Shown here in pieces: positions 1 to 53,638 of a stretch of 53,638 nt of DNA; within the stretch, counting starts at the first letter, position 1; every line of letters starts with the position of its first letter. The stretch spans positions 1 through 53,638 of the forward strand of contig MNYZ01000045.1 in NCBI GenBank assembly GCA_001873365.1. The letters are read 5' to 3'. The notes beneath the pieces are model-generated. The model was not told the origin of the DNA. It did no database searches and saw only the letters and a program-made list of their open reading frames with translations. This DNA comes from Oscillatoriales cyanobacterium CG2_30_40_61 (GTDB lineage Bacteria > Cyanobacteriota > Cyanobacteriia > Cyanobacteriales > Microcoleaceae). The position numbers were made by a program, and so were the translations under genes.

Positions 1-552
1 GTTCAAATCTGGAAAAGTTGGCGACACAATGCGATCATTCTCTCGAAATTTGACGATTTGATATTCACCGTCAACCAAGTTACAGATAGAAATTGTCGGT
101 TGTTTGGGATTTCCAATAAAATTGCGTCCGCCCAAACCAGCATAATCGATAATCCAATATTCTGGGATACCCATTTCCTCATAATCGGCATATTTCAAAT
201 AGTAATCATCTCGCCAATTGGTTGATACAACCTCAATTAACAAAGGGATCGATGCACCTAAACTGAGGGTAGATTGTTTTTGCCATAATGTTTCGTTCGC
301 CAGATTTGCGCGATCGAGAATAATATAATCAGCACTAGAACTAACAGCACAAGCTAAAACCTGATCATCATCAGGATCATTAATAACAATCTTTTCAACT
401 GTATGAATCTCCACAATTTGTACTAAATTACGATAGTTATTTACTAAGGCTTTAGGTTCAATTGATAAGTCAAAGAAAAAGATAATTGTATTGGCATTTT
501 TCAGGATTCTTAGTACCCAAGGTTGAGAACCTTCTTTTTCTGATGAAGAACA
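1..552 (-). pseudogene. Chimeric remnant: PIN-domain piece joined in frame to a Uma2 nuclease C-terminal part; runs off left edge
   Basis: The minus strand is open in one frame from about 552 to the window edge, but has no credible ATG before the conserved part. Positions about 300-480 encode a stretch like the C-terminal half of PIN-domain (VapC-like) RNases, with INDPDDDQVLACAVSSSADY. From about 310 down to 1 the same frame reads as the C-terminal half of a Uma2 (DUF820) nuclease, with LLIEVVSTNW and PEYWIIDYAGLGGR, closely resembling the intact Uma2 gene at 31.2 kb. The join lies within the shared-looking YIILDR segment. The missing N-terminus of both families and the lack of a start argue for a decayed fusion, not a working gene. 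The fusion reading comes directly from translation; its origin by deletion is inferred. Confidence 0.6.
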
Positions 553-802
553 TCAGATTTTATTTTGGTTAGCGATTTACCGAGAACCTGTTTCTAGGGT
601 AGAATTAAACAGTAATTTTGTGGCCAAGATTTTTCAACACCGTTTATCGGATTATTTAGAATCTTTACACCTAAGAATGTTGCTAGAAAAAACAGCTAAT
701 CAAGAGTGTTTTACCTTGCAACCTGTATTAATGGAATATGTGACGGAAAAATTAATTGTCGCTGTCACTCAAGAATTAATAACCGGAGACTTTAATCTGT
801 AG
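539..802 (+). pseudogene. Remnant of an NB-ARC (NLR-like) ATPase: winged-helix/linker region
   Basis: An open frame from about 539 to the TAG at 800-802 translates to a segment with ILFWLAIYREPVS, LEKT and FTLQPVLMEYVTEKLI. This pattern is typical of the region between the NB-ARC ATPase and the WD40 propeller in large cyanobacterial NB-ARC-WD40 proteins. The ATPase (Walker A/B) part is absent: directly upstream is the PIN/Uma2 chimera in the other direction, and an in-frame stop lies at 524-526. The following WD40 repeats are in another frame, so the parent gene has suffered both a 5' deletion and a frameshift. An ATG at 620 gives only a 60-residue product. Family assignment is by remembered pattern. 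Confidence 0.6.
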
Positions 803-1161
803 AGTGTCTAAAAACCTTAACTGGACATACTGCTTGGGTGTGGTCGGTTGCGTTTCATCCTAATTTTCCTATTTTAGCCAGTGAGAGTGATGACCAAACG
901 ATTAAAATTTGGGATATTCAAACAGGAGAATGTTTGCAGACTTTACAGGGACATCGAAATAAAGTTCGGTCAATTGCGTTTAGTCCTGATGGTCAATTTT
1001 TAGTTAGTGGTAGTGAGGATAAAACCGTCAGACTTTGGGATTTAGATACTGGGAAATGTGTTCATACCCTATTAGGACATCAAGGTTGGGTTTGGTCAGT
1101 TGATTTTAGTCCCGATGGTCAAAAGGAGTGTTTAAAAGCGTTAGGTGTTGTAGAAAGTTAG
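802..1161 (+). pseudogene. Truncated WD40 propeller remnant of the same NB-ARC-WD40 gene
   Basis: Frame 802-1161 encodes about three WD40 repeats, with [43 protein letters not shown] and [13 protein letters not shown]. It then switches abruptly to [12 protein letters not shown] and a stop. The last sense codons resemble the usual C-terminus of these proteins, so the middle of the propeller appears to have been deleted. It is offset in frame from the winged-helix fragment just upstream (stop TAG at 800-802). A 7-blade propeller cannot form from three repeats, so I treat it as a pseudogene. A short ORF could start at the GTG at 838, but no ribosome binding site supports it. Confidence 0.65.
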
Positions 1162-1197
1162 CTAATCTGAACAAATGTTTTAATTCCCTATTCCCTG

Positions 1198-2082
1198 CTA
1201 TAATAAAGGTAAAAATAAGGTAATAAAATAATAGACTAAAGGAGCGGTAAAAACATAACTATCAGCGCGGTCTAAAATACCGCCGTGACCGGGAATTAGT
1301 TGACCGGAATCTTTAACTCCGGCATCTCGTTTCATTAAAGATTCGGTTAAATCCCCTAATAAACTGGAAATTCCAATTAATAGTCCTAGGATTAAACCCG
1401 CCCAAGGAAACCCCGGCCATTTTAAATACCAAGATCCTAATATGGCGACAATAATACTACCTAAAAACCCGAATATAGCCCCCTCAACGGTTTTTTTCGG
1501 ACTGATATCCGAAAGGCGAGTTCGACCAAAGGTTTTACCAAAAATATAAGCCCCAATATCCGCAGCCCAAATGCACATAAAAGCTAATAAAGTAGCCGTT
1601 AATCCTGGGGATAAATTGGAAATTGACCAATTTTCTAACCAATTTGCATTAAAAGTAATCGGACTTGCAAAGGCTTTTTCTAGTAAAGTATTTGGTTCTA
1701 GTCCAACTCTTAACCGTACCCAATAACTGGGTAAATAGCCCCCATAAAATAATCCTAAAATTGAAGAACTAATATCAGAAATAGTTGATAATTTAGGTCT
1801 AAATAATAAATAAAAACAGACTAATGTTCCCGCTAAGGCAAACATCGCATCGACTAAAACAGGAGAAAATGCTGCGGTTAAAAGTAAGGCTTGACTTACG
1901 ACTAAAGTGGTTTTACTCGCAGGTTCAATGCCTTTAGCCCGAACTAATTGAAAATATTCTAATTGACCTAAATAAATAATTACACCGAAGCCCAAGGTAA
2001 AATACCAGCCTCCAAAAATGAGCATTCCCAAGGCTAAAATAATTCCAATAATTCCACTGATAATCCGAGACAAAGAAGGCAT
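1198..2082 (-). CDS. cdsA: Phosphatidate cytidylyltransferase (CDP-diglyceride synthase)
   Basis: CdsA makes CDP-diacylglycerol from phosphatidic acid and CTP, the precursor of phosphatidylglycerol, which is essential in thylakoids. The 294-residue product is strongly hydrophobic with about eight membrane segments. Near the C-terminus it carries the family signature: KRDAGVKDSG, then LIPGHGGILDRADS, containing the catalytic Asp residues. An upstream cytosolic segment, KTFGRTRLSDISPKKTVEG, also fits the family. Length is normal for cyanobacterial CdsA. The ATG at 2082 gives a sensible N-terminal hydrophobic start. The gene is followed by decayed DNA on its 3' side and preceded by cbiT in the same direction (about 60 bp gap), so the two may be co-transcribed, though they are not functionally related. 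Confidence 0.95.
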   Translation of the reverse strand: MPSLSRIISGIIGIILALGMLIFGGWYFTLGFGVIIYLGQLEYFQLVRAKGIEPASKTTLVVSQALLLTAAFSPVLVDAMFALAGTLVCFYLLFRPKLSTISDISSSILGLFYGGYLPSYWVRLRVGLEPNTLLEKAFASPITFNANWLENWSISNLSPGLTATLLAFMCIWAADIGAYIFGKTFGRTRLSDISPKKTVEGAIFGFLGSIIVAILGSWYLKWPGFPWAGLILGLLIGISSLLGDLTESLMKRDAGVKDSGQLIPGHGGILDRADSYVFTAPLVYYFITLFLPLL

Positions 2083-2141
2083 AATATTAGAAGTCAGGAG
2101 TTAAGACGGGCTGGGGCAGTTATCTATAGCGGATTTTAAAT

Positions 2142-2741
2142 TTAATCTATTTTTTCACCACTTAAAATAAACATGGGATTAACGGATTCAAAAGTTTGAT
2201 GATTTCCCCGTTTTTCTAATCGGTTAATGGCAGATTGCACCACTTCCACATTGCGGACTTGTAACTCAGCAAACCCCTCAGAAATGGCATAAAGACTTTC
2301 TAAATTTGAGGCTGTGGCTACAATTCTTCCTTGCGGTTGTAAATATTTCCAAACTTCGTGTAGAATAGCTTTAACGGGTTTTCCACCTTCTAAACAAACC
2401 CGGTGCGGCCGATGGGAAATACTCTGTAAACATTCGGGAGCACTTCCTTCAATTACATCAACATTTTGAACTTCAAATCGTTCACAATTGACTCGAATTA
2501 AATTCACCACATCCTCATCCCGTTCAATGGCAATAATTCGACCTTGCGGACATAATAGCCCCGTTTCTACTGGAATTGTCCCGGTTCCAGCCCCAATATC
2601 CCATACAATTGAGTCGGCTTGTAATCGCATTAAAGAGACTAATAATAACCGGACTTCTCGCTTACTTAAAGGGATACCGGGCAACCGTTCAAATAAATCA
2701 TCGGGAATCCCTGGGGTAACATAAGGCCAAAGTTTGGACAT
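2142..2741 (-). CDS. cbiT: Precorrin-6B/cobalt-precorrin C15-methyltransferase (decarboxylating) subunit CbiT
   Basis: CbiT is an S-adenosylmethionine methyltransferase of corrin ring synthesis. It methylates C15 and removes the acetate carboxyl at C12, as a separate protein or as the C-terminal half of CobL. The 199-residue product has the class I methyltransferase motif I, VWDIGAGTGTIPVE, an acidic ribose-binding strand IIAIERDED, and the CbiT-typical N-terminus PGIPDDLFERLPGIPLSKREVR. Length matches stand-alone CbiT. It lies about 80 bp downstream of the decarboxylase gene on the same strand and about 1.7 kb from the divergent cbiMQO metal transporter. CobQ at 42.8 kb is another cobalamin gene in the window. 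No cobalamin riboswitch is recognisable upstream. Confidence 0.88.
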   Translation of the reverse strand: MSKLWPYVTPGIPDDLFERLPGIPLSKREVRLLLVSLMRLQADSIVWDIGAGTGTIPVETGLLCPQGRIIAIERDEDVVNLIRVNCERFEVQNVDVIEGSAPECLQSISHRPHRVCLEGGKPVKAILHEVWKYLQPQGRIVATASNLESLYAISEGFAELQVRNVEVVQSAINRLEKRGNHQTFESVNPMFILSGEKID

Positions 2742-2820
2742 TTTTAAGATTAATTAGGGGTGAAATTTCAAGGTTTATTGATTAGGTTGGGAATCAGTCA
2801 ATCCTTGTCGATTTTGCAGT

Positions 2821-4293
2821 TTAACCTTTAACAATTTTAAGCTGTTGCAGGTTCGGATCACTACATCCGGTTATTTTCCCACCCAAAGCTATCACTTGTT
2901 GCAAAAATTTTAGAGCATCAGAGGTGACAATTTCACCGGGCATTAATACGGGAATACCGGGGGGGTAAGGACAAATAATTTCCGCACTTACCAACCCTAG
3001 GCAGTCTTGAAGGGGACGTTTTTCTGTTTGGGCAAAAAAAGCATCTCGACAGGAATAAGGGGGTGTGGAGGGCGAAGAATGGGGGGTAGAGAAGAAATTC
3101 AAGGGGGGATGGGAGGTCAAAGCAGCTTGATGTTGGACGGCAAGGGTTTTTAAGGCATTAATCAATTGGTGAATATCGGTTTGGGTGTTCCCCAAACTAA
3201 TAATAAATGTTAGGTGATGAAGACTAGGAAGTTCGGCGGTCACATGGAATTGTTGACGGAGAATTTCATCTGCTTCATACCCGCTTATTCCTAAGTTTGA
3301 TACTTGAATGGTTAACCGAGTAATATCTAGGTTAACACATCCTGATGTCGGTTCAAAGTCGGGAGTTCCAAAACTAGCTAAACCTTGAATTTGACTAATT
3401 TGTGTTCTGGCTATTTTGGCTAAGGATAGGGTTTGATTGATTAAATCATAGCCTTGGGTTGCCATTTGTTGACGGGCGGCATCTAAGGAGGCTAATAAAA
3501 TATAATTAGGACTGGTAGATTGAACAAATTGTAAGGTTTGGGATAAACGATCTCGGTCAATCCGATTTCCTTGAACATGAAGCATAGAAGATTGAGTGAG
3601 GGAACCTAATACTTTATGGGTTGATTGTATTGTTAAATCTGCCCCCGCTTTCAGGGCTGAAATCGGTAAATTTGGATGAAAATTAAAATGTGCTCCATGG
3701 GCTTCATCAACAATTAAAGGAATATTATATTCATGGGTAATTTTAGCAATTTCGGTAATATTTCCACAAATTCCTTGATAAGTAGGATATACTATTAATA
3801 CGGCTTTGGCATCGGGATGTTGTTGTAAACTTTGATTAATAGTTTCTGGAGTAATACTATAGGATAAATCCCAGTTAGGATTGTATTCGGGTTGGATAAA
3901 AATTGCGATCGCACCGGATAAAATCAACCCTGAAATTACAGATTGATGAGCATTTCTAGGAACTAAAATTTTATCTCCAGTTCCACAAATAGCTAAAATA
4001 GCAGCAATAATTCCAGAGGTTGAACCATTAACTAAAAACCAAGTTTGTTCCGCCCCAAAAGTTTCGGCTGCAAGCTCTTGAGCTTCTGCTATGACACCTT
4101 CTGGATTAAATAAATTATCCAGTTCCGGTAATTCTGGTAAATCGGCTTGAAAAAGTTGATTTCCTAATAGTTCTATTAATAAAGGTGAAATTCCCTGTCC
4201 CCGTTTGTGTCCGGGGGTATAAAAGGGTGTATCATGTTGATTAGCACAATTTTTTAAAGCCGTTAATAATGGTGTTTGAGATTGATCTAACAT
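2821..4293 (-). CDS. PLP-dependent Orn/Lys/Arg decarboxylase-family protein (fold type I)
   Basis: The product, about 490 residues, belongs to the Orn/Lys/Arg decarboxylase family. It has the N-terminal signature TPFYTPGHKRGQG, the nucleotide/PLP loop STSGIIAAI, LIVDEAHGAHF, and the PLP-lysine segment STHKVLGSLTQSSMLH, in which the Lys forms the Schiff base. The C-terminal domain contains CPYPPGIPVLMPGE. Members decarboxylate arginine, lysine or ornithine for polyamine synthesis; the exact substrate cannot be told from sequence alone. I prefer the ATG at 4293 to one 63 bases upstream, because family similarity begins there and a CGGAG-like Shine-Dalgarno precedes it. It probably shares transcription with cbiT and cdsA downstream. 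Confidence 0.9.
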   Translation of the reverse strand: MLDQSQTPLLTALKNCANQHDTPFYTPGHKRGQGISPLLIELLGNQLFQADLPELPELDNLFNPEGVIAEAQELAAETFGAEQTWFLVNGSTSGIIAAILAICGTGDKILVPRNAHQSVISGLILSGAIAIFIQPEYNPNWDLSYSITPETINQSLQQHPDAKAVLIVYPTYQGICGNITEIAKITHEYNIPLIVDEAHGAHFNFHPNLPISALKAGADLTIQSTHKVLGSLTQSSMLHVQGNRIDRDRLSQTLQFVQSTSPNYILLASLDAARQQMATQGYDLINQTLSLAKIARTQISQIQGLASFGTPDFEPTSGCVNLDITRLTIQVSNLGISGYEADEILRQQFHVTAELPSLHHLTFIISLGNTQTDIHQLINALKTLAVQHQAALTSHPPLNFFSTPHSSPSTPPYSCRDAFFAQTEKRPLQDCLGLVSAEIICPYPPGIPVLMPGEIVTSDALKFLQQVIALGGKITGCSDPNLQQLKIVKG

Positions 4294-4497
4294 TAAACAA
4301 AAAACTCCGTTGTTGTGCTTCAGCGCAAATATTAACAATCTAAAATTTAACTCCAAATATTACTATATTATAATATATTGGCTCAATTTATTACCGATTA
4401 TACCCCTAGAGGGGATTGCCAATTATCAAAAAAAGGTATTTAATATTAATGTTGATAAATTCATTCATATAGCAATTCAAGGATTAGGGCTTAGTTT

Positions 4498-5421
4498 ATG
4501 CACATTCCCGATGGATTTATTTCCCCCGCAGTCGCAACTGTTACCAGTCTTACCAGCACCGGATTTTTAGCAGTTTGTCTGGGGCGTACCCGCGAGAATG
4601 TAGGGTTACGATACGCGCCAGTTATGGGATTAACAACGGCGTTTATTTTTGCCGCTCAAATGATTAATTTTCCCGTAGCTGGAGGCACCAGTGGACATCT
4701 TTTAGGAGGAACTTTAGCGGCAGTAATTTTAGGGAATCCTTGGGCGGCTTCTGTATCCATTGCGACAGTTTTATTGATTCAAGCTTTTTTATTTGCTGAT
4801 GGCGGAATTACTGCCCTAGGAGCGAATATTTTTAACATGGCAATTGTTGGAGTTTGGGTCGGTTGGATCTTAACACAAATTCTCCAACAATTATTAGGAG
4901 GTTCTCGTTTGCGCTTACCCTTAGCTGCGGGTATTGCTGGGGGAATTAGTGTTATTGCCGCCGCGATCACCTGTTCCATAAGTTTAATTTTATCAGGGAC
5001 AGCTAAGGCGGCGATAATTTTACCAGCAATGATCGGAGTTCATAGTTTAATTGGGATTGGTGAAGGATTAATTACCGCCGGAATTTTAACTTATTTAATT
5101 ACAGTCAGACCCGATTTATTACCCGGAGATCAACCCCAATTAAATAAATGGTTAATTCCGGTAATTAGTACATTATTAGTGGCTGGAGTATTCTCCTTAT
5201 TTGCATCAGCTTGGCCCGATGGTTTAGAAAAGGTTGCAGAAATTCACGGTTTTGGCGAATTAGCCGAAAATGTGCGGTTTAGTGTTCCCACACCTTTCGC
5301 TGATTATAGTATCAAAGGGTTGGGAGAAATTGGTACTAGCATTTCTGGAATTATCGGAAGTGTAATTTGTTTTGGTGTTGCTTTTGGACTTCTCCAAATT
5401 GGTAAACCAAATCAGTTATAA
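4498..5421 (+). CDS. cbiM: ECF transporter substrate-capture permease CbiM (cobalt/nickel), with C-terminal PDGLE/CbiN-like extension
   Basis: CbiM/NikM is the metal-binding S-component of a group I energy-coupling-factor importer. The start is certain: the product begins MHIPDGFIS, and in this family the N-terminal amine and His2 coordinate the metal. Typical membrane segments follow, including FPVAGGTSGHLLGG and FNMAIVGVWVGW. After about residue 200 comes an extra part with a membrane helix, a SAWPDGLEKVAE segment (PDGLE motif) and a final helix. It resembles the CbiN/NikN accessory component fused to the C-terminus, so no separate cbiN is needed. It is the first gene of a tight operon with cbiQ (7-bp gap) and cbiO. 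Cobalt fits cbiT and cobQ in the window; nickel would fit hypE. Sequence alone does not decide. Confidence 0.9.
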   Translation: MHIPDGFISPAVATVTSLTSTGFLAVCLGRTRENVGLRYAPVMGLTTAFIFAAQMINFPVAGGTSGHLLGGTLAAVILGNPWAASVSIATVLLIQAFLFADGGITALGANIFNMAIVGVWVGWILTQILQQLLGGSRLRLPLAAGIAGGISVIAAAITCSISLILSGTAKAAIILPAMIGVHSLIGIGEGLITAGILTYLITVRPDLLPGDQPQLNKWLIPVISTLLVAGVFSLFASAWPDGLEKVAEIHGFGELAENVRFSVPTPFADYSIKGLGEIGTSISGIIGSVICFGVAFGLLQIGKPNQL

Positions 5422-5428
5422 TTCAACA

Positions 5429-6085
5429 ATGATTCAATTTTCTATCCCGTTTAAATTACGAGTTTCTCTGATCCTGGTGATCGGAATTGCCTTACTCAAA
5501 ACATCTGTATGGTGGGCCTTAGCCTACTATAGCGCGATCGGATTTTTTTGGGTAATTATTTTAAAACCGCCCCTAAAAATCATCTCCAAACTATTAGGGG
5601 CAGAATTAATCTTACTTTCATTATTAGCCTTACCCATGGGATATGAAAAAGCCAGTTTTATGGTAAGTCGTTCCCTGCTGTGTTTGCTAATAATGAATAG
5701 TTTTCTAATTACATTACCACCCCATAGTTTAGGAATTGCATTAAAAGGTTTACCCATTCCTGCAACCTTTCAAGAAATTATCTTATTAACTGGGCAATAT
5801 TTAGAAATATTAATCTCAGAAGTTCGTCAAATGCAAGAAGCGGCAAAATTGCGCGGTTTATCCGGTTATTCCGGTTGGTTACGTTATACCAGTGCTGCGA
5901 TGATTGGTTCTCTTTATTTACGCAGTTTAGATCGGGCTGAACGGGTTTATAATGCTATGATTCTGCGAGGTTATCAAGGTAAATTACCCGTAGAATCTCT
6001 ATCAACACCCAGAGATAATTTTGCCCTAATTATTATGATCACTATCGCTAGTTTATTAACATCTTTTTCCTATGTCAAAAATTAA
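5429..6085 (+). CDS. cbiQ: ECF transporter transmembrane T-component CbiQ
   Basis: CbiQ couples the ATPase to the metal-binding permease. The product of about 218 residues is hydrophobic, with four to six membrane segments and the two T-component coupling motifs near the cytoplasmic helices: AAKLRGLSG and AMILRGYQG (Ala-x-x-x-Arg-Gly type), which contact the ATPase grooves. I take the ATG at 5429, seven bases after the cbiM stop. A reading from 5372 would overlap cbiM by 50 bases and adds non-conserved residues. The 3' end overlaps cbiO by 14 bases, which indicates translational coupling. Confidence 0.9.
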   Translation: MIQFSIPFKLRVSLILVIGIALLKTSVWWALAYYSAIGFFWVIILKPPLKIISKLLGAELILLSLLALPMGYEKASFMVSRSLLCLLIMNSFLITLPPHSLGIALKGLPIPATFQEIILLTGQYLEILISEVRQMQEAAKLRGLSGYSGWLRYTSAAMIGSLYLRSLDRAERVYNAMILRGYQGKLPVESLSTPRDNFALIIMITIASLLTSFSYVKN

Positions 6086-6809
6086 TAATTCTGAAAAAAC
6101 CCTAATTGTCCAAGATTTAATGTTTGGATATGCGCGACAAGAGCCGATCTTGCAAAATATATCTTTTACCATACATTCCGGTGAAAGGGTGGCTTTAATG
6201 GGGGCTACAGGTGCGGGTAAAAGCACTTTATTAGAAAACTTAATCGGGTTAAAATTACCCAAATCTGGTCAAATTTTAATTAATGGTATTAGTTTAGAAT
6301 CTAAAAATCTTTCGGAGATTCGTCTTCAGGTAGGATTTGCTTTTCAAAATCCCGATGATCAATTATTTATGCCCACTATTTTAGAAGATGTAATGTTTGG
6401 TTTGCGTAACCAGGGAATGCCTCTGATAGAAGCAAAAGAAAAAGCCCGATTGGTTTTATCGCAATTCGGGTTAATCTATTATGAAAATCGCTCCTCCCAT
6501 GAATTATCAGGAGGACAAAAACGCCTAGCTGCATTAGCATCAATTTTAGTCTTAGAACCCAGTATTTTAATCTTAGATGAACCCACAAATGGTTTAGATC
6601 CCGCTTGGCGCAAAAAATTAGCCCACATATTATCTGATTTACCCTTAAAAGTAATATTAATTGCCTCCCATGATCTGAATTGGATTAAAAAAACCACCGA
6701 TAGATGCTTAATTTTAGCTCACGGAAAAATTGTCGTAGAGCGTCCGACTCAAGAATTATTACAAGATGAAGAAATGTTAGAATTACACGGTTTACCTCCT
6801 AATTGGTAA
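6072..6809 (+). CDS. cbiO: ECF transporter ATP-binding protein CbiO
   Basis: This 245-residue ABC ATPase powers the CbiMQ metal importer. Visible motifs are Walker A GATGAGKST (about residue 43), the Q-loop in VGFAFQNPDDQLF, the signature HELSGGQKR, Walker B SILILDEPT followed by the D-loop NGLDP, and the switch His in IASHDL. The PDDQLF segment after the Q-loop is characteristic of ECF/CbiO-type ATPases. The start overlaps the end of cbiQ by 14 bases. Only one ATPase gene is present, so the transporter probably uses a CbiO homodimer. No related gene follows: the downstream methyltransferase is on the other strand. Confidence 0.93.
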   Translation: MSKINNSEKTLIVQDLMFGYARQEPILQNISFTIHSGERVALMGATGAGKSTLLENLIGLKLPKSGQILINGISLESKNLSEIRLQVGFAFQNPDDQLFMPTILEDVMFGLRNQGMPLIEAKEKARLVLSQFGLIYYENRSSHELSGGQKRLAALASILVLEPSILILDEPTNGLDPAWRKKLAHILSDLPLKVILIASHDLNWIKKTTDRCLILAHGKIVVERPTQELLQDEEMLELHGLPPNW

Positions 6810-6850
6810 GAGATAAATCTGGAATTAGATTTATTTAGTAAAGCCTAATT

Positions 6851-6884
6851 TAACCACAAAGACACAAAGACACAGAGAAGTTGT
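6851..6884. repeat. CACAAAGACAC-type repeat between cbiO and the methyltransferase
   Basis: The segment contains AACCACAAAGACACAAAG and continues with ACACAGAG. It closely matches the sequence at 7952-7978, which lies on the other side of the methyltransferase gene in the same orientation, and the elements near 31.9 and 32.1 kb. Such degenerate repeats are dispersed in many cyanobacterial genomes. As a direct pair they bracket the methyltransferase gene. Confidence 0.6.
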
Positions 6885-6904
6885 AAATACTAACCTGCTC
6901 ATTG

Positions 6905-7927
6905 CTATAGTAATCCGTGTAGGGGTTGTAATATTTTAGGGTAGGGGTTAATTTGCTCTCTAATCTGTATAGCAAGTTGTTGAAATAGGGGAATACAAAC
7001 AGAATTACCAATTTGTTTATAACATTCTCCCAAATTGGGATGCAGTTTAAAAGTATCAGGAAATCCCATAATTCTATAACATTCTCGGATAGTTAACTTA
7101 CGAACTCGATTTTCTTCGGGAATATAAATAAAAAAACGTCCCGATGTTTCCTGGGATGGAATAGTAGGATGGACTCCATCAATGGAGTAAATTCGATTCG
7201 GTTGGTGATGTACCCTAGACAAATGTTCGGTATTCGGTCTAATCCCTTTTTTCCAGATATTCTTATTTCGATATCCCACAAAAATTAAACCCGATAACTG
7301 CTGTTTATAATCCTCAATCAGCGTATATTCTTGAGGGTTTAAGTATTCAAATTCCCCCTTTTTATCTAAAAAATCTCTTAATTTAGGAATAGGATAAACC
7401 CTCTGCAATTTTGAGAAATAAAATTTTTTATCTTTGCAAGCTACAATAATTACTCGCTCTCGATTTTGCGGAAGTCCAAAGTCTTTAGCATTCAATAATT
7501 TATAATCAACAGCATAGCCTAAATCTTCTAAAGAATATAAAATAGTCTGGAGAGTTTTTCCCTGATCATGATATAACAAATGCTTCACATTTTCCAAGAT
7601 AATAACCCTGGGATGATGGATTGCTATAATTTCACAAATATGAAAAAATAGGGTTCCTCTAGTATCTTTAAATCCTTGGCGTTTTCCACAAATGCTAAAG
7701 GGTTGACAAGGAAACCCTGCGGTTAAAACATCAAATTTAGGCAAATTATTATAATCAATTTTAGTAATATCATCTTCTGGCTGTTCTCCAAAATTATTAA
7801 AATAGACCCATTGACAAGCGGGATCTTTTTCGCAAGCATAAACACATTGATAATCGGCTTTTTCAAAAGCCAATCTTAACCCACCGATTCCAGAAAATAA
7901 ATCTGCAATTTTAAGAGAATTATCCAT
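6905..7927 (-). CDS. Orphan DNA (cytosine-5-)-methyltransferase
   Basis: The product of 340 residues methylates cytosine C5 in a specific DNA site. Family motifs appear in order: motif I DLFSGIGGLRLAF (residues 9-21), motif IV AGFPCQPFS with catalytic Cys74, motif VI VIILENVKHLL, motif VIII-like QNRERVIIVA, and the C-terminal RECYRIMGFPDTF and QIGNSVCIPL (motifs IX-X). The target recognition region is around residues 215-275; its specificity cannot be read. I chose the ATG at 7927, because the longer reading from 7975 begins inside a CACAAAGACAC repeat. No restriction endonuclease is adjacent, so it appears solitary. Direct CACAAAGACAC repeats on both sides suggest acquisition or movement as a cassette, which is an inference. 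Confidence 0.9.
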   Translation of the reverse strand: MDNSLKIADLFSGIGGLRLAFEKADYQCVYACEKDPACQWVYFNNFGEQPEDDITKIDYNNLPKFDVLTAGFPCQPFSICGKRQGFKDTRGTLFFHICEIIAIHHPRVIILENVKHLLYHDQGKTLQTILYSLEDLGYAVDYKLLNAKDFGLPQNRERVIIVACKDKKFYFSKLQRVYPIPKLRDFLDKKGEFEYLNPQEYTLIEDYKQQLSGLIFVGYRNKNIWKKGIRPNTEHLSRVHHQPNRIYSIDGVHPTIPSQETSGRFFIYIPEENRVRKLTIRECYRIMGFPDTFKLHPNLGECYKQIGNSVCIPLFQQLAIQIREQINPYPKILQPLHGLL

Positions 7928-7951
7928 ATTATAACTATTGTATGTAGAAGT

Positions 7952-8117
7952 AACCACAAAGACACGAAGACACAAAGGAACCGATGAGGGTTTTCTATTT
8001 TTACCTGTTCAAAAATTTGTAACTAAGGTATGATTAAACCATACCCTTGCCACAACCCATATCCCATTAATTATCCTTGTTTATTTCTTCGTGTTTTTGT
8101 GCCTTTGTGGTAAAAAA
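7952..8117. repeat. MITE-like element with inverted CACAAAGACAC / GTGCCTTTGTGG ends
   Basis: The stretch begins AACCACAAAGACACGAAG and ends with TTCGTGTTTTTGTGCCTTT followed by GTGGT. The ends are imperfect inverted copies enclosing about 110 bases without coding potential. It occupies most of the 344-base gap between the methyltransferase and ychF. The rest of the gap, to 8271, is AT-rich and presumably holds the ychF promoter; I could not fix it. Confidence 0.55.
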
Positions 8118-8271
8118 TGCAGATACAGTGGATTCATTTTATCTTAATAATGAAACAATTTAAAAAAAGACTCCCTTTAAATTTGGATACAGCTTTGTTA
8201 AATTTGTCACCAAAAGGTTTATAATATTAAATCAAGTATTCTATTCAACGTTTAACTTAAACATCGAACCC

Positions 8272-9363
8272 ATGTTAACAGCCGGAATTGTTGGACTTCC
8301 CAACGTAGGTAAATCGACATTATTTAACGCTTTAGTTGCCAATGCCAAGGCGACTGCTGCTAACTTCCCCTTTTGTACTATTGAACCGAATGTCGGTGTT
8401 GTCGCGGTTCCCGATGAACGGTTGAAAATTTTAGCCAAAATCGTCAATTCTCAAGCAGTTGTTCCGACTACAATGGAATTTGTAGATATTGCCGGGTTAG
8501 TCAAAGGTGCGAGTCAAGGAGAAGGTTTAGGGAATCAATTTTTATCCCATATTCGAGAAGTGGATGCCATTGTTCATGTGGTTCGCTGTTTTGAAAATGA
8601 TGATATTATTCATGTTGCGGGTTCGGTTGATCCTTTGCGAGATATTGATATTATTAATTTGGAATTAGCCTTATCGGATTTATCTCAAGTTGAACGACGT
8701 ATTGACCGCGCCCGCAAACAAGCTAGAACTAATAAAGAAATCCAAATTGAAGTAAATGGTTTAGAAAAAATTGCGGTTTTATTAAATCAAGGAAAACCCG
8801 CCCGTCAAGCTATATTAACAGAAGAAGAACTAGAAGCAGTAAAAGGGTTGGGTTTAGTCACGCAAAAACCAGTAATTTATGCAACTAATGTCTCAGAAGA
8901 TGATTTAGCAACCGGAAACGAACAAGTGGAAAAAGTTCGAGAAGTGGCTAAATTAGATAATGCTGAAGTGGTCGTTATTTCGGCACAGGTAGAAGCGGAA
9001 TTAGTGGATTTATCGGAAGAAGAACGGGCTGATTTTTTGGCTTCTTTAGGAGTAGAAGAAGGGGGTTTAAAATCCTTAATTAGAGCCACTTATGAATTAT
9101 TAGGATTACGCACTTATTTAACCACTGGCCCGAAAGAAACCCGCGCCTGGACAATTAAAGCCGGAATGTCTGCGCCCCAAGCCGCCGGAGTCATTCACTC
9201 TGATTTTGAACGGGGATTTATTCGAGCTGAAACGGTGGCGTATAAGGATTTAGTTGCGACTGGTTCGATGAGTGCTGCCAAGGAAAAAGGATTAGTTCGC
9301 AGTGAAGGGAAAGAGTATATTGTCCAAGAAGGAGATGTACTGTTATTCCGATTTAATGTTTAA
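8272..9363 (+). CDS. ychF: Redox-regulated ATPase/GTPase YchF (OLA1 family)
   Basis: YchF is a universally conserved Obg-family P-loop protein that binds ribosomes, prefers ATP, and acts in stress responses and translation quality control. The 363-residue product has G1 GLPNVGKST (residues 8-16), G3-like VDIAGLVKGASQGEGLGN, and YATNVSEDD in place of the usual NKxD, which is the family hallmark underlying its ATP preference. The C-terminal TGS domain includes RAWTIKAG, QAAGVIHSDFERGFIRAE and VLLFRFNV. Length is standard. A strong hairpin terminator follows. Confidence 0.96.
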   Translation: MLTAGIVGLPNVGKSTLFNALVANAKATAANFPFCTIEPNVGVVAVPDERLKILAKIVNSQAVVPTTMEFVDIAGLVKGASQGEGLGNQFLSHIREVDAIVHVVRCFENDDIIHVAGSVDPLRDIDIINLELALSDLSQVERRIDRARKQARTNKEIQIEVNGLEKIAVLLNQGKPARQAILTEEELEAVKGLGLVTQKPVIYATNVSEDDLATGNEQVEKVREVAKLDNAEVVVISAQVEAELVDLSEEERADFLASLGVEEGGLKSLIRATYELLGLRTYLTTGPKETRAWTIKAGMSAPQAAGVIHSDFERGFIRAETVAYKDLVATGSMSAAKEKGLVRSEGKEYIVQEGDVLLFRFNV

Positions 9364-9374
9364 TTTCTGACGGT

Positions 9375-9413
9375 AAACCCCGTACTGATGGCAGGTGCGG
9401 GGTGGATTTTTCT
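9375..9413 (+). terminator. Rho-independent-type terminator of ychF
   Basis: ACCCCGTAC and GTGCGGGGT form a nine-pair stem with a nine-base loop, beginning 14 bases after the ychF stop and followed by GGATTTTT. The position and short T-tract fit intrinsic termination. Confidence 0.7.
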
Positions 9414-9520
9414 TGAATTTTATTAAGGAAAAATAAAGATTTTATAATTTTATCTTCAAACTTTGATAAATTAGGGTTAGAATTGAACCTTGCATAGCAA
9501 AAGTATGGGAGTTTCTGGAA

Positions 9521-9892
9521 ATGGATTTAATGAGTTTGTTAATCGCTTGGTTAGTAACAGCCGTCAGCTTATATTTGATTGCTTTACTCAGTCCATTTAC
9601 TGGAGTTGAAATTAATGATTTCAAAAAAGCCTTAATTTCGGCGGCAGTTTTTGGAATTGTTAATGCCCTGATTCGCCCAATTTTGAAACTAATCCTAGCT
9701 CCAGCAACCTTGGTTTTAGCCGGATCTTTTGTTTCATTTATTCTGAACGTGGCGATGTTTGCTTTAGCCGCTAAACTGGTGGAAGGATTTCGTTTACGTT
9801 GGGGAGTTTGGAGTGCTATAATTGGAGCTTTAGCCCTGAGTTTTATTAATTCAATTCTGTTTCAGATTTTAGCACAAGTCGGTATCAGATAG
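9521..9892 (+). CDS. Small membrane protein of the phage-holin family (mycobacterial-type 4-TMS holin superfamily)
   Basis: The 123-residue product consists almost wholly of four hydrophobic helices separated by short loops. It has the family pattern NALIRPILKLILAPATL between helices 2 and 3 and FINSILFQIL at the end. Proteins of this family are common in cyanobacterial chromosomes and are usually annotated 'phage holin family protein', but they occur without phage genes; no lysin or phage gene is near here. The role is unknown. The ATG at 9521 lacks a strong Shine-Dalgarno sequence but gives the conserved length. Confidence 0.8.
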   Translation: MDLMSLLIAWLVTAVSLYLIALLSPFTGVEINDFKKALISAAVFGIVNALIRPILKLILAPATLVLAGSFVSFILNVAMFALAAKLVEGFRLRWGVWSAIIGALALSFINSILFQILAQVGIR

Positions 9893-10151
9893 TTCTAATT
9901 TAAGCTAACCAGAGAACAACGAATATATTTACCAGGAATGCACCTTTATCAGTCTTATATTAATTAAGTCTGTAATTTTAGTTTAATAATTTTAACCGTT
10001 AGTTGAGTCATAATTAATGGTTTTAACTCAATTTGAATCAATTATAGCTGACAAATTCCTAAAACTCTAGTTTTTTGATGAAATCAACTCTCTTTAAGGT
10101 ACAATAGGCAAAGATATCCTTAAATTAAGTCTAAAACCGAAAGCGTTAATC

Positions 10152-11909
10152 ATGACATCTACAGTAGAACTTCTCAAGACTAAATTTAATCAAGCATTAG
10201 TAGCGGCATTTGGTGAAGATTTTGCCACAATTGATCCGATGGTGGTGGCGTCAACTAATCCAAAATTTGGTGATTATCAATGTAATTTGGCGATGTCTTT
10301 AACTAAACCCTTAAAAAGTAATCCTAGAGCGATCGCAACTCAAATTATAGACCATTTAAGCCTCGATGAAATCTGCGAAACCCCCGAAATTGCTGGCCCT
10401 GGTTTTATCAATTTACGCTTAAAAACCGACTATTTACAAATACAGTTACAAAAAATGTTAGGGGATGAACGTTTAAACATTGCTAAAGTTAACCCTAACC
10501 AAAAAATGATTGTGGATTTTTCTAGTCCGAATATTGCCAAAGAAATGCACGTCGGACATCTCCGTTCTACAATTATTGGAGATAGTATTGCTAGGGTCTT
10601 AGAATTTCAAGGACATGAGGTTTTGCGTCTCAACCACGTTGGGGACTGGGGAACTCAATTTGGAATGTTAATCACTTATTTAAGAGAAGTTTCTCCCGAT
10701 GCTTTAATCACAGCAGATGCCTTAGATTTAGGGGATTTAGTTGAGTTTTATCGTCAAGCTAAAGTTAGATTTGATCAGGATGAAACCTTTAAAGAAACCT
10801 CTCGCCAGGAAGTTGTACGCCTACAAGCGGGGGCAGAAGATAGCCGTCGGGCGTGGCAATTATTGTGTGAACAATCTCGGCGAGAATTTCAGTTAATTTA
10901 TGATGATTTAGGGATTAAATTAACTGAAAGAGGAGAATCTTTTTATAATCAATTTTTACCCCAAATTGTTGAAGAATTAGACAAAATCGGATTATTAGTC
11001 GAAAATCAAGGAGCAAAATGTGTCTTTTTAGAAGGTTTTACGAATAAAGAAGGAGAACCTTTACCCTTAATTGTGCAGAAATCCGATGGCGGTTATAATT
11101 ATGCTACAACGGATTTAGCCGCGTTAAGACATCGGATTGAAACCGAGAAAGCGACTCGAATTATTTATGTGACTGACGCTGGACAAACCAACCATTTTAT
11201 GCAGGTTTGGCAAGTAGCAAAACGGGCAGGTTGGATACCGGAAAATGTCGAATTAGTTCATGTTGCTTTTGGAATTGTTAAAGGAGATGATGGCAAAAAA
11301 TTAAAAACTCGTTCTGGGGAAACCGTGCGTTTAAGGGAGTTATTAGATGAGGCGGTCAGTTATGCTAAAAAGGATTTAGAAACCCGGATCAAATCCGAAG
11401 GACGCACGGAAACCCAGGAGTTTATTGATCATGTGGCGCAAGTCGTGGGTTTGAGTGCGGTTAAATATGCAGATTTAAGCCAAAATCGCACCAGTGATTA
11501 TATTTTTAGTTTTGATAAAATGTTATCATTACAAGGAAATACGGCTCCCTATATGCTCTATGCTTATGTTAGAATTCAAGGCATTAGTCGTAAGGGCAAT
11601 ATTAATTGGCAACAGTTAGAAACGGATATTCAACTGGTTTTAGAAGCAGAGGAAGAACTGGTTTTAGCCAAACATCTGTTGCAATTACAGGTTATTTTAG
11701 AGGAAGTTGCTCAAGATTTATTACCTAACCGTTTATGTCAATATTTGTTTGAATTAAGCCAAAAATTCAATCAATTTTATGAGCAATGTGACGTGGTGAA
11801 AGCCAGAGAACCTCAACGAACTTCCCGTTTAGCTTTATGTGATTTAACCGCAAAAACCTTAAAATTAGGGTTATCTCTGTTAGGAATTTCAGTGTTAGAA
11901 AGAATGTAA
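10152..11909 (+). CDS. argS: Arginyl-tRNA synthetase
   Basis: This class Ia synthetase charges tRNA-Arg. The 585-residue product has an N-terminal Arg-tRNA synthetase additional domain (about 1-110), the HIGH-type signature [17 protein letters not shown], a catalytic core with [13 protein letters not shown] and [18 protein letters not shown] (the region replacing KMSKS), and a C-terminal DALR anticodon-binding domain ending [20 protein letters not shown]. Length is normal. The upstream 260 bases contain no gene; an AT-rich promoter region is presumed. Confidence 0.97.
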
Positions 11910-11925
11910 CCTGAATACACCGAAA

Positions 11926-11961
11926 ACACCGAAAATCAAAATTATTTGAGACTTTCGGTGT
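11926..11961. terminator. Bidirectional stem-loop between convergent argS and the DMT transporter
   Basis: ACACCGAAA and TTTCGGTGT form an inverted repeat around an AT-rich loop, in the 84 bases between two convergent genes. Neither side has a clean T-run, so its strength as an intrinsic terminator is uncertain. Confidence 0.5.
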
Positions 11962-11993
11962 TCCTCCCAGGTTTTCAGTTATTTTTGTGAGAC

Positions 11994-13019
11994 TCACCGA
12001 TAGGAAATTGAATTCACCAATACAGGGATTTTTTCTAAACTGTTGGTCTCGATATTGACTTCATGGTTATGCAGAGAAAAATCTAAATTGATTTCATCAC
12101 TCAAAATCAAGGGTTCACTAGCAGTAATTAGGATGTTTTCTTGAGCGCTAATTTCACTATCGAGTTGCGTAGAATTGGTTTGTTGTTGACTAATGAACAT
12201 TGCTCCTAAAATCAGCGCACCCCCAACCCAACCCCGTATTCCTAAAGTTTCACCGAGTAACCAAAAGGAAAATAGGGAGGCAAATACAGGTTCAAAGGTA
12301 TAGATCACGGCGGTTTCAGAGGCGGAAACCCAATGTTGAGCGATCGCCGGGAGCCAAGTGGTTACGGCCGTTACCAAAGCCAGGTATAATAGGGGCAGAT
12401 AATTGCTGCAAATGCCGTCCCACTGTCCCATCAGATCGGGTATGGCCCATAAAGTCGCTAAAACCGTCATCACCACAAGCTGAATGGCGGTTAGAGGCAG
12501 GGGCTCGTGGTTGCAGGTAACGGCCTCCAACAGCAGAATATAACTGGTATAGAGCAGAACATCTAACAACATCCAGAAGTCCCCAGCAGTTAGCATTCCG
12601 CCTTCCCAGGACATCACCCCCACCCCGACCAAGGCGAGTCCGGCGGCTAGAAACATTGCCCATCGCACTCGTTGACCGAATAATTGCCCTAATAATGGCA
12701 CTAAAATTACATTTAAACTGGCAATAAAGGCGGCTCGGTTTGCTGAGAGAGTTTCTAAAGCAATCGCTTGAATTGCTAAGGAGGCAAATAGTATCATTCC
12801 TAATAGAAAGCCATCTCGAACTAACTTAAAATTTAAAGTCCGTAAATGCAGGGAAAAAGCGATCGCTGCTAAAGCAGATCGAATGGCAATTAATATACCT
12901 GGAGAGAGAGCATGAATCGTTTCTTTAACTAAGGGAAATGTTGTTCCCCAAAGTAAGGTGACAGCTACCAGTAGGATAATACCCTGGATATGTTGTACTT
13001 TTGGTTGTGAAATAGTCAT
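11994..13019 (-). CDS. DMT-superfamily transporter with EamA domains
   Basis: The 341-residue product has about ten hydrophobic segments in two EamA-type halves. It has the entry pattern LLWGTTFPLVKETIHALSP, repeat elements FIASLNVILVPLLG in half 1 and YTFEPVFASLFSFWLLGE in half 2, and a hydrophilic C-terminal tail of about 60 residues. EamA proteins export amino acids, sugars or other small metabolites; the substrate here is unknown. It converges with argS. The tail is acidic and not conserved in the family as I know it. Confidence 0.9.
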   Translation of the reverse strand: MTISQPKVQHIQGIILLVAVTLLWGTTFPLVKETIHALSPGILIAIRSALAAIAFSLHLRTLNFKLVRDGFLLGMILFASLAIQAIALETLSANRAAFIASLNVILVPLLGQLFGQRVRWAMFLAAGLALVGVGVMSWEGGMLTAGDFWMLLDVLLYTSYILLLEAVTCNHEPLPLTAIQLVVMTVLATLWAIPDLMGQWDGICSNYLPLLYLALVTAVTTWLPAIAQHWVSASETAVIYTFEPVFASLFSFWLLGETLGIRGWVGGALILGAMFISQQQTNSTQLDSEISAQENILITASEPLILSDEINLDFSLHNHEVNIETNSLEKIPVLVNSISYR

Positions 13020-13176
13020 TATATATATTTGTATTCTAAAACCATTTTATAACAAATAGACGGTTTTTGAGGAAGATTTTTTATCCCTGACATAAATTAT
13101 TACATAACTCCCAGGACGGGTTAGCTTCGGCCATTGGTAATTGTTATATGAAATCTAGTTATAACCGAACCACGAT

Positions 13177-13210
13177 GATCCCCCCTAACCCCCATTAAAA
13201 AGGGGGGGAT
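13177..13210. repeat. Palindromic CCCCCCTAACCCC / GGGGGGG repeat
   Basis: GATCCCCCCTAACCCCCATT followed by AAAAAGGGGGGGAT forms a hairpin in the gap between marC and the DMT gene. It is a shortened relative of the elements at 21.5 kb and 28.0 kb, which carry the same CCCCCCTAACCCCCCTT arm. The remaining 216-base gap shows nothing else recognisable. Confidence 0.6.
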
Positions 13211-13235
13211 TTGGAGCAAATATTAAGGGATGGAA

Positions 13236-13904
13236 TCAAGGAGTAATAAATAAAGTTTTGATCCAGTTTTCTAATCCACTTAATATTAATTGTACTCCCA
13301 AAGCTAAAATAAATAAACCCAAAAGACGAGTCAAGGCAATAATTCCATTTTCTCCTAAAAGATTAAGTAAACGATTGGATAGAATTAAGCAGGCATAAAC
13401 TATAATTCCAATTATAATAATAGCCACAATAATAGCGCCTAAATGTAATAAAGTTTCGGTCGAAAAAGTTTCTCTAGCTTGGGCTGCTAATCCTAATGTG
13501 ACTGTGATTGCCCCTGGCCCGGCTAATAAAGGAACAGTTAAGGGAATAAAGGAAATATCCTTATGTTCTTCTAGTTGAGTAGTTAAGGCTTCTTTTTCGG
13601 TAGGAGTTAATTTTGGTTCAGCCTTTAACGCTTCCCATCCCGCCTCAAAAATTATAATTCCGCCTGCAACTTTTATCCCGGACATTCCTAATCCAAAAAA
13701 TCCCATAATACTTTCTCCAATTAATAGAAAAAATACTAAAACCGCGACAAAACTAATAGTAGTTTTAAGCGCGCATTTTTGTTTTAATTCTATAGAATAG
13801 CCCGAGGCTAATATTAAAAATATTGGCACAGCCCCCAAGGGATCAACAATGGGAAACAAGGAGGCAAAACCGCCTAAAACAAAAGTCAAGAAATCTGCTA
13901 TCAT
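13236..13904 (-). CDS. MarC family integral membrane protein (UPF0056)
   Basis: The 222-residue product has six membrane segments and the MarC family features ASLFPIVDPLGAVPIFL near the N-terminus and PLTVPLLAGPGAITVTLGL in the middle, with a final helix LGLFILALGVQLILSGL. The family was once linked to multiple antibiotic resistance, but no transport function is established. The ATG at 13904 matches the family start. The gene is separated from the cupin gene upstream on the same strand by 44 bases, so they could be co-transcribed. Confidence 0.9.
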   Translation of the reverse strand: MIADFLTFVLGGFASLFPIVDPLGAVPIFLILASGYSIELKQKCALKTTISFVAVLVFFLLIGESIMGFFGLGMSGIKVAGGIIIFEAGWEALKAEPKLTPTEKEALTTQLEEHKDISFIPLTVPLLAGPGAITVTLGLAAQARETFSTETLLHLGAIIVAIIIIGIIVYACLILSNRLLNLLGENGIIALTRLLGLFILALGVQLILSGLENWIKTLFITP

Positions 13905-13948
13905 ATTTTTAATTTATTCGGCCGAAATCCGGCATTTTTTCTGGGATA

Positions 13949-14455
13949 TTAAAGCTCAGAAGTTAGTTTTAAAATTAGATCTTCTGACTCTGGAAATCTC
14001 GACAGTAGGTGAGTCCGTTCTGCTAATTCAAAGTCGGCAAAATCGAACCCGGGTGCAACGGTACAACCGACAAAACTATAGGAACTTTCAGAATTAGGAT
14101 AACCTCCAAACCACCATCCCGCCGGAACTACAAACTGGACTTGTTCTGCTGCTAAAATATTAGAACCCAGAATAATATTCTGCACGCCATAGTCTTCGTG
14201 AATTAAAATTAAAGTCATGGAACCCCCTAAATAAAAATGCCACATTTCATCAGATTGAATTCGATGCAAATGGGATTTTGTCCCTTGGGGTAATAAAAAA
14301 TAAATTCCTGTACAATAATTGCGATCGCCTTTAAAATTACCGGGTAAAGCACTGTCAGGAATTATCCCCTCCGAACGATAGTTTTCTCGAAAATAACCTC
14401 CTTCTGGATGAGGAATAAGCTGATATTTTTCAATTAATTCTTCTACACTAATCAT
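13949..14455 (-). CDS. Cupin-fold protein of the DUF985 family
   Basis: The 168-residue product starts with the family pattern LIEKYQLIPHPEGGYFRENY. It continues with IYFLLPQGTKSHLHRIQSDE and MWHFYLGGSMTLILIH, then FVVPAGWWFGGYP and GCTVAPGFDFADFELAER. The double-stranded beta-helix core and its conserved His/Glu residues could bind a metal, but no activity is established for the family. It sits 44 bases upstream of marC and 15 bases downstream of the beta-barrel-like gene, all on the minus strand. Confidence 0.9.
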   Translation of the reverse strand: MISVEELIEKYQLIPHPEGGYFRENYRSEGIIPDSALPGNFKGDRNYCTGIYFLLPQGTKSHLHRIQSDEMWHFYLGGSMTLILIHEDYGVQNIILGSNILAAEQVQFVVPAGWWFGGYPNSESSYSFVGCTVAPGFDFADFELAERTHLLSRFPESEDLILKLTSEL

Positions 14456-14470
14456 AAATTTGTCTGGAAA

Positions 14471-16039
14471 CTAGAAAGACCAGGCTAATCCTAAACGCAT
14501 TCCCTGTGAAGTCATCTTAACGGTGGAGGTTCCATAATCTCCTTCTTTTTTAACTTTTAATTGATATAAACGATAGCCTGCGGATAAAGTTAAATCACGA
14601 GAAACTTGCCAATCTAAACCGATAAGTAAATCCCAATTGACAGGAGCTTCACTTCCTCCTGTAATTGAGGTTCCTCCCCGGGTTGTAAGTGCTAAATTAT
14701 CGGCTAAATTGAGTTGAATTTGTGCCCCCACAGCGGGATCAAACCAATCCGGTCGATAGTTAATATCTGGGCCGGGATCAAAACCAAAATCAATATTAAG
14801 ATAGCCAAAACGAGCGCCCCCATAAACTTCAAAATCCAGAGAAGGATAGACAGAATTGGAGTTTGAATCCTCTTTAACATTAGTTAGGGGTAGGGTTCCT
14901 AAATGCCATGCAAGTGATACTTCTGAGGTTAATAATTCCGTATTAAAATTAATATCAATTTCCGAACCATTCTCCGTTAAACCCATTTCAGCATAGACTC
15001 CCTGAAAGATTAATCCGATATCCCCATTCCATGCTTCTAAACGAGTTCCTAACTCTAAAATTTTATCGAACTCCAGAATTTTTCCTAAGCCAATATTAAA
15101 ATCAACTTTAATAGGAACTTGACCCGGAGGAACTCGATTAACAATGGTTTGTACTCCTTCTCGAATTTGAGTTTCTAAGCGTTCTGTCAAGTTTTGTCCC
15201 CGTTGTTGTAAACGTTCTCGCACCCCTTGAGCAATTCTATCTTCTAATCGAGTATTACTCTGATCAAAAGGTAAGCGTTCCCAGACTTGATTAACGGTTT
15301 GTTGAATTAAATCTTGGGGTAACTGATTTGAAATACGATTGGTAATTTCAGCCGTAATTAAGTCTACTAAAACGACTCGATTAACACTAGCTCCTTCTCC
15401 AACAATGGCATAACCATCAATATTAAAAGGCACAAATAGCATCGGTTCAATTTCAAATCGCCATCGGCTTTTTTGCTCAGATTGTTGAGAGTCTGGAGCA
15501 GAATTTTGAGAGGTTTCAACGGAGAATTGGTTAACTATATTATTAGAAATTTGAAGATTTTGGTTAACTGTATTTTCTAAGGAATTAGGAAATATTATTG
15601 TCGGGGATTCTAAGAAAATTTCCCCATCTTTTCTTATGGGTTGCGAGTCAGTTAAATCAATAGCATTAGTGCTAGAATTAATAAAATCCGAGTTCAGTTC
15701 CGAGAGTTTGAAATCCGCTACATTTTTTTGATTTAATTGTTGTAAAGCATCAGGTTGAATAGCTTTTTCTTCGATTTGATTAGAATTTAGATAATTTTGA
15801 TTAACTTCCTGTGAAGAAGAAGGAGCGATCGCAATTTTTTCTATAGAAACGGGGTTTAACTCAACGGCAGATTGATCAACGGAAAAATTTAGGTTAGAAT
15901 TAATTAAAAACTGCTGCTGATCGTCAGAAAAAGCCGAGGATACTGCGGATTCTGAATCCTGATTAATGGAACTCGCCCAAGCGGGAGCCATAACCATAAA
16001 TGTTAATAGAGTGAAGCAAGACGTTAAAGCTGATTTCAT
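14471..16039 (-). CDS. Hypothetical secreted protein, probable outer-membrane beta-barrel
   Basis: The 522-residue product begins with a clear signal peptide, MKSALTSCFTLLTFMVMAPA with cleavage near AWASS. Residues about 25-200 are low-complexity, rich in Asn, Gln and Ser, and look disordered. Residues about 200-300 hold an amphipathic Arg/Gln-rich helical segment (EDRIAQGVRERLQQRGQNL). The last 230 residues show alternating hydrophobic strands such as LALTTRGGTSITGG and LTLSAGYRLYQLKV, ending LGLAWSF. A terminal Phe after a strand is typical of outer-membrane barrels. I recognise no named family; the location is inferred. Confidence 0.7.
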   Translation of the reverse strand: MKSALTSCFTLLTFMVMAPAWASSINQDSESAVSSAFSDDQQQFLINSNLNFSVDQSAVELNPVSIEKIAIAPSSSQEVNQNYLNSNQIEEKAIQPDALQQLNQKNVADFKLSELNSDFINSSTNAIDLTDSQPIRKDGEIFLESPTIIFPNSLENTVNQNLQISNNIVNQFSVETSQNSAPDSQQSEQKSRWRFEIEPMLFVPFNIDGYAIVGEGASVNRVVLVDLITAEITNRISNQLPQDLIQQTVNQVWERLPFDQSNTRLEDRIAQGVRERLQQRGQNLTERLETQIREGVQTIVNRVPPGQVPIKVDFNIGLGKILEFDKILELGTRLEAWNGDIGLIFQGVYAEMGLTENGSEIDINFNTELLTSEVSLAWHLGTLPLTNVKEDSNSNSVYPSLDFEVYGGARFGYLNIDFGFDPGPDINYRPDWFDPAVGAQIQLNLADNLALTTRGGTSITGGSEAPVNWDLLIGLDWQVSRDLTLSAGYRLYQLKVKKEGDYGTSTVKMTSQGMRLGLAWSF

Positions 16040-16078
16040 CTGATGTTTTGTATGGGTTGAAAGTTCTTGTACAGTCTA

Positions 16079-16516
16079 TTAAAAATTGAGAGATTTAACA
16101 ATCACCCCAATAAAACTCACTAATCCAATCACAATTAAAGCAACGCCGATAATTTCTGTACTGTAAGAGGTTTTATAAGTATAGCGATCGCTTTCAATTT
16201 GTTGAAGTAAGCGACGATGTTCCCTCAATCCTAGAGCCATTCCTAGCATTCCCGTACTAATAAAAGCCAGTCCCACAATAACAGAAAATCTCACCGGATC
16301 AATCTTAGGGTTGAGTTGGCTCTGTTCAATTGTTCTGACAATTGTAGGAATACCAAAACCAAAACCAATTAACGACAAAGAAGTGCGTATCCAAGCCATT
16401 AAAGTCCGATCGGCGGCGGCGCGACTGCGGTATTTAGCCAGTTCAGTTCGATCTTCGGCTAATTCATTAGTAGAAAGCTGTTTAGGGGGTTCTGAGTTGT
16501 TGGGGGGTTGATTCAT
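16079..16516 (-). CDS. YidH/DUF202 family inner-membrane protein
   Basis: The 145-residue product has a polar N-terminus and then the DUF202 core: RSRAAADRTLMAWIRTSLSL, FGFGIPTIVRTIEQ, a second helix VGLAFISTGMLGMALGLREH, and a third helix VALIVIGLVSFIGVIV. The function of DUF202 proteins is not established. The context is informative: it is divergent from an arylsulfatase followed by its maturase, and DUF202 genes (yidH, yidG) lie next to a sulfatase (yidJ) and a maturase-like gene (yidF) in Escherichia coli. Confidence 0.85.
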   Translation of the reverse strand: MNQPPNNSEPPKQLSTNELAEDRTELAKYRSRAAADRTLMAWIRTSLSLIGFGFGIPTIVRTIEQSQLNPKIDPVRFSVIVGLAFISTGMLGMALGLREHRRLLQQIESDRYTYKTSYSTEIIGVALIVIGLVSFIGVIVKSLNF

Positions 16517-16650
16517 AACGGGTTAGGTTTTGGGGGGTACTGTGGGTAGCCGATTTCTTAATTAAAATACATTTGTAAACATTTGGAATAAGTCTGTACT
16601 TTAAATTAGGATGGGGGATAAATAGACATGATTTTTATGAGGGACTACCC

Positions 16651-19020
16651 ATGATACAAGGCGATCGCATTCAACGCCAAATTTTACCCATTCCCGATCA
16701 AACTCACTTCGGACTCACCACCTACGACGCCAAAAATCCCGACACCCACTATCCCCCGATTCGGGATTTACGTCCACCAGCAGGCGCACCCAATGTGCTG
16801 ATTGTCCTGCTAGATGACGTCGGTTTTGGGGCTGCCAGTGCTTTCGGTGGCCCCTGCCATACTCCCACCTTCGAGAAACTAGCATCCCAAGGCCTTAAAT
16901 ACACCCGTTTTCACACCACCGCCCTCTGCGCTCCCACCCGTCAGGCATTACTCACCGGACGTAACCATCACTCCGTCGGTATGGGCAACATCACCGAAAC
17001 CGCTACGGCTGCCCCCGGTCAATGCTCCGTGCGTCCCAACACCAAAGCACCCCTAGCCTTGACCCTGAAATTGAATGGTTACTCAACCTCAATGTTTGGC
17101 AAGTGTCATGAAGTCCCAGTCTGGCAAACCTCGCCGATGGGGCCCTTTGACGCTTGGCCTACGGGTGGGGGTGGGTTCGAGTATTTCTACGGCTTCATTG
17201 GTGGCGAAAACAATCAGTGGGAGCCAGCATTATATGAAGGCACGAGTCCCATTGAACCCCCAGCTACCCCGGAAGAAGGCTATCACCTGACCGAAGATCT
17301 GGCAGATAAAGCGATCAACTGGGTGAGTCAGCAAAAAGCCCTGATGCCCGATAAACCTTTCTTCATGTATTTTGCCCCCGGTGCGACCCATGCTCCCCAC
17401 CATGTCCCCAAGGAATGGATCGAGAAGTACAAAGGCAAATTTGCTCACGGCTGGGATCGACAACGAGAAATTACCTTTGCCAAACAGAAAGAACAGGGGG
17501 TGATTTCCCCCGATGCCGAGTTAACACCCCGTCATGCAGAGATTCCCGCCTGGGATGAGATGGACTCCCAACTCAAACCCGTATTAGAACGGGAAATGGA
17601 GGTGTACGCCGCATTTTTGGAACACACCGACTACCACGTCGGGCGACTGATTCAAACCTTAGAGGATTTGGAAATTCTCGACGATACCCTGGTTTACGTC
17701 ATCATCGGAGACAATGGTGCATCTGCCGAGGGAACAATTCAGGGCGCCTTCAACGAAATGGCGAACTTCAACGGCATGGCTGCCCTGGAAACCCCTGAAT
17801 TCATGGTGTCAAAAATCGATGACTTCGGCTCCCCCGACTCCTACAACCATTTTGGCGTAGGTTGGGCCTGGGCAATGGACACCCCCTATCAATGGACGAA
17901 ACAGGTCGCCTCTCACTGGGGTGGCACTCGCAACGGCACGATTATCCACTATCCCAAAGGCATTGAGGAGAAGGGAGGCATCCGTAACCAGTTCAGCCAT
18001 GTGATTGATGTGGCTCCGACAGTGTTGGAAATGGCGGGTATTCCTGAACCCACAATGGTTAACGGCGTGCTGCAAAGCCCCTATGAAGGGACGAGCATGG
18101 TCTACAGTTTCAACGATGCCCAGGCTCCTGAACGCCATGATGTGCAGTATTTTGAGATGTTTGGCAACCGAGGCATCTACTACAAAGGCTGGAGTGCAAT
18201 TACTAAGCACCGCACCCCCTGGGTCATGGTAGGGCAAACGATGCCACCCTTTGACGAAGATGTGTGGGAATTGTACGACGGTAGCAAAGACTGGACACAA
18301 TTCCATGATCTCTCTCAGGAAATGCCACAGAAATTGTTGGAATTGCAGCGTCAATTTTTGATCGAGGCTGTCAAGTATAACGTTTTACCCCTGGATGATC
18401 GACAAACTGAACGAATTGATCCAACGACGGCCGGGCGACCCTCTCTGGTGAAGGGTGACTCGCAAATTTTCTTTGCTGGCATGGGTCGTTTGTCAGAAAA
18501 CAGCGTGATCAATATTAAAAATAAGTCGTTCTCCATCACCGCCGAGATCGAGATGAAAGACAAACCCGCCAATGGAGTGATCATCGCTCAGGGGGGCAAG
18601 TTCGGAGGCTGGAGCGTCTACGCCAAGGAGGGCAAGCTCAAGTTTACCTATAATGTCCTGGGTATCCATGAATTTCCCGTCGAAGCCACAGCCCCGATTC
18701 CAGATGGGAAACACCAAGTACGGATGGAGTTTGCCTATGATGGCGGTGGTTTAGGCAAGGGCGGCAACGTCACCCTCTATTATGATGGTCAGCCTGCGGG
18801 TGGTGGACGAGTTGAGGCAACCCAGCCGATGATTTTCTCAGCCGATGAAACCACCGACATCGGTTATGAATCCGGTACTCCCGTCAGTCCTGATTACACC
18901 GCCCATAGCAGCAAGTTCACAGGCAAAATTCACTGGGTGCAACTGGATGTGGGCAAGGATGACCACGACCACTTAATCTCTCCTGAAGAACGTCTGAGAG
19001 TGGCAATGGCACGGCAGTAG
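16651..19020 (+). CDS. Arylsulfatase, cysteine-type, with C-terminal lectin/jelly-roll-like domain
   Basis: This 789-residue sulfatase should hydrolyse sulfate esters, scavenging sulfate or attacking sulfated polysaccharides. The metal-binding start NVLIVLLDDVGFG carries Asp55 and Asp56. The active-site signature CAPTRQALLTGR supplies Cys93, Pro95 and Arg97 (C-x-P-x-R), whose Cys must be converted to formylglycine. Further motifs are YFAPGATHAPHH, VYVIIGDNGASAEG and a SHWGGTRNGTI segment. About residues 600-780 form an extra beta-rich domain with repeated Gly/strand patterns, resembling a concanavalin-like fold. No signal peptide is seen. Its codons are markedly richer in C and G at third positions than neighbouring genes, suggesting transfer. 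The anSME gene follows. Confidence 0.93.
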   Translation: MIQGDRIQRQILPIPDQTHFGLTTYDAKNPDTHYPPIRDLRPPAGAPNVLIVLLDDVGFGAASAFGGPCHTPTFEKLASQGLKYTRFHTTALCAPTRQALLTGRNHHSVGMGNITETATAAPGQCSVRPNTKAPLALTLKLNGYSTSMFGKCHEVPVWQTSPMGPFDAWPTGGGGFEYFYGFIGGENNQWEPALYEGTSPIEPPATPEEGYHLTEDLADKAINWVSQQKALMPDKPFFMYFAPGATHAPHHVPKEWIEKYKGKFAHGWDRQREITFAKQKEQGVISPDAELTPRHAEIPAWDEMDSQLKPVLEREMEVYAAFLEHTDYHVGRLIQTLEDLEILDDTLVYVIIGDNGASAEGTIQGAFNEMANFNGMAALETPEFMVSKIDDFGSPDSYNHFGVGWAWAMDTPYQWTKQVASHWGGTRNGTIIHYPKGIEEKGGIRNQFSHVIDVAPTVLEMAGIPEPTMVNGVLQSPYEGTSMVYSFNDAQAPERHDVQYFEMFGNRGIYYKGWSAITKHRTPWVMVGQTMPPFDEDVWELYDGSKDWTQFHDLSQEMPQKLLELQRQFLIEAVKYNVLPLDDRQTERIDPTTAGRPSLVKGDSQIFFAGMGRLSENSVINIKNKSFSITAEIEMKDKPANGVIIAQGGKFGGWSVYAKEGKLKFTYNVLGIHEFPVEATAPIPDGKHQVRMEFAYDGGGLGKGGNVTLYYDGQPAGGGRVEATQPMIFSADETTDIGYESGTPVSPDYTAHSSKFTGKIHWVQLDVGKDDHDHLISPEERLRVAMARQ

Positions 19021-19029
19021 TCCTATTCT

Positions 19030-19057
19030 GTAGAGACGTGCCATGGCGCGTCTCTAC
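19030..19057. repeat. Dispersed palindrome GTAGAGACG...CGTCTCTAC between sulfatase and maturase
   Basis: GTAGAGACGTGCCATGGCGC followed by GTCTCTAC is an almost perfect palindrome, one of the well-known dispersed cyanobacterial repeats. It lies 9 bases after the sulfatase stop and may act as an RNA hairpin that tunes read-through into the maturase gene (inference). Confidence 0.65.
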
Positions 19058-19107
19058 GGGGAATTGAGAGATCATCTATAGTGCAATTTTCAGGATTTCA
19101 TATTACT

Positions 19108-20352
19108 ATGCTGACACTCCCTAAAAACGCGCCTCCTGCTTTTCACCTCCTGGCAAAACCCACGGGGGCGATTTGTAATTTGGATTGTGAGTATTGCTTC
19201 TTTTTAGCCAAGGAGCAACTGTATCCGGGTAGCAAATTTCGCATGACCGATGGGGTCTTGGAGAGCTATATTCAGCAATTGTTAGAATCACACCAAACCC
19301 CCGAAGTTACAGTTGCTTGGCAGGGGGGCGAACCAACATTAATGGGGTTAGAATTTTTTGAGCGATCGCTAGAATTAGTAGAAAAATACAAGAAACCAGG
19401 ACAGCAGATTATTCATACCCTGCAAACCAATGGCACAAAACTTGATGATCCCTGGGGACAATTTTTTAAACAACACAATTTCTTAATTGGACTCAGTGTG
19501 GATGGCCCCCAAGCTTTCCATGATGTCTACCGGGTGGATAAGCGGGGACGGGGTAGTTTTGAACAGGTGATGGAGGGTTGGAAAATATTAAAAAAATATC
19601 AAGTTGATTTTAATATTCTCTGCACCGTTAATGCGGTGAATGGCGATCATCCTGTAGAGGTTTATCGCTTTTTTCGAGATGATTTAGGGGCGGAATTTAT
19701 TCAGTTTATTCCAATTATTGAACGGGTCAGTGAGGACGGTTCAAAGTTGATTCAATCGGGAAACCAAGTAACAGAACGCTCCGTTAAACCGGAACAGTTT
19801 GGGCAGTTTTTAATCGGTATTTTTGATCAGTGGATAGGGCGAGATGTGGGTAAAATTTTTATTCAACATTTTGACGCAGCTTTAGCAAATTGGGTGGGTG
19901 CTCAACCAGGGGTTTGTATCTTTTCTAAAACCTGTGGAACAGCCTTAGCTTTGGAGCATAATGGAGATCTTTATTCCTGTGATCACTTTGTGGAACCTAA
20001 CTATAAATTAGGTAATATTCAGGAAAAACCAATGATCGAGTTAATTGCTTCTGAACAACAACGCCAGTTTGGTCAGGCTAAATTTGATTCTTTACCCAAC
20101 TATTGTCGCACCTGTGATGTACGTTTTGCCTGTCATGGAGGTTGTCCTAAAAACCGATTTATGGAAACCCCAGATGGAGAAGCGGGTTTAAATTATTTGT
20201 GTGCGGGATATAAAGCCTTTTTTACCCATATTAATCAACCGATGACGATGATGGCAGAATTATTACGTCAGGGTCGTTATGCTGATGAAGTGATGCAACT
20301 GTTGGCGAAACAAAAACGACAGCAAAAACCTGTTGGATTTGGTAAGAATTAG
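19108..20352 (+). CDS. Anaerobic sulfatase-maturating enzyme (radical SAM, SPASM domain)
   Basis: This enzyme oxidises the active-site Cys (or Ser) of sulfatases to formylglycine using S-adenosylmethionine. The radical SAM cluster motif CNLDCEYC (Cys 23, 27, 30) lies at the N-terminus, followed by TVAWQGGEPTLMGLEFF and the barrel. The C-terminal SPASM region has CGTALALEHNGDLYSCDHF, CRTCDVRFACHGGCPKNRF and a later Cys, binding two auxiliary clusters. Length (414 residues) fits anSME. I prefer the ATG at 19108 to the GTG at 19081 because family similarity starts with PPAFHLLAKPTGAICN. It lies 87 bases after the sulfatase on the same strand, its obvious substrate. Its base composition is closer to the rest of the window. 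Confidence 0.93.
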   Translation: MLTLPKNAPPAFHLLAKPTGAICNLDCEYCFFLAKEQLYPGSKFRMTDGVLESYIQQLLESHQTPEVTVAWQGGEPTLMGLEFFERSLELVEKYKKPGQQIIHTLQTNGTKLDDPWGQFFKQHNFLIGLSVDGPQAFHDVYRVDKRGRGSFEQVMEGWKILKKYQVDFNILCTVNAVNGDHPVEVYRFFRDDLGAEFIQFIPIIERVSEDGSKLIQSGNQVTERSVKPEQFGQFLIGIFDQWIGRDVGKIFIQHFDAALANWVGAQPGVCIFSKTCGTALALEHNGDLYSCDHFVEPNYKLGNIQEKPMIELIASEQQRQFGQAKFDSLPNYCRTCDVRFACHGGCPKNRFMETPDGEAGLNYLCAGYKAFFTHINQPMTMMAELLRQGRYADEVMQLLAKQKRQQKPVGFGKN

Positions 20353-20386
20353 GTGGGTAATAGATCGCACCCACCCAATACAGAAA

Positions 20387-20974
20387 TTACCAACCAAAAG
20401 CCGAATAAAATTGACTTTCCTCTGAGGGAGATTCCGATACCGTTTCCGCATCGGGATTAACCCGAATTTCTGTACAAAAGGTGGAGGTATTGAACCCACC
20501 AAACCGCTTAACCGCACTGGTTCGCATCCGAATATCTGAACCCATAAACCAGAAACGCTCAATCGCACTCATGGTTTCATATTCAGTAATTAAAATTAAA
20601 GCATCGTCCTCATCCATCTCAAATTGACCCGCCACGGGCATAATTTCCGCATAACCCCGTTCTCTGAGCATTTGACCTTTACGGGGATTTTCCGGGTCGG
20701 GAACAATGGCAAATACCGTTTCTCCCTTATGGTTTTCATCGTCCTTATCCCAAGCCATTTCCCCCGCCCAGGTGACATAGGCTCCCCCGGCAGATAAACT
20801 GGGGTCAACATTGTGCATCTGGCAAATTTCAATCACTCTGGGGTCATCGGCATCTAAGCTGGTGACTTGAATATCTGAAAAGCCTTTTTCAGCTTGTCTG
20901 AAGGCTAAATGGTGGGTTGTCCGTTGCGATCGCCAAGTTCCAGCACTTTTCCGAAAAAATTCTATTGCATCCAT
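20387..20974 (-). CDS. cpcS: Phycobiliprotein chromophore lyase of the CpcS/CpeS family
   Basis: CpcS-type lyases attach phycocyanobilin to Cys84-type sites of phycobiliprotein subunits. The 195-residue product follows the family pattern from the start: MDAIEFFRKSAGTWRSQRTT, HHLAF, GGAYVTWAGEMAWD, FAIVPDPENPRKG, RERGYAEIMPV, LITEYETMSAIERFWF, SAVKRFGGFNTSTFCTEIR. I chose the ATG at 20974, as an ATG eight codons upstream adds non-conserved residues. A substrate cannot be assigned exactly; CpcS-I/CpeS distinctions are subtle. The gene is divergent from nblA, placing chromophore attachment beside phycobilisome degradation. It converges with the sulfatase maturase. Confidence 0.92.
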   Translation of the reverse strand: MDAIEFFRKSAGTWRSQRTTHHLAFRQAEKGFSDIQVTSLDADDPRVIEICQMHNVDPSLSAGGAYVTWAGEMAWDKDDENHKGETVFAIVPDPENPRKGQMLRERGYAEIMPVAGQFEMDEDDALILITEYETMSAIERFWFMGSDIRMRTSAVKRFGGFNTSTFCTEIRVNPDAETVSESPSEESQFYSAFGW

Positions 20975-21069
20975 CACGCTTAAAATTCCTTTAATCACTG
21001 ATATTTCTTGGTTTCATCCTTTATGATAGAGCGATTCTGAGTCTATTTTTAATTTATGTAACAGAGACA

Positions 21070-21168
21070 GGATTTACGCACAAGACCAAAGAAACCGGGT
21101 TTCTGGCCCTAATTTTGCGGATGAAATCTAAGTTTCTCGTTCAGAAACCCGGTTTGGTGCGTAAGTCC
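21070..21168. repeat. MITE-like inverted repeat with ACTTACGCAC-type ends
   Basis: Left arm: GGATTTACGCAC, then AAACCGGGTTTCTG. Right arm, read as reverse complement: GGACTTACGCAC, then AAACCGGGTTTCTG. The two arms thus match over about 26 bases with a small gap and enclose about 30 bases. ACTTACGC-type ends are common in cyanobacterial miniature elements. The AACCCGGTTTCTTAAG copy at about 32.17 kb shares the inner arm. It lies between cpcS and nblA. The rest of this 332-base gap holds the nblA regulatory region. Confidence 0.7.
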
Positions 21169-21217
21169 TAAGATATTAGTTTAAAAATGTGCATTATGGA
21201 CAGATTGTCAAGGACTT

Positions 21218-21235
21218 GTTACGATACTTTACATT
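21218..21235 (+). promoter_or_regulatory. HLR1-like direct repeat upstream of nblA (candidate RpaB site)
   Basis: GTTACGAT, two bases (AC), then TTTACATT matches the high-light regulatory element HLR1, a pair of (G/T)TTACA-type octamers separated by two bases, with a single departure in the first half. In other cyanobacteria HLR1 is bound by the response regulator RpaB, partner of the NblS kinase. A candidate -10 sequence TATAGA follows at 21244-21249. The site is 72 bases before the nblA start. The match is seen by eye; binding is inferred. Confidence 0.5.
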
Positions 21236-21306
21236 TAGTGTGATATAGATAAACTTAGTCAGTCCAAATCCCTTGTGATTTGTACAACTTAGTAGGAGGA
21301 GTGAAC

Positions 21307-21474
21307 ATGGAAACGCCTGCAAACCTCAGTCTTGAACAGCAATTCAAATTACAAATTCTACGAGAACAAGTCAAAAACTTAAATTTAGAACAAGCCCAAG
21401 ACTACCTACTCGAACTCTTACGCCAAAGTATGGTTAAAGATAATCTCCTGCGTCAATGGATTAAAAACCCATAA
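21307..21474 (+). CDS. nblA: Phycobilisome degradation protein NblA
   Basis: NblA is a tiny adaptor that binds phycobiliprotein subunits and Clp chaperones and triggers phycobilisome breakdown during nutrient stress or high light. The 55-residue product METPANLSLEQQFKLQILRE continues with two helices carrying NLNLEQAQDYLLELLRQSMV and the terminal LRQWIKNP, the usual NblA pattern. The ATG at 21307 has an ideal AGGAGG at 21294-21299. An in-frame ATG nine codons upstream has no such site. An HLR1-like element lies upstream. The gene stands alone between cpcS (divergent) and the pst operon (convergent). Confidence 0.95.
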   Translation: METPANLSLEQQFKLQILREQVKNLNLEQAQDYLLELLRQSMVKDNLLRQWIKNP

Positions 21475-21479
21475 ATCAC

Positions 21480-21711
21480 TAGGGGCGAGGCGCGCCCATC
21501 CGTGTCAACGACCGCCGAAAACCCGTGATTACAGCCGAGATCAGATCCCCCTAAATCCCCCTTCCCAAGGGGGACTTTGATCTCCTGTTCCCCCCTTGTT
21601 AAGGGGGGTTAGGGGGGATCATTGACTTGGGATCAGATAGCGCGTGAATTCGGGTTTGAGTGCCTACTTTTAGCGTTAAGTTGACACCAATGGGCGCGCC
21701 TCGCCCCTACA
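21480..21711. repeat. Nested MITE-like element, compact form (copy A)
   Basis: The outer ends are long inverted repeats: TAGGGGCGAGGCGCGCCCAT at the left and ATGGGCGCGCCTCGCCCCTA at the right. Inside lies a second element, 21505-21625, with TCAACGA at one end and TCATTGA at the other. It contains GACCGCCGAAAACC, a CCCCCTAAATCCCCCTT arm and a CCCCCCTTGTTAAGGGGGG arm joined by TTTGATCTCCTG. The inner element is the single-unit version of the element at 27958-28282. No open reading frame of note. It fills the gap between nblA and pstB and may form a terminator for both. Confidence 0.7.
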
Positions 21712-21715
21712 ATGA

Positions 21716-22534
21716 TTATCCAAATCGACCACTCACATATTGTTGAGTGGATTCTTCTTTGGGGTTTTGGAAAATACTTTGGGTATCATCATACTCCACC
21801 AAATAACCAAAACGTTTACCCCCTTCAATCGCTTTAGCATTAAAAAATGCCGTCATGTCTGCAACCCGTGTGGCTTGCTGCATATTGTGGGTGACGATAA
21901 TAATGGTGTAATTTTGTTTGAGTTCGTGGAGTAATTCTTCTACCGATAAAGTCGAAATCGGGTCAAGGGAAGCACAGGGTTCATCCATTAATACTACATC
22001 GGGATTAATGGCGATCGCCCGAGCAATACAAAGCCGTTGTTGCTGACCGCCAGAAAGGGCAAAACCGCTTTGACCCAGTTTATCTTTTACCTCATCCCAT
22101 AATACAGCTTGACGCAGGGATTTCTCAACAATTTCATCTAATTCGGCTTTATTTTTAGCTAATTTATTCACCCGAACTCCGTAGGCAATATTATCATAAA
22201 TCGACTTAGGGAAAGGGTTGGGTTTTTGAAAAACCATCCCGATGCGGCGACGAACTTCTACGGGATCAACATTAGGTGCATACAAATTTTGATTATGATA
22301 GAAAATATTTCCTTTAAGTTTGAATCCTGTAACTAAATCATTGAGACGATTAAAACAGCGCAGAATTGTACTTTTACCGCAACCTGACGGCCCAATAAAA
22401 GCCGTAACTCTATTTTTGGGAATTTCCAAACAAACCCCCCGAACCGCCTTAAAATCCCCGTAATATATATCAATATTTTCGGTTTGGATTACCGTTTCCA
22501 TCTGGGTAGAATGATAGTCATTAGCACCGGACAT
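21716..22534 (-). CDS. pstB: Phosphate ABC transporter ATP-binding protein PstB
   Basis: PstB drives high-affinity phosphate uptake. From the ATG at 22534, preceded by CAGGAGTTAA, the product is 272 residues, the family norm. A longer open reading from 22723 overlaps pstA and adds unrelated residues. Motifs: [12 protein letters not shown], Walker [13 protein letters not shown] with CFNRLNDL, the Q-loop in [21 protein letters not shown], signature [15 protein letters not shown], Walker [14 protein letters not shown], and [10 protein letters not shown]. The C-terminus [10 protein letters not shown] is typical. It is the last gene of pstSCAB; phoU is not in the window. Confidence 0.97.
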
Positions 22535-22688
22535 AAAAATTAACTCCTGAAGGTATACAATATCACAAAAATCAAAATCAAGATAGAGTATTTTATTTAA
22601 TATATGCTCTATTTTGAGGATTATTAGAACAGCGTCAGAAAAAAACAAACAACCCACAAACAAAAATTCACAGGTTGAAAGCTCAGAC

Positions 22689-23588
22689 TTAAAACTGTTT
22701 TTGCCGAGTCGCCCAACGAGCAATTATGCTAGTTAATAAAACTAAAACCACAATTACCAAAGACGCAGCCCAGGCAAACTCCTGTAAAACTTGATCAAAT
22801 CCTCTAGCAAATTCAAAAACTAAATAGGCTAGGGATGGGAGAGTTTGAGAAAATATTCCTCCCGGCCAGTTATTAGTATAAACCACAGTAAATAATAGGG
22901 GTGCAGTTTCTCCGGCTGCCCGGGCGACGGCTAAGGTAACTCCAGTTAAAATAGCAGGTAAGCAGGCAGGAAGCACCACTTGTAACACCGTTTGATAATT
23001 AGAAGCACCGACCCCCACCGAAGCCCAGCGAATTTCCTGGGGAACAATTTGTAAGGCTTCATCGGCGGTACGAATAATCGTGGGTAACATCAAAACCGAG
23101 AGGGCAATTGCCCCCGCCATGACTGAAAACGACCCCATTTTCAACACAATAAAACTATAAGCAAACACCCCAGCAATAATAGAAGGAACACCACTTAAAA
23201 CGTTGGTGGTAAATCGAATCCAACGGACAACTTGACCATTTCCCCCAAATTCCGAGAGGAAAATAGCTGCTAGAATCCCAAAGGGAACCGCAATCAAAGT
23301 GGCAATAGAAACGACTTGAATTGTGCCTAGAATTGCGCTGGCAATGCCTCCGGTGGTTTGTCCCGCAGCCGGGGGAAGTTTGGTGAATAAATCTAAATTT
23401 AAACGGGCAGATCCCTTGATAAAAATATAAGACAAAACCGCCACAAGCGGGATCAAGGTAATCACAGTACAAGCCGAGGCAATTCCCGTCATTAAAAATT
23501 CAAAAATATCCCTGTAACTTCTAGGGTTGCGAATTAAACTAAAGTTATTGGCTTCAGAATAATTCGGATCTTTTGTTAGATTTGACAT
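22689..23588 (-). CDS. pstA: Phosphate ABC transporter permease PstA
   Basis: PstA forms, with PstC, the membrane channel of the phosphate importer. The 299-residue product has about six membrane segments with the ABC permease coupling region [20 protein letters not shown] followed by SNYQT. It also shows [20 protein letters not shown] and [14 protein letters not shown], hallmarks of PstA. The first 30 residues are a polar cytoplasmic leader. It starts 70 bases after pstC and ends 154 bases before pstB. Confidence 0.96.
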
Positions 23589-23658
23589 ACAGAAAAAATA
23601 CTAAATTTTTCAAGCCCATTAGATTCTTCAAAACAGGATTAATTACTCCTGATTCGGA

Positions 23659-24615
23659 TTATTGATATTTCGCTTTAACTTGATTAACAATCCATTCCGC
23701 GGCAATATTAACCAACAGGGTGAGGGCAAATAAAACTAATCCAGCATACATCAAAGCGGAAACCTGTAAACCCGAAGCTTCAGGGAATTGATTCGCCATC
23801 AAAGAAGCAATAGTATTCGCCGGAGCAAAGATAGAAGGTTTCAGATTATTAGAGTTACCAATAATCATGGTAGCTGCCATGGTTTCTCCCATAGCTCGCC
23901 CCAGTCCTAACATAATTCCGCCCACAATTCCAGAAAAAGCAGCCGGAATTAAAACTCGAAAGATTGTCACCCAACGGGTTGCTCCTAAACCCAAAGAAGC
24001 CTGACGTAAATCAGGGGGTAAACTAGCTAAGGAATCCCTAGAAATTGCCGTAATAATTGGCAAAGTCATAATTGCTAAAATCACCCCGGCTGGGAATAGT
24101 CCCGGCCCACCGGGAGGGGTACTAAATAAAGGAATCCAGCCGAAATTTTTATACATGAACATCCCCAAAGGTCTTAATAAAGGAATTAGGACAAAAATTC
24201 CCCAAAGACCATAAACCACACTGGGAATGGCGGCTAACAATTCCACCAGAAAGGTTAAGGCGGTGCGAATCGAAGGCGGAATAAAATCTTCACTCAGGAA
24301 AATTGCTGTCCCCACACCCAAAGGTACGGCGAATAATAGGGCGATGAATGAACTCATTAATGTCCCAGCAATCATGGGAAACGCGCCGTATTGATCTATA
24401 ACGGGGTTCCAATCACTCCCGAATAAAAACCCTAATCCAAACTTTTGAATGGCAGGAATTGCTTGTTGAGCGATGGGAAAACCCAGTAATAATAAGACTA
24501 CAACAATTCCCCAAGCAAAAATTTGTGTTAACCAAACAAACCCTTGATCAAGTTTTTTTTCTATGGGGGAACGAGATTGAGGAATTCCTGTTACATTCTG
24601 ATTTGGTATAGCCAT
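23659..24615 (-). CDS. pstC: Phosphate ABC transporter permease PstC
   Basis: The 318-residue PstC partner permease shows GFGFLFG-type early sequence (FGLGFLFGSDWNPVIDQYGA), LLAAIPSVVYGLWGIFVLIP, coupling loop DSLASLPPDLRQASLGLGAT and GRAMGETMAATMIIGNS. It has about six membrane segments and a cytoplasmic leader of about 25 residues. It follows pstS after a 244-base gap that contains a possible attenuator hairpin, an arrangement that gives more binding protein than permease. Confidence 0.96.
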   Translation of the reverse strand: MAIPNQNVTGIPQSRSPIEKKLDQGFVWLTQIFAWGIVVVLLLLGFPIAQQAIPAIQKFGLGFLFGSDWNPVIDQYGAFPMIAGTLMSSFIALLFAVPLGVGTAIFLSEDFIPPSIRTALTFLVELLAAIPSVVYGLWGIFVLIPLLRPLGMFMYKNFGWIPLFSTPPGGPGLFPAGVILAIMTLPIITAISRDSLASLPPDLRQASLGLGATRWVTIFRVLIPAAFSGIVGGIMLGLGRAMGETMAATMIIGNSNNLKPSIFAPANTIASLMANQFPEASGLQVSALMYAGLVLFALTLLVNIAAEWIVNQVKAKYQ

Positions 24616-24699
24616 ACATCAAATATTGTACACTATTAATTGAAATAAATCAAAACTAAAGGTTAAAACCAATAACCTTGATGATCATTTGTGAACAGA

Positions 24700-24725
24700 T
24701 AAAAACCCTCAACCGGACTAGGGTA
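24700..24725 (-). terminator. Possible attenuator hairpin between pstS and pstC
   Basis: On the minus strand ACCCT, a loop, AGGGT and then TTTTATC form a short stem followed by a T-tract, inside the 244-base pstS-pstC gap. It could release part of the transcripts after pstS. The stem is only five pairs with a ten-base loop, so this is a weak call. A longer imperfect palindrome (GTTTAACC...GGGTTTAAA) lies nearby at about 24.74-24.77 kb. Nothing else is seen in the gap. Confidence 0.35.
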
Positions 24726-24859
24726 AGGAGGCAATTTAAAGTTTAACCTCAACGGGTTTAAATCCCTAAAATGCCATCCTTCGGTGTCTGTTTATAACTT
24801 ACAACTGTCAAGTTGAGTATTAACTAAGCCGGGTTCATCCTGTGAAGGAATTTACCTGA

Positions 24860-26032
24860 TCACTCAACTTTAATTGTAAAGTCTGGGCTGATTTGATCGG
24901 CTTTTGCTGCTACTTTGTTTACAACTGCTGGCGGTAGGGGAACATAACCTAGTTGGGGACTGACTTTTTGACCTTCAGTTAGTCCATATTGAATCACTGC
25001 TTCCACGGATTTAGCGATTTCTGGATTATCATATTTTTGATAAGCCATAATCCAAGAGTAGCTAACAATCGGATAGGATTCGGCTCCTTCAGGATTAGTA
25101 ATAAAAGCGCGTAAATTTTCGGGTAATTCTACGGCTTCGAGGGTTTTGGCGGCGGATTCATCGTTAGCTTGGACAAAACTGCCCGCTTTATTCTGCAAAG
25201 AGGCTGTTTTTAAGTTAGCACTTTTGGCAAACCCATATTCTACATAACCAATAGCACCGGGGGTTTGACTGATTTGAGCCGTTACCCCCTCATTGCCCTT
25301 ACCGCCAATGCCTACGGGCCACTGAACGGTTTTACCCTCACCCACAGCATTTTTCCATTCTTCACTCATCGCTGCTAAATTTTTGGTGAAAACTCCGGTT
25401 GTTCCACTCCCATCGGAACGATAGATAACTTGAATGGGTAAGTCAGGGAAGGTCACACCCGGATTATCTGTGGCTAGGGCTGGATCATTCCAATTGCTAA
25501 TTTTACCTAAAAATATATCAATTAGGTTTTGTTGAGATAATTTGACTTCTGCTACATCGGGGACATTATAAGCTAAAACAATACTTCCGGCGGTCATGGG
25601 TAATAGTAAAACGCCGTTGGGGACTTTAGCAATTTCTTCGTCGGTCATGGCAACATCACTGGCGCCAAACTGAACGATTCCTTGGATAAAACGTTCTACC
25701 CCAGCACCACTACCCACGGACTGATAATCAATTTGTAGATTTTTGGTAGCACCACTAATATCACTGGCCCAGCGTTGATATAAAGGAGCCGGGAATGAGG
25801 CTCCCGCACCGATTAATGCCACGGGTTGTTCTAAACTAATTAATTGGGCTGCACCGGAGGGGGCATTAGGAGTTGTGGTTGCTGCTCCCTGTGTACCCGT
25901 TGTTTGATTTGGAGTTGTAGTTGTGGTGGTATTACTCCCGCCACAGGCGGCTAAACTCAAAGTCAAGGCTAAGGCTGAAAATCTAGCGACAAAGCGACTA
26001 GAAGGATTAATCGAATTCAGGCGCAACAGCAT
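24860..26032 (-). CDS. pstS: Periplasmic phosphate-binding lipoprotein PstS
   Basis: PstS captures phosphate outside the inner membrane and delivers it to PstCA. The 390-residue product has a lipoprotein signal peptide ending LSLAACGGS (lipobox Cys about residue 30), then a Thr/Pro/Asn-rich linker. The mature domain shows LIGAGASFPAPLYQRWASDI, DYQSVGSGAGVERFIQG, FGASDVAMTDEE and YRSDGSGTTGVFTKNL, the phosphate-binding loops. It is the first gene of pstSCAB and lies downstream of a Pho box. Confidence 0.96.
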   Translation of the reverse strand: MLLRLNSINPSSRFVARFSALALTLSLAACGGSNTTTTTTPNQTTGTQGAATTTPNAPSGAAQLISLEQPVALIGAGASFPAPLYQRWASDISGATKNLQIDYQSVGSGAGVERFIQGIVQFGASDVAMTDEEIAKVPNGVLLLPMTAGSIVLAYNVPDVAEVKLSQQNLIDIFLGKISNWNDPALATDNPGVTFPDLPIQVIYRSDGSGTTGVFTKNLAAMSEEWKNAVGEGKTVQWPVGIGGKGNEGVTAQISQTPGAIGYVEYGFAKSANLKTASLQNKAGSFVQANDESAAKTLEAVELPENLRAFITNPEGAESYPIVSYSWIMAYQKYDNPEIAKSVEAVIQYGLTEGQKVSPQLGYVPLPPAVVNKVAAKADQISPDFTIKVE

Positions 26033-26082
26033 AAAAAATCAATAATTTTGTTAGGGTCGATACCGTAGAGAATACCGTCTCT

Positions 26083-26112
26083 GTAACAAGTTAAGGTTAA
26101 GGGAGGGTTAAG
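26083..26112 (-). promoter_or_regulatory. Pho box upstream of pstS
   Basis: Read on the minus strand: CTTAACCC, TCC, CTTAACCT, TAA, then a poor third unit CTTGTTAC. Eight-base CTTAACC-type direct repeats spaced by three bases are the cyanobacterial Pho box bound by the response regulator SphR/PhoB. It begins about 50 bases upstream of the pstS start, in the divergent gap with bioB. Two of the three units are near-perfect. Confidence 0.8.
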
Positions 26113-26190
26113 GATTGCAGAAAGTCTGAAACAGTCTTATGTGTGCTTTGGTGATAAAATAACTCAGTTTGGATAATTGAAAATTCCGAC

Positions 26191-27312
26191 ATGATCAATG
26201 TAGTTCCAGTACAACCCGCCCTTAATAATAGTTTGTCTTCGCCGAGTGTTTCCCCATTGGAAGTTCCTCAGAATTGGGAAACCCAACTCGACTTACAAAT
26301 CTGGCTGAATGAATTAGTTGAAAGAATTATATCTGGCGATCGCATTAGTCGAGAAGCTGCCTTAATTCTAACACAGATTCAAGATCAAGAACAAATTTTA
26401 TTACTGTGTCAAGCTGCCGATCAAGTTCGTCAAGCCTGCTGTGGTAATACGGTTGATCTCTGTAGTATTGTTAATATTAAATCTGGGAATTGTTCAGAAA
26501 ACTGTGGTTTTTGTTCCCAATCTGTCCATCATCCGGGGGAAGCATCTCCGGTTTATGGATTAAAGTCCAGTGATGAAATTTTAGACCATGCCGCATCCGC
26601 AGAAGCCGCTGGAGCCGCCAGGTTTTGTTTAGTTTCCCAGGGACGAGGGATTAAATATAATAGTCCGAAATCCTCGGAATTTGAACAAATTTTAGCCACG
26701 GTTAAACGGATTATTCAAGAAACCAACGTTAAACCCTGTTGTGCTTTAGGGGAATTAACCTTAGAACAGGCCCAGGCCTTAGCTGAGGCGGGAGTTACTC
26801 GCTATAACCATAATTTAGAAGCCTCAAAAGCCTTTTATCCCCAAGTGGTAACTACCCATACCTGGGAAGATCGGGTACAAACCGTTAAAAACCTGAAAGC
26901 CGCAGGAATTCAAGCCTGTACGGGTGGGATTATTGGTATGGGAGAAACCTGGGAAGATCGGATCGATTTGGCTTTCTCCTTAGCTGAATTAGAGGTGGAG
27001 TCCGTCCCAATTAATTTATTAAACCCGCGCTCGGGAACACCTTTATCAGAACAATCTAAACTTGATCCCTATGAAGCCTTAAAAGCGATCGCGATTTTCC
27101 GTTTAATTCTTCCAACTCAAATTCTCCGCTATGCTGGAGGACGGGAAGCGATCATGGGAGAACTGCAAGGTTTGGGCCTAAAATCGGGAATTAATGCCAT
27201 GTTAATTGGTAATTATTTAACCACTTTAGGTCAATCCCCCGAACAGGATCAGGCGATGTTAAAATCCTTGGGACTCGAAGGGGGTGAAGCTCCTGTTCCT
27301 GATTTTTCCTAA
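26191..27312 (+). CDS. bioB: Biotin synthase
   Basis: BioB inserts sulfur into dethiobiotin by radical SAM chemistry. The 373-residue product has the cluster motif C-x3-C-x2-C in NCSENCGFCSQS (Cys 101, 105, 108), and downstream GAARFCLVSQGRG, CCALGELT, YNHNLEAS, GGIIGMGETWEDRIDLAF, PINLLNPRSGTPL and LRYAGGREAIMGE, typical of BioB including the [2Fe-2S] ligand residues. The first 35 residues are a non-conserved extension; I keep the ATG at 26191. The biotin transporter gene bioY starts 19 bases after the stop, giving a synthesis-plus-uptake operon. Confidence 0.96.
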   Translation: MINVVPVQPALNNSLSSPSVSPLEVPQNWETQLDLQIWLNELVERIISGDRISREAALILTQIQDQEQILLLCQAADQVRQACCGNTVDLCSIVNIKSGNCSENCGFCSQSVHHPGEASPVYGLKSSDEILDHAASAEAAGAARFCLVSQGRGIKYNSPKSSEFEQILATVKRIIQETNVKPCCALGELTLEQAQALAEAGVTRYNHNLEASKAFYPQVVTTHTWEDRVQTVKNLKAAGIQACTGGIIGMGETWEDRIDLAFSLAELEVESVPINLLNPRSGTPLSEQSKLDPYEALKAIAIFRLILPTQILRYAGGREAIMGELQGLGLKSGINAMLIGNYLTTLGQSPEQDQAMLKSLGLEGGEAPVPDFS

Positions 27313-27331
27313 TGGTTAATATTTCTCTATT

Positions 27332-27916
27332 GTGACAGCGACCTTTGAGTTTTTCTGGGCAATTATTGGTGTTTTATTAACGATTGGTGGCACTTTTTTA
27401 GAAGCTTTTGTCACCGATCCGTCTTGGCTTTGGCAACAAGAAACTGTTGAAGTTCACTCTTTGGGTGTCACCTATCAAATTGGGGCGGTTTTGTTAGTTG
27501 CTTGTTTGGGGGGAAAAAATGCCGCCGCCATGTCCCAAATTGCTTATCTAGCTTTGGGATTAACTATATTACCCGTTTTTTCAGAAGGTGGGGGAATAGA
27601 CTATTTAAAACAACCCACCTTTGGCTATTTATTAGGGTTTATTCCGGGGGGATGGGTCTGTGGATTTTTAGCATTTAAAGCCTTACCTAAATTAGAATTA
27701 TTAGCCTTTAGTTGTTTATGTGGATTACTTACCGTTCACAGTGTAGGGTTAATTTATTTAAGTTTAAGTCATGTTTTTAATGGTGTTGCTACCCAAGGAA
27801 TTATTCTGGGAGATGCGATGAATAAATATTCTATCCAACCTTTCCCCGGACAATTAGCGGTCAGTTGCGCGGTAGCTGTTTTATCTTATCTTTTAAGGGG
27901 ATTACTATTTTATTGA
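27332..27916 (+). CDS. bioY: Biotin transporter BioY
   Basis: BioY is the substrate-binding S-component of biotin ECF transport. The 194-residue product has about six hydrophobic helices and the BioY landmark PTFGYLLGFIPGGWVCGFLA, preceded by LALGLTILPVFSEGGG. The start is a GTG at 27332, 19 bases after bioB. No dedicated ATPase or T-component gene accompanies it, so it would act alone or with shared ECF modules. In many cyanobacteria bioY lies just before lspA, as here. Confidence 0.85.
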   Translation: MTATFEFFWAIIGVLLTIGGTFLEAFVTDPSWLWQQETVEVHSLGVTYQIGAVLLVACLGGKNAAAMSQIAYLALGLTILPVFSEGGGIDYLKQPTFGYLLGFIPGGWVCGFLAFKALPKLELLAFSCLCGLLTVHSVGLIYLSLSHVFNGVATQGIILGDAMNKYSIQPFPGQLAVSCAVAVLSYLLRGLLFY

Positions 27917-27957
27917 AGTAGGCGTTCAAAGCCCAATTCCTTTGATCTGATCCCAAG

Positions 27958-28282
27958 TCAACGATCCCCCCTAACCCCCCTTAAAAAGGGGGTAAAAAGA
28001 GATTCAAGTCCCCATTAAAAAGAGAGAAAAAGAGATTCAAGTCCCCATTAAAAAGGGGGGAAAAAGAGATCCAAGTTCCCATTAAAAAGAGAGGACAGGA
28101 GATCCAAGTTCCCCTTAAAAAGGGGAGGACAGGAGATCGAAGTTCTCTTTAAAAAAGGGGGGAACAGGAGATCCAAGTTCCCCTTAAAAAAGAGAGGACA
28201 GGAGATCCAAGTCCCCCTTTTTTAAGGGGGATTTAGGGGGATCTAATCTCGGCTATAATCAGAGGTTTTCGGCGGTCGTTGA
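27958..28282. repeat. MITE-like element, expanded form with a 33-34 bp tandem array (copy B)
   Basis: The ends are TCAACGA at 27958 and TCGTTGA at 28276-28282, with GATCCCCCCTAACCCCCCTT at one side and TTTTCGGCGG at the other, as in copy A (opposite orientation). Where copy A has one AAGGGGGACTTTGATCTCCTG unit, copy B has seven imperfect units of 33-34 bases, each of the form GATCCAAGTTCCCCTTAAAA plus AGGGGAGGACAGGA, from about 27999 to 28225. It fills the 416-base gap between bioY and lspA. ATTCCCT heptamers (about 28308-28328) directly precede lspA. No open reading frame. Confidence 0.75.
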
Positions 28283-28332
28283 GACCAATAGGGGTAACCC
28301 CGCCCCATTCCCTATTCCCTATTCCCTGATTT

Positions 28333-28803
28333 ATGCGATTTAAGAAAAATTGGAATTTTTGGATAGTTGCTCTGGTTAGTTTAATTGTGGATCACCTAAC
28401 TAAATTTTGGGTGGTACAAAATTTTGAACTAGGAGAAACTTTACCCCTTTGGCGTGATGTGTTTCACCTAACCTATGTTACAAATACGGGAGCAGCGTTT
28501 AGTTTATTTAGTAATGGGGGTATTTTATGGTTACGTTGGCTATCATTATTGGTGAGTCTAGGATTAATGGCAATGGCTTGGTTTGGCCCCCGTCTGCACC
28601 GTTGGGAACAGGTTGGATATGGTTTAATATTAGGGGGTGCTTTAGGGAATGGAATTGATCGGTTTGTTTCTGGTCATGTCGTAGATTTCCTCGATTTTCG
28701 CCTAATTAATTTTCCCGTATTCAATTTGGCAGATATTTCGATTAATATTGGAATCTGGTGTTTAATTATGGCCATGTTCACACAATTAAAACCTGAGTCC
28801 TGA
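28333..28803 (+). CDS. lspA: Lipoprotein signal peptidase (signal peptidase II)
   Basis: LspA cleaves the signal peptides of prolipoproteins such as PstS in this window. The 156-residue product has four membrane helices and the catalytic aspartates in GGALGNGIDRF and FPVFNLADISINIG. The N-terminal DHLTKFWV and the conserved YVTNTGAAFSLF also fit. Start at the ATG 28333, preceded by ATTCCCT heptamer repeats with no obvious Shine-Dalgarno sequence. The FHA-type penicillin-binding protein gene follows 49 bases later. Confidence 0.96.
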   Translation: MRFKKNWNFWIVALVSLIVDHLTKFWVVQNFELGETLPLWRDVFHLTYVTNTGAAFSLFSNGGILWLRWLSLLVSLGLMAMAWFGPRLHRWEQVGYGLILGGALGNGIDRFVSGHVVDFLDFRLINFPVFNLADISINIGIWCLIMAMFTQLKPES

Positions 28804-28852
28804 AACGAAACGGTACAATAGATACAGACCCACGCAAGTCTGAGTGCTGAAA

Positions 28853-31123
28853 ATGTCCACCCCCTTGCCTCCTCAGAAACCTCAAACACTCCTGAACACA
28901 ATCACACAGGTTGTCCAGACCCTTCACGCCAAAGTTAATTTTTCCCGGCTGATCCTCAAACCCAATGCCAAAGTCCCAGAACTGATAGTACATCAGGCTG
29001 ATACTAACAAAGCCGAAGTTTATCCCCTATTGGGCGATCACTATGTGGTCGGGCGATCTTCCCGAACCTGCGATATTGTTGTTCGTAACCCCCTGGTTAG
29101 CCAAACCCATATCAGTATTGTCCGATCTCCTAAAAAAACGGGGTTATTACCGAGTCGCACCGGGTTTATGATTCAGGATGAAAACTCCACGAATGGCTTA
29201 TATTGGGGACGGCGACGGGTTAAGGAATTGCCGTTACGACATGGGGATAGTTTCACCTTGGGGCCACCGGAATTAGCCTCCGTTGCCCGGGTCCAATATC
29301 GTGATCCGCCTCCTTGGTATCTGCAAACCCTCCGTTATGGATTTTATGGAATCTGTGGTTTAAGTGCCGCCGTGGGCATGGTGGTGCTGTTTGAGTCGCA
29401 AAAATTTGAAGTCGATCCCCTACCAAAAACCGTAACCGGGCCAGTAATTATTCACGCCGCCGATGGCCGTCCCCTGCGAGAAGCTAATACGATCGCCCAT
29501 TTAGAAGCGGATCAGTTATCGGATTTTGGCTCCTATTTACCGAAAGCCGTGGTCGCTTCTGAGGATGGTCGGTTTTATTGGCATTTAGGAATTGATCCTT
29601 TTGGCACGTTACGCGCTTTATTAACCAATGTGCGGGGTGGGGAAATTCGAGAAGGGGGAAGTACCCTTTCTCAACAGTTAGCCCGGAGTTTATATCGGGA
29701 TTATGTGGGTACAGAAGATTCGGCGGGGCGTAAATTCAGGGAAGCGGTTGTCGCTCTGAAATTAGAAGCGGTTTATGGTAAAAATCAGCTCCTCAAAACC
29801 TATTTGAATCGGGTTTATTTGGGGATTAATTTATATGGATTTGAAGATGCAGCTAAATTCTATTTTAACAAATCTGCCCAGGATTTAAACCTTTCAGAAG
29901 CAGCAACTTTAGTGGGAATTTTACCCGCGCCTAATAGTTTTAATCCGATTCAAAATTATGAATTAGCAGTGCAGTATCGCGATCGCGTGATTAGTCGGAT
30001 GTTAGAATTGGGAATGGTTAATGAAGATGAAGCCGATCGCGCTCGCCGTTCTCGGATTGAAATTAATCCCAAAGCTAAAGAGTTTTTAGAAAGTACCGTT
30101 GCTCCCTATTTTTATGATTATATTTTTGCTGAATTACAGCAACTATTAGGGGAACAATTAGCCAGGGAAGGCAATTTTATCGTAGAAACAGCATTAAATC
30201 CTTCCATGCAAACCATTGCCGAATCTTCCCTAAAAAGTTCGATTCAGACCACAGGAGCAACTAATGGATTTTCTCAAGGAGGTCTGGTAACATTAGATTC
30301 TAATACCGGGGAAATTTTAGCAATGGCAGGGGGTACAGATTATAAAGAAAGTCAGTTTAATCGTGTTACCCAAGCTCAACGTCAACCGGGATCAACGTTT
30401 AAATTATTTACCTATTTAGCAGCACTTGATCAAGGTACTCCTCCGGGTCAAATTTATTCCTGTGAACCCTTAAATTGGAAAGGACAAAGTTATCAAGGGT
30501 GTGAACGCAGTGGGGGTGATATTGATATGTATAGAGGGTTAGCATTATCAGAAAATGTGATCGCCCTCAGAATTGCTCAAGATGTGGGATTAGATCGAGT
30601 TATTGACATGGCAAAACGCTTAGGAATTAAGTCAAAACTTGATCCAGTTCCGGGTTTAGTGATTGGTCAAAGTGAGGTGAATCTATTAGAAATTACCGGA
30701 TCTTATAATACTATTGCTAATAATGGTTTACAGCATTCCCCCCATGCAATTAAACGAATTTTAGATAGTAGTGATTGTACGGATTTTAATGATATTAATA
30801 CTTGTCGGGTGATTTATGCTTATGATCGAGAAAATCCCACAATTCCCTCAGTTTTATCGGCTTCTGTGGCGGAAACAATGACAACTTTATTGCAAGGAGC
30901 AGTTCGTAGGGGAACGGCTAAAAGTGCCTATATCGGATTAGGAGAAGCGGGTAAAACCGGAACAACAAATGATAATGTTGATTTGTGGTTTATTGGTTAT
31001 CTTCCTGATTCTAAATTAACCACGGGAGTTTGGTTAGGGAATGATGATAATTCTCCTACTAATGGAAGTAGTGCAAATGCGGCTCAATTATGGCGAGATT
31101 ATATGAGTCAAATTGCTAGGTAA
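28853..31123 (+). CDS. Class A penicillin-binding protein with N-terminal FHA domain
   Basis: This protein of about 756 residues polymerises and cross-links peptidoglycan. Domain order: FHA phosphothreonine-binding domain (about residues 45-140; YVVGRSSRTCDIVVRNPLVS, DENSTNGLYWG), one membrane helix (about 165-185; LRYGFYGICGLSAAVGMVVL), family 51 glycosyltransferase (VVASEDGRFYWHLGIDPFG with catalytic Glu, GGSTLSQQLARSL), then transpeptidase with SxxK in PGSTFKLF, SEN and KTG in EAGKTGTTND. The cytoplasmic FHA module suggests control by Ser/Thr kinases. I use the ATG at 28853; a GTG three codons upstream is possible. Confidence 0.94.
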   Translation: MSTPLPPQKPQTLLNTITQVVQTLHAKVNFSRLILKPNAKVPELIVHQADTNKAEVYPLLGDHYVVGRSSRTCDIVVRNPLVSQTHISIVRSPKKTGLLPSRTGFMIQDENSTNGLYWGRRRVKELPLRHGDSFTLGPPELASVARVQYRDPPPWYLQTLRYGFYGICGLSAAVGMVVLFESQKFEVDPLPKTVTGPVIIHAADGRPLREANTIAHLEADQLSDFGSYLPKAVVASEDGRFYWHLGIDPFGTLRALLTNVRGGEIREGGSTLSQQLARSLYRDYVGTEDSAGRKFREAVVALKLEAVYGKNQLLKTYLNRVYLGINLYGFEDAAKFYFNKSAQDLNLSEAATLVGILPAPNSFNPIQNYELAVQYRDRVISRMLELGMVNEDEADRARRSRIEINPKAKEFLESTVAPYFYDYIFAELQQLLGEQLAREGNFIVETALNPSMQTIAESSLKSSIQTTGATNGFSQGGLVTLDSNTGEILAMAGGTDYKESQFNRVTQAQRQPGSTFKLFTYLAALDQGTPPGQIYSCEPLNWKGQSYQGCERSGGDIDMYRGLALSENVIALRIAQDVGLDRVIDMAKRLGIKSKLDPVPGLVIGQSEVNLLEITGSYNTIANNGLQHSPHAIKRILDSSDCTDFNDINTCRVIYAYDRENPTIPSVLSASVAETMTTLLQGAVRRGTAKSAYIGLGEAGKTGTTNDNVDLWFIGYLPDSKLTTGVWLGNDDNSPTNGSSANAAQLWRDYMSQIAR

Positions 31124-31154
31124 TTACGAATTACGAATTACGAATTACGAATTA
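31123..31154. repeat. GAATTAC heptamer tandem repeat (STRR)
   Basis: Four and a half copies of the heptamer GAATTAC start at the penicillin-binding protein stop codon. The same heptamer recurs at 44.66 kb. Short tandemly repeated repetitive sequences of heptamers are characteristic of filamentous cyanobacteria. Confidence 0.75.
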
Positions 31155-31165
31155 TGAATAGGAAA

Positions 31166-31801
31166 TCAGGATTCCCCTAACTGAAAAATTTGTGTTGGAG
31201 TTAAATTCAATTCGGGGAATATAGCCGATTCTATTCTATCATTTTCTCTAAATAAATTTACCATATATTCACCATCGATCATTTGATAAACAGAAATAGT
31301 TGGTTGTTTGGGATTGCCAATATATCGCCGACCTCCTAACCCCAAATAATCAATAATCCAATATTCTTTAATTCCTAATTTTTCATATTCTGATAATTTC
31401 ATTAAATAATCATCTTGCCAATTGGTACTAACAACTTCTATAACTAAAGGTAAACTTTCACCTTGAGTAATAGTTGAGTGCTTTTTCCACATGGGTTCAT
31501 TTTCTAGGGCATTTTTATCAATAATAGTCAGATCTGGATTAAAACCAGATTGATCAGAATCAATGGCTTTGATAATACATTGTCGAGCAACAAAATAGTT
31601 CAGTCCCAGGGATTCTATCTGAATGCCTAATTTAAGGGTAAGAAAACTAGCGACTTGTTCATGAGTTCCTGTAGGCTGCATTTCTTTAATAACTCCTTGA
31701 TGTAATTCATACCGTCCATAACCATCGGGAACCCAGTCCAAAAATTCCTCTAAGGTGATTAATTTAACTTCCGATTCTGATTCTAATAGAGTTTCTATCA
31801 T
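31166..31801 (-). CDS. Uma2 family (DUF820) putative restriction-like endonuclease
   Basis: The product of about 211 residues has the Uma2 layout: LITLEEFLDWVPDGYGRYEL near the start, GFNPDLTIID (Asp of the PD-(D/E)xK fold), LPLVIEVVSTNW (Glu), YEKLGIKEYWIIDYLGLGGR and a C-terminal LTPTQIFQL. The family is hugely expanded in cyanobacteria; most members have no known target. The usual Lys of the E-x-K motif is not obvious here, so catalytic competence is uncertain. I start at the ATG at 31801; an ATG 11 codons upstream is possible. The left-edge pseudogene is a close relative. Confidence 0.85.
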   Translation of the reverse strand: MIETLLESESEVKLITLEEFLDWVPDGYGRYELHQGVIKEMQPTGTHEQVASFLTLKLGIQIESLGLNYFVARQCIIKAIDSDQSGFNPDLTIIDKNALENEPMWKKHSTITQGESLPLVIEVVSTNWQDDYLMKLSEYEKLGIKEYWIIDYLGLGGRRYIGNPKQPTISVYQMIDGEYMVNLFRENDRIESAIFPELNLTPTQIFQLGES

Positions 31802-31908
31802 AGCCTTTAATGGTTTTAATCCAAAATTATACACATATAACGATAGTATAACAATTAAAATAGGCGATTGTTGTCACGGTGATCCTTAAGAGTGCTTCTG
31901 CACTTGTC

Positions 31909-32134
31909 ACCACAAAGACACAAAGAAAAGAAAAACACAAAGAAAAGAAAAACACAAAGACACAAAGACACAAAGAAAAGAAAAACAATGATTAAAGCGA
32001 TATGATTTTATTTAATCATATCCTTCTCCAGAAGTACAAAGCCGCAACCATCACAAGTCCATCACCCTAATAAAAACTGCTATCAATTAAATACCTCCTT
32101 GATCTCTTCCTTCGTGTCTTTGTGTCTTTGTGGT
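31909..32134. repeat. MITE-like element with inverted CACAAAGACAC ends and internal CACAAAGAAAAGAAAAA array
   Basis: The left end reads CCACAAAGACACAAAGAAAA and the right end TTCGTGTCTTTGTGTCTTTG then TGG, inverted relative to each other. Immediately inside the left end the CACAAAGA unit is reiterated several times with AAAGAAAAA inserts (31921-31985). The centre is non-coding. It occupies most of the 400-base gap upstream of the kinase gene. AACCCGGTTTCTTAAG just after it (about 32.17 kb) matches an arm of the 21.1 kb element. Confidence 0.6.
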
Positions 32135-32237
32135 TGCTTCTACAGAAAAAAAATAGCGAGGGTATTATCCCAAAAACCCGGTTTCTTAAGGTTATATTAG
32201 GCTAAAATAAACTTAGGCTCGTTTGAATGATGTCATC

Positions 32238-34175
32238 ATGAGTTATTGCCTAAATCCCCAGTGTCCTCAACCCCAGAATACCCCAGAGGCTAAATTCTGT
32301 TTAACCTGTGGGGCAAAATTGTTATTAAGAGAACGGTATCGCGCCGTTAAAGTGATTGGTCATGGGGGGTTTGGCAAAACATTTTTGGCGGTGGATGAAG
32401 ATAAACCCTCCCGTCCCGCTTGCGTAATTAAACAATTTCATCCCCAAATGCAGGGAAATTGCCAAAAAGCTATTGAGTTATTTCATCGAGAAGCAGAAAG
32501 ATTAGATGAGTTAGGAAAACATCCCCAAATTCCTGAATTATTAGCCCATTTTGAACAAGACAATCATCAATATTTAGTCCAAGAATTTATTAATGGGCCG
32601 AATTTAGAAGCGGAAATTTTGGATCACGGGATTTTTAATGAAGCCCAAATTCGTCAAGTCTTAAATGATTTATTACCTGTGTTACAATTTATTCATCATC
32701 ATCGGGTAATTCACCGAGATATTAAACCCGCTAATATTATTCTTAGGGAAGGTTCTCAACGCCAAGGTCAATTAGTATTAGTAGATTTTGGAGCGGCAAA
32801 AGTTGTTACTGATACTGAAATTCCAATTATGGGAACAGTAATTGGTAGTCCCGAATATGTCGCCCCGGAACAAACCAGAGGACAGGCAATTTATAGCAGT
32901 GATATTTATAGTTTGGGGGTAACTTGTATTTATTTAATGACCCAAATTTCTCCTTTTGATTTATATGATATTCATGAGGATCGGTGGATTTGGCGAGATT
33001 ATTTAAAACAAAATTCTGTGAGTTCGGAATTAGGAAAAATATTAGATAAAATGTTAGCAGTATTACCCAGTCAACGTTATGATTCTGCTTTAAAAGTATT
33101 AAAAGATCTGCATCCGGGTGGCATACCTGTAGCGATCGCCCGCCATTTACAAACCCCATCTCCCCCAACTCCTGCCCCACAAACCGTTAGAACTCCCGCC
33201 CCATCGCACTCCCAGACCTTACCCCCCCGCACGATCCAACAACCCACACCGCCACAACAACAGCGTGTTCAACCGTTGCAGGTGCCCTCTTGGAAGTGTG
33301 TACATACCCTCAGTGGTCATCGCAATGCTATTACGGGAGTGGCTTTCAGTCCCGATGGCCAGACGTTGGCGAGTGGAAGTCAGGATCAGACGATTGAAAT
33401 TTGGCGGCTGGACTCGGGGAAACGGTGGTATACCTTGGTTGGTCATAGTAATTGGATCACGACTATTGCTTTTAGTCCTGATAGCAAGACTTTGGCGAGT
33501 GGGAGTCGGGATCAAACTATTGAAATTTGGGATATGACTAAGGGTAAAAGGTGGTATACCCTCACGGGTCATCAAGACGGGGTGGAAGGGGTGGCTTTTA
33601 GTCCCAATGGTCAATTATTAGCTAGTGGAAGTCGGGATCAAACTATTGAAATTTGGAATATGAATAAGGGAAAACGGGGGTTTACTTTAACAGGTCATCA
33701 GGATAGAGTTTATAGTGTGGCGTTTAGTTTGGATAGTCAAAAGTTGGCAAGTGGGAGTCGAGATCAAACGGTAAAAATTTGGGATTTAAACACAGCAAAG
33801 GAAGTCCAAACCTTAACGGGTCATGGGGACTGGGTGCGAAGTGTGGCGTTTAGTTTAAATGGTCAATTATTGGCTTCGGCGTCTAAAAATGGCATGATTA
33901 GAATATGGCACAATCAACAGGGAAAATGGGTATTATTAAAAACATTAAGGGCGGATGATCAAGAGATATTTAATATTATTTTTAGTCCAGATAATCAGTT
34001 TTTAGTGAGTGGAGGAGGACAGGGAATAATTGATATTTGGGATGTACAAAAAGGGATATTATTAGAAACCATTCCAGCCCATGATAGTGATGTTTTTACG
34101 GTGGCGTTTAGTGGTGATGGTCAATGGTTAGCAACGGGAAGTTATGACCGGACGGTGAAGTTGTGGAAACAATAA
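32238..34175 (+). CDS. Serine/threonine protein kinase with N-terminal zinc ribbon and C-terminal WD40 propeller
   Basis: The 645-residue product has a zinc ribbon (Cys 4, 9, 21, 24), then a Hanks-type kinase: glycine loop GHGGFGKT (41-48), catalytic Lys65 in CVIKQF, HRDIKPANI (159-167), DFGAAK (183-188), and a GSPEYVAPEQ activation segment. A Pro/Gln/Thr-rich linker (about 300-345) leads to seven WD40 repeats with GHRNAITGVAFSPDG, ASGSRDQTIEIW and YDRTVKLWKQ. All catalytic residues are present, so it should be active; the propeller likely recruits substrates. The ATG at 32238 is preferred to a TTG five codons upstream because Zn-ribbon similarity starts there. Several blades are nearly identical in DNA. 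Confidence 0.94.
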   Translation: MSYCLNPQCPQPQNTPEAKFCLTCGAKLLLRERYRAVKVIGHGGFGKTFLAVDEDKPSRPACVIKQFHPQMQGNCQKAIELFHREAERLDELGKHPQIPELLAHFEQDNHQYLVQEFINGPNLEAEILDHGIFNEAQIRQVLNDLLPVLQFIHHHRVIHRDIKPANIILREGSQRQGQLVLVDFGAAKVVTDTEIPIMGTVIGSPEYVAPEQTRGQAIYSSDIYSLGVTCIYLMTQISPFDLYDIHEDRWIWRDYLKQNSVSSELGKILDKMLAVLPSQRYDSALKVLKDLHPGGIPVAIARHLQTPSPPTPAPQTVRTPAPSHSQTLPPRTIQQPTPPQQQRVQPLQVPSWKCVHTLSGHRNAITGVAFSPDGQTLASGSQDQTIEIWRLDSGKRWYTLVGHSNWITTIAFSPDSKTLASGSRDQTIEIWDMTKGKRWYTLTGHQDGVEGVAFSPNGQLLASGSRDQTIEIWNMNKGKRGFTLTGHQDRVYSVAFSLDSQKLASGSRDQTVKIWDLNTAKEVQTLTGHGDWVRSVAFSLNGQLLASASKNGMIRIWHNQQGKWVLLKTLRADDQEIFNIIFSPDNQFLVSGGGQGIIDIWDVQKGILLETIPAHDSDVFTVAFSGDGQWLATGSYDRTVKLWKQ

Positions 34176-34229
34176 AATTGATATTAATACAAGAATGAGC
34201 GATCGCAAATACAATAATATTAAAACAAT
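34176..34229. repeat. 54-bp direct repeat, left copy
   Basis: A 54-base sequence starting AATTGATATTAATACAAGAA and containing GCGATCGC; it matches 34632-34685 at about 51 of 54 positions in the same orientation. The pair brackets the DUF433 gene. The left copy starts directly after the kinase stop codon. Confidence 0.85.
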
Positions 34230-34239
34230 AATTTCAGGG

Positions 34240-34557
34240 TCATTTAATGAGTCCCTGGGTGCGAAGTTTTTTAACTAAACCAGATTCACCTGCTTGTTGA
34301 CGTAACGTTTCAACATTCTCAAATCGTCGCTGTATATCGGCATCTAGTTCTTCTTTATTATCCCAGTAGTAAGCTAAGGTAGAATAAATTTGACTCATGC
34401 TTAAATAGGGATGTTGAAATTTAATTTCTTCGGGACTCCAACCAAAAGCAAGATGACCGGAAACTAATTCAATTACTTTCATGGTTGTTCCGGCAATGTA
34501 GGGAACGTTGTTTTCATTCAGTTCTATATACTTGTGTTGTGTCGTAGTCAAGTTCAT
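34240..34557 (-). CDS. DUF433 family protein, antitoxin-like
   Basis: The 105-residue product shows the DUF433 pattern: YIAGTTMKVIELVSGHLAFG, WSPEEIKFQHPYLSMSQIY, STLAYYWDNKEELDADI. DUF433 proteins contain a winged-helix/HTH fold and in many cyanobacteria precede a DUF5615 PIN-like toxin gene, for which they are predicted antitoxins. No such partner follows here: downstream is the end of the kinase gene on the other strand. Instead the gene lies between two 54-base direct repeats, as if the locus had been duplicated or partly deleted. Function is therefore inferred only from family. Confidence 0.85.
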   Translation of the reverse strand: MNLTTTQHKYIELNENNVPYIAGTTMKVIELVSGHLAFGWSPEEIKFQHPYLSMSQIYSTLAYYWDNKEELDADIQRRFENVETLRQQAGESGLVKKLRTQGLIK

Positions 34558-34631
34558 AGAGTTTGCCTCGTTACTGAATTTAATTATAGTATATTTTCGG
34601 CAATTTCTTCTAAAGTGCGATCGAGATCAAT

Positions 34632-34685
34632 AATTGATATTAATATAAGAAGGGGCGATCGCAAATACAATAATATTAAAACAAT
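34632..34685. repeat. 54-bp direct repeat, right copy
   Basis: Right-hand copy of the 34176-34229 sequence, with three substitutions. Just beyond its left edge, on the minus strand, DLDRTLEEIAENIL followed by a stop (about 34593-34635) resembles the tail of a lost gene upstream of DUF433, though this is a very short stretch. Confidence 0.85.
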
Positions 34686-34711
34686 TAAGTAGAGCAGCCG
34701 GACAAATCTGC

Positions 34712-35167
34712 TTACTCAAGCTGCCGGGGATCTTCTGAGGGAGGATGCCAGCCAGCCTGAACCCATAGCGTCCGGGCTTCTTGGATAGAACGTTCTCCTC
34801 TATAGCGTTCGTCGTTGAGGTCAAGACGCTCACAAGTGGCTCGACCGATAGGATTTGTGCCGACAATCTCCGTACCCTGTGCATTCCAGATGAAGTGGTC
34901 AGGCCATTGCTGTTGACGGGGATTAAATAAAGGCAGAATTGCTGAGGTTTCCACATCCCGACCCACAATGAAGTTATAACGACGCTGGTTACAGCGGCTA
35001 CAAGCTAAAGCCAGGTTATCAGGATCGTCGGAGCCACCTAGAGAGCGCGGCTGGATGTGATCGATGGTGAAACGAGAGGTGCTGATTTTCTCTGGAGAGT
35101 GGCAATATTCGCACAGGTAGCCTGCGCGTTTCCGCACAAGTTGCCTTGTCAATTCATTAATAGTCAT
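34712..35167 (-). CDS. HNH endonuclease
   Basis: The 151-residue product is a small HNH nuclease. It has zinc-ribbon cysteines in GYLCEYCHSP and LACSRCNQRR, and the HNH core FTIDHIQPRSLGGSDDPDNL with catalytic His in DHI and Asn in DNLALAC. The C-terminal part (FNPRQQQWPDHF, GTNPIGRATCERLDLND) is the common extension of this HNH subfamily in cyanobacteria. Its start codon overlaps the end of the 78-residue partner by four bases, so the two are translationally coupled. Targets are unknown; possible roles include homing, defence or toxin activity. Confidence 0.92.
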   Translation of the reverse strand: MTINELTRQLVRKRAGYLCEYCHSPEKISTSRFTIDHIQPRSLGGSDDPDNLALACSRCNQRRYNFIVGRDVETSAILPLFNPRQQQWPDHFIWNAQGTEIVGTNPIGRATCERLDLNDERYRGERSIQEARTLWVQAGWHPPSEDPRQLE

Positions 35168-35400
35168 TGCTCGGCAACTAAGAGAGAATTGAGGTAGGTA
35201 AAGATGCGGTCAAGTTCCCCAATGGCATTGAGTTCTGCCTCTTCTTCTAGGGTTAGCGAACCTGTCTTGTTTTTGTCTAGCAGGTCTTCGAGGTTAGATT
35301 GTAACTCGTCGGTAAATTTGAATAGTCGAAGGCTATCAACCTTCTCAACTTTAATGCCTGTTTCCAGTAAGGACTGTGGGCTAATCATTACTTGAATCAT
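35164..35400 (-). CDS. Small acidic protein paired with the HNH nuclease
   Basis: The 78-residue product is acidic and helical (ELQSNLEDLLDKNKTGSLTL, EEEAELNAIGELDRIFTYLN). I do not know a named family, though proteins of this pattern commonly precede HNH genes in cyanobacteria. The stop overlaps the HNH start by four bases. Small size, acidity and coupling would suit an antitoxin or inhibitor of the nuclease, which is an inference. A second in-frame ATG four codons in (35388) is possible. Confidence 0.75.
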   Translation of the reverse strand: MIQVMISPQSLLETGIKVEKVDSLRLFKFTDELQSNLEDLLDKNKTGSLTLEEEAELNAIGELDRIFTYLNSLLVAEQ

Positions 35401-35521
35401 AATTTTGCTGCTCCAGTAGAAAGCACTAGCTTAACTCTAGCAAATTCTGATAATCCGCGATTTTCTAATATTTCAACTGATCACTGATTATTAGTTGCGC
35501 TCTTAGGATGAAGCCGGAGAT

Positions 35522-38500
35522 TTAGAGGCTAGTTCTTGAGGCAATGTATTTTTTTAACGCCTCGATGACTTCTTCAGCAGACTTCTGACCAAAGTTTTCA
35601 ATTTCTAAGAGGTCTTCTTTAGTATAACCTCGTAAGTCTTCTACTGAGTTGATTTGAGCGCGTTTGAGACAGTTGTAAGTCCGAACGGATAACTGTAATT
35701 CTTCAATCGGGATTGGACTTGGAGTTGGACTTGGAGTTGGGCGTGGTGTCGGACTTGGGGTTGGATGTGGTGTCGGACTTTGAGTCACCCGAACAATTTT
35801 AATCTCAGCTAAATCGCTAATATTCTCTGGGATAGCTTTAGCATAAATTTTATAACTTCCTTTAGCATTCTTTGATGGAATAAAATAACCATTCTGATCA
35901 ATATTTCCCCCTGTTGCATCCCATTCAATGCAATTAAGTGTGATCACATCTCCTTGTTGATCAAATCCAGTGACTTGAAATTGACAACCCTGTTGAGGTT
36001 GAAGGTTAGCTTCTAGCTGTATTTTTAACTTCCTTAAAACAGGAACAACCTGGATATTAACAGAATCACTAATTTGAGCCAAATTAATACAAGAGTCACC
36101 CACCCAATTTAATAAACGAACACTTATTTGAATCGCCTGTTTGATCAACCATGCTTGAAAAGCGATTTCAAAATTAGATAGTTCTGAAGACGAATTTTGC
36201 TTACAAGCGGGAGAGATATTATTAGTTGTTTCAGATTCCTCTTGAATCTCTGTTTCAGATTCTTCTTGAATCTCTGTTTCCGCAGCATTAGACAATAATA
36301 CACTTTGAATTTTATCACTCAGAGAAAATAACCGTTCTGCCCAGTAAATACTCCGAGATATTAATTTTGTATAAATGCCAAAGGCTAATATTTTTGAGCG
36401 AATATCACAGGGAGATAATGGAGAAACTTTAGCCGTTACTTTATATGACCCTTTATCATTATCCTTAGCGGTAAATTTCCCATTCCGATCAATTCTTCCC
36501 CCTTTTGCTTCCCAGACAATATTTCCTGTTTCAAATTTATTTTCATATTGATCAAACCCAACGACATTAAAAGTTATACTTTCATTCGGTTCAAGAAAAA
36601 TATTTTGAGGGGGATAAATTTTAATCCGTCTTAAAACAGGTAATATATTAACAGTTGCACTAACTTGAAGTAAGCCAACTTTAGCCGTTACAGTAACTTG
36701 CCTTTTATCGTAACCGCCCTTAAAAATTCCCTCTGGGTTAATTCGACCTCCTGCGGTACATTTCCATTCAATATTATTCACCCAAAACCAATCTCCAATC
36801 TGATCTAAACCCATAACTTGAAACGTGATAGGTTCATTAGGTTCAGCAAAAATAGTCTGAGGTGAAATAATCAGATCAGTTAAAATAGAAGGAACAATAA
36901 TTTTAGCCGTTGCGCTAATTGTTTGACCCGGAATTGAAGCAATGACGGTGAATTGTCCTTGACTATTATCCCCAACAGTATAATTTCCCTTGTCGTAAAT
37001 TGTGCCCCCGGTTGCAGTCCAATTGACATTTTTAATTGAAATAGGATTACCTCTTTGATCTAAACCCTCAACTGTAAATTGATAGGTTTGACCAGGGTAC
37101 ATTTCTATCAATAATGGAGAAATAATCAAAGAGGTTAATCTTGGACGTTCAATAACTTCAACTTGGATAGATTGACTAATAGTTTGAACCTTTGCGGTAA
37201 TAGTAACCGTTTTTTCAAAGCGACCCGCAACAAATATTCCATTATTAGGAAGTTGTATATTGTCAGCCGTCCAAGTGACTTGTCCGATGGAAATAGGTTG
37301 ATTATATTGATCAAAACCTTTAACATTAAATTGTTGAGAGTCACCACAATATAAAGTTTGTCCTGAAGGATTAATTATTAACGATGTTAGTTTGGGGTTT
37401 TCAGGAATTGTAATTATAATTTGACAATTAACAGAGTTAACTTGTGCTTCTATTTTAAAGTTAGAACCTGATATATTTCCGGCTGTAAATAGTCCATTTT
37501 TAATTGTTCCCCCCGTGGCCGTCCAAGTGACTTGTCCGATGGAAAAAGGTTGATTATATTGATCAAACCCTTTAACATTAAATTGTTGAGATTTACCACA
37601 ATATAGACTTGTTTCTGGAGGATCAATTTTTAAGGATGTTAGTTTAGGTTTTTCAAGAATTGTTATTAAAACTTGACAACTAACTGAGTTAACCTGTGCT
37701 TGAATTTTAAAGTTAGAACCTGATATATTTCCGGCTTGGAATAGTCCGTCTTCGACCTCTCCTCCTGTAGCAGTCCAAGTTATATTTTCAATTTTAATCG
37801 GTTTATTATATTGATCAAAACCTTGAATAGTAAACTCTTGATAGTCACCACAATATAAAGTTTTTCCTGGGGAATTAATTTTTAACGATGTTAGTTTAGG
37901 AGACTCACCTTCTAAAATATTTAAAATTTCTCCTGTTTGTAAATTCCAAAGTTTTATCCAATCTCGACTACCGCTTACAAATCGTTGATTATTAGAACTA
38001 ACAGCAATAGAACTAATAAATCCAGCATGACCTGTAATTTTACGAGGTTGATTAGTGTTTTGAATATAAATACTGCCATTATGGGTTCCTATTACTTTGG
38101 TATTACCATTAGAAGTAATATCAAAATCAGTCATGATTTGAAATTTTCCCGAGGTAGTCTTAATACACTTCAAATCCTTGACGGGTAATTTTAAATTAGA
38201 TTGATTATTGTCCTTTCTAAAAAAGAAAGCACGGGTTAAAAGAATTAAAACAGGAATATTTAAACTCAAGGTTAAAAAAGGAAGATTTAAAGATTTTATC
38301 ACTATTAATTCCGCTAAAATCGCTGATATAATCCAGACAATGATATAGCCCAAAGGAATATTAAATTTTTCAGTTTTGGCTGGACTATTAGGATCTTTTT
38401 GCCAGATTTTAAGAGTTCCATCTCGACTGCCTGTAACTAAAGATTTATCATCAGAACTAATGGCGACATTTTGAATCCAATCTGAATGTTCTTCAAGAGT

Positions 38501-39232
38501 TTTTAATAATTGTTTTTGGTTTAAATCCCATAATTTGATTGTTTTATCTGTACTTCCACTCACTAAAAATTTACTATCTGAACTTATTGCTAAACAAGAA
38601 ATCCATCCGGTATGACCGTTAAAAGTATGGACAAGTTGTTTCTTTTCTAAATTCCATAATTTAATCGTTTTATCTGCACTTCCACTAATTAAGGTTTGAT
38701 TATCTGGGGTAATTTTAACCACATTAACCCAACTTGTATGACCTGTAAAAGTATGCAAAAGAGTTTTAGTTTTTAAACTCCATAACTTAACGGTTTTGTC
38801 AATACTGCTACTGACTAAATATTGACCATTGGAACTAATCGCAACGGATAAAACCCAATGGGAATGGGCGTTAATTGTATCAACTAATTTTCCTGTATCT
38901 AAATTCCAAATTCTGATGGTTTTCCAACCGCCACCGACGATAATTTTATATTCTGAACTAATTGCTACACAAGAAATTGTATCTTGTACTAAATTATTAG
39001 GCGATCGCAAATTAACATTTTCAGTTAAATACGGATTATCACCATATAGCACCCAATAAGCGGATTGTTTAACATCTTCTGAAGGGTTGGTTAATGCCTG
39101 TTGTGCCAGTAAATCCAAGCCTTCCTCAACTTTTAGACAGTCTGAAAGGGCTGTAAGTCGCTGTTGGATGTCTGGACTGGTGAATTTACCCCGAAGTTTC
39201 TGGATAGCTTGCCGTTCAGAGGGTTCGGTCAT
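35522..39232 (-). CDS. Giant membrane WD40 / Ig-like-repeat protein with C-terminal RNA polymerase alpha-CTD-like domain
   Basis: The 1236-residue product is a mosaic. Residues 1-70 look HEAT/ARM-like ([20 protein letters not shown]). Residues about 75-285 carry five WD40 repeats; two membrane helices follow (about 291-312 and 316-337), then two more WD40 repeats to about 440. Six Big/Ig-like repeats follow (TSLKI...GFDQYN...WTATGG), a helical insert with an EIQEESET duplication, and a seventh such repeat. After a Pro/Thr-rich linker ([14 protein letters not shown]), residues 1176-1236 match the RNA polymerase alpha C-terminal domain: [35 protein letters not shown]. The alpha residues that bind UP-element DNA appear conserved (Arg1184, Asn1187, Cys1188, Gly1215, Lys1217, Ser1218). 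Function unknown. A divergent HNH-like/membrane gene lies 154 bases away. Confidence 0.88.
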
Positions 39233-39386
39233 AGTCTTAACTATTACAGGTTATCTATTCATTTTAAACCTATAAACAGATTAAACAACAAAGGTTTTAT
39301 TAAGAAAAATAATCACACTTTATAAAAGCCTTTACCTCTGCTATAGTGAGAATAATAAAATAATTAAGCAGGCAAACCGGATAAAT

Positions 39387-40283
39387 ATGGAAATTAACCC
39401 TAATCCCCTCGAATTTCTATCTGCCAAGGTTCAAGAAACGGTTGATGATGCCCAAAATTTGGCTAACCAAATGGCTGCTAAAGTTCAGGAACGTGCAAAC
39501 GTGGTAACGACATGGGTAGAATCAACACCAAGTTCAATGGTTGGTGCTGGGGTCGTTGTGACTCAAGAAGCCTTTAAAGTCGCCCATAATATCCGGTTTG
39601 AAAACCTACCAAAAGGGTTACGATTCAAATTTTCTCGGGCGGGTGTGCGTGCTGAGGTGCGAAATCTTCAACAAGCAGCACAAGTATTTGAATCCATACC
39701 CGCCCAAATTCGTGCCCAAGGCCCCGAAGCTATTCGTAACTTCTTGCAAGATAAAGATTGGAGTCATATCAAAGCACACGTTAATGGCGGGGGAAGCGAG
39801 GCAAATAACGGGATTTTTGAAAAATTCAGAGTGAATCGTAAGCGCGGTGGGGTGGACATGACCCACAAAGAATTAGCCACAGCGAAGAAGGTTTTAGCGG
39901 ACGCCGCTTTTAAATCCGCAGTTGCCGAAATCGTTGGGGCAACTCTTAAAGGAGCGATTGTTGCAGGAGTAATTGAGTTGGTATTTTCTCTTTTAGAAAA
40001 CTCTTTATTGTACGTTGAAGGCAAAATTACCCAGTCTGAATTAGTTCAACAAGTCGCCACCTCCACCGCAAAAGCGGCTATTGCCGGGGGTGTAATTACT
40101 GCTATTCTGTTAACAGTTTGTATGATCTTTCCCCCCATTGCCACACTTTTAGGAGCCGTCGCCATACCTTTGTCCGTTGTCGGAATTGGTTTTATGGGAA
40201 TTCGTGCCTGGGAAATCTTTTGTCATGCCGATCGCCTATTTGATATCACAGGCAACATGGAACAGGCAATAGCCAACACCTGA
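39387..40283 (+). CDS. Unknown protein with HNH-like motif and C-terminal membrane segments
   Basis: I do not recognise a named family. The 298-residue product has a helical N-terminus (about 1-60; LSAKVQETVDDAQNLANQMA) and a basic middle part. At 124-141 it has DWSHIKAHVNGGGSEANN, followed by FRVNRKRGGVDMT (147-159). The SHI..NGG...NN then NRxRG-x3-MT arrangement resembles His-Me finger (HNH-like) segments in toxin-type nucleases, with His127 as candidate catalytic residue. Residues about 175-205 and 228-275 form strongly hydrophobic helices, Gly/Ala-rich. It is divergent from the alpha-CTD-like giant protein (154-bp gap) and may share its regulation. A pore- or membrane-associated nuclease effector is one idea; it is unproven. 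Confidence 0.65.
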   Translation: MEINPNPLEFLSAKVQETVDDAQNLANQMAAKVQERANVVTTWVESTPSSMVGAGVVVTQEAFKVAHNIRFENLPKGLRFKFSRAGVRAEVRNLQQAAQVFESIPAQIRAQGPEAIRNFLQDKDWSHIKAHVNGGGSEANNGIFEKFRVNRKRGGVDMTHKELATAKKVLADAAFKSAVAEIVGATLKGAIVAGVIELVFSLLENSLLYVEGKITQSELVQQVATSTAKAAIAGGVITAILLTVCMIFPPIATLLGAVAIPLSVVGIGFMGIRAWEIFCHADRLFDITGNMEQAIANT

Positions 40284-40315
40284 TGTGCCCATTGCCGATT
40301 TCCTAGAAATTCAGC

Positions 40316-41752
40316 CTAGGGGTCTGGGGTTTCTGAAACTGGGGCGGTTGATTCCGTGGACTCTGGGGGTTTTTGTTCCGGGGTTTCCGAAGTTGGGGCG
40401 GTTGATTCCGTAGACTCCGGGGGTTTTTGTTCTAAAGGATCAGTCGGTTCTAGGGTTTCCGAAGCTGGGGGGATGGGTTGGGCTGGTGGTGGAGAAGTCG
40501 CCCCGGCAGGATTAGGAGGTTCTGGAGTTTGGTTATTAACGGTTTTACAGTTTTCCTGACTATCAAACTGAAATTGAATTTGATAGGCTTTAGGTGAACT
40601 ACTCGGGTCAAAGGTCATTTCAGCAACGGCGGCAACGGCGGCATCATCAAGAACCGGATAACCTGTCCCTAATAAGGTTTCGGGCTTTTGGATAACTTCT
40701 CCCCCTTCCCCCGCCACGACCCCAATTAAAGCCTTCCCGGTTAACTTTTGTTCACAAGCTGCGGCGGGATAGAAACGGTTTGCCACCATGGGAGAGGTAG
40801 TTTCTAAGTTGGGATAGTCGGGTAGTAAACGATTCACCCAGTTTAAATAAGCACTTCCTCCCTGTAACATCGCTGTTTGTTGTTCACTGATCACACCTTC
40901 GGGGGTTTCCGGTGGTTGAGGTTGGGCGGTTGTCTCCTGTTGCAAACCCTTTTGGAGTCCGGCCAAAATTGAACCTTTGGGGGGAGTGGGTGCGACTGGA
41001 GGATTATTTTCAGGAGGGTTAGTATTAGCGGGAGTATCGGGATTATTATTCGGATTGAAGATTGAGGGGGTGCAATTGCCATTATTAAACATCGGTGGAC
41101 AATCCACATCCTGACCCAATTCCCGAATTAACTGCTGTCTGAGGGCTAACTCATCGGCCGGGGGTAGATTTCCCGGTGGTTTGGGCTGCCCAGGAACTTG
41201 ACCCGGAGGAACATTAGAGTTATCAAAGCCCAAAGGAGGCCCGGGAATAAAGGATAAAGAGGGACTGGAGTTAGGCAAAAATCCGATATTACCGGAATTT
41301 AGAGGATCGGAATTAGAGCCTGGGGAGACGACGGGAGGTAAACGATAGGTAGGTAAACCTGGGGAATTACTCGCGGGCGGTAGGGGAATATTCGTCGGCC
41401 AGACGGGGAGAGATGCGCCGGGTGTGAAGTCCTCCGGTGCGGGGGGTGGCAATATATTATCGATGCTGGGGACTGGAAGAACAGATAAAGAGGGGGAGAG
41501 AGAGTCTAAAGGAGTGAAGGAGAGTTTAGACGGGGGGGCTGGATAAACCCCATTAATTTGTTCGGGGGAAAGTTCCACCACTTGTACCGTTGGCGGGAGT
41601 TTAACCGATGGGGAATAGAAACTCATATATTGAATATTAGCCGCAAATACCCCATGCAGCCCTAAAGATGCCAAGACACACAGGACAACGGGCTGGCGAA
41701 AGGTCGGGGGTACAAATTCAATCAGGGATGTTGTGGAAGCCGTCATAATCAA
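40316..41752 (-). CDS. TonB-like periplasm-spanning protein, Pro-rich
   Basis: The 478-residue product has an N-terminal membrane anchor (about 20-40; VVLCVLASLGLHGVFAANIQ), a long Pro/Ser/Asn-rich periplasmic stretch, and a C-terminal domain (about 290-400) with KALIGVVAGEGGEVIQKPET, LLGTGYPVLDDAAVAAVAE and MTFDPSSSPKAYQIQFQF, which resembles the TonB C-terminal fold. It ends with an acidic Pro/Ser/Thr tail in which EQKPPESTESTAP is duplicated. TonB couples inner-membrane energy to outer-membrane receptors; no exbB/exbD or receptor is near. The gene converges with the unknown gene at 39.4-40.3 kb. Confidence 0.8.
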   Translation of the reverse strand: MIMTASTTSLIEFVPPTFRQPVVLCVLASLGLHGVFAANIQYMSFYSPSVKLPPTVQVVELSPEQINGVYPAPPSKLSFTPLDSLSPSLSVLPVPSIDNILPPPAPEDFTPGASLPVWPTNIPLPPASNSPGLPTYRLPPVVSPGSNSDPLNSGNIGFLPNSSPSLSFIPGPPLGFDNSNVPPGQVPGQPKPPGNLPPADELALRQQLIRELGQDVDCPPMFNNGNCTPSIFNPNNNPDTPANTNPPENNPPVAPTPPKGSILAGLQKGLQQETTAQPQPPETPEGVISEQQTAMLQGGSAYLNWVNRLLPDYPNLETTSPMVANRFYPAAACEQKLTGKALIGVVAGEGGEVIQKPETLLGTGYPVLDDAAVAAVAEMTFDPSSSPKAYQIQFQFDSQENCKTVNNQTPEPPNPAGATSPPPAQPIPPASETLEPTDPLEQKPPESTESTAPTSETPEQKPPESTESTAPVSETPDP

Positions 41753-41859
41753 CTTTAATTTTAAACGGGAATCGCTCAGGGTTCGATTTTAACAGTCCGA
41801 ATCGACAAATTACGATAAACGCAAAGGGGGCGATCGCCAACCCCACTGATTATAGATGA

Positions 41860-42069
41860 CTGAATTGGGTCGCGCCGCCCCTGGGAATATATCTACTGAT
41901 CAACACCACAACATCCGCCTTTAATCGCTGGTTATTCTGGGCGATCGCTACCCAGGAAATAACCAATTCCCAATTTGCACCTATATTACAACTTGAAGAC
42001 GGAGGTTTGATCAACTTTGTGCCACCGAGCATAAAAAAAATCCCCAGAGTTGAATCTTCCGAGACTTAA
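41860..42069 (+). pseudogene. Possible gene fragment without a start codon
   Basis: On the plus strand, codons from 41860 to the TAA at 42067-42069 read as a plausible protein segment: LGIYLLINTTTSAFNRWLFW, AIATQEITNS, ILQLEDGGLINFVPPS. The in-frame TGA at 41857 and the lack of ATG/GTG/TTG nearby mean no normal start. On the minus strand the same DNA gives a 60-residue open frame with a proper ATG (41850-42032), so either could be a chance frame. I recognise neither. The rest of the 321-base gap between the TonB-like gene and upp contains two GCGATCGC sites and an A-run (minus-strand T-tract) that may help terminate upp. Confidence 0.3.
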
Positions 42070-42073
42070 TTAA

Positions 42074-42724
42074 TTAAGTGCCAAAGGTGCGATCGCCCGC
42101 ATCTCCCAATCCGGGTATAATAAAGCCCTGTTCATTAACTTCAGGATCGATAATCGCCGTATACACTTGTAAACTGGGATAGGCTTGACTCAACTTTTGT
42201 AAAGCTGGGGGGGCGGCGACAATGGAAATAATTCTGATTAAAGCCGGGTCAAGCTGACGTTGGGTAAGTTCGGCCATGACTGCCATTATGGTTCCCCCGG
42301 TTGCTAACATGGGTTCACTAATGATCACCCGGGTTTGGGGGGCAAATTCGGCGGGTAACTTATTTAAGTAGCAACTAACTTCTAATGTTTCTTCGTTACG
42401 TACCATACCTAAATGATAAACTGAAGATAGTGGTATAACGCTTTGAATTCCCTCCATTAAGGCTAAACCCGCCCGCAATATGGGAATCACCACTAAGGGA
42501 ACTTCAGGATTAACAAAGGTGGCATTACATTCGGTTAAGGGGGTTTGTACCGTTGTTTCTAGGGTCGGTAACCAGTCCTTCGCCGCTTCGTATGTTAACC
42601 AACGTCCTAACTCCGTCATCGCTGTCCGAAATATACCCGGGGGAGTCGCTTGATCTCTGGCTACCCCTAACCAATGTTTAATCAGAGGATGGGGCGGGAC
42701 ATAAATACGCAGTTGAGGAGCCAT
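42074..42724 (-). CDS. upp: Uracil phosphoribosyltransferase
   Basis: Upp salvages uracil with PRPP to make UMP. The 216-residue product from the ATG at 42724 shows VPPHPLIKHWLGVARDQATP, VVIPILRAGLALMEG, the PRPP loop IISEPMLATGGT and a C-terminal uracil-binding segment GLGDAGDRTFGT. An ATG six codons upstream (42742) is less likely. The last residues are typical. It is divergent from cobQ, sharing a 118-base intergenic region. Confidence 0.95.
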   Translation of the reverse strand: MAPQLRIYVPPHPLIKHWLGVARDQATPPGIFRTAMTELGRWLTYEAAKDWLPTLETTVQTPLTECNATFVNPEVPLVVIPILRAGLALMEGIQSVIPLSSVYHLGMVRNEETLEVSCYLNKLPAEFAPQTRVIISEPMLATGGTIMAVMAELTQRQLDPALIRIISIVAAPPALQKLSQAYPSLQVYTAIIDPEVNEQGFIIPGLGDAGDRTFGT

Positions 42725-42842
42725 ATCAAAACCGTTTTGCACTTCTCAACTATCATCCCATAACGTTGCCAGGGTCGAGTTGAAGGTTTGTAACCTTACC
42801 CTGACCAATTAAAATATGATTCTGTCTTTAGAATGATTACCT

Positions 42843-44309
42843 ATGAAAGCAATTATGATTGTGGGAACAACTTCCCACGCCGGAAAATCGATGATGGTGA
42901 CGGCTATTTGTCGGATCTTGCATCGTCGCGGGGTTAAGGTCGCACCGTTTAAGGGGCAAAATATGGCCCTCAATTCCTATGTTTCTCCGGCGGGAGCGGA
43001 AATGGGTTATGCTCAAGCGGTGCAGGCTTGGGCGGCGGGTGTTACTCCTTCGGTGACAATGAACCCAATTTTATTGAAACCCCAAGGAAATATGACCTCT
43101 CAGGTGATTTTTAAAGGGAAACCCGTTGGGGTTGTCAAAGCTAGTGATTATTATGAACAATATTTTGATCGGGGTTGGGAAGCTATTACCGAATGTTTAG
43201 AATATTTAACCCAAGAATTTGATGTTTTAGTCTGTGAAGGAGCGGGAAGTCCCGCCGAAATTAATCTCAAACATCGAGATTTAACTAATATGCGGGTGGC
43301 TAAATACTTAAATGCGAAAACCTTATTAGTTGTTGATATTGATCGCGGTGGGGCTTTTGCCCATGTGGTGGGAACATTACAATTATTAGAACCAGATGAA
43401 CGGGCTTTAATTCGGGGTATTGTGATTAATAAATTTAGAGGACAGCGATCGCTATTAGAATCAGGAATACAATGGTTAGAGGAATATACTAAAATTCCCG
43501 TTGTTGCCGTAATTCCTTGGATTGATCATCCCTTTCCCGCCGAGGATTCTTTAAGCTTATTAGATCGACCTTCGGGTTCTCCTCAAACAGAATTAACCAT
43601 TGCCGTAATTCGTTTTCCTCGGATTTCCAATTTCACCGATTTTGATCCTTTAGATTCGGAACCAACAGTAACAGTTAAGTATGTTAACCCTGCTGAATAT
43701 TTAGGACATCCCGATGCTGTTATTCTTCCTGGGTCTAAAACCACTATATCAGATTTGGAAGTATTAAAAGAATCGGGAATGGCAGATCAAATTAAAAATT
43801 ATATTGAGGCGGGGGGTCAAGTCATGGGCATCTGTGGCGGCTATCAAATGTTAGGAAAAGTGGTTTGCGACCCCTATGGAGTAGAGGGAAAACAGGGAGA
43901 TTATCAGGGATTGGGATTACTAGCCCTAAAAACAGTAATTTCTAATCAAAAAACCTCCCGCCAACGGTTGGTAAATTCGCATTATCCCCAGGAAAATCTA
44001 CCCGTTGAAGGCTATGAAATTCATCAAGGACGCACTCAACTTCTGGATGCTAATGATATTTTTCCTTTATTTGATGATCAAAGTTTAGGATATGTTAATG
44101 GTCAAAAATCAATTTTGGGGCATTATTTACATGGTATTTTTGATAACGGCCCTTGGAGACGAACCTGGTTAAATCATTTACGAAAATCTAGGGGTTTAAA
44201 TGCCTTACCTACGGGAATTGCCAATTATCGAGAACAGCGAGAACTGTTATTAGATGTATTAGCAGATACGATAGAATCTCATTTAGATCTGAATTGTATT
44301 CTAGGTTAA
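42843..44309 (+). CDS. cobQ: Cobyric acid synthase (glutamine-hydrolysing)
   Basis: CobQ amidates four side chains of adenosylcobyrinic acid a,c-diamide in cobalamin synthesis. The 488-residue product has an N-terminal dethiobiotin-synthetase-like P-loop domain (IMIVGTTSHAGKS; APFKGQNMALNSYVSP; VCEGAGSPAEINLKHRD) and a C-terminal class I glutamine amidotransferase domain with nucleophile Cys in MGICGGYQMLG and LGHYLHGIFDN near the catalytic His. Length is standard. A small ferredoxin gene follows 39 bases later and is likely co-transcribed. With cbiT and cbiMQO it indicates cobamide synthesis. Confidence 0.96.
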   Translation: MKAIMIVGTTSHAGKSMMVTAICRILHRRGVKVAPFKGQNMALNSYVSPAGAEMGYAQAVQAWAAGVTPSVTMNPILLKPQGNMTSQVIFKGKPVGVVKASDYYEQYFDRGWEAITECLEYLTQEFDVLVCEGAGSPAEINLKHRDLTNMRVAKYLNAKTLLVVDIDRGGAFAHVVGTLQLLEPDERALIRGIVINKFRGQRSLLESGIQWLEEYTKIPVVAVIPWIDHPFPAEDSLSLLDRPSGSPQTELTIAVIRFPRISNFTDFDPLDSEPTVTVKYVNPAEYLGHPDAVILPGSKTTISDLEVLKESGMADQIKNYIEAGGQVMGICGGYQMLGKVVCDPYGVEGKQGDYQGLGLLALKTVISNQKTSRQRLVNSHYPQENLPVEGYEIHQGRTQLLDANDIFPLFDDQSLGYVNGQKSILGHYLHGIFDNGPWRRTWLNHLRKSRGLNALPTGIANYREQRELLLDVLADTIESHLDLNCILG

Positions 44310-44348
44310 GCTCAAAAAAAATTTGATTTTTAGTGGTGAAAACTAACT

Positions 44349-44582
44349 ATGAAAATCCATTTTCTGCCCGATGAAGTAACGATTGAAGCCCAACCGGGGG
44401 AACCTTTATTAGATGTGGCAAAACGCGCCGGGGTAGTAATTCCTACCGGGTGTTTAATGGGGTCTTGTCATGCTTGTGAAGTGGAAATAGACGAAGATAA
44501 TTTTATCTGTGCTTGTATTTCTGCCGTTCCCCCTGGGAAAACTGAAATGACTATTAATATTTATAGTGATCCGACTTGGTAG
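44349..44582 (+). CDS. Small [2Fe-2S] plant-type ferredoxin
   Basis: The 77-residue product is a compact ferredoxin. The cluster-binding loop is GCLMGSCHACEV, giving C-x5-C-x2-C spacing; the canonical loop is C-x4-C-x2-C, so this loop has one extra residue. The fourth ligand is in FICACIS, where two Cys are available. The N-terminus ITIEA-type strand (VTIEAQPGEPLLDVAKRAGV) fits the fold. It is shorter than photosynthetic PetF (about 97 residues). Being 39 bases after cobQ, it might supply electrons for a cobalamin step such as cobalt reduction, which is an inference. Confidence 0.82.
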   Translation: MKIHFLPDEVTIEAQPGEPLLDVAKRAGVVIPTGCLMGSCHACEVEIDEDNFICACISAVPPGKTEMTINIYSDPTW

Positions 44583-44589
44583 GATATTA

Positions 44590-44863
44590 GGTAATGGGTA
44601 ATGGGTAATGGGTAATGGGTAATGGGTAATAGGTAATGGGTAATAGGTAATGGGTAATGGGTAATTACGAATTACGAATTACGAATGGGTAAAACTTGAC
44701 CTCCCGGTACTCCCCCTGTTCCCTGAGATATAGCGCTACGCGCTATGGTTAGGACATTTCTGAATCCTGAAACCCTTTCACTCCTTACTGTTCCCAGATC
44801 CGGTGTTCCCTGTTCCCAGATCCGGTGTTCCCAGATCCGGTGTTCCCTGTTCCCTAAAGCGTA
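44590..44863. repeat. Cluster of short tandem repeats (TAATGGG, GAATTAC, TTCCCAGATCCGG units)
   Basis: The gap between the ferredoxin gene and the sigma factor gene holds three arrays. From 44590 about ten copies of the heptamer TAATGGG (some TAATAGG) are followed by three GAATTAC copies. From about 44783 TGTTCCCAGATCCGG units repeat three times mixed with TGTTCCC heptamers. Two AGCGCTACGCGCTA-type palindromes (about 44733 and 44859) flank the last array. No coding potential is seen. Confidence 0.8.
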
Positions 44864-44872
44864 GCGCTAGAT

Positions 44873-44905
44873 CAAAAAAAATAGGGATTGGGAAACCCAA
44901 CCCCT
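44873..44905 (-). terminator. Intrinsic terminator of the sigma factor gene
   Basis: On the minus strand GGGGTTGGG, a TTT loop, and CCCAATCCC form a nine-pair stem, followed by TATTTTTTTT. It begins 24 bases after the sigma factor stop codon. This is a textbook intrinsic terminator. Confidence 0.85.
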
Positions 44906-44928
44906 AGAGGTGTTTTTTTAACTAAAGA

Positions 44929-45927
44929 CTAACTCGCCAAATATTCGCGCACTTGAGCTTTACGACGGCGCAGGTGGTTCAACGCTTGGCTTTCGAGTTG
45001 ACGAACCCGTTCACGACTGATGCTCATTTGTACCCCCACTTTAGATAGGGACATCTCCTTACCATCTTCGAGTCCATAACGCAGGGTAATCACTTCCCGT
45101 TGTTGGGCCGTTAAGTCCGCCAGTAAATTTTTCAAGTCCTGACGCAGTAACTCTTGAGTGACAAAAGCATCGGCGGAAGTATTATGATCTTCGAGGAGGT
45201 CTTGCAATTCCGTATCTTGATTATCCCCCACCCGCAAATCCAAAGACACGGGATGACGAGACGCCAATAGATAATCCCGAATTTGAGCCGGGTCTAACTC
45301 TAACGCTTGAGCAATCTCCCCGGGAGTGGCGTTGCGTCCTAATTTCTGCACTAACTCCCGTTGAACTTTTTTAATTTTGTTCAGTTTTTCGGTAATATGA
45401 ATGGGCAGACGAATCGTGCGAGAAGTTTGGGCAATGGCACGGGTAATCGCTTGGCGAATCCACCAGTAAGCGTAGGTCGAGAATTTATATCCCCGCATGG
45501 GGTCGAATTTCTCCACACCCCGTTCTAAACCCAGGGTTCCTTCTTGGATTAAATCCAAGAATTCCATATTGCGTTTTTGATATTTCTTAGCAATGGAAAC
45601 CACTAAACGCAAATTGGCTTCGATCATTTTTTCCTTAGCCCGGCGTCCTTGCTTCAAGATGGTTTGAAGTTCCTCTGGACTGATTTCCACCGCCTCAGAC
45701 CACTCCTGCTGACTTGGTTCTCGACCCAGTTGTTCTGCGAGAGTATTTTTCACTTCCAACTGTTGCATCATGGTCTGTACCTGCTTACCGTAGGTAATCT
45801 CCTGTTCTCGGGTCAGTAAAGGAACGCGCCCAATTTCATGCAAATAGGTACGAACTGTATCGGTAGTTACCGGTCGAGTGCTTCTGGAAGCCACTTGCTC
45901 TTTATATGTAGTATTGACAGTTGGCAT
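44929..45927 (-). CDS. Group 2 RNA polymerase sigma factor (sigma-70 family, SigB/SigD-like)
   Basis: The 332-residue product is a non-essential-type (group 2) sigma factor. It lacks the long N-terminal region 1.1 and starts near region 1.2 (VRTYLHEIGRVPLLTREQEI). Region 2 is complete: ANLRLVVSIAKKYQKRNMEF, LDLIQEGTLGLERGVEKFDP, and the -10 recognition region GYKFSTYAYWWIRQAITRAI. Regions 3 and 4 follow, with QREVITLRYGLEDGKEMSLS and the -35 recognition helix ISRERVRQLESQALNHLR. Which paralogue (SigB, SigC, SigD or SigE) cannot be settled here. Such factors respond to stress, light or nutrients. A candidate promoter lies about 240 bases upstream. Confidence 0.92.
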   Translation of the reverse strand: MPTVNTTYKEQVASRSTRPVTTDTVRTYLHEIGRVPLLTREQEITYGKQVQTMMQQLEVKNTLAEQLGREPSQQEWSEAVEISPEELQTILKQGRRAKEKMIEANLRLVVSIAKKYQKRNMEFLDLIQEGTLGLERGVEKFDPMRGYKFSTYAYWWIRQAITRAIAQTSRTIRLPIHITEKLNKIKKVQRELVQKLGRNATPGEIAQALELDPAQIRDYLLASRHPVSLDLRVGDNQDTELQDLLEDHNTSADAFVTQELLRQDLKNLLADLTAQQREVITLRYGLEDGKEMSLSKVGVQMSISRERVRQLESQALNHLRRRKAQVREYLAS

Positions 45928-46163
45928 GGTTATGAATTACACTCCTAAAAACAGAATTTACAGGGGTAGCAAATTTCTTTCATCTCTCTACAGGAGGTTC
46001 CACACCGAATCGACAACAAAGGCTCCCCCGCACCTTGGTTCTGGGAAGGATTCTGGCTTTTGTCTGTCTCCGTAAAGACGAATTCTGTCCTATCTTGATT
46101 TTTCGTTGCGATTAAATAGAGGGTTCCTCTCCATGGCTTAGGGCTAGTAAACGTCCTTAAAAG

Positions 46164-46194
46164 ATTATGACATATAACTAGGGTTAAAAGTCAA
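46164..46194 (-). promoter_or_regulatory. Candidate promoter of the sigma factor gene
   Basis: On the minus strand TTGACT (-35), 19 bases, then TGTCATAAT containing an extended -10 (TG-N-CATAAT). The spacing is two bases longer than ideal. It would give a leader RNA of roughly 230 bases before the sigma factor start at 45927. I see no known riboswitch in the leader. Confidence 0.4.
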
Positions 46195-46309
46195 GGGCCT
46201 CATGGCATAACCTCCCATCGTAGCCGATTTTATTAACATAATTTCATCATGCCCTGATTGTTTTAATAATACAACTGTAGTAATTGAGTAATAACCGAAC
46301 TTTCCGGTA

Positions 46310-46351
46310 TCGGTTGAAGGGTGTATGGGTTCTCCCACACCCCTTAACCGA
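46310..46351. repeat. Long inverted repeat downstream of the propeller gene
   Basis: TCGGTTGAAGGGTGTATGGG, loop TTCT, then CCCACACCCCTTAACCGA forms an imperfect stem of about 18 pairs, 20 bases after the propeller gene stop (minus strand). There is no T-tract after it, so it is either a factor-dependent terminator or an RNA-stabilising hairpin. Confidence 0.6.
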
Positions 46352-46370
46352 ACTTTTGACAGTCAATAAA

Positions 46371-47822
46371 TTAGACTACAGCGAGATTCGGACTAATTAC
46401 GGAGAAAGTTTCGGTAAATTGAGTATCACCGACTAGAGGCGGCGTATAAGAAGTAATCCCAACGGGTCGATTTAATCGGGAATCTGGGCTAACAAAGATA
46501 TTAGAATTGGGGTTATTAGGATTAGGAATAGGAACACCAGTTAGGGGATTATAAGCTAAAATTGCTCCGATATTATTAGCCCCTTCTCGGGTATCAAAAC
46601 CCACGGTATAAACATTACCATCATTGCCAAATGTTAACCCACCCAAAAAGTTACTACTGGGGGAAGTCCCTAAATAATTTGTGGAAATACTATTTAATAA
46701 TTCACCGGTTAATAAATCATAATTTCTGATTCCTCCAGCGAAATCACTAACCGCTAAACTCCCATTATTCGGGTTTAAAGCTAACCCTAATAAACTCACA
46801 AAACCCGCCCCATCACTAGCAGCTTCTGGGGTTGCAAAAACACTTCCCTGTCCCATCGGATTATAACGCAAAATTTGACTGGGCAACCCCTGGCTAAAAT
46901 CCGGTTCTCCATTCACCGCCACACTTCCTTGAGTGGTAACATATAAATTACCATCGGGTGCAAATAATAATCCATCGGGCCCATTTAATCCGCCTGGTTG
47001 TTGATTTCCGAAAGCAAATACATCTAAAAATTTTCCTGTTTGTCCATCATAGCGAAGAATTTGATCAGTTAAGAAACTGGCGACATAAAAATATCCATCG
47101 GGGCCAAATACAGCCCCATAGGGACGGAATAAACCTCCGGTTTCATCAATAGGTGTATTAGAATTATCTCCAATAAATTTATCAATAAAAACCCCGGTTA
47201 TCCCATCATATCTTAAAACCGCAGATGCCCCTAATTCTAAGGAATTGGCGGGTTTATCTCCACTGGTGACATAAATATCATTGATAAAATCTCCATTCCC
47301 ATCGGGCCCAATAACTGCGGTATCAGGTTTGAATAATCCCCCACTTTCAGCCGAAATCAATTCCCCTAAATAATTGCCCGTTGTCCCATCATAACGCCCG
47401 ACATTATTGCCCTCACTATTAGTGATTAAAAAACTTTGACTATCGGGAATAAATTGCGGTTGAGTTTGAGTAATATTACTAATAAAGCTATACCCCTGAC
47501 TAGAATTCGGTAATACCTCTAAATTAATCGTAATTTCTGATAAGTTAGGATTGAGTTTGAGGATTTGTTGAGTTAGATTTTGATTCAGAATTCGCCAAGA
47601 ATCGCTTTCATTAGGATATTGAATTAAAGTCTGATCAATTTGTTGAATTAGGAGGGGGGAAAGATTGGGAGAATTATTGATTTTATCAGTATAACTAACA
47701 TTAATATTTAAAAGATTTAATCCTTGATGTTCAATTAAATAATCCTTTAAAACAAAATCGGATTTGATCAGATTAGGATCAACTACGGGAAGCAAATTAG
47801 CTATCTGGGATGTTTCTACCAT
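46371..47822 (-). CDS. NHL/SMP-30-type beta-propeller protein, probably secreted
   Basis: The 483-residue product from the ATG at 47822 has an N-terminal region of about 110 residues without known features. A beta-propeller follows, made of repeats such as AVLRYDGITGVFIDKFIGD, GPDGYFYVASFLTDQILRYD, FAPDGNLYVTTQGS and LTFGNDGNVYTVGFD. The repeats match NHL/SMP-30/gluconolactonase-like propellers annotated from 'PEP-CTERM'-type or Vgb-like families. No signal peptide is obvious and there is no PEP-CTERM motif. I chose 47822 because the longer reading (47864) adds a non-conserved start. It is a ligand-binding or adhesion candidate; the exact role is unknown. Confidence 0.75.
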   Translation of the reverse strand: MVETSQIANLLPVVDPNLIKSDFVLKDYLIEHQGLNLLNINVSYTDKINNSPNLSPLLIQQIDQTLIQYPNESDSWRILNQNLTQQILKLNPNLSEITINLEVLPNSSQGYSFISNITQTQPQFIPDSQSFLITNSEGNNVGRYDGTTGNYLGELISAESGGLFKPDTAVIGPDGNGDFINDIYVTSGDKPANSLELGASAVLRYDGITGVFIDKFIGDNSNTPIDETGGLFRPYGAVFGPDGYFYVASFLTDQILRYDGQTGKFLDVFAFGNQQPGGLNGPDGLLFAPDGNLYVTTQGSVAVNGEPDFSQGLPSQILRYNPMGQGSVFATPEAASDGAGFVSLLGLALNPNNGSLAVSDFAGGIRNYDLLTGELLNSISTNYLGTSPSSNFLGGLTFGNDGNVYTVGFDTREGANNIGAILAYNPLTGVPIPNPNNPNSNIFVSPDSRLNRPVGITSYTPPLVGDTQFTETFSVISPNLAVV

Positions 47823-47948
47823 GATTAACCTCTGTAGTAATATTGTAGGCAGAGAAAATATCAATTAAGATTTTTAGATATTAACACTGTAGGGTTTGAT
47901 TTTCAAATAATAAATATTAAAAATTTCTTAATTTTAGGGTGACAAATT

Positions 47949-49697
47949 TTAAAACCCTAAATCATCCTTAGCTAGAGCCGCCGCTTTTAAGACTTTTTCA
48001 TCGGATTGTTGCGTCCAATCAGTTTCTCCAATTTCTTGATAGAATGTTTGATCATAGGGACGAGTGCGAACTACAACGGGCATGGGTACAGCATGACCTA
48101 AGACTAATGCTTGTTGTTTGGAATCTAATTTTGATAATACAGAACGCAAACTTTGTCCCCCAGAAACTCCGGTAAAAATCGCATCAATATCTTTATCATC
48201 ATTTAATAAAGCGGTAATTCGAGTGCCAACTTGAGACATGACTTCTGCATCAATACCAGAGGGACGTTGATCAACAATTAATAGAGTAACAAAATATTTT
48301 CGCATCTCTCGGGCAATAGTTCCAAAAATAGTAGAACGGACAATAGCAGGATCTAAAAAACGGTGAGCTTCTTCAATAGTAATCACCAATTGTGTCGGAC
48401 GGTCTACGGGATTTTTAGAGGCTAAAAAATTCTCAGATTTTTTAACATAGGCGTGATGAATCCGGCGAGTAATCATATTAGTTACTAACATATAGGATAA
48501 CATATCCGATTGCGATCCAAACTCCACCACGACATTTTTTCCCGCGTCCAAAGATTGTAAAATTCGATCTACATAATTAAACGGACAATTAGGACGCATA
48601 TATTTTAAATTATCCATCCGTAGTAATTTCCGTTGGAGCGCCATAATTGAACCTTTATGTCCCCGACGTTCATCACAAAATAGTTGAATTTCTTCATTTG
48701 TCATTGATAATAATTGAGAAATCCAAGAGGAGCCAAATTCACTACGGAGAATATTAGCATTATCAATACTTGCTTCGGAAAGATTTAATTCCCGTTGCAC
48801 TAACATAATATCTTCTACCTCAATTTGAGCATAGCTTAGATATAATTCCTGTGCATCTTTAATCCCTCGGCGGCGGCTAGATTCAGGATCAAGGGTATAC
48901 ACTTCCACTTGACCAGGAAACAGTTGTCTTAACCCTTTAACCGTACTAAATTGTTTACCCTCCGATACTGCTTCCCAGCCATATTCTGAGTGCATATCAA
49001 AGATTAAATTAACGGCGGCTTTTTTCTTAATAATTCCCGATAATAATAACCGGGTTAAAAAGGATTTTCCGGTTCCCGATTTTCCAAAAACTCCGTTACT
49101 GCGTTCTACAAACCGATCTAAATCTAAACAAACTGGCACATCCATATCTAGGGGTTTACCGATGGCAAAATTGCGCCGGGTGGGGTCATCTTCCCAACCA
49201 AAAATAATTCTAAAATCCCGTTCACTGGCTTCATAAACCTGGGAAAAATGCACGGGAATAGTTTTTACTGGTAAGAGTTCAATTTCACTGTTATTGGTTT
49301 GGGTTTGAAAGGAAGCAATTGCAGATTTGCCATTATTTTTACTAACTTTTTGTTGTTGTTGACCGACAACACGAATAATTTCTTCTTCTCGTTCGGAAAC
49401 TTCCCGACTTAACATTAACATCGGGCTGAGTTCAATGGTTCCGTAGGTGCTATTTCCGGCTAGAATTGCTTGTAAAAAATCATCATCGGGGTGAGGGGGG
49501 TTGGCGATAATTCGCAAGCTGGAGGTTCCTAATGAGACATCGGTTAATAAACAGAAAAAATGCGATCGCTTTCCCCGCACCACTAAAAATTTTCCTACCC
49601 GCATTTCTTCTACAGACACATCGGGATGTAAGCGAACTTCCAAACCTTTTGTTAAGGAACCTTGAATCACAGAACCCAGGGGTTTTTCAATGGTCAT
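47949..49697 (-). CDS. HerA/DUF87-type P-loop ATPase
   Basis: The product of about 582 residues has an N-terminal HAS-barrel-like beta region (about 1-150; GSVIQGSLTKGLEVRLHPDV), a Walker A GVFGKSGTGKSFLTRLLLSG (about residue 200), Walker B-type region LVITIEEAHRFLDP, and an arginine-finger-like LLIVDQRPSGIDAEVMSQVG, all typical of HerA/FtsK-superfamily hexameric pumps with DUF87. HerA works with the NurA nuclease in archaea and with SIR2-like or other partners in bacterial defence; here no nurA or SIR2 gene is adjacent. In cyanobacteria a lone copy like this is common. I take the ATG at 49697, since the ORF extends 14 non-conserved codons further upstream. Confidence 0.88.
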   Translation of the reverse strand: MTIEKPLGSVIQGSLTKGLEVRLHPDVSVEEMRVGKFLVVRGKRSHFFCLLTDVSLGTSSLRIIANPPHPDDDFLQAILAGNSTYGTIELSPMLMLSREVSEREEEIIRVVGQQQQKVSKNNGKSAIASFQTQTNNSEIELLPVKTIPVHFSQVYEASERDFRIIFGWEDDPTRRNFAIGKPLDMDVPVCLDLDRFVERSNGVFGKSGTGKSFLTRLLLSGIIKKKAAVNLIFDMHSEYGWEAVSEGKQFSTVKGLRQLFPGQVEVYTLDPESSRRRGIKDAQELYLSYAQIEVEDIMLVQRELNLSEASIDNANILRSEFGSSWISQLLSMTNEEIQLFCDERRGHKGSIMALQRKLLRMDNLKYMRPNCPFNYVDRILQSLDAGKNVVVEFGSQSDMLSYMLVTNMITRRIHHAYVKKSENFLASKNPVDRPTQLVITIEEAHRFLDPAIVRSTIFGTIAREMRKYFVTLLIVDQRPSGIDAEVMSQVGTRITALLNDDKDIDAIFTGVSGGQSLRSVLSKLDSKQQALVLGHAVPMPVVVRTRPYDQTFYQEIGETDWTQQSDEKVLKAAALAKDDLGF

Positions 49698-49880
49698 AGG
49701 GGAGTTTTTTTGAGGTGAGCAATGGAGAACTATCGCCACGCATTCGGGGTTTATAGCGGGTTGTTGTATTGTTCATACTGCAACATTTTGCCATAAAATT
49801 AATTACAACTTACATTTTACAATAAGAATGTTTATTGTTTTTTGTCAAGAGATTGAGAGGGCTAAAGCCCTCACTACGGT

Positions 49881-51611
49881 TTACTTAGATGAAAAACTAT
49901 AAATGGTTTGGGGTTGTAACTGTTGACAAATAGAGGAAGGGAGTTGAGTTAGGGGAAATTGTTCGCGATGGAGTTGTACCTGTAAATTGGTTAGGGGATC
50001 AACCCCGGAAGAAACAATAAATTGTAGTTTTTGGAGATGGGGCCATTGGGTAATTTGATCTAAAATTTGGGTAACGGCTTTTAGGTAGGGATGCTCTAGT
50101 TGTTGATACCAATGGGGATCGGCGACTCCGGCTTGATCAAAACCTAAATTAACAATTAATGGCGCTTGATCAAATAAAGCAGTTGCTACGGGTCGAGCTT
50201 CTTCTTGTAATAATAAATCATGGGTTTTTGCTAAAAATCTCAATTTTTCTAACCGTTCATAACTGCTCAGAATTGAAGTTTTATTGCGTTTTGACTCCAT
50301 ATATTCTGCTTCGGGATTTTCAACTAAAGGTTGAGACTCATCCCAATTAATAGCCACGGTAATTAAGTAGGTTTGTAATAACAAATGACCTAACTTTTCC
50401 GCTTTTGTCGCCAAATAAACCGTATTATAATCCGTGGCTTCAATAATTAACGGAACCCGATCCACAATTTCAATTCCATAGCCTTTTAACCCGGCAATTT
50501 TACGCGGATTATTAGTAATTAAACGAATTTGATGGACTCCTAAATCATTGAGCATTTGCGCCCCCATGCCATAATCCCGTAGGTCAGGAGCAAAACCTAA
50601 TCTTTCATTAGCTTCAACGGTATCAAATCCAATATCCTGCAAAGAATAGGCTTTAATCTTATTAATTAATCCAATTCCGCGCCCTTCCTGTCGCAGATAA
50701 ATAATTACTCCCGACCCGACATAATCAATCATTTTCATCGCGGTTTGTAGCTGCATTCTACAGTCACAACGCATCGAACCAAAGGAATCTCCGGTTAAAC
50801 ATTCGGAGTGAACCCGCACCATCACTGGCCTATCTTTGAACTGTTCGGGATCACCTTTAACTAAAGCAATATGTTCGGTATTATCTAAGGAATTACGATA
50901 GGCATAAATTTTAAAATCCCCGAATTGAGTCGGCAATTTAGCCACGGTTTCCCGATAAACAAAACGGTCATGTTTGAGGCGATAACTAATTAAATCTGCA
51001 ATAGTAATTAATTTTAAATTGTGAACTTTAGCATATTCAATTAATTCGGGAAGTCGCGCCATTGACCCATTAGAATTTTGAATTTCACAAATTACCCCCC
51101 CAGGATATAACCCCGCTAACCGAGACAAATCAACGGCCGCTTCCGTATGTCCGGCCCGTTTTAATACCCCGCCATCTTTAGCCCGCAGGGGGAAAATATG
51201 GCCCGGACGTCGTAAATCTTCGGGATGACTGGCGGGGTTAATGGCAATTTGAATCGTGCGGGCGCGGTCATCGGCGGAAATACCCGTAGAAACGCCCATT
51301 TGAGGGGAGGCGTCAATACTAACGGTAAAGGCGGTTTGGTTGGCGTCGGTGTTTTTCGTCACCATCAGGGGTAAGTCTAACTGATCCAGACGTTCTCCAG
51401 TTAGGGCCAAACAAATTAATCCCCGGGCGTACACCGCCATGAAGTTAATCATATCGGGGGTAGCAAATTGGGCGGCACAAATTAAGTCGCCTTCGTTTTC
51501 GCGGTGTTCATCGTCCACTACGACGACACAGCGCCCGGCTTTGAGATCGGCTAAGGCGGCTTCTATAGTGTCGAATTGGTAAGGGTTTTTAGGTAGCACA
51601 GACTCGTTCAA
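49881..51611 (-). CDS. ribBA: Bifunctional riboflavin enzyme RibBA (DHBP synthase / GTP cyclohydrolase II)
   Basis: RibBA makes both riboflavin precursors. The 576-residue product has the DHBP synthase domain first (about 10-210; [20 protein letters not shown] and [28 protein letters not shown]), then GTP cyclohydrolase II (about 220-420) with the zinc loop [19 protein letters not shown] and [20 protein letters not shown], and [15 protein letters not shown]-terminal extension of about 140 residues (after residue 430) is usual in cyanobacterial RibBA and has no assigned function. All catalytic residues I can check are present. No FMN riboswitch was recognised upstream. Confidence 0.96.
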
Positions 51612-51759
51612 AATCGTTTTCTCATCAACGCTTATTGATTAATTGTAACGCTGTTGATCAATCGAGATCCCATTCTAACTGAAAATGCTTGCTTATTTTA
51701 TTATGTCTTCCCATATTTCCACAGCATTTTTAATATTATTATAGTATATCTGAATCCTC

Positions 51760-52806
51760 CTAACAAATTCGGGGTAATTGTTCTCCACTCAACATATCAA
51801 TAATTCGTTTAGCTCCAATTTGACTTTGCAAAGTTACTATAGGATTAGATGTGGTTTTCACAAAACCAATTAAACTCGCCTCTGGTATTTTTGTTTGTAA
51901 AATTGATAAGGTTTTTTCCCGATCTTTTTCTGGAACAAATACCGCAAACCGCCCTTCATTTGCCACATAAAGAGGGTCAAATCCCAGGATTTCGCAGGCT
52001 CCTTTGACTTCTTCTAATACCGGAATTGCTGTTTCTTGAATTTCAATTTCCACTTTAGCAGCAGTAGCAATTTCATTTAACGTACTCGCTAAACCGCCCC
52101 GGGTTAAATCCCGTAAACAATGGATTTCTATTCCCGCTTCTAATAATTCTAAAACCACATCTGCTACAGGTGCAGAATCACTTTCTATGGTGGTTTCGAA
52201 TTCTAATCCCTCTCGTACCGCCATAATTGCAATCCCATGGCGGCCTAAATCTCCATTAATAATAACTGCATCTCCCGGTTGAACAGATAGGGGATTAATA
52301 GTTAACTGATGTTCAATAATTCCGATCCCCGAAGTATTAATAAAAATTCCATCTCCTTTGCCTTTATCAACAACTTTAGTATCTCCCGTGACAATTTTCA
52401 CCCGGGCTTTATCGGCGGCTATTTTCATTGATTGAATAATTTCCCATAACGTTTGAATGGGTAAACCTTCTTCTAAAATAAAACCCACACTTAAATATAA
52501 AGGGCGAGCGCCCGCCATTGCTAAATCATTTACCGTACCATGAATCGCCATTGACCCAATATCTCCCCCAGGAAAAAATAGGGGATTCACCACATAGGAA
52601 TCCGTTGTAAACGCTATTTTATTTCCATTTAATTGTAAGGTAGCTGCATCATGTTCGACTTGATTGGGATGACCAAAAGTAGGTAAAAACATCTGGTCAA
52701 TTAATTGCCGCATAAGTTTACCTCCTCCTCCATGAGCTAGTAAAATATGAGGATATTGTTGAATCGGAATCGGACAGGTTAAATTGAACTTAGGATGAGA
52801 GCTCAT
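51760..52806 (-). CDS. hypE: Hydrogenase maturation factor HypE
   Basis: HypE dehydrates a carbamoyl group on its own C-terminal cysteine to make the cyanide ligands of [NiFe]-hydrogenase. The 348-residue product has [56 protein letters not shown], the ATP site region [13 protein letters not shown], and ends with the essential Cys in SGEQLPRIC. This suggests a [NiFe]-hydrogenase somewhere in the genome; no structural or other hyp gene is in the window. It stands alone between ribBA and the HEAT gene. Confidence 0.96.
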
Positions 52807-52904
52807 AGATAGATTATTGATAAAATAATGACAAAAAAATCAGACTGTTAGTATTAATTACTGAGCCAATATTTTAGTATTTAATATTAATAATTAAATT
52901 CGGC

Positions 52905-52938
52905 TGTAGGGGTTAATAAACTATTCACCACCCCTACA
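52905..52938. repeat. Inverted repeat TGTAGGGG...CCCCTACA between hypE and the HEAT gene
   Basis: TGTAGGGGT and ACCCCTACA form a perfect nine-base stem with a 16-base AT-rich loop, 16 bases after the HEAT gene stop (minus strand) and about 100 bases upstream of hypE. It probably terminates the HEAT gene transcript; the GTAGGGG end also resembles dispersed cyanobacterial repeats. Confidence 0.6.
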
Positions 52939-52953
52939 ATAAAATATGGCAGT

Positions 52954-53638
52954 CTATTCAGGATTCTTAGACAGACTAGGTTTTTTCAGCATTAAAGATT
53001 TAGGCAAAGATTTAGGCCGGACACGATAAACTTTGAATTTATTTAAGGCAATACTAGCTGATTGGGCGACCGAAATTTGAGGATCTCGTAAGGCTTTTTG
53101 TAAAATGGGAATAACTTGATGAGAAGGTATTTTGCCTAAAGCAATAATCGCTTGTTGACGAACACTCGGATCAAGATCTTGACTTAATCTAGTTAAAATG
53201 GGGATGCTTTGTTGTACTTCTCGACTTAATCGACCGGAAGCAGTGAGTTTTCCTAATGTTGCAGCAACAGCATGACGAACTTGAGGGTTAGGATTTTGTA
53301 AATATCCAGTTAATGTATTAATAGATGCAAAGTTTCCTGATGTTCCAATTTCCGAAATTTGCTCAATTAATTCTTCTTCTGATACTGTTTTTGTTGAGGA
53401 TAATATTGTTGGTTCTGTTTGAATTGTTGTCGTAGGTGCTGTGATAATTTCCTCAACCGTATCAGATGCAAAAATCGGAGTTTCTGTTTCTATAATTTCC
53501 TCAACCGTATCAGATGCAAAAATCGGAGTTTCTGTTTCTACAATTTCCTCAACCGTATCAGATGCAAAAATTGGAGTTTCTGTTTCTACAATTTCCTCAA
53601 CCGTATCAGATGCAAAAATTGGAGTTTCTGTTTCTACA
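52954..53638 (-). CDS. HEAT-repeat protein with tandem 16-residue repeats; N-terminus beyond the right edge
   Basis: The minus-strand frame is open from the window edge to the TAG at 52954-52956, about 227 residues. The C-terminal half contains HEAT-like repeats: LTGYLQNPNPQVRHAVAATL, ILTRLSQDLDPSVRQQAIIA and LQKALRDPQISVAQSASIAL. It ends with a basic tail (VYRVRPKSLPKSLMLKKPS). The N-terminal visible part is at least three and a half copies of a 16-residue unit, ETETPIFASDTVEEIV, encoded by near-identical 48-base DNA repeats (53450-53638). The start codon is outside the window. HEAT proteins in cyanobacteria include phycobilisome lyase-like and general scaffolding members; no function can be assigned. 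Confidence 0.85.
   Translation of the reverse strand, partial: VETETPIFASDTVEEIVETETPIFASDTVEEIVETETPIFASDTVEEIIETETPIFASDTVEEIITAPTTTIQTEPTILSSTKTVSEEELIEQISEIGTSGNFASINTLTGYLQNPNPQVRHAVAATLGKLTASGRLSREVQQSIPILTRLSQDLDPSVRQQAIIALGKIPSHQVIPILQKALRDPQISVAQSASIALNKFKVYRVRPKSLPKSLMLKKPSLSKNPE
53450..53638. repeat. 48-bp in-frame tandem repeat inside the HEAT gene
   Basis: A 48-base unit starting TCCTCAACCGTATCAGATGC repeats with only a few substitutions at least 3.5 times up to the window edge. It keeps the reading frame, adding 16 residues per copy. Confidence 0.9.

Follow-up and report, generated by a model that had tools for sequence, protein, structure and literature searches.

The gene at 35522..39232 (minus strand) of the window, that is, of the whole 53,638-nucleotide stretch of DNA analysed, encodes a protein of 1236 amino acids (ATG start) in which HEAT-like helices, a WD40 propeller with a hydrophobic hairpin, Ig-like repeats and a linker precede a C-terminal domain of the RNA polymerase (RNAP) alpha subunit (alpha-CTD). 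It is one allele of a family whose C-terminal slot, in relatives, holds a near-whole alpha, the primary or a different sigma, or what is probably omega. Sequence comparison shows that alpha, the primary sigma and a sigma resembling SigD have been captured. Our main reading, to which we give a probability of roughly 0.45, is that the gene is one of a family of cyanobacterial scaffolds whose slot has repeatedly been filled with the cell's own RNAP subunits, the tail serving as an address or bait and not as a subunit. The first-pass annotation knew of no described counterpart of the domain order. No description was found, but the arrangement does not stand alone, relatives bearing other RNAP-subunit tails.

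All parts of the gene lie on the minus strand. Residues 1-62 (39047..39232) form four helices in an AF2 model, the name HEAT-like being our own reading. WD40 blades 1-5 (residues 88-279; 38396..38971) are recognised by Pfam WD40 (E=2.5e-56) and by AF2 strands. They are followed, inside the propeller, by a hydrophobic helical hairpin (residues 294-338; 38219..38353), identified by hydropathy and modelled with low pLDDT as helices 294-313 and 327-338, and then by the final two blades (residues 354-439; 37916..38173), seen as AF2 strands. The model of residues 1-460, which shows the parts in this order, has a pLDDT of 79.6 and a pTM of 0.77. On our count of the modelled strands (88-279 and 354-439) the propeller is predicted to have seven blades; 7-bladed propellers, designs included, are among the best PDB matches. 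The Ig-like (Big) repeats (residues 445-1148; 35789..37900) rest on a single stretch matching Big_1 (E=7.2e-09) and on the scaffold alignment A1, in which a helix-rich insert (residues ~941-1055; 36068..36412; helicity judged by eye) is aligned across homologs. An (SPTP)n linker (residues 1151-1174; 35711..35782) marks the point where the C-terminal modules diverge among Planktothrix relatives, and leads to the alpha-CTD (residues 1174-1227; 35552..35713).

The alpha-CTD proposed for the C-terminus by the first-pass annotation is genuine. It occupies the last ~55 residues, where PF03118 (RNA_pol_A_CTD) scores E=1.9e-22 and 79.2 bits (cut-off 23.8), and NCBIfam RpoA models cover the same stretch. 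In the PDB the top match by sequence is the alpha chain of an RNAP (8syi, E=6.1e-25); 9dvs, with the same alpha sequence, is Syn7942 RNAP according to its title. A search of the genome itself gave three alpha-CTD matches at E<=1, two of them, the true rpoA and the window gene, above the PF03118 cut-off. The six residues named as equivalents of the E. coli DNA contacts R265, N268, C269, G296, K298 and S299 are all present (Arg1184, Asn1187, Cys1188, Gly1215, Lys1217 and Ser1218). Another helix-hairpin-helix family was rejected for the last 72 residues, the NusA repeat (2e-05) and LigA (3.8e-04) falling far behind RpoA (3.1e-26). After the last core helix the window residues depart from the native alpha ending and the frame stops early, as judged by eye from a DNA comparison.

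Ten Planktothrix genomes, the window genome (G000) among them, were searched with the Ig region, which matched in eight; this search found no scaffold in G002 or in G005 (73% complete). Near-complete RpoA tails with 3, 3 and 2 alpha-CTDs are present in G001, G009 and G003, respectively. In G008 an RpoA with one CTD lies on a 4.2-kb contig and the scaffold contig finishes in a short odd tail; the gene appears to be divided between contigs C63 and C34, and we infer that the two pieces are one gene. In G004, G006 and G007, where the gene has the neighbourhood seen in the window, the tail is a sigma factor. Over 328 aa these fused sigmas (G004, G006 and G007) are 95.1, 97.3 and 96.0% identical to the G004 SigA (393 aa); with the other sigmas in the comparison the identity is 42.8-48.2%. 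The alignment begins at region 1.2, the acidic N-terminal part of SigA being swapped for other sequence. In G006 the RpoD model scores above its cut-off and Pfam finds regions 2, 3 and 4. At least one flank (cell-wall enzyme, Uma2-like, kinase/WD40) is common to G000, G001, G004, G006, G007, G008 and G009, with some parts missing; the G003 copy retains just two small genes from it.

The window protein, in contrast to those of G001, G003 and G009, has no alpha-NTD, and its lone alpha-CTD is most likely the remnant of an alpha fusion. An assembly artefact was rejected as the source of the fusion because G001 and G009 (5-contig assemblies) carry it in full within contigs of 5.46 and 4.78 Mb. The exact deletion in the window could nevertheless be assembly-made, since repeats break assemblies. 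It is rather improbable that the whole arrangement is a relic, that is, a chance fusion via the repetitive linker, of which the window allele, with its missing NTD and altered C-terminal end, would be a decaying copy. Recombination may be easy at a repeat linker, the window copy has no in-frame NTD and shifts frame at its end, and a transposase splits the sigma-tailed gene of G007. Yet chance is unlikely to have brought together two RNAP subunits at one locus and, elsewhere, a further sigma and what is probably omega, and the window domain retains all six DNA contacts.

Selection argues against decay as well. Ratios of dN/dS were calculated by the Nei-Gojobori method with our own script, and gene conversion could contribute to them. 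The fused alpha-NTDs give 0.30-0.41 among themselves (six pairs; 0.08 for the closest pair, G001/G009) and 0.10-0.18 against nine native alphas, with a fused-native dS of 0.42-0.62; the six native pairs shown give 0.06-0.15. For the fused sigmas the values are 0.06-0.11 (three pairs), for native SigA 0.006-0.036. Fused alpha and fused sigma are thus under purifying selection, with dN/dS far under 1. Together with the dS values this indicates that the tails are old, intact and constrained, less so than the native genes.

Do the fused subunits work in RNAP? The core is bound by alpha, sigma and omega alike, so that a fused copy of any of them might enter the enzyme and tether transcription to the membrane or the scaffold. 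The sigma tails suit such a role: they are strongly constrained and, from region 1.2 onward, nearly identical to SigA. Other observations make it doubtful that the fused parts are working subunits. The window alpha-CTD is without the half of alpha that assembles, and tandem CTDs are abnormal for alpha. The four fused alphas also break 1, 1, 2 and 2 of 62 positions invariant across 13 native alphas. Five of these six breaks lie among the 14 invariant positions at 31-49, which we take to be the core-contacting stretch (chance ~0.003, calculated post hoc). In a leave-one-out count the nine Planktothrix natives break 0 or 1 position; the number is 2, 3 and 4 for three further natives and 47 for a single one that is very divergent. 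As natives of other genera break several positions too, the count is suggestive only. From the sequences, the broken positions would point to fused alphas that do not assemble into RNAP. The Planktothrix RpoA itself shares its C-terminal module with the window protein, and the NTDs of the full fused versions differ from the rpoA of G000 at 18-34 of 229 alignment columns; unlike RpoA, the fused copies sit on a long scaffold, have two or three CTDs in three relatives and break the conserved stretch.

The distribution of tails does not follow species lines. By native rpoA, G001, G009 and G000 (alpha tail) cluster with G004 and G007 (sigma tail), and G003 and G008 (alpha tail) with G006 (sigma tail). 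Within the genus the fused alphas group as a single clade on nucleotides (support 1.000; 0.425 on proteins). The fused sigmas do not resolve into one clade, and supports are weak in a tree of the scaffold N-terminus. Alternation of alpha and sigma at one locus, across species lines, recalls the integrated decoys of plant NLRs, in which a host target is copied onto a scaffold as a lure. The likeness is an analogy without homology, and a decoy role is putative here: an RNAP-subunit tail might lure phage proteins directed at the alpha, sigma or omega of the host, which they would modify or hijack, and their binding would trip the WD40/Ig scaffold. We regard this as unlikely on balance. Equally doubtful is its extension to a bacterial integrated-decoy locus, where the scaffold would exchange alpha, sigma and omega lures and an arms race would keep the alleles across species; alleles would then alternate because phages target different subunits. 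Such a role gains from this alternation, from the three alpha-CTDs of G001 and G009 and from the fact that phages do target alpha. Alpha is ADP-ribosylated by enzymes of T4, and Rac leads to cleavage in its linker, which detaches the CTD (PMC7552054).

The window neighbourhood also bears on a decoy role, as a PD-T4-6-like kinase and a PtuB-like HNH protein adjoin the scaffold. The kinase gene (32223-34175, plus strand) encodes a Ser/Thr kinase with a WD40 propeller, matches PADLOC PD-T4-6 models (best E=6.8e-135) and adjoins the scaffold, or part of it, in seven of the eight scaffold-bearing Planktothrix genomes, G003 being the exception. PADLOC kinase models are, however, unspecific, and the window kinase matches 36 families. 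Between kinase and scaffold (34240-35167, minus strand) lie small genes for a 105-aa protein, present in several strains, and for the HNH protein (PtuB-like, 1.6e-10); the content of this interval varies between strains. A stand-alone sigma-70 gene is found at 44929-45927 (minus strand), ~6 kb from the scaffold gene. Against a decoy, no effector domain was recognised. The only PADLOC model matching the window protein is HEAT-ARM_XIII (residues 83-244); beyond it no core protein of a known anti-phage system in PADLOC was matched. The nine flanking ORFs scanned in three other genera showed no defence-island context either and have ordinary functions, among them an ABC transporter, GH31 and cytochrome c assembly.

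Of 388 genomes in the order, 45 contain a match to residues 780-1150 of the window protein at E<=1e-6, many of the weak matches being ORFs of ~1000 aa. Within the family the 15-row scaffold profile A1 matches 15 of 61, and in a sample drawn across the class 6 of 388; all six fall within the order, to which other members of the sample may also belong. Among 29 scaffold proteins, a set that leaves out the interrupted gene of G007 and G172, nine end in an RNAP part (G000, G001, G003, G009, G004, G006, G137, G201 and G011), 11 in WD40, five in a WFYRSQLFYDGYS-like tail and three in something else, the odd tail of G008 making up the remainder. A majority of homologs (20/29) have no RNAP part, which counts against the main reading. 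The aromatic WFYRSQLFYDGYS-like tail is common to the homologs at L039 (5432..9433), L086, L087, L083 and L094 and gave no Pfam match in the three scanned.

Scaffolds of G137 and G201, from another family, carry a sigma only 41.8-43.0% identical to the Planktothrix fused sigma, from which we infer a probable separate capture. In G137 Pfam finds sigma regions 1.2, 2, 3 and 4. For both proteins the best NCBIfam model is SigD, nearly full length and below its cut-off. The G201 scaffold sits on plasmid pGM01 of Geminocystis sp. NIES-3708. Its gene table, self-described as incomplete, names only the sigma part (7840-8853 of our locus L134) of a frame open for 1390 codons, so that the choice of start site in annotation may hide such fusions. 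A total of 53 plasmid records matched; among the best 20 of the 53, only the Geminocystis record covers the scaffold well, two are weak DUF499 matches and the remainder cover the alpha-CTD. In phage records no scaffold was found, all 15 matching records covering the alpha-CTD only, which counts against a decoy.

A second alpha-CTD match occurs in 18 genomes of the order outside the genus. None of the 15 such genes read (those of G342, G360 and G361 were left out) has a window-type scaffold; at the G342 locus no ORF matched in the scan. The second RpoA of G210 resembles contamination, in our view. Small proteins of other cyanobacteria end in an alpha-CTD closely resembling the native one (L106, 3165-3893; L109, 3791-4543), and similar proteins of 202-257 aa with a C-terminal alpha-CTD-like domain occur in one family (f33) of the order (L110, L112, L113 and L117). 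A 1121-aa protein (L104, 5177-8542) combines an alpha-CTD match with a stretch that, by eye, is sigma region-4-like.

The scaffold tail of G011, a genome of another genus, is probably omega, that of G172 tentatively so. Against RNA_pol_Rpb6 the G011 tail gave E=1.4e-04 and 22.3 bits in one scan, under the 26-bit cut-off, and 26 bits, above the cut-off, in a search of 30 scaffold genomes; the G172 scaffold, a 589-aa ORF at a contig start, gave E=0.0023, under the cut-off. The search of 30 genomes yielded 34 matches at E<=0.1: 30 taken as native, the G011 and G172 tails, a second stand-alone omega-like gene in G011 (L121, 1349-1615) and a weak match in G383. Other tests speak against omega. With an HMM built from five native omegas, both tails score close to shuffled sequences: the G011 tail is beaten by none of its own 500 shuffles and by three shuffles of the G172 tail, the G172 tail by 1 of 500 shuffles. 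The hhalign probability for omega is 1.4% (G011) and 57% (G172), and a PDB sequence search found no omega at E<=1. Folded unaided from its single sequence, the G011 tail reaches a pLDDT of 74. Its top match among 350,542 PDB chains is chain E (55 aa) of the Syn7942 RNAP-SigA holoenzyme, presumably omega (TMt 0.70; E=1.4, hence not significant alone); nothing in that structure search reached E<=0.001.

The protein had further been described as a membrane WD40/Ig sensor. It is a WD40/Ig protein with a hydrophobic segment, but a stretch of this kind near the end of the fifth blade is found in 17 of 29 homologs and is missing after that blade in five Planktothrix proteins (G001, G003, G004, G006 and G008), so that a membrane sensor is not a constant feature of the family. 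In G137 and G044 the hydrophobic stretch is at the N-terminus instead. A hairpin of two helices, as modelled, would place the C-terminus on the WD40 side. Since WD40 and RNAP parts would then share one side, the cytoplasm would be the simplest assignment for it.

In open-licence papers we found neither alpha nor omega described on a scaffold of this type, nor any exchange of subunits. A survey counts WD40 (8.39% as given) among the accessory domains carried by sigma-70 homologs of cyanobacteria (PMC11119718). Its proteins share the sigma/WD40 pairing and may belong to the present scaffold family. There the main text does not mention Planktothrix, Geminocystis or Ig-like domains, and nothing was found in it on alpha, omega or exchange at one locus. 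EAD10 systems likewise comprise a proposed conflict protein with an RNAP-addressing module, but this is GreA/B-C, with PIN and TPR, not alpha, sigma or omega, and a WD40/Ig scaffold is not described in the section on them (PMC8195603). Neither GreA/B-C nor PIN was found among the best 25 of 57 Pfam matches of the window protein or among all seven of its Ig part. BREX PglW contains a stretch matched by the window domain (NF033442, E=4.6e-04, last 72 residues); it is a kinase of other architecture, and the likeness is far below that to RpoA. We know of no WD40/Ig scaffold in the MZA system. Its MzaA is a sigma-70 protein of an anti-phage system (PMC9523054) and in this resembles the sigma-tailed scaffolds, setting a precedent favourable to a decoy; it belongs to mzaABCDE, unlike the single scaffold gene. 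The sigma of the G137 scaffold matches the MzaA PADLOC model at 1.1e-41, and ordinary sigma models match it more strongly.

We return to a tail that serves as an address or bait. The slot would have been filled more than once by copies of the cell's own RNAP subunits. Each captured part would display RNAP-subunit surfaces at the tip of a flexible arm, where they would hold, sense or titrate RNAP partners, and would itself stay outside RNAP. Partners of the alpha-CTD include UP-element DNA, sigma region 4, activators and factors attacking alpha. Of the nine alpha-CTD copies found in four relatives, six each have one DNA contact replaced (N268T, K298Q or S299N), which argues against plain UP-element binding as their common job. 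Among the roles first proposed for the window tail (recruiting RNAP, titrating it, or imitating alpha), we favour imitation or bait, and the missing alpha-NTD makes an address or bait preferable to a working subunit. The near-identity of the fused sigma to SigA from region 1.2 onward weighs on the other side, as it equally suits a working sigma.

We found no published description, in open-licence papers, of a scaffold family that repeatedly adopts interchangeable tails from RNAP subunits. Tails acting as lures would make it the bacterial equivalent of integrated decoys, and tails that tether RNAP would make it a transcription device linked to the membrane. Alpha- and sigma-tailed versions of the same gene in closely related strains make both readings directly testable.
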